Under the pieces are notes generated by a model. That model worked only from the letters and a program-made list of their open reading frames with translations, was not told the DNA's origin and searched no databases. Position numbers and translations under genes: made by a program. DNA of 43,232 nucleotides from Eubacteriales bacterium (GTDB lineage Bacteria > Bacillota > Clostridia > Oscillospirales > Acutalibacteraceae): the NCBI GenBank assembly GCA_029225565.1, contig JAQXWS010000034.1:1-43232 (forward strand), read 5' to 3'. How positions within the stretch are numbered: the stretch's first letter is position 1; every line of letters starts with the position of its first letter. This document shows, piece after piece, positions 1 to 43,232 of this stretch.

Positions 1-253
1 CAATCTTTCCGTTCTTCATAACCACCAGAGTGGGTATGCTCATCACACCGAACTGCATAGCCAGTTCCTGTTCCTCATCCACATTAATTTTAACAACCTT
101 GATATCGGAGCGCTCCTTGGCAATCTCCTCTACCAGAGGAGCTACCATGCGGCAAGGACCACACCAGGGAGCCCAGAAATCCATCAGGACGGGCTTGTCC
201 GAGTTCAAAACCTCTTGACCCAAATTGTTTTTATTAACACTGATAGCAGACAT
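1..253 (-). CDS. trxA: Thioredoxin, 3' end beyond window
   Basis: Small cytoplasmic dithiol protein that reduces protein disulfides; it is re-oxidised by its targets and re-reduced by a thioredoxin reductase. The 84 visible residues contain the invariant active site WCGPC (about residues 29-33, within [15 protein letters not shown]) and the cis-proline loop SIPTLVV near residue 75, as in the canonical family of about 105 residues. The start at 253 is fixed by a strong AGGAGG seven bases upstream. The last 20 or so codons lie off the left edge. A small ORF upstream on the same strand overlaps the start and may share its promoter at 525-553. A reductase-like protein is encoded at 13424-14299, but not next to it. 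Confidence 0.95.
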
Positions 254-482
254 AATTAAGTCCTCCTGTTTTCTTTTTTATGGCTTTATTATATCCGGTA
301 GTCGTTCCTTGTTCTGTGATTTTATCACTTATAAAGCTGTCAGCATTACTTGTTGTTGAATATTCAATATAATCACTCACATAGTTTTGAAACAGCTCTT
401 TATCGTCACCAGCGAGTCTTGCTGTAAGTTGTTCTTCTTTTTCTGCGAGGTTAAAAACGCAATTGTCAAATTCAAAATACAC
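234..482 (-). CDS. Hypothetical acidic small protein (82 aa)
   Basis: I do not recognise this protein. It starts [19 protein letters not shown], is acidic and probably helical, and has no signal peptide or membrane segment. For: a near-consensus promoter (525-553) lies 43 bp upstream, and the first 60 residues have ordinary protein-like composition. Against: there is no clear Shine-Dalgarno, and the last dozen residues are a translation of the trxA ribosome binding site and first codons (20-bp overlap), so the natural stop may have been lost by mutation. If translated, it would be coupled to trxA. Confidence 0.4.
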
Positions 483-524
483 GGCTTTTCGCCCTTGTTA
501 TGAAACAGTCCTGCTTACAAAAAC

Positions 525-553
525 ATTATAAAATGAAGAAGGTATAAAATCAA
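525..553 (-). promoter_or_regulatory. Sigma-A promoter for small ORF and trxA
   Basis: On the minus strand TTGATT (548-553) and a perfect TATAAT (525-530) are 17 bp apart. It is the only convincing promoter upstream of trxA, so trxA is probably transcribed through the small ORF. Confidence 0.6.
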
Positions 554-622
554 ATAATTTGTTTTGGCGTTACATAAAGTCCCTGTCGCAATGCATTGCA
601 GCACCGCATAGCAAAACATAAA

Positions 623-654
623 AAAGCCGCTGCCAAATCATAGGCAACGGCTTT
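623..654 (-). terminator. Rho-independent terminator of the small-membrane-protein operon
   Basis: The arms AAAGCCG-C-TGCC and GGCA-A-CGGCTTT form a stem with one internal mismatch and an 8-nt loop. On the minus strand it is followed by six T, 26 bp past the stop of the 102-aa gene. Confidence 0.85.
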
Positions 655-679
655 GCCGAATCGGTAAATTCGTGATGGG

Positions 680-988
680 TTATTTTGTGAGCTTCTTTTT
701 TATTACGCCCTTTGGGTCTTTGACAAAAAGAACTGCCAGCCACGCGATAAGTCCTATGGTAACCACTGTTACACCGAGAAGTGCGTCGTTAAGAATATCC
801 GCAGTAGATTGAACAAAATAATCGGCACGAAGCTCTATGTATTCTGCACAAAAATCAATAAACCACATCAGCGACGCGCCCCAAAATATAAGCGAAAGTG
901 TACCTATCCTGTACAAATCCCTGTTTTCGTTAGCGTACCATACAACGGTGGCAACAATAGCTGCAATTACTGTAATGAGTAAAGTCAT
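680..988 (-). CDS. Conserved small membrane protein (102 aa), second gene of a pair
   Basis: Function unknown. Three hydrophobic segments can be seen: residues 3-18, about 28-46 (containing GASLMWFIDF), and about 70-92. A short basic tail ends KDPKGVIKKKLTK. The acidic stretch between segments 2 and 3 (EYIELRAD) would face one side of the membrane. It follows the 137-aa membrane gene after 15 bp, and the two share one promoter and one terminator, so they probably form a two-subunit membrane unit. No catalytic motif is visible. I recall similar short proteins as conserved hypotheticals in Clostridia, but cannot name a family. Confidence 0.75.
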   Translation of the reverse strand: MTLLITVIAAIVATVVWYANENRDLYRIGTLSLIFWGASLMWFIDFCAEYIELRADYFVQSTADILNDALLGVTVVTIGLIAWLAVLFVKDPKGVIKKKLTK

Positions 989-1003
989 AATACACCTCTT
1001 GTA

Positions 1004-1417
1004 CTATGCAGCTTGTTTCTTTAAGGCCTTCTTTATTCTCTTTACCTTTGCATCAACAAAAGCACAAGCAACACCCCAAACAGCCGTAACACATACAGCC
1101 ATAGAAACGCCTACCGTTGACATTTCGTGCAGCATTTCTGCCGTATCGTCCGGACTGGCCATCGCCGATAGAAACGGCGGGAACGCTACAATCTCTCCAT
1201 GCCAAAAATGCTCAAAAACAAGGAGTAATACCCCACCCCAAAGCATAGAAAGAAGCCAGCTTAATCTCTTTGACCAAGTAATCTTTGGCTCTTCAGATAG
1301 AGCTGTCTTGCTGTCTGCAAGCTTTGGTGCCTCGAGTTTTTGCTCCCTTTTCTTTAACACTACATAAGCGGCTGTAACCACAACAGCCTCAGCAGCCGGA
1401 ATTAATACACAAGCCAT
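1004..1417 (-). CDS. Conserved small membrane protein (137 aa), first gene of a pair
   Basis: Unknown function. A hydrophobic N-terminus (residues 1-20, rich in Ala/Val) without a clear cleavage site is followed by a charged segment (residues 22-48), a second membrane helix (about 52-68, LSWLLSMLWGGVLLLVF), a loop containing HFWHGE, and a third helix (about 100-120). The end is very basic (KVKRIKKALKKQAA). The start at 1417 has a perfect AGGAGG. It leads the operon with the 102-aa protein. The matching size, topology and gene order of the two suggest partners. No enzyme motif is visible. Confidence 0.8.
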   Translation of the reverse strand: MACVLIPAAEAVVVTAAYVVLKKREQKLEAPKLADSKTALSEEPKITWSKRLSWLLSMLWGGVLLLVFEHFWHGEIVAFPPFLSAMASPDDTAEMLHEMSTVGVSMAVCVTAVWGVACAFVDAKVKRIKKALKKQAA

Positions 1418-1457
1418 AATTATACCTCCTATACATTGTGATTAATTTCACAATACA

Positions 1458-1486
1458 ATTATACTAACACAAAATCATATATGCAA
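1458..1486 (-). promoter_or_regulatory. Sigma-A promoter of the small-membrane-protein operon
   Basis: Minus-strand TTGCAT (1481-1486), a 17-bp spacer and a perfect TATAAT (1458-1463), about 40 bp before the first start codon. A GC-rich palindrome (CCCCC-T-GGGGG, about 1489-1499) lies directly upstream of the -35 in otherwise AT-rich DNA and may be an operator or the end of an upstream hairpin. Confidence 0.75.
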
Positions 1487-1570
1487 GCCCCCCTGGGGGT
1501 TGTAAATAAAAAATTCCGAAAATAATCACCCTCATATTACGAGTATTATCCCCACGGAGAATAATATAGA

Positions 1571-1587
1571 GGCGAACACAGTTCGCC
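1571..1587. repeat. Short palindromic unit downstream of the surface-protein gene
   Basis: GGCGAAC-aca-GTTCGCC is a perfect 7-bp stem with a 3-nt loop in the 220-bp gap between two genes. No T-run follows on either strand, so it is not a standard terminator. Palindromes of this form look like REP-type dispersed units. No second copy occurs in this window. The rest of 1487-1640 is AT-rich with only weak dyads. Confidence 0.5.
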
Positions 1588-1640
1588 CCTACATTGATTG
1601 TGATATTTAGGTTATCGTTTCATTTTTGATACGCAACCGA

Positions 1641-4600
1641 TTATGATTTTGTGGTTACAGACTTCGCCTTTGACCAGCTTGAGTAAATCTTTGTAGCCTT
1701 GCCGTTAATTTTTACTGTCTTGTAGGTACGAACGCGAACATAGTAACGCTTCTTTGCCCTAAGCTTTGATACAGTCTTTGAGGTTGTGCCGGTCTTGCTG
1801 ATGGTCACAGTCTTTGGACTGCTGAACTTTCTGCTGGTACTGTACTGCACCTGGTAACCGGTGGTCTGTGTAGTACGCTTATACCACTTTACAGTAAACT
1901 TCTTTGAGCCGGCTTTCAGCGAAGAAATGCTGGTTGACTTAGGCTTGATTGTGAAGTACAGGGTCTTTGTACCGCTGTACTTACCTCTGAATCTTACTGT
2001 CACCTTATACTTGCCAACATACTTGCGGCCTTTAGCATAAGACACAGTATAGTCCGTATTCTTAACAAGCTTCTTACCGGTTCTGTCCTTTACGGTAACG
2101 GTTGGTGTCTTAGTCTTGCCGTTGTAGATATACGATGTACCGCTAAGTTTAACCGAGCTGATGCGGGCGATGGTCTGGGTTGACTTGACAGTGCCGCATA
2201 CGGAACACTTGGTTACTATCTTGCCTGCGGCAGATGTTGTTGCCCTGGTGGTATAAGTCTTGTAGGTATGGGCAAGCTTTGGTATTGACTCGGTCTTTGT
2301 TACTTTACACACCTTGCAGGTATAGGTCTTTACGCCGGTTGAGGTACAGGTCGGTGCCTTTGTTACCACGCCGCTATTGTAGGTATGGGGCAGCTTGGCA
2401 ACCTCCTCCTGTCTTACCTCGTGATCACAACATAAGCATTTATATCCTTCTGTCCAGCCAACACTGAAGCAGGTTGGCTTTACTGCGTCACTTGTCTTCA
2501 CATTTGTGTGGTTACATGTTACTGTTGCTTTAAACGAAGCGTCGGACGCCGGGCCGTAAACCATTGCTGTGATGAATATCTGCTCGCCTGCCTTGAGCTC
2601 ATAGACCATTGTCTCTTTTCCGGGTTCAAAATAAAAGTCATCTCTCGCAGTATTTGATGCAACAGCAAAAATACTAATACCGTTCATATCACTGATAGTT
2701 GCGGTGTAGGTTCCGTCCTGAGTAGCAGTAAAGCATGCTGTTGACAATTGAGATGTTTCACTAAAGGTGCAGGTTATGCTTTGGTTTAATTCAACATCGC
2801 TTACAAAAGGCTCCTTGTGTCCGCACTCAACGCAAACGCCTACCGGATCTTTATGCTCAGTCATTTCGATTTCTGCGTCTTCACCTTGGGCTCCGCAGAT
2901 TGCGCATTTTGTTTTTGCAAGTCCCTTTGAGGTGCAGGTTGGTGCTGTAATAATTTCATCATTAACAAAGGAATGAGTACACTCCACACCTTCTTCCAAA
3001 TCTATTGAAACAAAGGTATTGCCTCTATTATTTGCATATGTCTCAGCGGTGGAGCCGGTGTGACCGTAAATTGTAGCAGAGTCATAAACAAAATAACTTG
3101 GTAATGTAGTGTCTTTATTGTTAATTATGATTGTTTCAACATTTGAGTCAGAAAATGCATTACTGCCTATTTTAGTAACTGAGGCAGGAACATCAACATA
3201 ATAAATACCGCAACCGTAAAAAGCTCTATCGCCTATTGTTTCAAGTGTTGAGGGAAGCTTAACCGAGAAGAGCTTATCACAATATTCAAATGCATATTCA
3301 TCTATTGTTTTTAATCCTTCATTTAATTCAACCGAGCTGAGATTCTTACAGTATTCAAAAGCATAACGACCGATATATTCAACTGTTGAAGAAAGCTTTA
3401 CTCCCGAAATCAAGGAAGCATAGAATGCATCAAATCCAATTGATTTAACGCCTTCAGGAACAACTAATGTTTCTGTTAATGAGGGAAGAGTATAGATAAG
3501 GGCAGTTCCATCCTTTGAACAAACAATATTATCAACCGACTTATATGATTCATTTGCATCAGCAATGCTGATTGATTTCAAATCATAGCAGCAAGCGAAT
3601 ACGGAGCCGTTGAAATATTTAACGCTTGCGGGAATTGTTACCGATTCCACGGCAGTATTTCCGAAAGCCCAATCATGTATATTCTCAATGCCTTCATTAA
3701 GTATTATTGTTTTAAGATTTCTGCAGTCACAAAATGCTTCTTCATAAATTGTTTTAACAGAGCCTGGAATTGTTATGGATTCAATTGCAGTACCGGAAAA
3801 AGCGCTGTAATCGATATAATCAACACCTTCACCAAGCGTTACTGTTTTAAGATTTATGCAGTTAGAAAATGCATCTTTATCAATTGTTTTAACAGAACCG
3901 GGAATTGTAACGCTTGTTAAATATTCACAATCCTCAAAGACACTTTCTGCAATATATGTTACGGGAATGCCATTTATTTTGCTGAGAATTGTTACATCGG
4001 TAGGAGTGTCGAACTTACATCCTTGGACATAATAAATATCGTTTTTTGTGTCGGCATCGGTATCTTTAAGATAGACAACACCGTTGTCAACATATGCTTC
4101 GTTAAAATCAATATGAACATTGAATTGCTCATCTACTTTTGTCGGGTCTACATAACTAACTGCAAAATAAACAGTTTCTCCCTCAGAGGCACAATAATCA
4201 ATACGACAGTTTAGATCTTCACCGCCATCATCATCTGACGAAATTGGATTTTCAGTATTAATATTTCTTGACGAAAAAAGGGAACCATAGGTATCAATGT
4301 CACCGTCACCTGTTGTGTAAAATGTAAATACACCGTCTTTCTGTGCAGTGGCCTTATAAAAAAGATATCCGCCTTCATCCGAAATGCTGACATTCTCATC
4401 TACAAAGGCTGTTGGGCTGTCTGCCGTAACCGTTGCTTTAATAGGTACTACATAATTTGGATTTGCGATACCGCAAACTGCGCATGTAGCATTATTCTCA
4501 CCGAAGCTGTGACCGAGTGCAGAGTTTTCCTCTGTTCTGCTTACGAATTCACCGCAGGCACACTTTGCACTTTCAGTGCCGTTTTCGGTACAGGTTGCAT

Positions 4601-7109
4601 TGCCGTCCGATACATAGTCACCGTAGCTGTGGGTATGTTCTGTATCAGGCTCGGCATAACCACAGCCTGCCTTTACGGCAACAACCTTAGTTATCTTAAA
4701 GCCGTAATATTCAGTCGAACTGTCGGAATGGAAATAAATCTTAATATAGTCACAGTCAAATGTATATGTTTTACCTGCAGCTGCAGTGCCTTCATATTTT
4801 GCTAATTGGTTTCCGTTTTTGTCATAAACCCTTAGGTAATCATAGTTTGATTCTGTCTTAAACTGATCGTCAAAGGTAATGGAAATGGTATCTGCACCGG
4901 GATAGGAAAGCTCATAATCTTCGTTAGTATTGCTTTTATAATTATGCTCCGACTCGGGAAGATTTTCGGTTTCCTCAACAACAAATGCAAAGTTTTTGCA
5001 TCTATGATGCTCGATGGTTTTGTCTTTGCTGTATGTTGTTACAACCTCGTGGTCAACCATATTGGTTTCGTTACGGTTTTCCGTTGTGTTGCAAATTGTG
5101 CAGGTGTATAAATCGCATCCCTTTGCATAGCAGGTGGGCTCAACGATTTTTGTAAACACGTAGTTATGATCCGCGTATATTGGGGTTCCTTCAACATTTT
5201 CATACTTTACTTCCAGGGGCTCACCCGGTGCGCCGATGCATCCCGGATAAACACTGTTATCATATACTCTGTCACCGTTCAATACAGGGGAGGTCTGTGT
5301 ACCAATCTTCTGTCCCCAAATTGAACCGTCATAAACCTTTTCGCCAACCTTGTAGCCTTGAGAAAGCAAATATGCCACTTTACCGGTTGCAATTTCTTCT
5401 GCAGTTTTATTCATAAATTTATCAGCAGAAGAAGAGCTGTTTATATATCCTGCCTTCAGGCTGCAAGCATCTGAATTGTTGTAGCAATTATAAGCACGAG
5501 CACGGTCAAGCAATCCTATTATACTGCCACTTGTTGAGTATTCCGATATTACCAATCCGTCATTATAGCAGTTTGCTATAACACATTCCTTGCCTTGATC
5601 GTAGTTATTGGTATTACAAGCTTCGGCACCGCATATACCACCGGTCCATTCTCCGCCTTTGACAGTTGCCGAGTTTTTACAATTAGTTATATATCCGGCT
5701 TCCAAAAATCCGCATATACCTGCAATGCTCCTTCCACCTTGAATATACGAATCCGAAAGACAAACATTAGAAATATTAGAATATAGGCAGTATCCAAACA
5801 ATCCTGCATAATATTCGGAAGCCTTATAAAACAAACCACTGATTGTATGGCCTTGACCGTCAAAGGTTCCCTTGTAAGCCTTATTGTCATCCCTACTTGA
5901 GGGATTGTATCCAATAGGCTTCCAAGCAACAAAGTCACTTGTCTCATCAGCAACAGAGCCATCTGCCTTTAATACATTACGGTTTACGGTAATATCTGCA
6001 GTAAGCTTTGCATTGGCACTTGTGTTTTTAGCAGTACCGTCGGTTAATGTGCCGTTAACAAGGCCTGCAAACCAATAAAGTTCGCCTGCACTTGAAATTT
6101 CATACGGGCTTTCAACAGTACCGTCGCCGTTTGGCTTAACAGGTGTGCTGTCTGCATTTAAGCAACGGGTGCAATATCCGTCAACATATTTGTGGCCCAA
6201 TGCAGTAACATCAGAATTATCAATGCTTCTTGTTATGTTACAAACTGAGCATTTTTGATTGATTTTTTCATTTGCAGCACAGGTTGCAGGTTTTCTGTCA
6301 ACCTCTGTCCAAGTATGGCCTAACGCAGGCGCGCCAGGGTCATTGACTGTTTGTGTTGCATCACAAACAGAGCATTTTTGATTGATTTTTCCGGTTTGAG
6401 TACAGGTTGCAGGAGTTTTGCTTTCCTCTGCCCAAGTATGCCCTTTTGCATCCTCGGTAATCATTTTGTATGTAAGCGAGCAAACGCTACAACTTTTTTC
6501 TACATAGCCGTAATTTGTACAATCTGCTTCACCAGTGCTGACAACTGTTGTATTATGCTCACAATCGGTAAGCACAAATTCACTCAGCTGCATGCATTTT
6601 ACGGAGCCTGAATTCTTTGTGATTTCAAGCTTAAAATACTTGTACTCAGCATCTGTCATATCACAGGCGAATGAATATGTGGTTTTGTTTGTATTCTTCA
6701 GGACGGTATCGCCAATAACCTTGTGGATTACATCCCAAGTACCTGTCTTTGTTTTGGTGTTATAGTCGTTACAGCCGTAAAGAGTCCAGTCCTTAGGATT
6801 TCTTGAGGTTTCGGTTGCGGTATCGTCACCGGTGGACATTTGGTAACCGCTGACCTTAATTGCACTTGAAGCCTCAATAACTATGTAAGCGCTGGAAAAA
6901 TTGGTAACACACCATTTTGTGTCCACGCTACCGTCAATTAGCTTATCGCAGTTTTCTGTTCCGCCGGCAGAGCTTGCACCGGCTGTTCCGTCAAGTGCTG
7001 TAAAGGTTACGCCCTCGTATGCAAATGCGGTGACAGGACATACTGACACCACCATAAGAATACTCAGCACAATACTCAACATCTTTTTTAATACGCTTTT
7101 GTATTGCAT
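1641..7109 (-). CDS. Large secreted BspA-like multidomain Cys-rich surface protein (1822 aa)
   Basis: Secreted adhesin-like protein. Approximate residues: signal peptide 1-30 (hydrophobic core, TAFA cleavage site); discoidin/F5-8C-like domain 34-185; Cys modules of the form TCxxxGxxxxxCxxC followed by H-x-aromatic, 186-325; GLUG-like beta-helix region 326-620 (WTGGICG, AGICGF); more Cys modules; CUB-like domain 715-815; PPC-like domain 890-1000; about eight BspA-type LRR_5 repeats 1035-1365 (TIPGSVKTIxxxAFxxC); a second PPC-like domain 1450-1540; Cys modules to 1640; a YNGK..P/TVxVK repeat domain 1645-1720; terminal Fn3 domain 1725-1822. There is no LPXTG, SLH or membrane anchor; the strongly basic C-terminus may hold the wall non-covalently. 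The start is set by GGAGG at 7 nt. It has its own promoter with LytTR-like sites, next to a LytTR gene. Ligand unknown. Confidence 0.9.
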   Translation of the reverse strand: MQYKSVLKKMLSIVLSILMVVSVCPVTAFAYEGVTFTALDGTAGASSAGGTENCDKLIDGSVDTKWCVTNFSSAYIVIEASSAIKVSGYQMSTGDDTATETSRNPKDWTLYGCNDYNTKTKTGTWDVIHKVIGDTVLKNTNKTTYSFACDMTDAEYKYFKLEITKNSGSVKCMQLSEFVLTDCEHNTTVVSTGEADCTNYGYVEKSCSVCSLTYKMITEDAKGHTWAEESKTPATCTQTGKINQKCSVCDATQTVNDPGAPALGHTWTEVDRKPATCAANEKINQKCSVCNITRSIDNSDVTALGHKYVDGYCTRCLNADSTPVKPNGDGTVESPYEISSAGELYWFAGLVNGTLTDGTAKNTSANAKLTADITVNRNVLKADGSVADETSDFVAWKPIGYNPSSRDDNKAYKGTFDGQGHTISGLFYKASEYYAGLFGYCLYSNISNVCLSDSYIQGGRSIAGICGFLEAGYITNCKNSATVKGGEWTGGICGAEACNTNNYDQGKECVIANCYNDGLVISEYSTSGSIIGLLDRARAYNCYNNSDACSLKAGYINSSSSADKFMNKTAEEIATGKVAYLLSQGYKVGEKVYDGSIWGQKIGTQTSPVLNGDRVYDNSVYPGCIGAPGEPLEVKYENVEGTPIYADHNYVFTKIVEPTCYAKGCDLYTCTICNTTENRNETNMVDHEVVTTYSKDKTIEHHRCKNFAFVVEETENLPESEHNYKSNTNEDYELSYPGADTISITFDDQFKTESNYDYLRVYDKNGNQLAKYEGTAAAGKTYTFDCDYIKIYFHSDSSTEYYGFKITKVVAVKAGCGYAEPDTEHTHSYGDYVSDGNATCTENGTESAKCACGEFVSRTEENSALGHSFGENNATCAVCGIANPNYVVPIKATVTADSPTAFVDENVSISDEGGYLFYKATAQKDGVFTFYTTGDGDIDTYGSLFSSRNINTENPISSDDDGGEDLNCRIDYCASEGETVYFAVSYVDPTKVDEQFNVHIDFNEAYVDNGVVYLKDTDADTKNDIYYVQGCKFDTPTDVTILSKINGIPVTYIAESVFEDCEYLTSVTIPGSVKTIDKDAFSNCINLKTVTLGEGVDYIDYSAFSGTAIESITIPGSVKTIYEEAFCDCRNLKTIILNEGIENIHDWAFGNTAVESVTIPASVKYFNGSVFACCYDLKSISIADANESYKSVDNIVCSKDGTALIYTLPSLTETLVVPEGVKSIGFDAFYASLISGVKLSSTVEYIGRYAFEYCKNLSSVELNEGLKTIDEYAFEYCDKLFSVKLPSTLETIGDRAFYGCGIYYVDVPASVTKIGSNAFSDSNVETIIINNKDTTLPSYFVYDSATIYGHTGSTAETYANNRGNTFVSIDLEEGVECTHSFVNDEIITAPTCTSKGLAKTKCAICGAQGEDAEIEMTEHKDPVGVCVECGHKEPFVSDVELNQSITCTFSETSQLSTACFTATQDGTYTATISDMNGISIFAVASNTARDDFYFEPGKETMVYELKAGEQIFITAMVYGPASDASFKATVTCNHTNVKTSDAVKPTCFSVGWTEGYKCLCCDHEVRQEEVAKLPHTYNSGVVTKAPTCTSTGVKTYTCKVCKVTKTESIPKLAHTYKTYTTRATTSAAGKIVTKCSVCGTVKSTQTIARISSVKLSGTSYIYNGKTKTPTVTVKDRTGKKLVKNTDYTVSYAKGRKYVGKYKVTVRFRGKYSGTKTLYFTIKPKSTSISSLKAGSKKFTVKWYKRTTQTTGYQVQYSTSRKFSSPKTVTISKTGTTSKTVSKLRAKKRYYVRVRTYKTVKINGKATKIYSSWSKAKSVTTKS

Positions 7110-7152
7110 AATACTACCTCCTTGTTAAAAATAACAATATATATACTCCTTT

Positions 7153-7181
7153 AGTATATATAACTGCATAATCATTTTCAA
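7153..7181 (-). promoter_or_regulatory. Sigma-A promoter of the surface-protein gene
   Basis: Minus-strand TTGAAA (7176-7181), a 17-bp spacer and TATACT (7153-7158), 44 bp before the start codon. The candidate LytTR sites begin 12 bp upstream of the -35. Confidence 0.75.
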
Positions 7182-7193
7182 CCAACTTGGAAC

Positions 7194-7223
7194 AAAACGA
7201 CAATTAAACGGCGTAAAACGACA
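7194..7223 (-). promoter_or_regulatory. Candidate LytTR binding site: two 9-bp direct repeats 12 bp apart
   Basis: On the minus strand TGTCGTTTT occurs twice (7215-7223 and 7194-7202), separated by exactly 12 bp, with a third CCGTTT between them. The three CGTTT cores are 10 and 11 bp apart, so all lie on one helix face. Paired 9-bp direct repeats with a 12-13 bp gap just upstream of a -35 are the known architecture of LytTR-family (AgrA/ComE type) targets. The neighbouring gene encodes a LytTR protein. Binding itself is inference. Confidence 0.6.
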
Positions 7224-7225
7224 TA

Positions 7226-7254
7226 ACCACCGCATACCCAAAGTGTGCGGTGGT
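7226..7254 (-). terminator. Hairpin after the LytTR regulator gene
   Basis: The 11-bp arms ACCACCGCATA and TGTGCGGTGGT have a 7-nt loop and one G.U pair, and begin 6 bp past the regulator stop. The T-run on the minus strand is delayed (GTCGTTTT), so termination may be partial and the surface-protein gene could receive some read-through. Confidence 0.55.
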
Positions 7255-7259
7255 AAAAA

Positions 7260-8081
7260 TCAATCTTCTGCTGTATTAATATATCTGCCAAGGTACAGAT
7301 TCAACGCCGTTGCTGCGTCATCACTGTTCTGGGTAAAACTAATATCCGAGATGTCAAAAAGGATACATCCGCAGTGGCCGCTGAATGTGGGAAAACAAAT
7401 AATTTTTAAGTAAGTGTCAATCTCGGGACTGTAGTCAATCAGTTCCAGCATTTCTCCGTACAGGGTTGCGCGCTCATAGGCTTTGAGCCACTTTGAGTCC
7501 ATATTACTGAAAATGGCGCCAAAGGAATTGCCTATTAATTGTTCGAGTGGTAGCTTTTCCAGCCTTGCCAATGCGGGATTTCCGTATCTGAATATCCAGT
7601 CAACAGCATGCTTTTTTTCGTCAAAAATCATCTCTATATCAGTAAAGGCAAAGGGCAGATTGTCAAAGCTTTTATAATACTTGCAATACTCGTCCTTTGT
7701 GACAGGTATATTGCCATCAAAAAAGCTACTGACAATACGCTTTCGGATAGTGTGAAACTGATCAATGATTTGTTTTTTCTTGCGTTTTGTGTATTCAAGA
7801 TTTTCGCCGTTAATCAACTCTATTTTGTCATCAATGTTGTGAATGGCCATTGCAGATACAATACATCCGCGATAAACCTCTATAAAATCATCACTCAACA
7901 TATCAGCCAACCGGGAAACGGACATTCTTGTTTTGTATATTTTATTCTTGACGGTATGAATTTCTACGGATTTTCCCGATGTTTGCACATAAATAATTGA
8001 TTCCGTATTTAGCACAACCTGTTTTCTGTCGGATATTATTTTTAAGTATTTTGATTCCTCCAAACCAAACACCTCTGTCAT
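7260..8081 (-). CDS. LytTR-family transcription regulator with C-terminal PAS-like domain (273 aa)
   Basis: DNA-binding regulator. A LytTR domain occupies residues about 10-112 (IIYVQTSGKSVEIH; VYRGCIVSAMAIHNID; NGENLEYTKRKKKQI, the usual nG..l.isrr end). It is followed by a PAS-like sensor at about 125-250 (FAFTDIEMIFD, YGNPALARL, GNSFGAIF). In the common LytR/AgrA architecture LytTR is C-terminal behind a receiver domain; here it comes first and there is no receiver, so the signal is probably sensed by the PAS-like domain or a bound ligand. The ATG at 8081 has no good Shine-Dalgarno. GGAGG lies inside the first codons without a well-placed start after it, so the start is uncertain. It is transcribed toward the large surface protein, its likely target. 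Confidence 0.8.
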   Translation of the reverse strand: MTEVFGLEESKYLKIISDRKQVVLNTESIIYVQTSGKSVEIHTVKNKIYKTRMSVSRLADMLSDDFIEVYRGCIVSAMAIHNIDDKIELINGENLEYTKRKKKQIIDQFHTIRKRIVSSFFDGNIPVTKDEYCKYYKSFDNLPFAFTDIEMIFDEKKHAVDWIFRYGNPALARLEKLPLEQLIGNSFGAIFSNMDSKWLKAYERATLYGEMLELIDYSPEIDTYLKIICFPTFSGHCGCILFDISDISFTQNSDDAATALNLYLGRYINTAED

Positions 8082-8103
8082 TATTCAAATAGTATTCAAC
8101 AAA

Positions 8104-8132
8104 ATTATGCAGTATTATCAACTGTTTGTCAA
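8104..8132 (-). promoter_or_regulatory. Sigma-A promoter of the LytTR gene
   Basis: Perfect minus-strand TTGACA (8127-8132), 17 bp, CATAAT (8104-8109), 23 bp before the annotated start. This makes the leader very short and supports the start at or near 8081. Confidence 0.7.
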
Positions 8133-8171
8133 TAAATAATTATAAATAATATAAGCCGAAAAACAGATGTT

Positions 8172-8210
8172 TTGCACTAACTTGTTGTGCAATATTTTTT
8201 GTGGTATAAT
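8172..8210 (+). promoter_or_regulatory. Promoter of the TraX-like gene with overlapping dyad
   Basis: TTGTTG (8182-8187), 17 bp, perfect TATAAT (8205-8210). An inverted repeat TTGCAC-N9-GTGCAA (8172-8177 / 8187-8192) covers the -35 and could be a repressor site. AGGAGGAGATGATG follows before the start codon. Confidence 0.65.
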
Positions 8211-8248
8211 CAAATAAAGACAATTCATATACAGGAGGAGATGATGAT

Positions 8249-8980
8249 ATGCTCGAAAAAATCAACGAATTCAGCAAGAAGCTTCAGTTTTTGTCCGGCG
8301 CACAACTAAAAATCATCGCCATTATTTCCATGCTTATTGACCATATCAACAAGGCGTTAATATATCCTAATCTGACTTCCTCCCAGGGGTTTCTCGCTAC
8401 GCTGAGCAATGTGTTCGACATAATTGGCAGAATCGCTTTTCCGCTGTTTTGTTTTTTGCTGGTAGAAGGATTTTACAAAACCCGAAGCCGAAAAAAATAT
8501 CTGCTTAATTTACTTATTTTCGGGGTAATCTCCGAGGTGCCGTTTGATATGTTTACCACAGCAAGCTACTTTAACAAAAACTGGAACAATGTTATGTTTA
8601 CTTTAGCTCTTGTGCTGGTGACCATTTGGATAATAGATTTTTTGAAAGCAAAAATGGACAACCGCCCAAAGGTGCTTTGGTACATAGTATCCTTTATTAT
8701 TGTTGGGGTAATGTGCTGTGTGTCCATGGGGTTGGCGCTGGACTACGAGCATCACGCAATACTGATAGGATATTTCTTTTACCTGTTCTACGGAAAGACA
8801 ATTTTTTCAATCCCGTTTGCCTATGGATCCATGTACACCCAGCCCTGGTCTCTGTTGGGCTTCGGACTGACTCTGACATACAACGGACAACGGGGCAAGC
8901 AAAGCAAAATGCTTGGATATTGGTTTTATCCTGTGCATCTGCTGATACTGGGCATACTCAGACTCTGTCTTAATATCTAA
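8249..8980 (+). CDS. TraX-like integral membrane protein (243 aa)
   Basis: Matches the TraX family, named after the F-plasmid protein that N-acetylates pilin. Seen here: the N-terminal signature LKIIAIISMLIDHINKAL (His in the first helix), GRIAFPLFCFLLVEGF, the F/Y-KTRSRKKYLLNL loop and the terminal segment GYWFYPVHLLILGI, with about 7-8 hydrophobic segments in all. Chromosomal homologues without any conjugation genes are common in Firmicutes, and none are seen here, so an acyltransferase acting on a cell-envelope substrate is a better guess than conjugation. It is monocistronic: own promoter, AGGAGG ribosome binding site, and a terminator right after the stop. Confidence 0.85.
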   Translation: MLEKINEFSKKLQFLSGAQLKIIAIISMLIDHINKALIYPNLTSSQGFLATLSNVFDIIGRIAFPLFCFLLVEGFYKTRSRKKYLLNLLIFGVISEVPFDMFTTASYFNKNWNNVMFTLALVLVTIWIIDFLKAKMDNRPKVLWYIVSFIIVGVMCCVSMGLALDYEHHAILIGYFFYLFYGKTIFSIPFAYGSMYTQPWSLLGFGLTLTYNGQRGKQSKMLGYWFYPVHLLILGILRLCLNI

Positions 8981-8984
8981 CAAA

Positions 8985-9029
8985 AAAGCAACATGCTGAC
9001 CGCAAAACGCCGAATCAGCCTGTTGCTTT
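8985..9029. terminator. Bidirectional terminator between TraX-like and GPH genes
   Basis: The arms AAAGCAACAtGCTGA and TCAGCcTGTTGCTTT pair with a single mismatch around a 15-nt loop. TTTTTT follows on the minus strand and TAATATTTTT on the plus strand. Confidence 0.85.
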
Positions 9030-9047
9030 AATATTTTTCACCGGCAA

Positions 9048-10535
9048 TTACTGCTTTGCCTGCTCCTCAAGTCGATTTGCACGGATTTCTGCAAGGCCTA
9101 CAATCATTTCGTCCTTTAGTCTTCCGTGAATGGGATAAAAAATGTAGGAAAGCCCGAATCCCAATCTGGCAAATCCCGGAAGAAGACAAAAAACAGCCCA
9201 AATTCCGTTCAATATTGACGGGTCTGTTTGGGGCAGGGCATTACCTAAAGAATCCGTCAACGGAATATAATTTATCCAAGTCAGCACCATACCTGACAGC
9301 CAGCCTGTTATGGAGGCGGAAAGCTTGTCAAAATAGCCTTGCAATGTGGTAACAAGCGCCTCGTTTCTGCTGCCATGCTTCCATTCCATATAATCAAATG
9401 CCTCGGCGCACAAAATCGGCTTGACGACCATAATCACCTTGTTGGGCAAGCCACAAACAGTCAATGCAAAGAATATCCATGCCAGATTCAAAATATAATG
9501 GTCATGAATTGTCTGGCCAAATGGGTGATAGCCGATAAAATACATTCCTATATAAGCCGTTGCGGCAAACAAACCACAGCCTATGGCTGTTCGTCTTGCA
9601 CCCAGCTTTTTTACAATAACGGCGCCAAGGGGAATCATAATCGGATTAGGCGCTCCGGTAAAAATTCCGCAGATTGTTGCATTGGCAAGAGAGCCGGTAT
9701 TGTTTAGCCAAAAGTAACTCTCGCTGGAGCCGCCTACCGCCTTGAATCCGTTGAAAAAATCGGCGGCAATAATCGAGAACAGCGGTCTGTTGGTTACAAT
9801 ATGCTTTATCGACTCCAGCACAGAGGTTTTGTTCATCTCTTCCCTTGTTTGCAGCGGAATTCGCTCACGCATATTGAAGAAGCCGAATATCGCAAAGCAG
9901 CTTGCCATAGCAAAAATGAAATATGCAAAGCCGGAGTATATGCCCTCCATTGTGAATTTGGGGCTAATCTTTGGCAATACCGTTACAAATATCGGGGTCA
10001 ATGATGGGATAAAATCGCCGAATATCTCAAAAAATTTTGCCGTGGTGATAAGATTGTTTCGCTCATTCTCATTGGGCGTAATGTTGTACATCATAAGCTG
10101 CCAGGCGTTGAAATAGCTCATTCCCAAACCGTAAATAATAATTGCGGCGGCAGACCAAACAATCCTTGCCGTTGAGCCCAGCTCAGGAGCTGTAAACATC
10201 ATTACTCCGCCCAGCACCATCAAAGGCAGCGGCAGAACCAGATACGGTCTTATCCTGCCGTATCGCGTTCTTGTTCTGTCAATAATCAATCCCGACAGGG
10301 TGTCGTCCACCGCGTCATAAATTGTGGCAAAAAGATTGATATTAGCGTATGCGGTGGTATTAAGCTTCAAAAACTGAATCAAAAAAAATTCTTTATATAC
10401 GCTAACATATTGGTTCAGATTCTTTTGGCCGAAATTAACCAGCACAAACGCCGCAATTTCTTTTGGGGTCAGATATTTTCTTTTTGTATAAGAAGTGTTG
10501 CTTTTGTTTTCGTCAACAATGCCTTGTGTACTCAT
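9048..10535 (-). CDS. GPH-family (MelB-like) sugar:cation symporter (495 aa)
   Basis: MFS-fold secondary transporter of the glycoside-pentoside-hexuronide family, usually taking up sugars with Na+ or H+. The family signature is at residues 74-98: DAVDDTLSGLIIDRTRTRYG followed by RIRPYL, holding the cation-site Asp residues. About 12 hydrophobic segments and a length of 495 match the family. I chose ATG 10535 over the in-frame TTG at 10547: GAGGA sits six bases before 10535, and nothing suitable precedes the TTG. It is the last gene of HAD - metallophosphoesterase - transporter, 8 bp after the preceding stop. The substrate cannot be read from sequence; the two upstream phosphatases suggest a phosphorylated sugar or sugar alcohol. 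Confidence 0.9.
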   Translation of the reverse strand: MSTQGIVDENKSNTSYTKRKYLTPKEIAAFVLVNFGQKNLNQYVSVYKEFFLIQFLKLNTTAYANINLFATIYDAVDDTLSGLIIDRTRTRYGRIRPYLVLPLPLMVLGGVMMFTAPELGSTARIVWSAAAIIIYGLGMSYFNAWQLMMYNITPNENERNNLITTAKFFEIFGDFIPSLTPIFVTVLPKISPKFTMEGIYSGFAYFIFAMASCFAIFGFFNMRERIPLQTREEMNKTSVLESIKHIVTNRPLFSIIAADFFNGFKAVGGSSESYFWLNNTGSLANATICGIFTGAPNPIMIPLGAVIVKKLGARRTAIGCGLFAATAYIGMYFIGYHPFGQTIHDHYILNLAWIFFALTVCGLPNKVIMVVKPILCAEAFDYMEWKHGSRNEALVTTLQGYFDKLSASITGWLSGMVLTWINYIPLTDSLGNALPQTDPSILNGIWAVFCLLPGFARLGFGLSYIFYPIHGRLKDEMIVGLAEIRANRLEEQAKQ

Positions 10536-10543
10536 ATTTTTCC

Positions 10544-11914
10544 TCAAATCGTGGCGGATTGATTGTTTATCCTGCCGCCTGTTAATATATAATTGCCAAG
10601 GTTAATCAGTTCCCTAAAATCATCGTTGTCCTTTTTGACTTTGTGGGGAATCGACACAACAGCCATAACAAGCTTGTAGTATGTGTCATCCTCGGAATAT
10701 GTCTTTTGCTGACCGTCAAGAAGGTTAAGTACAATCTCGTTTATCATTTCCTTCAGCGGTTTGTAATAATACGACTGTATCTCCTGAACGGTAATACCCT
10801 TTGCAAGTCCAATGGATTTCAGCAATTTGTAGGCGTCGCCCACCAGTGCGGTGTCCAGCCACTTGATTATCGGCTTTAGCAGAGAAAAAACTAATTTTCC
10901 GTTTTTCAAATTTATCTGCAAAGCCTCCAGCCTTTGTGTAAAATCCTCTGCATTCCTACATTCGAGCACCCTGTTTATTAGGTCGCATGCGTGCTTTTTT
11001 AAAAATTCTTGGGCATCAACGACACTGCTGCCGAATTTAATTTCCCTCAAATGCTCAACCACATAGCTTATTGTACCGTCATCATTGGTCGTTACATTAA
11101 CAATGGGGGCGGGATAACCGCAAAGAGAGCCCACATTAACCTCGGTAATTGTGTTGCCGGAGGGAGAAGTAAAAGTATCAGTTGCCTGAATATGAGAGTG
11201 CCCTACAAAAATATACTTCAATCCGGCGTCTGCAAGCCGTGACGCAACATACTCTCTGTTGGCAACGCAAACTGAGCCGCCGCAAATCAGCGGCGATGCA
11301 TGGGTCATAATCAGGTGATGCTGAATACCGATAATCAGCGCCCCGTCGTTTTTGGCTTGCTTGATTTGCTTTTCTATCCACCTAAAGCAATCCTCGCTGT
11401 ATCCGGCGTGATTGTTATCGTTCTTGTCATCATTTAGGCAAAGGACTCTCACTTTTTCGGAAAGCTCGACAGTATAGCAAATTGTACCTATTTTTGTAAC
11501 AAAGCTGTCCACAGCTCTGTCGGGGCCGAAGTCCTTATAAAAATCCGGTAGGTCCCGACTTTTCATTACCGGCACATCATGGTATGTGTTGTCACCCACA
11601 AATCGCCTTGGGTTCTCGTCACAGCACCAATCGTGAGTGGCAGTGATAATATATACATCTTTCTTTTTTTGCAAAGAATACAGTTTTTCCCTAAATTCCA
11701 AATGGGATACCATCTCGCCGTCATTTGTGACATCGCCGAGAATAAACACGGCATCCGTATCGCTGTCACCGATTTGGCTAAAAGCAGAGTCAATTATTTC
11801 GTCGGTTTCTGCAAGGCACTTTTGGTCGGAGCCGGAGCGCAGCTCGTACGCCTTGCCGGTTGTACCCAGCGTTTTTGAGTAATGATGCGTATCTGCAATA
11901 AATGTAATCTTCAT
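10544..11914 (-). CDS. Calcineurin-like metallophosphoesterase (456 aa)
   Basis: Cytoplasmic binuclear-metal phosphatase or phosphodiesterase. Motifs in order: DTHH (residues 8-11, metal ligands D8/H10), GDVTND (60-65), ATHD (92-95, in place of the usual GNHE/D, with the His kept), QHH (198-200) and GHSH (238-241). The catalytic core fills residues 1-290; the C-terminal 165 residues are helical and not recognisable. There is no signal peptide. It lies between a HAD phosphatase (7-bp gap upstream) and a GPH symporter (8 bp to its start), so all three are probably co-translated. Substrate unknown. The missing Gly-Asn of the third motif is a mild departure from the family and may widen the active site. 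Confidence 0.88.
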   Translation of the reverse strand: MKITFIADTHHYSKTLGTTGKAYELRSGSDQKCLAETDEIIDSAFSQIGDSDTDAVFILGDVTNDGEMVSHLEFREKLYSLQKKKDVYIITATHDWCCDENPRRFVGDNTYHDVPVMKSRDLPDFYKDFGPDRAVDSFVTKIGTICYTVELSEKVRVLCLNDDKNDNNHAGYSEDCFRWIEKQIKQAKNDGALIIGIQHHLIMTHASPLICGGSVCVANREYVASRLADAGLKYIFVGHSHIQATDTFTSPSGNTITEVNVGSLCGYPAPIVNVTTNDDGTISYVVEHLREIKFGSSVVDAQEFLKKHACDLINRVLECRNAEDFTQRLEALQINLKNGKLVFSLLKPIIKWLDTALVGDAYKLLKSIGLAKGITVQEIQSYYYKPLKEMINEIVLNLLDGQQKTYSEDDTYYKLVMAVVSIPHKVKKDNDDFRELINLGNYILTGGRINNQSATI

Positions 11915-11921
11915 AATAATC

Positions 11922-12491
11922 CTACTTTATTTGGGTTATTTTGTCCTTTTTTACAATAAAAACATGTTGGGCAATATCCATCATTGCCTTGTCATTTTCC
12001 GAATCGGTATAAAAGTTTTCGATTTCGCAATCGGGAAAATACTCCCTGAAAAGTGTGACCTTGTTTTCCAAAAAACAAAGCTGCTTAAACTTTCCCGTAC
12101 TGTCGTCAATGGAGGAGCCGATATATCTTTTGAACCCCACTCTTTTTGCTACCTCGTCAAGAATAAAATCAAGAGTACCCGAAACGATTATGTCGCTATC
12201 CTTTTGCACCCGGGCATACCAGGGCTTAATCTTGTGCTGATTTTTGTCCCAAAAGTCCACAATATTTTCCTGAGGATTAATGTTTACATAATACCCCTCC
12301 AAGAATGAGGCATAGGCATCCAGCGCCTCCTTGAAGGTGAATAGGTGAAAACGGTCCTTAAAAGCAATAACCAACAGCTTTGGTATATACCTCCAGATTT
12401 TTGGGTCGTGCTTTACAAAATACATTATGTAATCTACAAGTGTCTCGCCGTCGTATATTGTGTTGTCAAAATCGTAAACATTTACCTTCAT
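11922..12491 (-). CDS. HAD-superfamily hydrolase, subfamily IB-like (189 aa)
   Basis: Phosphatase-like enzyme with the Asp nucleophile motif DFDNTIYDG (residues 7-15), SGTLDFILDEV (motif II Ser at about 103), and the motif III Asp pair in YTDSENDKAMMDIA (about 162). The Asp-x-Asp start and the helical cap between motifs I and II resemble the SerB/HAD-IB group. The first gene of the HAD-metallophosphoesterase-GPH operon. Its start is preceded by AGGA at 8 nt and by a good promoter at 12534-12562. The substrate cannot be assigned. Confidence 0.85.
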   Translation of the reverse strand: MKVNVYDFDNTIYDGETLVDYIMYFVKHDPKIWRYIPKLLVIAFKDRFHLFTFKEALDAYASFLEGYYVNINPQENIVDFWDKNQHKIKPWYARVQKDSDIIVSGTLDFILDEVAKRVGFKRYIGSSIDDSTGKFKQLCFLENKVTLFREYFPDCEIENFYTDSENDKAMMDIAQHVFIVKKDKITQIK

Positions 12492-12533
12492 AGCTATCGT
12501 CCTAAAAATACTGATATGATATTACTACAGCTT

Positions 12534-12562
12534 ATTTTATCATATTGGTCGCCGATTGTAAA
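12534..12562 (-). promoter_or_regulatory. Promoter of the HAD-phosphoesterase-GPH operon
   Basis: Minus-strand TTTACA (12557-12562), 17-bp spacer, TAAAAT (12534-12539), 43 bp before the HAD start. Confidence 0.6.
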
Positions 12563-12668
12563 CAACTCAAAATCACCGGCAGCAACAAGCCTTAATATTA
12601 CTTTGCAATACTAAAGCAAATACATTTTTACTTTGAAATAGGTCATAATAGCAAATAGGGTGATTTGT

Positions 12669-13343
12669 ATGGAACTGCTAAAAATTGCTTTGACCTCTGC
12701 ATTGTCGGCGGTAACTCTTTTTATCATAGCAAAAATCAACGGACACAAGCAAATGTCCCAACTGGACTTTTTTGACTATATCACCGGTATTACAATCGGC
12801 TCCATTGCCGCTGAGCTGGCAACTGAGCTGGAAGAACCACAAAAGCCCCTGGTGGCTATGATTGTGTACGGAGTCATCACCTATGCTCTTACCATAATAA
12901 CATCCAAATTTCCAAAAATGCGAAAATTCATAAACGGCGCCCCCACAATAATAATGGACAACGGAAAAATATATCGCAAAAATATGAAAAAAGCCAAGAT
13001 GGATTTGAGCGAATTTATGGTGTTATGCAGACAGCAAGGATATTTTAACCTATCGGATATTCAAACTGCCGTGTACGAATACAACGGAAAGCTGACGGTA
13101 CTTCCTGTCAGCACAAGGCGACCTGTCAATCCGGAGGATATGAACCTGTCGCCTCAGCCGGAGCATATATACACAGAGGTGATTATGGACGGCAGAATCC
13201 TGGAGGAAAACCTAAGGCGAATGGGGCTGGACGCCGCATGGTTACAAAAGCAAATAAAAAGCCTGGGCTACAAAAGCGCAAAAGAGGTATTCCTCGGTGT
13301 CTGCGACCGGGATAAACGGCTGTTACTGTACAAGGCCGAATAG
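12669..13343 (+). CDS. DUF421 (YetF-like) membrane protein (224 aa)
   Basis: Family of inner-membrane proteins of unknown biochemical role found widely in spore formers (YetF, YdfS, YrbG of Bacillus). Three N-terminal hydrophobic segments (about 5-22, 36-55, 62-80) are followed by the conserved soluble part: NGAPTIIMDNGKIYRKNMKK, then LxxLCRxQGYFNLSDIQTA, then VLPVSTRRPVNPEDM. Start: ATG 12669 is preferred to GTG 12660, because AGGGTGAT is then correctly spaced at 4-5 nt. Monocistronic, ending in a very strong bidirectional terminator. Confidence 0.88.
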   Translation: MELLKIALTSALSAVTLFIIAKINGHKQMSQLDFFDYITGITIGSIAAELATELEEPQKPLVAMIVYGVITYALTIITSKFPKMRKFINGAPTIIMDNGKIYRKNMKKAKMDLSEFMVLCRQQGYFNLSDIQTAVYEYNGKLTVLPVSTRRPVNPEDMNLSPQPEHIYTEVIMDGRILEENLRRMGLDAAWLQKQIKSLGYKSAKEVFLGVCDRDKRLLLYKAE

Positions 13344-13354
13344 CATTATTAATA

Positions 13355-13397
13355 AAAATACAGGCTCAAGAAATCAACTTTCTTGAGCCTGTATTTT
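13355..13397. terminator. Perfect bidirectional terminator
   Basis: A 19-bp perfect inverted repeat (13355-13373 and 13379-13397, loop TCAAC) with A- and T-rich ends. It serves DUF421 on the plus strand and the flavoprotein on the minus strand. Confidence 0.92.
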
Positions 13398-13423
13398 ATC
13401 TCACCTATCAACAAAACAAATTA

Positions 13424-14299
13424 TCAGTCACGCTTATTGGCCAAAAATTCTGTGATTTTGTGTGCCGCCACATTGCCCTCGCCCACTGCCTTGGCAATTT
13501 GGTAGGGTCTGCCGGTACAGTCCCCTGCTGCAAAGCACCCTGGGATATTTGTACAGCAGTCTCGGTTGACCGCAATGTGGGGTCCGTCCATCTGCAGCCC
13601 TTTGAGTATTGTGGTGGGAGCAACGGCATTACGCAAAAAGAATACGCCGTCAACAGCGATAACGCTATCGTCCGTCAACCGAACAGCATCGACCTTTCTG
13701 TCGCCCACAACAGCCTTGATAGGCTTGTCTAACAGTTCAACATTGTCGGCCTTGATACCTATATCCGTATAATTTGCGAACAAATACACCCTGTGGGCAA
13801 TCTCGGCAAGATATTCCACCTCGTGCTCATATCTCTTTGAGCTGCAAAACACGGCAATACTCCTGCCCTTGTAAAAGAATCCGTCACAGGTTGCGCAATA
13901 GCTAACGCCGTGTCCCAACAACTCAAGCTCATTTTTGACTCCCTTGTCGGGTACGGTACCGATGGCAAACAACACCGTTTTCGCTTTGTACATACGGTTG
14001 GCGGCAAGGAGCATAAATTCTTCGTTATATTTGCTGACTTGGGTTACCATTCTGTCGGTCAGCTCAAGTCCTGCAGACCTGATTTGGGAACGGAATCTGC
14101 TATTAAGCTCGGGGCCGGAAATCATCTCGCATCCGGCATAATTTGCAATCATCTCGCTCTTTTCTACCTTATTGCTCAGCATATCCGTGCCAAACCACAC
14201 AATTGACTTGTTATGCGCGTTAAGAGTTAACGCGGCGGATATACCGGCAGGTCCGGAGCCAATGACAGCAACATCAAAAACATCTGTATTATCGTTCAT
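13424..14299 (-). CDS. Thioredoxin-reductase-like flavoprotein lacking NADPH motifs (291 aa)
   Basis: FAD enzyme of the low-Mr thioredoxin reductase fold. Present: FAD motif GSGPAG (residues 14-19), redox CATC (135-138 within YCATCDGFFY), and the terminal FAD motif FAAGDCTGRPYQ (from about 256). The NADPH domain is intact in length but both binding motifs are gone: the usual GGGN(S/T)A is CSSKRY (152-157), and the HRR..FR loop that reads the 2'-phosphate is ANYTDIGI. This is the pattern of pyridine-nucleotide-independent reductases such as the ferredoxin-dependent flavin thioredoxin reductases (FFTR) of clostridia, so electrons may come from ferredoxin. ATG 14299 is chosen for the GAGGTG 4 nt upstream; an in-frame ATG at 14311 lacks one. 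It stands alone, between terminators. Confidence 0.88.
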   Translation of the reverse strand: MNDNTDVFDVAVIGSGPAGISAALTLNAHNKSIVWFGTDMLSNKVEKSEMIANYAGCEMISGPELNSRFRSQIRSAGLELTDRMVTQVSKYNEEFMLLAANRMYKAKTVLFAIGTVPDKGVKNELELLGHGVSYCATCDGFFYKGRSIAVFCSSKRYEHEVEYLAEIAHRVYLFANYTDIGIKADNVELLDKPIKAVVGDRKVDAVRLTDDSVIAVDGVFFLRNAVAPTTILKGLQMDGPHIAVNRDCCTNIPGCFAAGDCTGRPYQIAKAVGEGNVAAHKITEFLANKRD

Positions 14300-14402
14300 A
14301 TTGCACCTCATTATGGTAATGTTATTACTTTTTATTGTAATTATTGTTCCAAAAAATCAACAGAATGATGCTAATTTTCACAATCAACGGTAATGACTGC
14401 AA

Positions 14403-14451
14403 TCCCTCAGTTTTGCAAAAGCAAAACAGCTCCCTTTGCACAAGGGAGCCG
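14403..14451 (-). terminator. Two-hairpin terminator or dispersed repeat after the ABC importer
   Basis: On the minus strand GCTCCCTT-gtgca-AAGGGAGC (14429-14449) is followed by TGTTTTGCTTTTGCAAAA, which can form a second small hairpin, and then CTGAGGG. The first stem plus T-rich tract is a plausible terminator. The two-stem layout ending in CTGAGGG also looks like a dispersed intergenic element; a genome-wide copy count would decide. Confidence 0.65.
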
Positions 14452-14460
14452 GAAATTGTC

Positions 14461-15207
14461 TTATAATACCTTATCAAAAAAGTCCTTTGCTCTGGCTGTC
14501 TGTGGGTTGTAGATAACCTCCTGGGGAGTACCCTCCTCGCCGATATAGCCGTCTGCAAAGAAAAGAACTCTGTCCGCAACCTCTCTGGCAAAGCCAATCT
14601 CGTGGGTAACGACAACCATGGTCATACCCTCGGCGGCAAGCTGCTTCATAACATTGAGCACCTCGCCTACCATCTCCGGGTCAAGGGCTGATGTAGGCTC
14701 ATCAAACAGCATAATATCCGGATTCATACACAGGGCGCGGGCGATTGCTACACGCTGCTTTTGGCCGCCGGATAACTGGCTTGGAAAGGCATCTGCCTTT
14801 TCTTCCAGGCCTACTCTCTTCAGCTGTTCCATAGCCAATGCCTTGGCGTCATCCTTGCTCATTTTCTTAACTTGGATGGGAGCGAGAGTCAAATTTTCTA
14901 TAACATTGAGGTTGTTGAACAGATTGAAGTGCTGGAATACCATGCCGATATTCTCTCTTGCCTTGTTTATATCAATCTTGTTATCGTCCATGTGGTTGCC
15001 GTCAACCAGCATAACGCCGTCGGTAATGTCCTCAAGACGGTTGATACAACGCAGGAATGTGGATTTTCCACAGCCTGACGGGCCAAGCACAACTACAACC
15101 TCGCCCTCATAAATGTCTGTGGATACATCCTTGAGTACCTCAAGCTTGCCAAAATTCTTTTTGAGGTGGGAAACATGGATTTTTACATTATCATAATTAA
15201 CGGCCAC
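14461..15207 (-). CDS. Polar amino acid ABC transporter ATP-binding protein (GlnQ type, 248 aa)
   Basis: Energises amino acid import at the inner face of the membrane. All nucleotide-binding elements are present: Walker [10 protein letters not shown] (about 43-51), Q-loop MVFQHFNLF, signature [15 protein letters not shown], Walker [15 protein letters not shown], and H-loop [10 protein letters not shown]. Length matches the GlnQ/HisP family. It overlaps the permease gene by 11 bp, giving translational coupling. Binding protein, permease and ATPase in this order make a complete importer; whether it carries glutamine, cystine or another amino acid cannot be told from the ATPase. Confidence 0.95.
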
Positions 15208-15868
15208 GGTTCATCCTCCTCTCGATAAACTTCGCAATATATGAAAGAATTGTAATAACAACCAGATACATTACTCCGACGATTGCCCAAGTCTCAAATG
15301 ACTTCATTGCGTTGGCAACAACATTTTTGCCGGTGTTAACAAGCTCCGGAAATCCGATTACAGAAAGGATTGATGTGTCCTTGAGGGTGATGATGAACTG
15401 ATTGATGATACTGGGAATCATAGTCTTGATTGCCTGAGGGAGCACAACCTTGCGCATAGCCTGTCCGTAGGTCATACCCAACGAACGGCAAGCCTCCATC
15501 TGGCCAATATCCACCGACTGAATACCGGCACGGATAATCTCGGCCATATACGCGCCGCAGTTCAATGAAAGACAAATGATACCTGCCTGCAGGGCAGTAA
15601 GAGTAAAGCCGGCGTCGGGTATTGTACTGTTTATTACCGCCGGCACGCCGAAGAATACAAAGAATGCCAGTACAATCATAGGTACACCGCGAATAACATC
15701 AACAAAAATCCGTGAAATAAGATTGCACACCTTGTTCTTTAGTACGCTGAGAATACCGAAAAGCAAGCCGATAAAGCAAGCAAAAACAAGGCTGCACAAA
15801 GCCATAACGAGAGTTTGTCCCAGGGCAGCCAACAGCATACTGCCGTAGTTGCTAATAATATATAGCAT
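15197..15868 (-). CDS. Polar amino acid ABC transporter permease (HisM/GlnP type, 223 aa)
   Basis: Membrane subunit forming the import channel, probably as a homodimer since only one permease gene is present. Five hydrophobic segments; [17 protein letters not shown] is the usual FRGTPLLVQLFxxYFGLP-like stretch; and the EAA coupling loop [20 protein letters not shown] (about 131-150) contacts the ATPase. The start at 15868 has GGAGGAGA close upstream. It is separated from the binding-protein gene by 105 bp containing a hairpin that should lower expression relative to the binding protein. Confidence 0.94.
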
Positions 15869-15915
15869 ATTCTCTCCTCCTTAGTTGCGAATACATACAG
15901 TAATCTATACTCAAA

Positions 15916-15942
15916 GATAGGGCATCTGAATGACGCCCTATC
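15916..15942 (-). terminator. Intercistronic hairpin between binding protein and permease
   Basis: GATAGGGC (15916-15923) and GCCCTATC (15935-15942) form a perfect 8-bp stem; the minus strand continues TTTG. Hairpins at this place in ABC operons usually stabilise the binding-protein transcript and partly terminate. Confidence 0.65.
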
Positions 15943-15973
15943 CTAAAGTTGTAGATAAGTTTAAGTTGTTGTG

Positions 15974-16750
15974 TTAGCCAAGATACTTAGCAACAATCTC
16001 GTCGTAAGTGCCGTTAGCCTTGATGTTCTTAAGGCCTGCGTTGAACTTGTCAACCAGTTCCTGGTTGCTTGAATTAAAGATAGCAAAGCCATAGCCTGAA
16101 CCCTCGTTCTCGGAATCCTCAAGAACCTTGAGAGCAAGGTCGCCGTCCTTGATGGAAGCCTTCATAATCGGGGTGTCCTCAAAGCAAGCGTCACACTGGC
16201 CGCCTGTAACAGCCTGGTACATTGTCGGAGAATCCTCAAAGTATGTAATCTTGAGGTTGTACTGGTCCTTAAGGGACTCTGCATAGGTAGCGCCCTGTGT
16301 ACCGGTCTTAACTGCAACCTTTGCGCCCTTGATGTCCTTGATGGAAGCAAGCTTGGAATCCTTGCCAACAGCTATGCACTGAGTAGCCATATAGTATGCG
16401 TCGGAGAAAATCCAGCCGGATTCCTTGCGCTCATCTGTGATGGATGCGCCGGCGATCATACCGTCAGCCTGGCCTGCCTGGCAAGCGGCAATTGCTGCGT
16501 CCCAACCCAGTGACTTGAGCTCATACTTGAAGCCCTGGTCCTCTGCAACAGCAGCAAGAATATCAACATCAATACCAACAAAGTTGCCGTCGGCATCAGT
16601 GTACTCAAAAGGCTTGAATACAGTGTCAGTAGCAATAATGTAGGTTTTGCCGGAATCCTGCTTGTCAGCGCTCTTGGAGCAAGCCACAAATACGCTGGCA
16701 ACAACAGCGATTACAGCAAGAAGGGCAATAATCTTTTTTGTCATTTTCAT
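15974..16750 (-). CDS. Amino acid ABC transporter substrate-binding lipoprotein (258 aa)
   Basis: Lipid-anchored extracellular binding protein of family 3 (periplasmic-binding type II). Lipoprotein signal MKMTKKIIALLAVIAVVASV with lipobox FVAC (modified Cys at about 24), then a Ser/Lys linker. Ligand-domain signatures: FKPFEYTDADGNFVGIDVDI, GWDAAIAACQAGQADGMIAG, and TGTQGATYAESL, the hinge Gly-Thr region. ATG 16750 is preferred over the upstream 16783 because AGGAAG precedes it and the signal peptide then starts properly. First and most strongly promoted gene of the importer. Ligand undetermined; the Asp/Glu-rich N-lobe would suit a polar or cationic amino acid. Confidence 0.94.
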   Translation of the reverse strand: MKMTKKIIALLAVIAVVASVFVACSKSADKQDSGKTYIIATDTVFKPFEYTDADGNFVGIDVDILAAVAEDQGFKYELKSLGWDAAIAACQAGQADGMIAGASITDERKESGWIFSDAYYMATQCIAVGKDSKLASIKDIKGAKVAVKTGTQGATYAESLKDQYNLKITYFEDSPTMYQAVTGGQCDACFEDTPIMKASIKDGDLALKVLEDSENEGSGYGFAIFNSSNQELVDKFNAGLKNIKANGTYDEIVAKYLG

Positions 16751-16808
16751 AAAAATCTTCCTTTCAAAATGAACTAAAACCAAAACTATCTACAATTTAT
16801 ATGATGAT

Positions 16809-16837
16809 ATTATAATAAAATAATCGCAAATAGTCAA
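16809..16837 (-). promoter_or_regulatory. Strong sigma-A promoter of the amino acid importer operon
   Basis: Minus-strand TTGACT (16832-16837), 17 bp, perfect TATAAT (16809-16814); the 58-bp leader to the start has no obvious riboswitch. Confidence 0.8.
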
Positions 16838-16926
16838 TAGAATTGGCTTTATTTTCTTTACACTCAACATATCAAAGGGTCATATTATACCATTTTTTGA
16901 TAATTACATTATGGCAAAAATATATA

Positions 16927-16955
16927 TTGAATTACCCAAAAATAAGTGATAGACT
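16927..16955 (+). promoter_or_regulatory. Possible promoter of the EamA transporter gene
   Basis: TTGAAT, 17 bp, TAGACT, 41 bp before the start. Moderate match only. Confidence 0.4.
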
Positions 16956-16996
16956 ATTGTCAGCATAAAGTAATCACAAACATAACGAGGTAAAAC

Positions 16997-17938
16997 ATGA
17001 GCAAAAAAAAGATACTCGGCACTGTTCTTCTGCTAATTACAGCCATCATCTGGGGCGGCTCATTTGTGGCGCAGTCATCGGGAGGGGATGCTATAGGCCC
17101 GTTCTCCTTTTCCTGTCTGCGATTCACCATAGCTACCGTATCCATGCTGCCGGTAATCCCACTGCTGGACAAAAAAAGCGGCAGCGCAATAATACCAAAA
17201 AATTCGGCGGACAAAAAGCTGCTGATTAAAGCCGGAGTAACCTGCGGCGTTTTCCTTACAGGCACATCGGTATTTCAGCAGCTGGGAATGTATATGGGCA
17301 CATCATCGGGCAAGGCGGGCTTTCTTACCGCATGCTATATTGTGTTTGTGCCCATCATCGGTTTGTTCTTCAAAAAGAAATCGGCTGTCAATGTGTGGCT
17401 GGCTGTAGGCATTACCCTATGTGGTCTGTATATGCTCTGCGTTAACGAAGGCTTCAGCGTGCGAGGCTCCGACCTGCTGGTACTGGTATGCGCTTTTATG
17501 TGTGCATCCAGAATAATGGCGGTGGATAAATTTGTGGGCAGAGTGGACACGGCAAGGCTTGCCTGCGTACAATTTGCAACAGCGGCAATACTGTCGGGAA
17601 TACTGATGTTCTTTTTCGATATGAAGGCGTCCGTCGCCGGTATCGCACAGTGGTATCAGTCGCTGGCAAGCACAGGAGTCTGGGTGTCGCTGCTATATGC
17701 CGGTGTGCTGGCAGGCGCAACCGCCTTTACTCTGCAAATCGTAGGTCAACGGGACCTGAATCCCACAGTTGCCTCCCTGCTGATGAGCCTGGAGTCCGCA
17801 TTCTCCGTGCTGGCAGGCTGGCTGATACTGGGTGACAAGCTCAGTGCCAAGGAGCTGACCGGCTGCGCCGTTATCTTTGTGGCAATGGTAATATCCCAAT
17901 TGCCCGAAAAAAGCAAAAGTCGGGCATTATCCGCATAA
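16997..17938 (+). CDS. EamA/DMT-family transporter (313 aa)
   Basis: Ten-helix drug/metabolite transporter with two EamA repeats (about 8-145 and 160-300). Seen: the repeat start LLLITAIIWGGSFVAQ, SGKAGFLTACYIVFVPIIG at the end of repeat 1, and the second-half signature PTVASLLMSLESAFSVLAGW with LGDKLSAKELTGCAVIF. ATG 16997 has GAGG at 7 nt. No operon partner. Substrates in this family range from amino acids and nucleotide sugars to toxic compounds and cannot be inferred here. The stop codon overlaps the reading frame of a gene remnant (next entry). Confidence 0.9.
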   Translation: MSKKKILGTVLLLITAIIWGGSFVAQSSGGDAIGPFSFSCLRFTIATVSMLPVIPLLDKKSGSAIIPKNSADKKLLIKAGVTCGVFLTGTSVFQQLGMYMGTSSGKAGFLTACYIVFVPIIGLFFKKKSAVNVWLAVGITLCGLYMLCVNEGFSVRGSDLLVLVCAFMCASRIMAVDKFVGRVDTARLACVQFATAAILSGILMFFFDMKASVAGIAQWYQSLASTGVWVSLLYAGVLAGATAFTLQIVGQRDLNPTVASLLMSLESAFSVLAGWLILGDKLSAKELTGCAVIFVAMVISQLPEKSKSRALSA

Positions 17939-18053
17939 AAACGGCAAGATATATTTGACATATCACACACCCAATACAACAGGCTCGGAGCATCCGGCAT
18001 TTGTGGAGTTAATTGACAAGGGCAATTATTTGAGCAAAAATTATGGTACATAA
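17937..18053 (+). pseudogene. 3' remnant of an unidentified gene
   Basis: An open frame without a start runs from the DMT stop to TAA at 18051-18053 and encodes KNGKIYLTYHTPNTTGSEHP, continuing AFVELIDKGNYLSKNYGT. The composition is that of a real protein end. The H-x-PN...EHPxFVEL pattern vaguely recalls the C-termini of some family 43 glycosidases, but this is only a resemblance. No start codon or ribosome binding site is present, so it is likely a decayed 3' fragment left when the DMT gene or the following non-coding element arrived. Confidence 0.45.
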
Positions 18054-18125
18054 ATATCAGACCCAATTAATATAAGGTCATTTCCTATGAGAAAAACATT
18101 TTCACTATTCGTTCGGCATGGCAAA

Positions 18126-18435
18126 GGCTCAGGGAGCAAAATCCCTGAGCCGCAGACTGTCGATAAAGTGGTTTGAACCACGCCAAATAATATAATATGT
18201 AACCGATTTCTGCCTCTCTTGAGTAAAGAAAGGTGGGTGCGATTTATCGCACTCGTAGAGATTACAAAAGCGGCTTAGACATCTAATGATAAATCTAAGC
18301 CGCTTTGGCGTTTTTCGTTTTTTGCTCAGTCGAGGTACCATCGTACATCTTCCCTCGCAAGAAAACGAAATTCAATCCCATTTCTCGAAGTCTGTCAGCG
18401 TGTAGAATTTATAATTTGACTTTTTCTACACGCTG
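18126..18435. repeat. Multi-hairpin non-coding stretch
   Basis: Five perfect stem-loops in succession in a gap with no credible gene: GGCTCAGGGA/TCCCTGAGCC (18126-18151), GTGGTT/AACCAC (18168-18181), GTGCGA/TCGCAC (18237-18252), a 13-bp stem AAAGCGGCTTAGA/TCTAAGCCGCTTT (18267-18306), and a 12-bp stem CAGCGTGTAGAA/TTCTACACGCTG (18396-18435). The 13-bp stem is followed on the plus strand by GGCGTTTTTCGTTTTTTG and may terminate. The regular spacing and perfect stems point to a dispersed mobile non-coding element or a structured RNA. Confidence 0.55.
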
Positions 18436-18464
18436 AAAGCCGGTCTATTTGACCGGCTTTGTAT
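18436..18464 (-). terminator. Terminator of the UPF0237-UPF0210 operon
   Basis: AAAGCCGGTC (18436-18445) and GACCGGCTTT (18451-18460) form a perfect 10-bp stem with a 5-nt loop; GTATTTTAG follows on the plus strand. It lies immediately after the UPF0210 stop, but the minus-strand T-run is short. Confidence 0.65.
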
Positions 18465-18465
18465 T

Positions 18466-19821
18466 TTAGTTTTTAAGTGAGTGCATCGGTGCAGGAATTC
18501 TTCCGCCTCTGTTAATAAACCTTGTTGGTTGTTTTGTGTTTATTTTCATTACCGGGCCGCTACCCAACAAGCCTCCGAATTCCAGTTCATCGCCTACATT
18601 CTTGCCTATAGCCGGGATAACCCTGACAGCTGTTGTTTTGCAATTCACCATACCGATTGCCGCTTCGTCTGCGATAATTCCGCTGATTACCTCGGCAGTC
18701 GTATCACCCGGAATTACAATCATATCCAAGCCTACCGAACATACAGCAGTCATTGCCTCAAGCTTTTCGATAGACAAGGCTCCTGATTTGGCAGCATTAA
18801 TCATACCGGCGTCCTCAGAAACAGGAATGAATGCTCCGGACAAACCGCCAACGCTTGATGAGGCCATAACTCCGCCTTTCTTAACTGCATCGTTGAGCAT
18901 TGCAAGACAGGCTGTTGTGCCGGCACCTCCGCATTGCTCCAATCCAATCTCTTCCAGAATATGCGCTACAGAATCACCAACTGCAGGTGTTGGCGCCAGT
19001 GAAAGGTCAACAATACCGAAGGGTACGCCCAGTCTTTCGCTGGCTACTGTACCTACCAGCTGGCCCATTCTGGTAATCTTGAATGCGGTTTTCTTAATTA
19101 ATTCTGCAATTTCGTTAATTGAATAGTCGGGATACTTTGATACTGCGGCTCTTACAACACCGGGTCCGGAAACCCCGACATTAATTACGCAGTCAGGCTC
19201 GGATACACCGTGAAAAGCACCTGCCATAAAGGGATTATCCTCCGGAGCGTTGCAGAACACTACCAGCTTTCCTGCAGCTATGCACTGATTATCCTTTGTC
19301 AGTTCTGCGGCTTCTCTGATTTTTTGGCCCATAATCTTTACGGCATCCATATTAATTCCGGCCTTTGTTGAGCCGATATTAACTGATGAACACAAAAATT
19401 GGGTCCTTGCCAGTGCCTCGGGAATTGAGTTGATTAGCTCCAAGTCACCTGCGGCAAAGCCCTTTTGTACCAAAGCGGAATAACCTCCGATGAAGTTAAC
19501 TCCGATTTCCTTTGCGGCCTTATCCAGGGCAAGAGCATACTTTATCGGGTCTCCGCCGCTGATACCGGCAAGAATGGAAATAGGTGTAACGCTGACGCGC
19601 TTGTTTATTATGGGAATTCCATATTCTCTCTCAATATCGTTACCTGTCTTTACAAGGTTTTCTGCCTTGCGACAGATTTTGTCATACACCTTTTGGCAGG
19701 ACTTGTCAATATCGCTGTCACCGCAATCCAGTAGGGAGATACCCATTGTTGTAGTTCTGATGTCAAGACATTCGTCCTGTATCATCTTTATGGTTTCTAA
19801 TATATCGTATGTATTAATCAA
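18466..19821 (-). CDS. UPF0210 / PFL-family protein (DUF711, 451 aa)
   Basis: Conserved protein of unknown activity with a glycyl-radical-like (PFL) fold according to family annotation. Recognised by its invariant glycine-rich stretches: [78 protein letters not shown], and the C-terminal [14 protein letters not shown], which is the family's usual ending. Full length (family about 450). It follows the UPF0237 ACT gene by 12 bp. This gene pair is conserved in Firmicutes and archaea, and the ACT protein is presumed to sense an amino acid for it. Confidence 0.95.
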
Positions 19822-19833
19822 AATGCTGACCTC

Positions 19834-20103
19834 CTATATTTTGTGCATTGAGTTGAAGATGTCCTCATGCATTGCGTGGATGGAAAGCCCGTTATCCTTG
19901 CCGCAATTCTCCAGTTGGTCAGCAAGTGTTGTAAAATCAACTGTTGCCTGTGTGGTATCAGCCAGCATTATCATACAGAACATATCCTGCAGAATGCTCT
20001 GTGTCACCTCTAATATATTTACATTACAGTCGGCGCAGATGCTTGATACTTTCGCAAGAATACCCACCATATCTTTACCGACTACAGTAATTACACATCT
20101 CAT
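19834..20103 (-). CDS. UPF0237 ACT-domain protein (89 aa)
   Basis: A single ACT domain, the small ligand-binding module that usually senses amino acids. N-terminal signature MRCVITVVGKDMVGILAKVS (Gly-Ile-Leu in the ligand loop), then CADCNVNILEVTQSILQDMF and a C-terminal strand. Length equals the family's 88-91 residues. First gene of the pair with UPF0210. The start is set by TAGGAGGATAATAATATG and a near-perfect promoter upstream. It may modulate UPF0210 activity; the ligand is unknown. Confidence 0.94.
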   Translation of the reverse strand: MRCVITVVGKDMVGILAKVSSICADCNVNILEVTQSILQDMFCMIMLADTTQATVDFTTLADQLENCGKDNGLSIHAMHEDIFNSMHKI

Positions 20104-20130
20104 ATTATTATCCTCCTAAATATTTTTAAT

Positions 20131-20159
20131 ATTATAACAAACAAGTTATATTTTTTCAA
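20131..20159 (-). promoter_or_regulatory. Sigma-A promoter of the UPF0237-UPF0210 operon
   Basis: Minus-strand TTGAAA (20154-20159), 17 bp, perfect TATAAT (20131-20136), 28 bp before the start. Confidence 0.75.
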
Positions 20160-20227
20160 CAAATGTACAAAAGTTATTTAAAAAACTTATATAATATGCT
20201 AAAATATATCCCATAAGGAGAATTGCA

Positions 20228-21034
20228 ATGAAATATAAGAACATTTTTGATACCCATACTCATTCTAATCATTCCTTTGACGGCAACGACAGTTGTAAAG
20301 AGCTTTGCGAAAGCCTGATGTTAAAGGGCGGAATCGGTATTGCAATCACGGACCATTGCGATATTGACGGCGACGATGATTTTGATATATTCGCAAATAA
20401 CCAGTATGATGACACATCTGCAGTAAAGGAAGAATATTGCGGACAAATTACCTTGCTGCAAGGCATTGAACTTGGACAGGGGATTTACCAAAAGGACAAG
20501 GCGTTAAAAATCATTAATTCACACGACTATGACATAATTATCGGCTCCATTCATAATCTAGACGGTATGGAAGATTTTTACTTTTTGGATTACAAAAAAT
20601 ATGATATAGACAGTCTGCTTACAAAGTATTTTGAAAATGAGCTGGAATTGGCACAATGGAACAAAACCGATACTTTGGCTCATCTTACCTATCCTCTTCG
20701 TTATATTGTTGAAAGAGAGGGTGTTTGTGTTGACTTGAGCAAGTACTATGACATAATAGATGCTATATTTAATACTTTAATAAGAAATGACAAAGCTCTC
20801 GAAGTAAACACATCTGGTTTGTTTATGGCTATCGACAGTACACTACCCGGTATCGATTTGATAAAAAGATACCACGATATGGGAGGCCGGTTGATTACAG
20901 TAGGCTCGGATTCACATTATAAAGAAAAAATCTGTCAGGGCATCAGTCAAGGGTATGATATTTTGAAGGAATGCGGCTATAAGGAATTTACGGTATTTAA
21001 AAATAGAATTCCGTATCAAATGCCAATTGAGTAG
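20228..21034 (+). CDS. PHP-domain phosphatase, HisJ/HisK-like histidinol-phosphatase (268 aa)
   Basis: Trinuclear-metal PHP phosphoesterase. Metal ligands visible: HTHSNHS (H10, H12), AITDHCDIDG (D/H at about 40-42), GIELGQG (Glu near 79), GSIHNLDG (His near 104), AHLTYP (His near 157), and GSDSHYKE (Asp/His near 228). Length and motif order fit the HisJ-type histidinol-phosphatase that removes phosphate in histidine synthesis, but no other his gene is nearby, so another phosphate ester is possible. Start has AAGGAGA at 7 nt. It precedes ispE by 10 bp, a likely operon without an obvious pathway link. Confidence 0.85.
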   Translation: MKYKNIFDTHTHSNHSFDGNDSCKELCESLMLKGGIGIAITDHCDIDGDDDFDIFANNQYDDTSAVKEEYCGQITLLQGIELGQGIYQKDKALKIINSHDYDIIIGSIHNLDGMEDFYFLDYKKYDIDSLLTKYFENELELAQWNKTDTLAHLTYPLRYIVEREGVCVDLSKYYDIIDAIFNTLIRNDKALEVNTSGLFMAIDSTLPGIDLIKRYHDMGGRLITVGSDSHYKEKICQGISQGYDILKECGYKEFTVFKNRIPYQMPIE

Positions 21035-21044
21035 AGGATAAATT

Positions 21045-21929
21045 ATGAAAATTGAAGTAAAAGCTTATGCAAAAATAAATCTTATGCTGGATATTGTGGG
21101 CACCAGAACCGACGGTTATCATGATTTGTTTATGATTATGCAAAGTGTTGGAATCTATGACACAATTACAGTGGAAAAGCAGGATAAAAAGAACGGAATC
21201 ACTATATCCTGCAATATTGATGATATACCTATTGATAGCAGCAACATCGCCTACAAGGCTGCAGAAGCCTTTTTTGAGCATAGGGGAATAAAGGACAGAG
21301 GAGTGCATATTCACATTCAAAAAAGGATACCCCACGCAGCCGGCCTTGCGGGAGGCAGCGCTGACGGCGCCGGAGTTATTGTTGCGCTCAACAAGATTTA
21401 CAAAACAAATATCGATGACAACGAATTGTGCAGGATTGGAGCACAGGTTGGCGCAGATGTGCCGTTCTGTATAGTGGGCGGTACAAAGCTGTGCCAGGGT
21501 ATCGGCGATGTTATTAGCAATGTTAAACCACTGAAGAAATGTTATGTTCTGTTGGCTAAGCCTGAATATTCGGTTAACACCGGACAGGCATATTCTCAGT
21601 TTGATTCCTGCGGAAAAAATCACACTCCTGACAAACTGGGTATGCTGTGCGCAATGCAATCGAGAGATCTGATGTCTATATGCAGTAAGATGGAAAATGT
21701 ATTTGAACAGTTTATAGCCGTTCCCAACAGAGTCGAAATAAAAGAAATAATGCGCAGGCATAACGCCTTGGGAGTATGTATGAGTGGCTCCGGACCAACA
21801 ATTTTCGGCATATATGTTAATAAGGATGATGCCGAGTCTGCTGCCGGTGAGTTGACAGAATACGCAAAGGATATTTCCCTTTGTATGCCAATCAGCAAAG
21901 GCTGCAGAATTTCAAAAATAACTGAATAA
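21045..21929 (+). CDS. ispE: 4-diphosphocytidyl-2-C-methyl-D-erythritol kinase
   Basis: GHMP kinase that phosphorylates CDP-methylerythritol at the 2-position, the fourth step of the MEP isoprenoid pathway. Start motif KAYAKINLMLDIVGTRTDGY (K10 substrate-binding, D24 region); ATP loop PHAAGLAGGSADGAG (residues 96-110; the consensus has GLGGGSSDAA, so Ala replaces the second Gly here); QVGADVPFC with the catalytic Asp (near 140); and the C-terminal MSGSGPTIFGIY. 294 residues is normal. It continues the PHP phosphatase operon and is followed by a hairpin overlapping the spoIIR ribosome binding site; the ispE-spoIIR neighbourhood is common in Clostridia. Confidence 0.96.
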   Translation: MKIEVKAYAKINLMLDIVGTRTDGYHDLFMIMQSVGIYDTITVEKQDKKNGITISCNIDDIPIDSSNIAYKAAEAFFEHRGIKDRGVHIHIQKRIPHAAGLAGGSADGAGVIVALNKIYKTNIDDNELCRIGAQVGADVPFCIVGGTKLCQGIGDVISNVKPLKKCYVLLAKPEYSVNTGQAYSQFDSCGKNHTPDKLGMLCAMQSRDLMSICSKMENVFEQFIAVPNRVEIKEIMRRHNALGVCMSGSGPTIFGIYVNKDDAESAAGELTEYAKDISLCMPISKGCRISKITE

Positions 21930-21938
21930 TAACGGAAA

Positions 21939-21973
21939 AAATCACCAATTCTTAAGTAAAGGATTGGTGATTT
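21939..21973 (+). promoter_or_regulatory. Hairpin that buries the spoIIR ribosome binding site
   Basis: AAATCACCAAT (21939-21949) and ATTGGTGATTT (21963-21973) are perfect 11-bp arms with a 13-nt loop. The 3' arm contains GGTGAT, the only Shine-Dalgarno for ATG 21976. The element can act as a weak ispE terminator and as a translation lock on spoIIR transcripts started upstream. Confidence 0.6.
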
Positions 21974-21975
21974 GT

Positions 21976-22563
21976 ATGTTAAAAAAACTTAATTTATTTG
22001 TACCGATATTTGTTTGCTTTGCGTTTCTTATTTCTTTGTTTGCACCATTTATTAACATAAGTGAGGATATAAGCGAAAAAGTGCTCAGATTACACATATT
22101 GGCCAACAGCGACAGCGATTATGACCAGAATCTAAAGCTGGAGGTGCGTGATTTAATACTAAAAGAAACCCGGAATTTATTTTTGCAATGCAAAACCCTT
22201 GATGACGCGATATGCACTGCTAACAATAATATTGACAAAATCACAAGCATTGCAGAATCTGCTTTGGACGGAGAGTATAGTGTATCTGCTATGGTTACAA
22301 AGGAATATTTCGATACCAGAGAATATGATAACTTTACACTTCCGTCGGGAGTGTACAATTCAATCAAGGTTATTATCGGAAGTGGAGCCGGACATAACTG
22401 GTGGTGTGTAATGTTTCCGCAGGTGTGCCTTAGCGGCTGTACCGATGATTTATCCGATGAATTAACAAAGGATGAATTTGAGTTTGTTACTTCAAACAAT
22501 TGTGTAGTAAAATTTAAGGTTGTTGAGGTTTACGAAAAAATAAAGCATAAAATTATTACTTGA
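21976..22563 (+). CDS. spoIIR: Stage II sporulation protein R
   Basis: Secreted forespore signal that triggers proteolytic activation of pro-sigma-E in the mother cell via SpoIIGA. N-terminal membrane/signal segment (residues about 5-25), then the family hallmark RLHILANSDSDYDQNLKLEV (38-57), YNSIKVIIGSGAGHNWWCVMFP-type motif near 120-140 ending in the WWCV(M/L)FP signature, and CLSGC. 195 residues from ATG 21976; the longer in-frame TTG at 21964 lacks a ribosome binding site. It directly follows ispE, with its start region locked in a hairpin. No sigma-F promoter is obvious. Confidence 0.93.
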   Translation: MLKKLNLFVPIFVCFAFLISLFAPFINISEDISEKVLRLHILANSDSDYDQNLKLEVRDLILKETRNLFLQCKTLDDAICTANNNIDKITSIAESALDGEYSVSAMVTKEYFDTREYDNFTLPSGVYNSIKVIIGSGAGHNWWCVMFPQVCLSGCTDDLSDELTKDEFEFVTSNNCVVKFKVVEVYEKIKHKIIT

Positions 22564-22588
22564 CATTGTAGAAAAAATCATATAAAAT
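22560..22588 (+). promoter_or_regulatory. Promoter of the two tRNA-Leu genes
   Basis: Perfect TTGACA (22560-22565), overlapping the spoIIR stop, 17 bp, TAAAAT (22583-22588), 12 bp before the mature tRNA 5' end. Confidence 0.8.
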
Positions 22589-22599
22589 ATTAGTGTTGT

Positions 22600-22686
22600 G
22601 CTGGTGTGGCGAAATCGGCAGACGCAAGGGACTTAAAATCCCTCGGTAGAAATACCGTACCGGTTCAAGTCCGGTCACCAGCACCA
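22600..22686 (+). tRNA. tRNA-Leu (anticodon UAA)
   Basis: 87 nt with encoded CCA. Acceptor arms GCTGGTG and CACCAGC pair fully; the D-arm is GCGAAATCGGCAGACGC; the anticodon loop ACTTAAAAT in a GGG/CCC stem reads UUA; a long class II variable arm (TCGGTAGAAATACCGT) follows; T-arm GGTTCAAGTCC. Class II arm plus anticodon make it Leu. Confidence 0.97.
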
Positions 22687-22699
22687 GTAAAGTAAATAT

Positions 22700-22786
22700 G
22701 CCGGCGTGATGGAATTGGCAGACGTGCTGGACTCAAAATCCAGTCCTGGCAACAGGGTGCGGGTTCGACCCCCGCCGCCGGCACCA
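22700..22786 (+). tRNA. tRNA-Leu (anticodon CAA)
   Basis: 87 nt with encoded CCA, 13 bp after the first tRNA. Acceptor GCCGGCG/CGCCGGC; anticodon loop ACTCAAAAT in a CTGG(A)/(T)CCAG stem reads UUG; class II variable arm CCTGGCAACAGG; T-arm GGGTTCGACCC. Its last 20 bases are duplicated 164 bp downstream. Confidence 0.97.
22767..22786 (+). repeat. att-like repeat, copy 1 (tRNA-Leu 3' end)
   Basis: The last 20 bases of tRNA-Leu(CAA), GACCCCCGCCGCCGGCACCA, recur identically at 22931-22950. tRNA 3' ends are the classical attachment sites of integrating elements. Confidence 0.75.
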
Positions 22787-22794
22787 AAGAAGCA

Positions 22795-22818
22795 CCGACC
22801 TATGGTCGGGGCTTTTTT
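22795..22818 (+). terminator. Terminator downstream of tRNA-Leu(CAA)
   Basis: CCGACC-tat-GGTCGG stem followed by GGC and six T. Its 3' half is copied in the downstream 46-bp repeat. Confidence 0.8.
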
Positions 22819-22845
22819 ACGGCAAGGGGCGTCGAATAGGAAGGA
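22800..22845 (+). repeat. 46-bp direct repeat, copy 1
   Basis: Starts CTATGGTCGGGGCTTTTTTA and ends GGAAGGA; it differs from 23582-23627 at one position (T/C near the end). Here it includes the complete 3' side of the tRNA terminator. Confidence 0.85.
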
Positions 22846-22925
22846 GCGATGCGATAGCATCGCGGAAGAAAACAGTCCGGTGGACTGTTTTCGCTGACGG
22901 GGGCATGTAGCAGACGGTAGTCTGC
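22846..22925. repeat. Cluster of three perfect mini-hairpins
   Basis: GCGATGC/GCATCGC (22846-22863), AAAACAGTCC/GGACTGTTTT (22869-22891) and GCAGAC/GTCTGC (22910-22925), each with a 3-4 nt loop. They lie between the two tRNA-end repeats with no open frame of interest. Confidence 0.6.
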
Positions 22926-22930
22926 GTGGT

Positions 22931-22950
22931 GACCCCCGCCGCCGGCACCA
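22931..22950 (+). repeat. att-like repeat, copy 2 (displaced tRNA 3' end)
   Basis: An identical 20-bp copy of the tRNA-Leu(CAA) 3' end with no tRNA body in front; preceded by GTGGT rather than GGTTC. The terminator that follows is probably the original one of the tRNA operon. Confidence 0.75.
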
Positions 22951-22951
22951 G

Positions 22952-22992
22952 AAAAGAGTCCGCATTTGTCTACGACAAGTGTGGGCTCTTTT
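22952..22992 (+). terminator. Second terminator behind the tRNA genes
   Basis: AAAAGAG (22952-22958) and CTCTTTT (22986-22992) close a long stem that continues inward with G.U pairs around the TTTGTC-tac-GACAAG core. It directly follows the displaced tRNA end. Confidence 0.7.
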
Positions 22993-23001
22993 CAACTAAA
23001 A

Positions 23002-23158
23002 CCGTCCTATCGGACGGGATAAATCCCGCTTTCGTGGGATGAAATCACTTCGTGATGAAATCCGACTTCGTCGGGAGATAAGGACGGATTTAATTTCATC
23101 TGCGAAGCAGATTTCATCCGAGTGGAGTGAGGATTTCATCGCGCTTGCGCGATTTCAT
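23002..23158. repeat. Heptamer/mini-hairpin array
   Basis: The heptamer ATGAAAT occurs at 23039 and 23055, and its complement ATTTCAT at 23093, 23111, 23133 and 23152. Between the heptamers sit short stems: CACttcGTG, CCGACttcGTCGG, CTGCgaaGCAG, an imperfect one, and CGCGCttGCGCG. CCGTCC/GGACGG and ATCCC/GGGAT stems precede. This is not a CRISPR: the units are 15-40 bp, change orientation, and the spacers are palindromic. It ends at the promoter of the S23-type gene. Confidence 0.7.
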
Positions 23159-23186
23159 TTAAAAGTTTGCAAATGTGTGGTACAAT
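23158..23186 (+). promoter_or_regulatory. Possible promoter of the S23-type gene
   Basis: TTTAAA (23158-23163), 17 bp, TACAAT (23181-23186), 21 bp before the start; the -35 abuts the last heptamer of the array. Confidence 0.5.
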
Positions 23187-23207
23187 CGGGGTAAATGAGG
23201 TGATAGT

Positions 23208-23552
23208 ATGGCTGAAAACAAACTTGCTGATATGTCAACAGAATTTGCGATTCAAATCTTAAAACTGACCGATAGCATCAAAGGACACTATTCCTTGTCT
23301 AATCAACTTGAGCGAAGCGGCACAAGCATCGGCGCAAATATCCGAGAGGCGAAATATGCTCACAGCCGTCCCGATTTTATCGCTAAATTGCATATTGCTT
23401 TGAAAGAATGCTACGAAACAGAATACTGGATTGAAATCGCACAAAAAGCGAGCATTATCTCTGATGATGTCGCAAAAACTGTATTGCACGATTGCGGTTC
23501 TATACGCAGAATGCTCATATCTTCCATCAACACCGCAAAGGAGAATTCGTAA
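23208..23552 (+). CDS. Four-helix-bundle protein, 23S rRNA IVS (S23) type (114 aa)
   Basis: Small helical protein of the family first found in 23S rRNA intervening sequences and related to Avd, the accessory protein of diversity-generating retroelements. Family hallmarks: SLSNQLERSGTSIGANIREA (about 35-54), HSRPDFIAKLHIALKECYET (about 58-77, the A.KE..ET/EYW motif), and a terminal RRMLISSI. Probably a pentameric RNA/DNA-binding bundle by analogy with Avd. Start has GAGGTGAT at 3 nt. It sits in an island of hairpins and repeats beside tRNA-Leu, not in an rRNA gene, and its stop overlaps the start of a truncated ORF (TAATG). No reverse transcriptase is in this window. Confidence 0.88.
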   Translation: MAENKLADMSTEFAIQILKLTDSIKGHYSLSNQLERSGTSIGANIREAKYAHSRPDFIAKLHIALKECYETEYWIEIAQKASIISDDVAKTVLHDCGSIRRMLISSINTAKENS

Positions 23553-23644
23553 TGAAAAGAGATGAGTTTGATTCGCTATTACTATGGTCGGGGCTTTTTT
23601 ACGGCAAGGGGCGTCGAACAGGAAGGAATAATAATTTGTTGTAA
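23552..23644 (+). pseudogene. Truncated ORF coupled to the S23-type gene
   Basis: ATG 23552 overlaps the S23 stop and begins MKRDEFDSLLL. After ten codons the frame runs into the 46-bp direct repeat and stops at 23644. The coupling suggests a true second gene whose body was lost when the repeat copy arrived. No ribosome binding site other than the coupled GGAG of the upstream codons. Confidence 0.5.
23582..23627 (+). repeat. 46-bp direct repeat, copy 2
   Basis: 45 of 46 bases equal 22800-22845. This copy lacks the 5' arm of the terminator stem (CGACC), so it is a partial copy, and it truncates the small ORF starting at 23552. The two copies are 782 bp apart and bracket the hairpin and S23 region. 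Confidence 0.85.
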
Positions 23645-23649
23645 AAAAT

Positions 23650-23671
23650 AAAACCGTCATAAGACGGTTTT
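23650..23671. terminator. Bidirectional terminator at the 3' end of rpmB
   Basis: AAAACCGTC-ataa-GACGGTTTT; CCTTTTTT follows on the plus strand and ATTTTTT on the minus strand. Confidence 0.9.
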
Positions 23672-23683
23672 CCTTTTTTACGA

Positions 23684-23869
23684 TTACGCTCTTTCTACCT
23701 TACCTGAACGAAGGCATCTTGTGCAAACGTAAACTCTCTTAGGTGAGCCATTAACGATAGCCTTTACCTTTTTGATGTTAGGTTTCCAGGTTCTGTTTGA
23801 TCTTCTGTGTGAGTGTGATACCTTTATACCAAAGGACATTTCTTTTCCACAGTATTCACATTTAGCCAT
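23684..23869 (-). CDS. rpmB: 50S ribosomal protein L28
   Basis: 61-residue ribosomal protein of the zinc-binding form: Cys pairs C4/C7 (CEYC) and C49/C52 (CTRC) with the basic core HSHRRSNRTWKPNIKK. ATG 23869 is chosen over the upstream in-frame ATG because AGGAGGTG lies 8 nt before it and all L28 proteins begin here. Monocistronic with its own promoter and terminator; rpmB next to recA is an order I cannot vouch for as conserved. Confidence 0.97.
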   Translation of the reverse strand: MAKCEYCGKEMSFGIKVSHSHRRSNRTWKPNIKKVKAIVNGSPKRVYVCTRCLRSGKVERA

Positions 23870-23904
23870 TTGCGAACACCTCCTTAATAATTTAGAACGG
23901 ATAT

Positions 23905-23933
23905 ATATTAACAGATACAAAGACAAAATGCAA
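23905..23933 (-). promoter_or_regulatory. Promoter of rpmB
   Basis: Minus-strand TTGCAT (23928-23933), 17 bp, TAATAT (23905-23910), 36 bp upstream of the start. Confidence 0.65.
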
Positions 23934-23974
23934 GCATTTTTTTAATAATTTTGTAATATAGTCTAAAATAATGT

Positions 23975-24021
23975 GGAATTCTCATTAATTCCTTGAATTT
24001 TTATACCACATTTAGTATAAT
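23975..24021 (+). promoter_or_regulatory. recA promoter with adjacent inverted repeat
   Basis: TTGAAT (23993-23998), 17 bp, perfect TATAAT (24016-24021). Immediately upstream is GGAATT-N6-AATTCC (23975-23992). No Gram-positive LexA box (CGAAC-N4-GTTCG) is visible between rpmB and recA, so this dyad is the only operator candidate. Confidence 0.65.
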
Positions 24022-24058
24022 AAATAAAAAATATTAAATATATATTTGGAGGATTGAA

Positions 24059-25177
24059 ATGCCAACAGATAAGAAAGCAAGTGACAAGCGCGCTGCACTT
24101 GAATCAGCATTAAAGCAAATTGAAAAAACCTATGGACAAGGTGCTATCATGCGCCTTGGAGAAACAAGTAAGCTAAAGGTTGATGCTGTGTCAACCGGCT
24201 CGCTGACTCTGGACCTTGCAACCGGTATCGGCGGATTGCCAAAGGGAAGAATAATAGAGATCTACGGTCCTGAGTCATCAGGTAAAACAACATTGGCTCT
24301 GCACTGCGTAGCTGAAACACAAAAGATTGGCGGCGAAGCAGCATTCATAGACGCCGAGCATGCGTTGGACCCATCATACGCTGCAAATCTCGGAGTAGAT
24401 GTTGACTCCCTTTTGGTAGCACAGCCTGACAACGGTGAGCAAGCACTGGAAATTACAGAACAGCTTGTTCGTTCAGGTGCAGTTGATATTATTGTTGTTG
24501 ACTCTGTTGCCGCACTTGTTCCCAGAAGTGAAATTGAGGGTGACATGGGTGACTCCCATGTAGGTCTTCACGCACGACTTATGTCCCAGGCTCTGCGCAA
24601 GCTTGCAGGCGCTATTAATAAATCCAATTGTATCATCATCTTTATCAATCAGCTGCGCGAAAAGGTTGGCGTAATCTACGGTAATCCTGAGGTTACCACC
24701 GGAGGCAGAGCTCTGAAATTCTATGCCTCAATGCGTATTGATGTAAGAAAGATAGAGCAGCTTAAAGCACCGGGTAATGAATTCGTAGGTTCTCGCACAA
24801 GGGCAAAAATTGTAAAGAACAAGGTTGCTCCGCCATTCAAGAGCGCCGAATTTGATATTATGTACGGAACAGGTATTGACAAGGATGGCGAGATTGCAGA
24901 CCTTGCTGTCAGCCTTGGCATTATCAAGAAAAGCGGCTCTTGGTTCTCCTACGGCGACCAGAGATTCCAGGGTAGGGACAAGCTTAAGGAATTAATAAAG
25001 ACAGATACCGAGTTTGCAAAAACGGTAGAACAGCAAATCAAGGACGCTCTTGTAAAAAAGGATGCAGAAGAAAGTGTTGCATCTGAAGAAAAGGTTTCTG
25101 CGGCAAAATCCGTTACCCAAACAAGGGCAGCGGCAATGGCTAAGCTTGATATTGCTATAGATGATGACGAAGACTGA
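24059..25177 (+). CDS. recA: Recombinase A
   Basis: ATP-dependent strand-exchange protein and SOS co-protease. Walker [10 protein letters not shown] (70-78), the [14 protein letters not shown] segment, Walker [13 protein letters not shown], loop L1 ([20 protein letters not shown]), the loop L2 region ([20 protein letters not shown]), and an acidic C-terminus ending DDDED, which is typical. 372 residues, full length. Start has GGAGG at 6 nt. The stop overlaps recX (TGATG). Head of the recA-recX-rimO-pgsA cluster. Confidence 0.98.
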
Positions 25178-25791
25178 TGATTATTTCGCATAATCGCGGC
25201 AGAGGTAAAAAAATTCATTTGTTGATAGACGATGAGTACCAAATTACCACCGATATTGATTTTTGGGCAGACCATAGTATTAAGGACGGCACAGAAATCA
25301 GTCAGGACGAATGGGATGCATTAGTTGATGCAATACAGTACAAAAAAGCGCTGGACAAATGCTATGACCTGCTGTCCCGCCGTGACCATTCAACAAAGGA
25401 ATTGCGTACAAAGCTGCTGCGAAGTATTGATGAGGGCAATGCCGACAAAGCTATCCGGCGAATGAAAGAGCTTGGGTATTTGGACGACTATAGATATGCA
25501 AAGTCCTTGCTCCAATATCTCGTCGAAGGCAAAAAAATGTCCAAATCCTTTGTGAAGCAAGAATTTTACAAACGGGGCATACCGGCTGATATAACAAACG
25601 ATGTTATCGGCGAATATGAGTTCGACAATGAATCGGCTGTGTATGACCTGTTGTGCACTAAGTATAGAAATAAACTGTTGGCAGACAACGGAACAGAAAA
25701 GGTGACCAACGCATTACTTCGCAAAGGCTTTTCGTATTCCGATATTAAGTCTGCATTTAGAAAAATTGAGATTGAAGGCTTTGATGAATAA
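25177..25791 (+). CDS. recX: Regulatory protein RecX
   Basis: Binds RecA filaments and limits their extension. RecX tandem three-helix repeats: ALDKCYDLLSRRDHSTKELR (about 52-71), AIRRMKELGYLDDYRYAKSL, and KGFSYSDIKSAF near the end. 204 residues, usual size. Coupled to recA by a 1-nt overlap, and it overlaps rimO by 8 nt. Confidence 0.93.
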   Translation: MIISHNRGRGKKIHLLIDDEYQITTDIDFWADHSIKDGTEISQDEWDALVDAIQYKKALDKCYDLLSRRDHSTKELRTKLLRSIDEGNADKAIRRMKELGYLDDYRYAKSLLQYLVEGKKMSKSFVKQEFYKRGIPADITNDVIGEYEFDNESAVYDLLCTKYRNKLLADNGTEKVTNALLRKGFSYSDIKSAFRKIEIEGFDE

Positions 25792-27109
25792 ATACAAAAT
25801 CGGTATGATTTCCTTGGGTTGTCCAAAGAATCAGGTTGACGGCGAAGCTATGCTTGCCAAACTTGTGGATGCGGGCTTTGAAATAGTAAACAGTATAGAA
25901 GAATCCGACCTTATGATAATTAATACCTGCGGATTTATAGAGGCTGCAAAAACAGAGGCTATTGAGACTATTCTGGAGGTAGCTGAGTACAAAAATGCAG
26001 GTGTAATATCTGCTATTGTTGTAACCGGTTGCCTGGCTGAGAGGTATCAGGACGAAGTTAAAAAAGAAATGGATGAGGTTGACGCCGTAATAGGTATCGG
26101 CGCAAATGCCGATATAGTTAAGGTATGCCAAAAGGCGCTGATGGGAATAGAAACTACATCTTTTCCCAACAAATGCTTTTTGTCCATTGATGACAAGAGA
26201 ATTACCACCACCCCAAACCATTGGGCATACCTAAAGATTGCTGAGGGCTGTGACAATAAATGCTCTTTTTGTGCCATTCCCGGAATTAGGGGCAAATTCA
26301 GGTCAAGGACTATGGAATCCATTATTAGCGAGGCTGAGCAGCTTGCCGATAACGGTGTTAAAGAAATTATTCTCATTGCACAGGATACTACTAAATACGG
26401 CTATGACCTGTTCGGCGAATATTCACTTGACAAACTGCTGAAAGAGCTTGTCAAAATTGAAGGTATAGAGTGGATTAGACTGTTTTACTGTTACCCCCAA
26501 CGAATTACAGATTCTCTGATTAATGTTATCAAGAGCGAAGAAAAAATATGTAATTATCTTGATATTCCGCTGCAGCACAGTCACCCTGATGTGCTGAGGA
26601 ATATGCACAGGGTGGGCACCGGTGATACATATCGAGAGCTTATTGCTAAACTGCGAAGTGAAATTCCCGATTTGATTTTGCGCAGTACTCTGATGGTCGG
26701 TTTTCCCGGGGAAACACAGGAGCAATTTGAGGATTTGTGCCGATTTGTTAAAGATGTAAAATTTGACAAAATGGGTTGCTTTGCTTTTTCTTCGGAGGAA
26801 GATACTTTAGCATACGATATGGACAATCAGTTGGATGAGGATACAAAGAATCGCAGACAAGAGCTGATTATGGATATTCAGTATGGTGTTACGCTGGATT
26901 GTAACAAAGACAGAATTGGCAAGGAATATACTGTAATTGTTGATTCCTGCGAAGATGACGGACGGTATATTGGCAGGTCATATATGGATGCTCCCGACAT
27001 TGACACGGGCATAATATTTACCGCCAAGAATAAGATAGAAATCGGCTCGTTTGTAAATGTTATTATTACTGATTTTGACGGATATGATTTGATTGGAGAG
27101 ATGGTATAA
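25784..27109 (+). CDS. rimO: Ribosomal protein S12 (Asp) methylthiotransferase
   Basis: Radical-SAM methylthiotransferase acting on Asp of ribosomal protein S12. N-terminal UPF0004 domain with three cluster Cys (LGCPKNQVD C13; NTCGFI about C47; TGCLAERY about C81); radical SAM CDNKCSFC (C156, C160, C163) followed by AIPGIRGKFRSR; C-terminal TRAM domain (about 375-441, ending DFDGYDLIGEMV). The SLGCPKNQVDGE start distinguishes RimO from MiaB. ATG 25784 (not 25766) gives the conserved start and has GAAGG upstream. Its TAATG overlaps pgsA. Confidence 0.95.
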   Translation: MNKYKIGMISLGCPKNQVDGEAMLAKLVDAGFEIVNSIEESDLMIINTCGFIEAAKTEAIETILEVAEYKNAGVISAIVVTGCLAERYQDEVKKEMDEVDAVIGIGANADIVKVCQKALMGIETTSFPNKCFLSIDDKRITTTPNHWAYLKIAEGCDNKCSFCAIPGIRGKFRSRTMESIISEAEQLADNGVKEIILIAQDTTKYGYDLFGEYSLDKLLKELVKIEGIEWIRLFYCYPQRITDSLINVIKSEEKICNYLDIPLQHSHPDVLRNMHRVGTGDTYRELIAKLRSEIPDLILRSTLMVGFPGETQEQFEDLCRFVKDVKFDKMGCFAFSSEEDTLAYDMDNQLDEDTKNRRQELIMDIQYGVTLDCNKDRIGKEYTVIVDSCEDDGRYIGRSYMDAPDIDTGIIFTAKNKIEIGSFVNVIITDFDGYDLIGEMV

Positions 27110-27681
27110 TGAATTTACCTAACAAGATTACTGTATTTAGATTTTGCTGCATACCTTTTTTGCTTGCAACTTCGCTGATTGAATTCAGGTATCACTGGGT
27201 TGCGGCTTTGCTTATATACTTTGTTGCTTGTATGAGCGACAAGGTGGATGGAATCATTGCAAGAAAAAGAGGACTTGTTACCGATTTCGGCAAGCTTATG
27301 GACCCTTTGTCAGACAAATCATTGGTTTTTGCCGCTTTTCTCGTATTTGTAAATGTAGGATGGCATACAGAACTGGTTATTATGATTATGTTGGCAAGGG
27401 AATTCTTGGTGGCAGGAATAAGAATGGCTGCTACTGCCGAGGGCGAGGTTATTGCCGCCAACAAGCTTGGTAAGGCTAAGACTTTTTTGCAGATGTCAAC
27501 AACAGGTATGTGCTTTCTTCTTTTGGCAATTTTGTCCAAGGACGGAGACCCTGTTATCGGTGCATTGCCACAGTGGTTTGAGATTTATGTAACTATTGCA
27601 TTTTGGATTGACGCTGTTATAACACTTGTCAGCGGCATTAAGTATGCAAAGGACGGCTGGTATTTGATTAAGACAAAATAA
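27109..27681 (+). CDS. pgsA: CDP-diacylglycerol-glycerol-3-phosphate 3-phosphatidyltransferase
   Basis: Membrane enzyme making phosphatidylglycerol-phosphate, the entry to anionic phospholipids. The CDP-alcohol phosphotransferase motif DKVDGIIARKRGLVTDFGKL followed by MDPLSDK (about residues 43-69) holds all catalytic Asp residues; start MNLPNKITVFRF is typical; about four to five membrane helices; 190 residues. It overlaps rimO by 1 nt. The rimO-pgsA order recurs in Clostridia. Confidence 0.95.
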   Translation: MNLPNKITVFRFCCIPFLLATSLIEFRYHWVAALLIYFVACMSDKVDGIIARKRGLVTDFGKLMDPLSDKSLVFAAFLVFVNVGWHTELVIMIMLAREFLVAGIRMAATAEGEVIAANKLGKAKTFLQMSTTGMCFLLLAILSKDGDPVIGALPQWFEIYVTIAFWIDAVITLVSGIKYAKDGWYLIKTK

Positions 27682-27684
27682 TAC

Positions 27685-27723
27685 TTGCAATTTTTGCATA
27701 ATTGAATATAATATTAGTATAAT
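27685..27723 (+). promoter_or_regulatory. Overlapping promoters of the cysE-cysS leader
   Basis: Two options: TTGCAA (27685-27690), 16 bp, TATAAT (27707-27712); and TTGCAT (27694-27699), 18 bp, TATAAT (27718-27723). Both lead into the T-box. Confidence 0.65.
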
Positions 27724-27734
27724 TAAAATGTATT

Positions 27735-27958
27735 GACTGGGAGAAGTAACTCAGTGAGCTTGTCAAAGAGAGCAGATGACGGTGTGAATTCTGTACAAGC
27801 AGCTTAGCGAAATGCACCCACGAGCAGCCTGGCGGAAATCAGTATGTCAGGACGGTCGCCCCGTTATAAGCCAAGGCTATATTGGTAGCCGGAGAATAAA
27901 TCAGAGTGGAACCGCAGTTATTATTGCCTCTGTCCTTACGGACGGGGGCATTATTTTT
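27735..27958 (+). promoter_or_regulatory. T-box leader, cysteine specific (specifier UGC)
   Basis: tRNA-sensing leader. Seen: stem I features (GAGAAGTAACTC, AGAGAGC, GGTGTGAA), the specifier region GCGAAATGCACCCACGAG with the Cys codon TGC at 27813-27815, the T-box sequence AGAGTGGAACCGCAG (27903-27917) that binds the uncharged tRNA acceptor, and a terminator stem GCCTCTGTCC/GGACGGGGGC with a T-run (27926-27957). Uncharged tRNA-Cys should favour the antiterminator. It fits the downstream cysE and cysS exactly. The start of the leader is approximate. Confidence 0.92.
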
Positions 27959-27971
27959 TGGAGATGAATAT

Positions 27972-28622
27972 ATGTTCAATAGTTATATGGAGGATGTGAG
28001 AAGCTTTATTGACCATGACCCTGCAGCACATAATCCACTGGAAATTATTTTGCTGTACCCAGGTTTTAAGGCGTTACGCTCTCACAAAAGGGCCAATTGG
28101 TTTTATCGTCATAATATGCCATTTGTTGCCAGAGCAATCAGTCAACGCTCCGCACATAACACGGGTATAGAGATACATCCCGGTGCTACTATAGGCAAGC
28201 GAGTGGTTATTGACCACGGTCATGGTATTGTTATCGGCGAGACTACTGAGATTGGTGACGATGTGATGATATATCAGGGTGTCACACTCGGCGGTACCGG
28301 CAAGGACGAAGGCAAGCGTCACCCCACTATCGAGAGTGGCGTTATGATTGGCGCAGGTGCAAAGGTGCTTGGCCCTATAACAATCGGCAAAAATGCAAAG
28401 GTTGCGGCAGGCGCTGTTGTGGTTAAGGATGTGGAGCCTAATTCAACAGTAGTAGGTATTCCCGGTACTGTGGTTAAAATTGACGGCGAGAGGGTTGATG
28501 ATCTTGACCAGATTCATATTCCCAATCCGTTGATGACAGCAATTACAAGCAATCAAGAGCAAATTACAGAATTGCAAAATAAAGTAAAGGAATTGGAGGA
28601 AAAGCTTAATGAAAATATTTAA
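27972..28622 (+). CDS. cysE: Serine O-acetyltransferase
   Basis: Makes O-acetylserine from serine and acetyl-CoA, the committed step of cysteine synthesis. Left-handed beta-helix with hexapeptide repeats: GIEIHPGATIGKRVVIDHGH, IGDDVMIYQGVTLGGTG, and GAGAKVLGPITIGKNAKVAA; catalytic His/Asp in DHGHGIVIGE. 216 residues from ATG 27972, which has GGAGATGA upstream; the frame is open further 5' only through the T-box terminator. The last 25 residues (QITELQNKVKELEEKLN) are a short coiled coil not typical of all CysE proteins. It overlaps cysS by 14 bp. Confidence 0.95.
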   Translation: MFNSYMEDVRSFIDHDPAAHNPLEIILLYPGFKALRSHKRANWFYRHNMPFVARAISQRSAHNTGIEIHPGATIGKRVVIDHGHGIVIGETTEIGDDVMIYQGVTLGGTGKDEGKRHPTIESGVMIGAGAKVLGPITIGKNAKVAAGAVVVKDVEPNSTVVGIPGTVVKIDGERVDDLDQIHIPNPLMTAITSNQEQITELQNKVKELEEKLNENI

Positions 28623-30000
28623 CACAATGTCCAGGACAAAGGAAGAGTTTGTGCCAAATGACAAAAATGAAGTCAAGATTTACGCATGTGGACCAACAGT
28701 TTATAATTATATCCACATAGGTAATGCCAGACCCCTGTGTGTATTTGATGTTCTTAGAAGGTATTTGGAATATAGGGGATATAATGTAAAATTTGTACAG
28801 AACTTTACCGATGTTGATGACAAAATTATCAATCGTGCTAATGAAGAAAACAGTACTTTTGAGGAAATCAGCAAAAAGTATATAGAAGAATTTTGGACGG
28901 ATGCACACGGCCTTAATTTTAAGGATGCAACAATTCACCCCAAGGCTACAGAGAATATCGACGAGATAATTGCCATAATTAAATCACTTGAAGAAAAAGG
29001 ATTTGCTTACGCAGTTGACGGTGATGTGTACTATCGTACCCTCAAGTTCAACGGTTACGGCAAGCTGTCCCACCAACCGATTGAGGATTTGCAATCAGGC
29101 GCAAGAATTGCCGTTGGTGACAAAAAAGAGGACCCGCTTGATTTTGCTTTGTGGAAGGCTGCAAAAGAGGGAGAGCCGTACTGGGATTCTCCTTGGGGAA
29201 AGGGAAGACCCGGCTGGCATATCGAGTGTTCTGCTATGAACAGAAAGTATCTTGGCAATACAATTGATATTCATTGCGGAGGTCAGGATTTGATATTCCC
29301 TCACCACGAAAACGAGATTGCCCAGAGTGAGGCGGCTAACGGCTGCACATTCTCCAAATACTGGATGCACAACGGATATATAAATGTGGACAATGTAAAA
29401 ATGAGCAAGTCGCTGGGCAACTTCAAAACAGTCAGAGAAATTGCAGATGTTTACGGATATGAGGTAATCAGATATTTTCTTATTTCTTCTCATTACCGTT
29501 CTCCAATCAATTATAATCTGGAAATCATTGAACAGTGCAAGGCTGCACTTGAGCGTTTGTACACCTGCCGTGAGAGCCTCGATTTTGCTATCAAAAACGC
29601 AACAGATACAGAAGTTGACGCAGATATAATTGCTGTAATTAACAACCGTAGGGATCGATTTATTGATGTTATGGACGATGACCTCAATACAGCAGACGGA
29701 ATTTCGGTTCTGTTTGAATTGGTAAAAGACATTAACACAAAGATTATTGGCAAGCCTGTTTCCAAGAGTGTATGCGAGCATGCCGCAAAAGTATTTGACG
29801 AATTATGCGATGTACTTGGATTGCTTTATAATCGTAAATCAAACGACCTTGATGCAGAAATTGAGGAACTGATTAAGAAGCGTCAGGAAGCGAAGGCAAA
29901 CAAGGACTTTGCCACAGCTGATAAAATCAGGGACGACCTTAAAGCAAGAGGCATCATACTGAAGGATACAAGACAGGGAACAACCTGGACAAAAGAATAA
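28609..30000 (+). CDS. cysS: Cysteinyl-tRNA synthetase
   Basis: Class I synthetase charging tRNA-Cys. HIGN (36-39), KMSKS (264-268), zinc ligands C27 (YACGPTVYN) and the GWHIECSAM Cys with HCGGQDLIFPHHENE, and a DALR-type helical C-terminus. 463 residues, complete. Translationally coupled to cysE; both are under the Cys T-box, so uncharged tRNA-Cys raises both cysteine supply and charging. Confidence 0.98.
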   Translation: MKIFNTMSRTKEEFVPNDKNEVKIYACGPTVYNYIHIGNARPLCVFDVLRRYLEYRGYNVKFVQNFTDVDDKIINRANEENSTFEEISKKYIEEFWTDAHGLNFKDATIHPKATENIDEIIAIIKSLEEKGFAYAVDGDVYYRTLKFNGYGKLSHQPIEDLQSGARIAVGDKKEDPLDFALWKAAKEGEPYWDSPWGKGRPGWHIECSAMNRKYLGNTIDIHCGGQDLIFPHHENEIAQSEAANGCTFSKYWMHNGYINVDNVKMSKSLGNFKTVREIADVYGYEVIRYFLISSHYRSPINYNLEIIEQCKAALERLYTCRESLDFAIKNATDTEVDADIIAVINNRRDRFIDVMDDDLNTADGISVLFELVKDINTKIIGKPVSKSVCEHAAKVFDELCDVLGLLYNRKSNDLDAEIEELIKKRQEAKANKDFATADKIRDDLKARGIILKDTRQGTTWTKE

Positions 30001-30028
30001 TATAGACAAATTATATTGTTTGTGATAG

Positions 30029-30064
30029 AATAATAGGCGAGGTAACTTGCCTATTATTTTTTTG
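30029..30064 (+). terminator. Terminator of cysS overlapping the next ribosome binding site
   Basis: AATAATAGGC (30029-30038) and GCCTATTATT (30049-30058) followed by seven further T to 30063, then directly GGAG of the next gene. Confidence 0.85.
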
Positions 30065-30075
30065 GAGATGTTATT

Positions 30076-31206
30076 ATGGTAGATAGAGTTAAATATAAGG
30101 AGCATCAGGTATCCCGATTAGGATTGGGTAATATGAGACTTCCATGCAAAACGATACTCAAGAGGGAAGCAAATCCGCTTATTGATTACGATAAGGCGCA
30201 AGAGATTGTTGACCTGGCGTATGCCAACGGTGTCAATTATTACGATACTGCATATATGTACCATGCCGGCAAAAGCGAAAAATTCATAGGTCAAGCGTTG
30301 CGAAAATATCCTCGTGATACATATTTTTTAGCAGATAAGCTGCCGATTTGGCTGTGCAAAAAGCCCGCAGATATGGAAAAGATATTCCAAAAACAATTAG
30401 ACAGAACAGGAATTGATTGTTTTGATTTTTATCTTCTTCATTCTCTTGACGGCAAGAATTTCAAAAAGTGCGAAGAATACGGTGCCTATGACTTTTTGCT
30501 AAAGAAAAGGGAAGCAGGTTTAATCAAGAATATTGGATTCTCATTCCATGGCACTATTCAGGACTTAAAGGAAATTATTGCCGCTCATCATTGGGATTTT
30601 GCCCAGATACAGATGAACTATCTTGATTGGAAAAATCAGGATGCCGAAACTCAGTATCAGTTGCTTACCGACGCCGGAATTCCTGTGATTGTTATGGAAC
30701 CGGTGCGAGGCGGCAAGCTGGCAGATGTTCCCGATGAGGCAGAAAAGATAATGAAACAGCACAGTCCCGATGCCTCCATAGCGTCCTGGGCTATTCGTTT
30801 CGTAGCAAGCTATCCAAATGTATTAACTATTCTCAGCGGTATGAACAGCACCGAACAAATGAAGGATAATCTGAATAGTCTTACAAATTTTGTTCCTTTT
30901 ACAGAAACTGAGTACAAAATATGCGAAAATACCGCTGCTATTATTAATAATAAAGATATTATTCCTTGTACCGGATGTGACTACTGTGCCGATTGTCCCC
31001 AGGGTGTAAAAATTAGTACAATATTCGCAACATACAACAAAGTAAAAAATGAAGAGATTACCAAAGAAGAGGGCATCGAAACCTACAATAAAATTGATGT
31101 CAGGGCTGATTCCTGTATCAATTGCAAAAAGTGCCAAAATCACTGTCCTCAGGGGATAGAGATTGCCGGATGGATGAACGACGGTATTCCTAATTTCTTT
31201 GGATAG
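30076..31206 (+). CDS. Aldo/keto reductase with C-terminal double 4Fe-4S motif (376 aa)
   Basis: Predicted oxidoreductase of the COG1453 type. TIM-barrel AKR domain (1-280): catalytic tetrad in NYYDTAYMYHAG (Asp/Tyr about 57-60), LADKLP (Lys about 87) and LLHSLDG (His about 122). C-terminal ferredoxin-like segment with two Cys clusters, CTGCDYCADCPQG (298-310) and CINCKKCQNHCPQG (347-360). The clusters suggest ferredoxin rather than, or in addition to, NAD(P)H as partner. Start has GGAG at 9 nt, inside the tail of the upstream terminator. Monocistronic. Substrate unknown. Confidence 0.92.
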   Translation: MVDRVKYKEHQVSRLGLGNMRLPCKTILKREANPLIDYDKAQEIVDLAYANGVNYYDTAYMYHAGKSEKFIGQALRKYPRDTYFLADKLPIWLCKKPADMEKIFQKQLDRTGIDCFDFYLLHSLDGKNFKKCEEYGAYDFLLKKREAGLIKNIGFSFHGTIQDLKEIIAAHHWDFAQIQMNYLDWKNQDAETQYQLLTDAGIPVIVMEPVRGGKLADVPDEAEKIMKQHSPDASIASWAIRFVASYPNVLTILSGMNSTEQMKDNLNSLTNFVPFTETEYKICENTAAIINNKDIIPCTGCDYCADCPQGVKISTIFATYNKVKNEEITKEEGIETYNKIDVRADSCINCKKCQNHCPQGIEIAGWMNDGIPNFFG

Positions 31207-31217
31207 AGTACAAAAAT

Positions 31218-31258
31218 ACCCCATTAGACAAATTAGTCTAATGGGGTGCTGTTTTTTT
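31218..31258. terminator. Terminator between the aldo/keto reductase gene and dapB
   Basis: ACCCCATTAGAC (31218-31229) and GTCTAATGGGGT (31236-31247), a perfect 12-bp stem, then GCTG and seven T on the plus strand. The A-rich other side lets it serve dapB as well. Confidence 0.92.
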
Positions 31259-31259
31259 C

Positions 31260-32012
31260 TTATCCAACCAGTTGGCTCATATCGTACATTCCTGCGTCTT
31301 TGCCGGCCATAAAAACGGCAGCATTTACTGCGCCTACAGCAAAGACCTCTTTTGACCTTGCAGAGTGTGACAGTGTAATGATTTCGTCTCTGCCGGCAAA
31401 TATAATATCGTGCTCGCCGACAATTGTGCCGCCGCGAACAGAGTGAATACCGATTTCGTCCTTTGAGCGCTTTTCTCTCTTGGAGTGACGGTCATATTCG
31501 TATCGCATGGGCTTCTCAAATTCTTCTGCTATGGCATCTGCCAGCATAAGCGCTGTTCCTGATGGGGCATCTATCTTCGTATTATGGTGCTGTTCCACTA
31601 TCTCTATGTCGAACTCATCCCCAAGAATCCGGGTAGCCTTTTTTGCAAGATTAACCAAAAGGTTGATACCCAGGCTGTAATTGTATGTAAAGAATATCGG
31701 ACAATCCTTTGACGCATCGGCAATTTGCTTTTTTTGGCAATCATCAAATCCGGTCGTTGCAATAACCAGCGGGGTATTTGTGCTTTTGCCGAATTCCAAC
31801 ATATCGTCAAGAACAGATGGGTTTGAAAAGTCGATTACAACATCGGCACTTTCTTTTATTTCTGCGAATTTTTTGTAAACGGGAAAATCCCTTTGGCCGT
31901 CATCGTACAAGTCAACTCCTGCAATTACTCTGCAATCATCACGATTTGCGACTATGCTCTGGATAACCTTGCCCATTTTTCCGCAAGCACCGGTAATAAT
32001 AATATCTGTCAT
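31260..32012 (-). CDS. dapB: 4-hydroxy-tetrahydrodipicolinate reductase
   Basis: NAD(P)H reductase making tetrahydrodipicolinate for lysine, diaminopimelate and, in spores, dipicolinate. GACGKMGKVI (8-17) nucleotide motif; VVIDFSNP; ATTGF; signature EQHHNTKIDAPSGTA (about 141-155) with the catalytic His and Lys; SVRGG; FAGRDEIITLSHSA. 250 residues, usual. Third gene of asd-dapA-dapB, 20 bp after dapA. Confidence 0.97.
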   Translation of the reverse strand: MTDIIITGACGKMGKVIQSIVANRDDCRVIAGVDLYDDGQRDFPVYKKFAEIKESADVVIDFSNPSVLDDMLEFGKSTNTPLVIATTGFDDCQKKQIADASKDCPIFFTYNYSLGINLLVNLAKKATRILGDEFDIEIVEQHHNTKIDAPSGTALMLADAIAEEFEKPMRYEYDRHSKREKRSKDEIGIHSVRGGTIVGEHDIIFAGRDEIITLSHSARSKEVFAVGAVNAAVFMAGKDAGMYDMSQLVG

Positions 32013-32032
32013 TTATACTTCCTCTGATTATG

Positions 32033-32923
32033 TTACTTAATAAGACCGTACTTCTTCATAACGCTTTCTACATATGCAGTATGTTCATCAGTCATTTCGC
32101 ACAGTGGCATCTTACAGGGACCTGCATTCCATCCCATCATATTGCATGCGGCTTTTACAGGAATTGGGTTAACCTCTACAAACATTGCGTTCGCAAGCTC
32201 AAGATACTCTGCCATCATATCGGTACATTTGTTTGCATCGCCATCCAAATATGCCTGTACCATATCGTGTGTTTCTTGTGGGCATATATTAGCCAGCACA
32301 GAGATTACACCCTTACCTCCACAGCTCATTACTGCGGGAATCTGGTCGTCGTTACCACTCCATATGTTAAGCTCATCACCGCACAGGGCGCGAATTTTCA
32401 TAACTTGGCTGATGTTACCGGATGCTTCCTTAACACCGTTGATTCGCGGTAATTTGGATAATTCCTTAAGGGTTTCCGGCGCAATGTTAACGCCTGTTCT
32501 TGACGGAACATTGTAGAGAATAAGAGGCACATTAGTAGCCTCATGATACATTGTGTAGTGCTTGATGAGACCCTTTTGGGTACACTTGTTGTAATACGGA
32601 GTAACAAGAAGCAGAGCGTCAACACCATATTCACAAGCCTTTACAGCCAAGTCAAGGCCACATTCTGTGTTATTGGAGCCTGCGCCTGCAATTACAGGTA
32701 CTCTGCCGTTTACATAATCAACACAGAACTTGATAGCCTCAAGGTGGTGAACAGTCTTGAGGGTTGAGGACTCGCCGGTAGTACCACAGACAACGATTGC
32801 GTCAGTGCCGTTGTCAATCTGCCAGTCAATGAATTTCTTGAATTCGTTGTAATTTACGCTGAAATCTTCGTTCATCGGGGTAATAATGGCTACTGCTGAG
32901 CCGGTAAAAACAGGTTCTTTCAT
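32033..32923 (-). CDS. dapA: 4-hydroxy-tetrahydrodipicolinate synthase
   Basis: Class I aldolase condensing pyruvate with aspartate semialdehyde. TIM barrel; VCGTTGESSTL pyruvate-binding motif (about 46-56), YYNKCTQKGL, YNVPSRTGVNI with the catalytic-triad Tyr, and the Schiff-base Lys in GVKEASG (near 164). 296 residues, full length. It lies between asd (26-bp gap) and dapB. Confidence 0.97.
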   Translation of the reverse strand: MKEPVFTGSAVAIITPMNEDFSVNYNEFKKFIDWQIDNGTDAIVVCGTTGESSTLKTVHHLEAIKFCVDYVNGRVPVIAGAGSNNTECGLDLAVKACEYGVDALLLVTPYYNKCTQKGLIKHYTMYHEATNVPLILYNVPSRTGVNIAPETLKELSKLPRINGVKEASGNISQVMKIRALCGDELNIWSGNDDQIPAVMSCGGKGVISVLANICPQETHDMVQAYLDGDANKCTDMMAEYLELANAMFVEVNPIPVKAACNMMGWNAGPCKMPLCEMTDEHTAYVESVMKKYGLIK

Positions 32924-32949
32924 AATGAATCTCCTTTATATAGTTCGAA

Positions 32950-34032
32950 TTAGTCCATATAGCCTTCTGCCGCAAGAAGCTCAGCAAGAAGTACTGCGCC
33001 GCCGGCAGCGCCGCGAAGGGTGTTGTGTGACAGACAAACAAATTTGTATTGATACTGGGTATCCTCACGAAGTCTTCCGATGGATACTGCCATACCGTTT
33101 TCCAGCATTCTTTCGCTGTTGATTTGCGGTCTGTCAGGTTCGGTAAAATAATTTAGAAAATGCTTCGGTGCAGACGGTAGCTCAAGCTCTTGTGCTCTGC
33201 CCTTAAAGTTGTTCCAAATATCAATCATTTGTTCCTGAGTCGGTTTCTTTTCAAAGTTTACAAATACAGCGCCGAGATGGCCGTTTGATACAGGAACTCT
33301 GATACATTGAGCAGTGAAGTTTGGCTTGGTTGCGTGCTCAATATGGTCGCCCTCAATCTTGCCCCACAGCTTTAACGGTTCTTTTTCGCTCTTTTCTTCC
33401 TCGCCGCCAATGTAGGGGATAACATTGTCAATCATCTCCGGCCAGGTGTCAAAGGTTTTGCCGGCACCGCTTATTGCCTGATATGTGCAGACAAGAACAT
33501 CCTTTACGCCAAAATCCTTGTGAAGGGGGAAGAGGGCAGGTACATAGGACTGCAATGAGCAGTTAGATTTTACAGCGATGAAACCACGCTTTGTACCAAG
33601 CCTTTTCCTTTGTTCTGGAATAATTTTGATGTGGTCAGCGTTAAGCTCCGGCACAACCATAGGAACATCGGGAGTAAATCTATGGGCCGAATTGTTTGAT
33701 ACAACAGGGCACTCGTGCTTAGCGTACTCTTCCTCAAGGGCTTTAATTTCGTCCTTCTTCATATTAACTGCGCAGAAAACAAAATCTACCATAGAAGTGA
33801 TTTTGTCGATGTCGCCTGTAGCGTCCATAATGACCATGTTTTTATATTTTTCGGGCAACTCACAGTCCATGCACCATTTGTTACCGATAACCTCTGCGTA
33901 AGGCTTGCCTGCACTTCTTGCAGAAGCTGCCAGTACAACAACATCAAACCAAGGATGTTCAGCAAGTAATGTCATAAATCTTTGGCCTACCATACCGGTT
34001 GCGCCAACAATACCTACCTTAAACTTTTTCAT
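32950..34032 (-). CDS. asd: Aspartate-semialdehyde dehydrogenase
   Basis: Reduces aspartyl phosphate to aspartate semialdehyde. [14 protein letters not shown] (6-19) NADP motif; active-site Cys in KSNCSLQ (near 158); AISGAGKTF; the catalytic His in [13 protein letters not shown]. At 360 residues and with NCSLQ rather than NCTT it belongs to the longer archaeal/fungal-type branch. First gene of the DAP operon; AGGAGATATTTTTATG start. No lysine riboswitch is visible in the 146-bp upstream gap. Confidence 0.95.
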
Positions 34033-34075
34033 AAAAATATCTCCTTACAACTTGTAATAATTGCAAATATGCATT

Positions 34076-34104
34076 ATAATATATGAACTTGTGGTAATCC
34101 ACAA
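34076..34104 (-). promoter_or_regulatory. Promoter of asd-dapA-dapB with a dyad over the -35
   Basis: Minus-strand TTGTGG (34099-34104), 17 bp, TATTAT (34076-34081). The dyad TTGTGG-taat-CCACAA (34089-34104) has its one arm as the -35 and is the only strong symmetry in the asd/queA divergent region, so it may bind a regulator. Confidence 0.5.
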
Positions 34105-34178
34105 CTGCATAATATAGTATATAATATCACTTATAATATAAATATGTCAATTATATATTTTAATTTTGGAGATAATTA

Positions 34179-36351
<2,173 letters not shown>

Positions 36352-36358
36352 AAAGTAC

Positions 36359-36387
36359 TTGCAATTATTACTATTTTACTATATAAT
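36359..36387 (+). promoter_or_regulatory. Promoter of yajC
   Basis: TTGCAA (36359-36364), 17 bp, perfect TATAAT (36382-36387), 39 bp before yajC; starts just past the tgt stop. Confidence 0.75.
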
Positions 36388-36425
36388 CATTGTTGTTATG
36401 TTAAATATTTAGGAGGAAATTCATT

Positions 36426-36830
36426 ATGAATCCAATTTTGTTGCAAATGGCTGCAGGCGGTGCTGCCGCAAGCGGACAGAAAGGCGGCTCCACATCTTAC
36501 ATCATTCTTATGGTAGTACTTCTTGCCGTAATGTACTTTATGATGATCAGACCACAGAAGAAGCGCCAAAAGGAAGAGCAGGAGATGCGCTCATCTCTGG
36601 AGATTGGTGATGAGATTATCACTATTGGCGGTATTGTGGGCAAGGTTGTTACTATCAGAGAGGAGGACCTTGTTATCGAGACCGGTGCCGACAGAACTAA
36701 GATGAAGATACAGCGCTGGGCTGTTAACACAAATGTCACCAAGACTGAGCAGCATCGCAAGGAAGTTGAGGCTGCAAGAGAAGCTGCCAAAGAAAAGAAA
36801 AATAATAAAGCAAAGAAAGACAAGGAATAA
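36426..36830 (+). CDS. yajC: Preprotein translocase accessory subunit YajC
   Basis: Single-span partner of the SecDF/YidC translocon. Membrane helix 24-41 (YIILMVVLLAVMYFMMI) followed by the diagnostic IRPQKKRQKEEQEM, then the small beta domain with IGDEIITIGGIVGKV. The Lys/Glu-rich tail (about 105-134) is longer than in proteobacterial YajC. AGGAGG start. Own promoter, probably co-transcribed into the next membrane gene with attenuation at a hairpin. Confidence 0.95.
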   Translation: MNPILLQMAAGGAAASGQKGGSTSYIILMVVLLAVMYFMMIRPQKKRQKEEQEMRSSLEIGDEIITIGGIVGKVVTIREEDLVIETGADRTKMKIQRWAVNTNVTKTEQHRKEVEAAREAAKEKKNNKAKKDKE

Positions 36831-36855
36831 TTGTTATCTATAGCATAAATATTAG

Positions 36856-36897
36856 CTCTCTTGAATATCCTGTATTGGATAAGCAAGGGAGTTTTTA
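36856..36897 (+). terminator. Hairpin after yajC merging with the next ribosome binding site
   Basis: CTCTCTTG (36856-36863) and CAAGGGAG (36884-36891), 20-nt loop, one G.U, followed by TTTTTATT. AAGGGAG is also the Shine-Dalgarno of ATG 36900, so folding would both attenuate and block translation. Confidence 0.6.
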
Positions 36898-36899
36898 TT

Positions 36900-37301
36900 A
36901 TGAAAAGTTTTACCGTTGTTAAGACTGACAAAAATATACTATGGTATATATTACGCTCAATTTTATACTCAATATGCACAACGGCGTTGTTTGGATATAT
37001 AGGCGCAAAGTTAATGTACGCATTTGATATAAAATTGGACAGTGCAAAATATATCACTGTATTAATTTGTGTTATTTCTGCTGCAGTTGTTTCTTTTATG
37101 AGCTGCAAGGGGTGGAAGAGTAGGGGAGTATTACTGGGAATTATTAGTGTAACGCCGTTAATATTATACTCTCTGTTTAATTTGCTCTTCAAAAACAATA
37201 CTGTATCTCTTTTTTTTATAAAATTGGTTTTGATTGTTTTGGTTGCCGGCATTGTGGGTATGCTGCGTATTAGAATTAACAGAAAATTTAGGGTGAAATA
37301 A
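36900..37301 (+). CDS. TIGR04086-like four-helix membrane protein (133 aa)
   Basis: Four hydrophobic segments (about 15-37, 47-65, 74-92, 103-120) with short charged loops, typical of the TIGR04086 putative membrane proteins often found beside yajC in Clostridia; no function is established. ATG 36900 is chosen over the in-frame 36861 ATG, because the latter would translate through the hairpin and lacks a ribosome binding site. It overlaps spoIIM by 1 nt (TAATG), so the two are coupled. Confidence 0.75.
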   Translation: MKSFTVVKTDKNILWYILRSILYSICTTALFGYIGAKLMYAFDIKLDSAKYITVLICVISAAVVSFMSCKGWKSRGVLLGIISVTPLILYSLFNLLFKNNTVSLFFIKLVLIVLVAGIVGMLRIRINRKFRVK

Positions 37302-37918
37302 TGGAGGAGTTCAAAAATTTTGAAATAAAAGAGAAAACAAATTACTTTCAAATAATAATTGAAAACAGGGAGTATATATTTCCGGGGATTTTCTACATTT
37401 GCGGATTATTGATAGGAACTGTATTTTACGGTAATATCGAAAGTAGTATTGTGGCAAAAATAATTGACTTAACTACAGAAAATAATAATGAGTACTTTAC
37501 AATTTTTATTAATCTTTTTTGTTCCTATTTTTCTGTTTATGTTATAACTGTATTATTGGGATTGTGCCTTATCGGTTTTCCGTTTGTAAATATTCTGCCT
37601 TTAGTGGTCGGTGTGATAACAGGAATAAAGCTGTCACATTATTATGTTACTTATTCGGTAAAGGGAATCGGCTATTCCTTGCTGATGATAATACCGGAAA
37701 TTACTGCGCTGGTAACTGTGCTGTTGTTTACCATAAAATGCAGCAACGAATTGTCAAAATACATATATGACGCCACAACTAAAAAAATAGATACGATTCA
37801 GGAATTTAATCTAAAATCGTATCTAAAATCATTTTTGCTTTACGGTTTTTTTGTAGTGATAATTGCTATAGTCAATGCAGTGCTGCAATATCTTTTGCAA
37901 TCAATTATTCAGATTTAA
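37301..37918 (+). CDS. spoIIM: Stage II sporulation protein M
   Basis: Membrane subunit of the SpoIIDMP engulfment machine. Five hydrophobic segments: FPGIFYICGLLIGTVFYG (about 28-45), the IFINLFCSYFSVYVITVLLG region, GFPFVNILPLVVGVITG, and two C-terminal helices. The motif order fits PF01944 and the 205-residue size matches SpoIIM. SD AGGGTGA at 4-5 nt. Its end overlaps the convergent recombinase gene by 14 bp. In Bacillus subtilis spoIIM also neighbours xerD/ripX, which supports the call. Confidence 0.88.
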   Translation: MEEFKNFEIKEKTNYFQIIIENREYIFPGIFYICGLLIGTVFYGNIESSIVAKIIDLTTENNNEYFTIFINLFCSYFSVYVITVLLGLCLIGFPFVNILPLVVGVITGIKLSHYYVTYSVKGIGYSLLMIIPEITALVTVLLFTIKCSNELSKYIYDATTKKIDTIQEFNLKSYLKSFLLYGFFVVIIAIVNAVLQYLLQSIIQI

Positions 37919-38888
37919 AGCCGGATTTTGTGTCAGCAAGCGGGTTAGAATCAATTGCCTGCTTGCTGGCATCATTTTGTATATGAGTATATATTTCTGT
38001 TGTGGATAGGTTTTCGTGGCCAAGAATCTCTTTTAGTACAAGTACATCAACATTGCCGTGCTGATACATAAGCGTGGCTGCCGTGTGTCTCAACTTGTGC
38101 ACGGATAATCCGCGACCACCAAGACCTGCTTTTTCCAGATATTTTTGTACTGTGATTTCTACAGTTCTTGGATTAATTCTTTGATTCCTGCCACTCAAAA
38201 ACAAGGCTCTGTCTTTCACTCCGTCATTAGGGCGCACTTTCATGTAGTCCGCTATAGCGTCAACACACGCTTGGTTGAGATATATTGTGCGCTCCTTATT
38301 TCCTTTACCGGTGATTACCAGCGTACCGTCTGATTTTATATCACTGTAATCTATAGAAACCAGTTCGGCAAGTCGCATTCCGCAGTTAAGGAACAGGGTA
38401 ATCATGGCAAAATCCCGTTCTTTATTTTTACCGTCTATTACAGAGAGTAATTTTTTTGCCTCGTCTAAAGTCAAGTATTTAGGCAGGCTTTTTTTGATTT
38501 TTGGAGTATCCAGATTTTTCATTGGATTGGTTGGCAAAACGCCGAGATTATCTGTTAGATAAGTAAAGAATCTGCGTACCGCTATTACGCGTCTTGCTCT
38601 TGTGGCTTCATTGTTTTTGCGTACGTTTTTGCAATAAATTAAAAACTGATATGCGTCATTAAGGGTTATTTGCTTGATTATATCAATGTCAATTCCGCTA
38701 ATATCAATGTCATTAAATTCGCAATCCTTGGAACAAAGATGCTTCAGCTGTGAAATAAATCTGAAAAAAGTTCTCAAATCGCCGGCATACTCCAATACCG
38801 ACAATTCGCTGTGACCCTTGATAGCCTCTATGTAAATCAAGTAATCCTGTACCAAGGGAGGCAATGTATAAAAATCTTCACGCTTCAT
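37905..38888 (-). CDS. Xer-type tyrosine recombinase, probable XerD/XerC (327 aa)
   Basis: Site-specific recombinase, probably for chromosome dimer resolution. SAM-like N-terminal domain (10-125) and catalytic domain with the full set of residues: Arg in NCGMRLAELV (near 170), Lys in GKGNKER, HKLRHTAA (His and Arg), GHENLSTTEIYTH (His and nucleophile Tyr near 300). Length is slightly more than the typical 295-305 because of an insert around 75-95. ATG 38888 fits the family start better than 38948. Convergent with spoIIM, with a 14-bp overlap. An integrase role is less likely, given no phage or att context nearby. Confidence 0.88.
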   Translation of the reverse strand: MKREDFYTLPPLVQDYLIYIEAIKGHSELSVLEYAGDLRTFFRFISQLKHLCSKDCEFNDIDISGIDIDIIKQITLNDAYQFLIYCKNVRKNNEATRARRVIAVRRFFTYLTDNLGVLPTNPMKNLDTPKIKKSLPKYLTLDEAKKLLSVIDGKNKERDFAMITLFLNCGMRLAELVSIDYSDIKSDGTLVITGKGNKERTIYLNQACVDAIADYMKVRPNDGVKDRALFLSGRNQRINPRTVEITVQKYLEKAGLGGRGLSVHKLRHTAATLMYQHGNVDVLVLKEILGHENLSTTEIYTHIQNDASKQAIDSNPLADTKSGFKSE

Positions 38889-39010
38889 AATTACACCAAG
38901 TTTCGCAAAATTAAATACAATTCTGTAATTAAGTATAACAAAGAGCATGGATTAATTCAATAGAAAAGTTTTTAACAGTAATATGGTAATAAAATTTTTT
39001 TAGGAGTAAA

Positions 39011-39052
39011 GAAAAATATAAGCAATTGTCGATAATACGGACGATTGCTTAT
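39011..39052 (-). terminator. Terminator of the cwlD-radA operon
   Basis: ATAAGCAATTGTC (39018-39030) and GACGATTGCTTAT (39040-39052), one G.U; the minus strand continues ATTTTTC. It lies 150 bp past the radA stop. Confidence 0.75.
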
Positions 39053-39199
39053 GTTTATTAGTTTATCGGGGAAAATCTGAATTAGAATGTGCATTTCGTA
39101 ATTATTTTTATTTTACTCCCCTATTATTCGCAAAATATTAATTTTGCGAAATTGTATTAATTTTTTATCCTCCCCGTTTTGGCAGATAGATATTAAATA
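39053..39199. other. AT-rich intergenic stretch with a 24-bp palindrome
   Basis: No gene is seen between the recombinase start (38888) and radA (39200). Besides the terminator it holds TTCGCAAAAT-atta-ATTTTGCGAA (39127-39150). GGAGTAAA (39003-39010) and TTTACTCC (about 39112-39119) form a wider inverted pair around the terminator. Confidence 0.5.
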
Positions 39200-40570
39200 T
39201 CATTCTGTTATTGCCTCAAATGCGGCACGAATTGTCCGTACGGGAACTATATCCATACTAACCTTTAGCTCCTTTGACAAGGATTTGTAGTTGTGGAACG
39301 GTATAATACATTTGGTGAATCCAAGGCGCTGTGCCTCTGCGATTCGTTGTTCGCAGTTGCTGACGGCTCTAATTTCTCCTGCCAATCCTATTTCGCCGAA
39401 AGCCAGAGTGTCGTCATTCAGCACTTGGTCTTTTAATGATGATAATAATGCTAAAGCCACACATAGGTCGGCAGCAGGCTCGTACAGTTTTAATCCGCCG
39501 ATTACATTGAGATATGTATCCATTCCGTTAAAGAAGAACCCTGCCCTCTTTTCCAGCACCGCAATAATCATATTCATTCTGTTGTAATCAAAGCCTGTAC
39601 TCATTCGTCTTGGCGTGCCGAATCCGGATGAGGTAACAAGACCTTGTACCTCTGCCAAAATCGGTCTGGAGCCCTCCATTGTGCATGCAACACAGGTACC
39701 GGATGTGTTTTTTGGTCTGCCGGATAGCATCATTAGTGATGGGTTTTCGACTTCTTTTAGTCCACCTTGTGTCATTTCGAATACACCAATCTCATTTGTA
39801 GAGCCAAATCTGTTTTTTACACTGCGTAATATTCTGAATGAATAATTGCGCTCGCCCTCAAAGTATAGTACAGTATCTACAATATGCTCCAGCACCTTTG
39901 GACCGGCGATAGCACCGTCCTTATTTACATGGCCTACGATAAATATAGGAATTTCGAGGCTTTTTGCAAGGTGCATAAACACATTGGTACATTCTCTTAC
40001 CTGGGTTACGCTGCCTACAGAAGAGCTAATATCCTCTATTGACATGGTTTGGATAGAATCAACGATTACAACATCCGGTTTTTCGGACTTGATGGTTTCT
40101 ACAATAACGGACACATCGGTTTGTGCCAGAATGTAGAGATAATCTGTATTGATATGTAATCTTCCTGCCCGTAGTTTGATTTGCCGAGCCGACTCCTCAC
40201 TGCTGATGTACAGCACCTTTTTGTTATTATTCCCCAACGGCTGGCACATTTGCAGCAGAATAGTTGACTTACCTATTCCGGGGTCACCGCTTAATAGCAC
40301 AAGACTGCCCTCTACTATTCCTCCACCCAACACTCTGTCAAACTCTTTGAATCCGGTGCTTATTCGTCTTTCGATAGTGCTGTTAATCTCGCTCAATTGA
40401 AAAACAGGTTGAGAGGTTGCTCTTTTTACATTGCTTACACCCTTTGTTATAACTGTTGGCAGCTGCTCCTCCATGGTGTTCCATTCTCCGCAGCCCGGAC
40501 ATTTGCCATACCATTTTGCACTTTCGTATCCACAATCATTGCAGACATACAGCGATTTATTCTTTGCCAT
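39200..40570 (-). CDS. radA: DNA repair protein RadA
   Basis: RecA-related branch-migration ATPase. N-terminal zinc finger C10/C13/C24/C27 (VCNDCG, KCPGCGEW); Walker A GDPGIGKST (95-103); Walker B VVIVDSIQT; KNRFG motif (near 252) that defines RadA; C-terminal Lon-protease-like domain (DLCVALALLSS, GEIGLAGEIRAV). 456 residues, normal. Coupled to cwlD by a 1-nt overlap (TAATG). Confidence 0.97.
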   Translation of the reverse strand: MAKNKSLYVCNDCGYESAKWYGKCPGCGEWNTMEEQLPTVITKGVSNVKRATSQPVFQLSEINSTIERRISTGFKEFDRVLGGGIVEGSLVLLSGDPGIGKSTILLQMCQPLGNNNKKVLYISSEESARQIKLRAGRLHINTDYLYILAQTDVSVIVETIKSEKPDVVIVDSIQTMSIEDISSSVGSVTQVRECTNVFMHLAKSLEIPIFIVGHVNKDGAIAGPKVLEHIVDTVLYFEGERNYSFRILRSVKNRFGSTNEIGVFEMTQGGLKEVENPSLMMLSGRPKNTSGTCVACTMEGSRPILAEVQGLVTSSGFGTPRRMSTGFDYNRMNMIIAVLEKRAGFFFNGMDTYLNVIGGLKLYEPAADLCVALALLSSLKDQVLNDDTLAFGEIGLAGEIRAVSNCEQRIAEAQRLGFTKCIIPFHNYKSLSKELKVSMDIVPVRTIRAAFEAITE

Positions 40571-41250
40571 TATACTTCCTCCTCCAAGCCAAGGAATATT
40601 GAATATGCCATATCGTGCTGATACTCCTCTGACTGAAGCAAATTGTTTTCGTTCTCATTACTTATGAATCCGCATTCCACCATTACCGACGGTACTGTTG
40701 CTTTGTATAAAATATAATAACTGTCGTCGGACTCCTTGTTTTGCCTCTCATTATTAGGCTGTAAATTACGGACAATGGAATTTTGTATCGAATCGGCAAT
40801 GGACCTGCTTTTTTCATTATTAGCAGAATACCATACCTGACTCCCCCACTCTGCCGGATTGTCAAAGTGATTTTGGTGAATTGATACCAGTACTGCATTG
40901 GGTACGGAGTTTACAAAATCCAGCCTGTTGTACAAATCGGATTTGTTGCGCTGCTCTCCTTTTTTGTATAACTCGTAATCTCCGTTTCTTACCATAACGG
41001 AGCTGCAACCGGCTACGGATACAAAATCATATAATGCCAGAGCTATGGGCAAATTAATATCCTTTTCGTAATTACCGGTTACTCCTATTGCGCCTGCGTC
41101 CTTGCCGCCGTGACCGGCGTCAATTACTATTGTAAAATCATCCCTTTGCTTTGTGTCAGTTAGCATTGCCTTGTCTATTGCAGAGCTTATGCTCGTGCAA
41201 AAAATAATTGTAATGCAAAATACCAAAGTAATAACCGGCAGCTTTTTCAT
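40570..41250 (-). CDS. cwlD: N-acetylmuramoyl-L-alanine amidase, CwlD-like
   Basis: Zinc amidase (Amidase_3) cleaving the muramic acid-peptide bond. In sporulating bacteria CwlD strips peptides so muramic-delta-lactam can form in spore cortex. N-terminal membrane/signal segment (about 5-24), zinc motif VIDAGHGGKDAGA (His near 47), YEKDINLPIALAL (Glu ligand), SIHQNHFD (His), and the catalytic Glu in VMVECGF (near 192). 226 residues from ATG 41250 with GGTGAT upstream. Length and motif order fit CwlD; a vegetative amidase role cannot be excluded. Co-transcribed with radA. Confidence 0.88.
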   Translation of the reverse strand: MKKLPVITLVFCITIIFCTSISSAIDKAMLTDTKQRDDFTIVIDAGHGGKDAGAIGVTGNYEKDINLPIALALYDFVSVAGCSSVMVRNGDYELYKKGEQRNKSDLYNRLDFVNSVPNAVLVSIHQNHFDNPAEWGSQVWYSANNEKSRSIADSIQNSIVRNLQPNNERQNKESDDSYYILYKATVPSVMVECGFISNENENNLLQSEEYQHDMAYSIFLGLEEEV

Positions 41251-41277
41251 ACTATCACCAATAATATTTACGAAATA

Positions 41278-41306
41278 ATTATACATTATATTAACATTTC
41301 TTTCAA
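41278..41306 (-). promoter_or_regulatory. Promoter of cwlD-radA
   Basis: Minus-strand TTGAAA (41301-41306), 17 bp, perfect TATAAT (41278-41283), 27 bp before the start. Confidence 0.7.
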
Positions 41307-41415
41307 TAATAAGTTGATTTTAGTTGGTAATGGGGATATAATTTGTACTGTGGTATCTTAATACATAACTGTATTCGGTTATCTGATTTTAATAGCAGAA
41401 AGGTATGGTAGTACT

Positions 41416-42369
41416 ATGAAAATCATTAATCTTGATGGATATACAACCAATCCGGGCGATTTATCCTGGAATTGGTTATCAAAATACGGAGAATATGTTG
41501 TATATGACCGTACAAGCCCGGAGGAAGTAATAGAAAGAGCAAAGGACGCCGAAGTGCTTATTATTAACAAAACCGAAATAACAAGACAGCATCTTGAACA
41601 AATGCCAAAACTGAAGTATGTAGGCCTGCAATCAACCGGTTATAATATTATTGACGGCAAAGCAGCAAGAGAAATGGGTATTACCGTATCCAATATTCCT
41701 GCATATTCAACCACAGCAGTTGCACAGCTGGTATTCGCTCTGATAATGCAGTTTACAAACAGAGTTACCATGCACTCCGACGCCGTGTATAAAGGAGAAT
41801 GGACCTCCTGCCCCGATTTTTGTTTTTGGAAAGCACCATTGGCCGAATTGGACGGAAAAACTATTGGCATCGTAGGATTTGGCTCAATAGGACAACGGGT
41901 TGCAAGGATTGCCAAGGCATACGGAATGAATGTAAAAGTGTTTACACCTCATCCAAAACCGGATATTTTCTCAGATGTTGAGTTCTGCGATTTCGATACG
42001 CTTTTGGCTGACAGCGATTTTGTCACCTGTCACTGTCCACTAACGCCGGACACCACAGGTCTAATAAATGATAATACTCTGAGAAAAATGAAAAAATCAG
42101 CAATATTAATCAACACATCCCGAGGACCTATTGTTGATGAAAAGGCGTTGGCAAATGCACTTAACAATGACATAATAGCAGGCGCAGGACTTGATGTGCT
42201 GCAAATTGAGCCTCCAAAGGCTGATTGTCCCCTGCTATCCGCCAAGAATTGCTATATAACTCCACATATCGCTTGGGCAGGATACGAGACAAGGGCAAGG
42301 CTTATTGAGATATTGGAGGATAATTTAAAGGCTTTTGTAGAAGGCCACCCGCAAAATGTAGTAAATTAA
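41416..42369 (+). CDS. D-2-hydroxyacid dehydrogenase (glycerate/hydroxypyruvate type, 317 aa)
   Basis: NAD-dependent oxidoreductase interconverting 2-hydroxy and 2-keto acids. GFGSIGQ (about 154-160) NAD motif; catalytic Arg in INTSRGPIVDE (near 235), Glu in LDVLQIEPP (near 264), and His in TPHIAWAG (near 283). The VGLQSTGYNIID and NIPAYSTTAVAQL stretches are those of the NAD-dependent glycerate dehydrogenase (HprA-like) group; the exact substrate is inferred only. The start has a weak AAAGG-type site. Monocistronic, closed by two terminators. Confidence 0.92.
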   Translation: MKIINLDGYTTNPGDLSWNWLSKYGEYVVYDRTSPEEVIERAKDAEVLIINKTEITRQHLEQMPKLKYVGLQSTGYNIIDGKAAREMGITVSNIPAYSTTAVAQLVFALIMQFTNRVTMHSDAVYKGEWTSCPDFCFWKAPLAELDGKTIGIVGFGSIGQRVARIAKAYGMNVKVFTPHPKPDIFSDVEFCDFDTLLADSDFVTCHCPLTPDTTGLINDNTLRKMKKSAILINTSRGPIVDEKALANALNNDIIAGAGLDVLQIEPPKADCPLLSAKNCYITPHIAWAGYETRARLIEILEDNLKAFVEGHPQNVVN

Positions 42370-42370
42370 C

Positions 42371-42408
42371 AAAAACAGGCTAAAGCATCCTCGCTTTAGC
42401 CTGTTTTT
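42371..42408 (+). terminator. Terminator of the hydroxyacid dehydrogenase gene
   Basis: A 16-bp perfect stem: AAAAACAGGCTAAAGC and GCTTTAGCCTGTTTTT, 6-nt loop, beginning just after the stop. Confidence 0.93.
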
Positions 42409-42410
42409 AC

Positions 42411-42452
42411 GCAAAAATAAACCCTTAAGAAGTAAATCTTAAGGGTTTTTGC
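42411..42452. terminator. Second, bidirectional terminator
   Basis: GCAAAAA...ACCCTTAAGA (42411-42430) and TCTTAAGGGT-TTTTGC (42437-42452). It serves the minus-strand remnant that ends at 42478. Confidence 0.85.
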
Positions 42453-42477
42453 GTTTACAACTTGTTTTTGTCAAAAA

Positions 42478-42864
42478 TTATAAATTTAACAGTTTCATAT
42501 CGAATCTTCCGTTCTGTTTGAAATAACCCAAATTGAATATTTCACCATTGTGTTTTTTAACCCAAGATTCAGCAACCGTCTTTAATTCTTCGGCTGTTAT
42601 GAGAAGAATTTGAGTATCATTGTTCAAAGAATAATCGACACACTCTTGAACACTTTGAGGAGTGAATTCAGGAGCTATTACCATGAATACAACAACATCT
42701 TTATCTGATGTTTTTATATATCTGTCAAACTGTTGTATGTGGTCTTTCAAATTAACGGGAGATTCTTTTGATTTGTTATCCCACATTATGTACTTATCCT
42801 TAAATGATAGTTTGCCGTCGGGATGTTCAGTTCCTGTTAATGTTAACGGTTTGTTCATTAACAT
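42478..42864 (-). pseudogene. 5'-truncated PD-(D/E)XK nuclease domain (restriction-endonuclease-like)
   Basis: The 128 residues look like the C-terminal catalytic half of a restriction endonuclease: GTEHPDGKLSF (PD motif, D15) and KYIMWDNKSKES (D-x-K, about 29-31), followed by HIQQFDRYI and VVVFMVIAPEFT, a beta-alpha-beta core with the spacing expected of PD-(D/E)XK. The family is inferred from motif only. The frame stays protein-like nine codons upstream of the ATG (to 42891, ...NYIFEK) and then meets stop codons, and no ribosome binding site precedes the ATG, so the N-terminal half is missing. Probably the remnant of a restriction-modification locus; no methylase is in view. Confidence 0.6.
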
Positions 42865-42930
42865 TTTTTCAAATATATAGTTTGTTGCATCTTATCAAAT
42901 CCACGCAATTTCTTATTAACTGTACAGATA

Positions 42931-43232
42931 CTATGCTTTTTCTTTCAGCGTTTTACAACTTGCAATCAACAATTTTCTTATACGCCCACAAAGATTTCTA
43001 TTCTTTTTAAATGTATCTTCATCAATGGATTTTGTGTTGAATAAAAGTTGTAACCAACCCTCAGTTTCACTACATTCTTTTAATGCAATTTCAAACTTAG
43101 AAAGCATATCTGCCCTACTTTGTCCGTAATTTGCTTCACGAATATTTGCAAATACACTACTTGAACTTTTACGGATTTGAAACAATGTATTTGATGGTGC
43201 TTTAATATTTTGGCAAAGCAATTCAATATCAG
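42931..43232 (-). CDS. Four-helix-bundle (S23-type) protein, 5' end beyond window
   Basis: C-terminal about 100 residues of a second S23/Avd-like bundle protein. Hallmarks: SSSSVFANIREANYGQSRADM followed by LSKFEIALKECSETEGWLQL, and a terminal RKLLIASC. The frame is open to the window edge (DIELLCQNIKAP...), so the start lies outside. Only moderately similar to the copy at 23208: same motifs, different N-terminal helix, so it is not a recent duplicate. It lies next to a truncated nuclease gene, another sign of an accessory region. Confidence 0.85.
   Translation of the reverse strand, partial: DIELLCQNIKAPSNTLFQIRKSSSSVFANIREANYGQSRADMLSKFEIALKECSETEGWLQLLFNTKSIDEDTFKKNRNLCGRIRKLLIASCKTLKEKA

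Follow-up and report, generated by a model that had tools for sequence, protein, structure and literature searches.

Does the small regulator gene that lies beside a giant surface-protein gene in this bacterium control its neighbor, and if so, through which DNA sites? The question concerns one stretch of 43,232 nucleotides (the window) from an Eubacteriales genome placed in the Acutalibacteraceae. A preliminary description, made from the sequence alone, had proposed that a LytTR- and PAS-containing regulator and a set of phased direct repeats form a self-contained, one-component switch for a surface adhesin. We followed up this proposal with domain searches and with comparisons among related loci and genomes. 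The window also contains two adjacent tRNA genes and a T-box leader (22600-22783 and 27724-27934; Rfam).

The regulator, its relatives, and its neighbor

The two genes and their parts are as follows.

8104..8132, minus strand: putative promoter of the regulator gene, TTGACA-N17-CATAAT (promoter scan)
7260..8081, minus strand: gene for a predicted one-component regulator (P0001), 273 aa, with an N-terminal LytTR domain, a C-terminal PAS-like domain, and no receiver
7767..8024, minus strand: LytTR DNA-binding domain, residues 20-105 (Pfam PF04397, E 1.1e-10)
7332..7667, minus strand: PAS-like sensor domain, about residues 139-250 (homology to a domain of L064; conservation in alignment A1)
7226..7254, minus strand: stem-loop past the regulator stop codon, terminator-like, with an incomplete T-tract
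1641..7109, minus strand: candidate target gene, 1822 aa, with a signal-peptide-like start, a Sad1/UNC- or F5/8C-like domain, LRR_5 (BspA-type) repeats, and fn3

The LytTR domain of P0001 scored 42 bits in the Pfam search, against a curated cut-off of 22.6, and the same domain was matched by 42 of the 43 members of alignment A1. It already begins at residue 20, and no receiver domain was found in P0001 with Pfam; the N-terminal LytTR placement without a receiver that had been read from the translation therefore holds. The C-terminal part is less readily classified. It is 33% identical over 128 aa (E 3e-21) to the stretch preceding the GGDEF domain of a GGDEF-EAL protein (L064), and that stretch has a weak PAS_8 match (0.0014), below the PAS_8 cut-off. 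Searched alone, the C-terminal part of P0001 matched no Pfam family, and the 16 of 43 members of A1 that weakly matched PAS_4 (best 0.0084) do not include P0001. The homology to the pre-GGDEF domain is clear, whereas Pfam matches to PAS families are weak or absent, and the earlier assignment of a PAS-like sensor is best taken as provisional. Within this domain, a GHCGC motif is invariant in A1. Among solved structures, P0001 had one weak match (E 0.051), in its LytTR part, to a methyl-accepting/DNA response regulator chain.

The PAS part appears to be the more conserved one, with a mean identity of 0.77 versus 0.58 for the LytTR part and a higher value in 887 of 903 pairs in A1, a difference that may be overstated, as most of the search peptides (four of six) fall in the PAS part. 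A far more distant protein (L065 1459-2166, plus strand; 23% identity) also has LytTR first, with a weak PAS_4 match behind it, which suggests that the operator-linked group arose later than the LytTR-first order.

One scan of genome contigs yielded 51 related loci, with best segments 48-77% identical and source labels that include Lachnospiraceae, Oscillospiraceae, Eubacterium, Acetivibrio, and Erysipelotrichaceae, among others. The 51 loci analyzed here are the window, 49 of the scan loci, and L062; L011, in which the regulator runs off the contig, and L058, which is nearly the same as L045, were left out. Several entries are repeats (L007 = L020, L008 = L056, L006 = L011, L061 = L010, and L063 = L034). 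The 43 rows of A1 further omit L018, which has a stop inside the matched stretch, as well as L025, L026, and L054-L059. A regulator match was present in 5 of 80 genomes of the same genus, comprising four close relatives and G002 (26% identity, LytTR part only), and in 53 of 398 genomes of a family sample, comprising 4 close relatives and 49 weak matches, most of them over one domain. The distribution of the LytTR-PAS family is patchy and lies mostly in gut-type Clostridia. In a tree of the 43 regulators, 17 of 40 inner branches were well supported, with the bootstrap not settled, and regulators with LRR_5 targets (the window, L038, and L053) were scattered over different parts of the tree. Carriage by mobile elements was considered and rejected: the 3 pattern matches in viral_contigs included no relative, and no relative was found among plasmids. 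One unverified faecal phage record (L090; MT835501.1:38554-51078) encodes part of a regulator relative (46%, 175 aa), surrounded by genes that look bacterial, and may be a mislabeled bacterial contig.

The 1822-aa ORF starts with an ATG at 7109. A crude hydropathy score indicates a hydrophobic stretch at the N terminus of the encoded protein, which also has a strong match to LRR_5 (PF13306, E 4.6e-65); its F5/8C-like match is below the cut-off for that family. Judged by its domains, the protein may act as an adhesin. On the other side of the regulator, a TraX-family membrane protein (PF05857) is encoded divergently at 8249-8980 (plus strand).

A paired operator ahead of the surface-protein promoter

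In LytTR systems, the sites are 9-bp direct repeats, in most cases separated by 12 bp and located about 10 bp ahead of the -35 box, according to the part of the source available (PMC6193735). The region between the two genes of the window contains the following elements.

7215..7223, minus strand: operator repeat 1, TGTCGTTTT (pattern scan; kept in relatives)
7194..7202, minus strand: operator repeat 2, TGTCGTTTT, starting 21 bp past the start of repeat 1 and 21 bp ahead of the -35 box
7153..7181, minus strand: candidate target promoter TTGAAA-N17-TATACT, -35 at 7181-7176 and -10 at 7158-7153 (promoter scan; the -10 spacing recurs in relatives)

The preliminary description had reported TGTCGTTTT twice with a 12-bp gap, followed after another 12 bp by the promoter, and had recognized a known LytTR target layout. 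Both statements proved correct: the pair lies at 7223-7194 on the minus strand, with 12 bp between the copies and 12 bp from repeat 2 to TTGAAA, and paired direct repeats of about 9 bp with a gap of about 12 bp just before a -35 box are the arrangement of PMC6193735, as far as its available part goes. A third CGTTT core had also been noted; its spacing is right (10 and 11 bp), but a middle core occurs in just 17 of 40 accepted operators and marks a subgroup. Also in this region is an inverted repeat, ATATATACT-N5-AGTATATAT (7139-7161, minus strand), which overlaps the -10 box and the likely transcription start of the surface-protein gene and which, by eye, is absent from L010 and at most weak in L091.

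The operator begins 36 bp past the regulator stop codon, and repeat 1 starts 2 bp past the stem-loop, to which a terminator scan gave no score. This closeness is what would be expected if the repeats were leftovers of a terminator region or a local duplication with no regulatory role. Within the window, the TGTCGTTTT pair at up to 3 mismatches has 1 match versus 0.07 expected. The 1.76-Mb draft genome contains 4 such matches versus 32 for a control pattern read backwards; the window pair is exact, and the other three have 3 mismatches each. At one of these three (L004), TTG is in place, but the site lies within an opposite-strand 250-aa ORF and has no -10 box by eye. The exact pair is thus found once in the genome and is not scattered at random. 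A plain promoter scan of the window was not above chance (6 found versus 5.9 expected), so the case is carried by comparative data.

The sequence downstream of the related regulators showed the repeat pair many times over. For the comparison, an operator was defined as TGTCGWTTY twice with a period of 20 or 21 bp and TTG 20 or 21 bp past the start of repeat 2. At up to 2 mismatches, 33 sites lay downstream of the regulator and on its strand, in 30 of the 51 analyzed loci (673 kb), versus 1 upstream (L019), none on the other strand, and none in each of four dinucleotide shuffles (plus strand). Allowing 3 mismatches gave 37 sites downstream, 1 upstream, none on the other strand, and 1 match in the four shuffles. 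When TTG was not required, there were 37 downstream, 2 upstream, and 2 other-strand matches with up to 2 mismatches, and 49, 4, and 11, respectively, with up to 3; these other-strand matches indicate that the repeat pair alone is less specific. Since these loci also supplied the consensus, more weight belongs to the controls (strand, shuffles, and reversed pattern) than to the count itself.

Among the 48 loci with at least 300 bp of downstream sequence, 32 have an operator (up to 3 mismatches, two spurious sites dropped), and in 27 of these 32 it lies within 200 bp of the regulator stop codon or overlaps it. The other 16 have no site under the rule; some show degenerate repeats by eye and others none, and two of these 16 (L020 and L029) have a site elsewhere in the same genome. 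Altogether, 42 sites were scored and 40 accepted, five unlinked ones included, after those at +770 in L018 and +6936 in L033 were judged spurious. The distance from repeat 1 to TTG was 41 bp in 14 and 42 bp in 26 of the accepted sites, where the rule allowed 40 to 43. The -10 box, which is not part of the rule, matched TATAAT in at least 5 of 6 positions, 16-18 bp past the -35 box, at 29 of the 42 sites versus 7.4% in shuffles. The operator half-site extends to about TGTCGWTTYRYSCC.

A lack of conservation in related loci would have spoken for chance repeats; instead, phase, strand, and promoter position are kept in two-thirds of the testable loci and again at unlinked genes, and the shuffles are nearly empty. 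We regard a chance or structural origin of the repeats as scarcely credible.

Under the full rule, TTG included, just one site lies ahead of a regulator gene. In L019 (2702-2781, plus strand), a pair at up to 3 mismatches, with TTG and a -10-like sequence, directly precedes the regulator, the sole case in 49 loci, and so autoregulation is possible there. For the regulator of the window, autoregulation was considered and rejected, as the upstream region holds no operator pair and its best candidate has 6 mismatches. Operator variation followed that of the LytTR and PAS parts with partial r of 0.20 and 0.19, values reached by 48 and 128 of 5000 permutations; because the two parts track the operator equally, co-variation was not used as evidence.

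Operators apart from the regulator and the range of candidate target genes

Under a strict form of the pattern, 27 sites were found in 17 of 38 regulator-bearing genomes, and the reversed control gave none. Of these, 22 fall within the regulator loci analyzed and five elsewhere; one of the five is cut off by the end of its contig, and the four readable ones are each followed by a gene with a secreted-type start, by eye. In one genome of the same genus (G061), the regulator lies on contig C21, but the operator is found on C1. There, at a distance of more than 77 kb from each end of the contig, it directly precedes an ortholog of the window surface protein (77% identity over the first 185 aa and 81% over 484 aa of the LRR region). 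The operator has thus stayed with the orthologous surface gene while the regulator lies on another contig. Besides the window genome and G061, the N-terminal part of the surface protein is matched in one of the 80 genus genomes (G035; 41%, 135 aa). The G061 ortholog (L091; G061:C1:108000-118500) is 1234 aa long, and its C terminus consists of an SPQTG-like sorting signal, a hydrophobic stretch, and a basic tail; the window protein ends in fn3, without this signal.

Across the genus, four genomes have a close regulator relative, and three of them carry the operator, versus 1 of the 76 others, where the match is T-rich (Fisher p 1.9e-4); the reversed control has 1 match in the 80 genomes. The fourth regulator-bearing genome (G064) has no operator, and its contig ends inside the regulator. 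Random occurrence of the repeats across genomes is not what these data show. In the 398 family genomes, the strict pattern has 2 matches (the window genome and G462) versus 4 for the reversed control, and it misses the regulator-bearing genomes G149 and G199, whose sites deviate, and G098, in which no site was found. The site in G462 (L104; G462:C5:1-10000, at about 2342) has a near-consensus promoter and looks genuine; no regulator was found in this genome, which is 74% complete, and no plus-strand ORF of 90 aa or more begins until about 1.1 kb past the site, which may mean that the target is broken. In two genomes, a second operator lies away from the regulator (L093 3182-7068 and L094 3332-6886, the latter on the reverse strand), before secreted-type proteins with similar N-termini; the reading of the L093 protein is split over two frames.

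These data bear on whether the operator belongs to another LytTR regulator, for example a two-component response regulator, with the LytTR-PAS gene as a bystander. LytTR-type proteins are common in the family, as most of the weak matches in the family sample cover the LytTR part. However, from locus to locus and from genome to genome the operator tracks the LytTR-PAS regulators, with hardly any sites in other genomes of the genus or family, and the window's own genome has no second match to P0001 at E ≤ 0.001. We find control by a different LytTR protein improbable. Comparison at the level of sequence establishes the LytTR domain, the operator and its geometry, and the ties of the operator to the LytTR-PAS family and to an orthologous target.

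The candidate targets vary, including surface proteins, lipoproteins, HD-GYP/EAL proteins, and glycan genes. Pfam searches of 27 of them, a few behind loci with no strict site, gave matches to LRR_5, Listeria-Bacteroides repeats, GLUG, FG-GAP, and lectin/Big_2; to DUF1254 and alkyl-sulfatase lipoproteins, DUF308, eCIS_core, and DUF2304 followed by an epimerase-type gene; and to HD-GYP-type, EAL, and MFS-LuxR or MalT-type proteins. Five of the 27 had no Pfam match. Most have a secreted, lipoprotein, or membrane-type start, judged by eye. The idea of a self-contained adhesin switch is therefore borne out insofar as the operator is kept with the regulator family and with the orthologous surface gene, but the relatives adjoin many gene types, and so this is not an adhesin-only switch.

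Five loci with nearly identical regulators (L038, L044, L045, L046, and L048) differ in what follows. In L044 and L048, an HD-GYP-type gene is directly behind the regulator; in L038, L045, and L046, an extra operator-bearing secreted-type gene and others lie between the two. Pfam searches of the HD genes covered L038 and L045, and the reading frames of L045 look broken up. A tentative extension, about which we are somewhat doubtful, is that the LytTR-PAS regulator, its spread probably being horizontal, reads one gut signal wherever it occurs and that each host attaches its own envelope gene when the operator-promoter unit is gained or inserted ahead of that gene. If this is true, unrelated species would answer one gut signal with different surface proteins, and the five loci look like such an attachment in progress.

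A proposed mechanism and comparison with known systems

Taken as a whole, the locus is likely to encode a cytoplasmic LytTR-PAS one-component regulator that acts on a paired operator and probably activates the surface-protein promoter. P0001 would sense a cue through its C-terminal PAS-like domain and bind the two direct repeats (TGTCGWTTYRYSCC type, 20-21 bp apart) through its N-terminal LytTR domain, probably as a dimer. The repeats end one further step of 20-21 bp before the -35 box, where the regulator would most likely contact RNA polymerase, and the bound regulator would most likely activate the promoter. Across the family, a sensor part more conserved than the DNA-binding part would be coupled to operators before differing genes, often envelope or secreted ones. 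Binding, dimerization, PAS-like sensing, and activation rather than repression are what we infer from these features.

The direction of control is the point on which another reading has to be weighed most closely. A LytTR dimer beside the -35 box could instead block RNA polymerase until a PAS ligand frees the promoter. The window promoter looks near-consensus and strong -10 boxes are present at 29 of the 42 sites, and the MHYT-LytTR protein CoxC represses from repeats overlapping the -35 box, in the available part of its description (PMC11347149). The repeats of the window, however, stop 12 bp short of the -35 box, near the activating LytTR layout in the part of PMC6193735 at hand. Repression in the manner of CoxC is unlikely in our view, though it is the most serious alternative. 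With two repeats phased on the same side of the helix and a single step away from the -35 box, the operator resembles the activating sites in that same excerpt, and we moderately favor activation over repression.

Regulation in these largely uncultured bacteria is little known, and the locus links a regulator, an operator, and targets among them. With an operator this precise, a large part of the regulon could be read directly from the sequence in many members, and given the strongly conserved sensor, a single ligand identification could explain the control of surface genes in many species.

Among the matches listed from open PubMed Central papers, there was no description of the LytTR-PAS regulator, its domain order, or its operator. 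We class it provisionally as a variant of the one-component LytTR regulators with the order reversed. LytTR response regulators of the AgrA/LytR/ComE type have an N-terminal phosphoacceptor receiver, whereas P0001 has no receiver match. The surface protein resembles BspA-type LRR_5 surface proteins in its LRR_5 repeats behind a signal-peptide-like start and differs from them in its added Sad1/UNC- or F5/8C-like and fn3 domains.

Three systems, each compared through the available parts of its sources, are closer. The LRS regulators (HdrRM and BrsRM) likewise are LytTR regulators without a kinase partner that use 9-bp repeats, mostly with a 12-bp gap, near the -35 box (PMC6193735). However, a membrane protein, the product of the next gene downstream, keeps them inactive (PMC6193735), whereas the downstream gene in the window is the candidate target, with its own putative promoter and a secreted LRR_5 product, and the only adjacent membrane-protein gene (TraX-like) is divergent. 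The LRS also autoregulate (PMC6193735), whereas the regulator of the window has no upstream operator and L019 may have one. CoxC is a one-component LytTR protein with its own sensor and with repeats at the -35 box, but its sensor is a membrane MHYT domain at the N terminus, and it represses (PMC11347149). RcoM, a CO regulator, combines a heme-PAS domain and LytTR in one protein and uses phased direct repeats (PMC9670170, PMC4703632, and PMC11347149). RcoM binds heme, of which P0001, known from its sequence alone, shows no sign. The sensor of RcoM is N-terminal and its LytTR domain C-terminal, the reverse of the order in P0001, and whereas RcoM has three TTCNNGCA repeats and CO-oxidation targets, the P0001 family has two TGTCGWTTY repeats and, often, surface targets.
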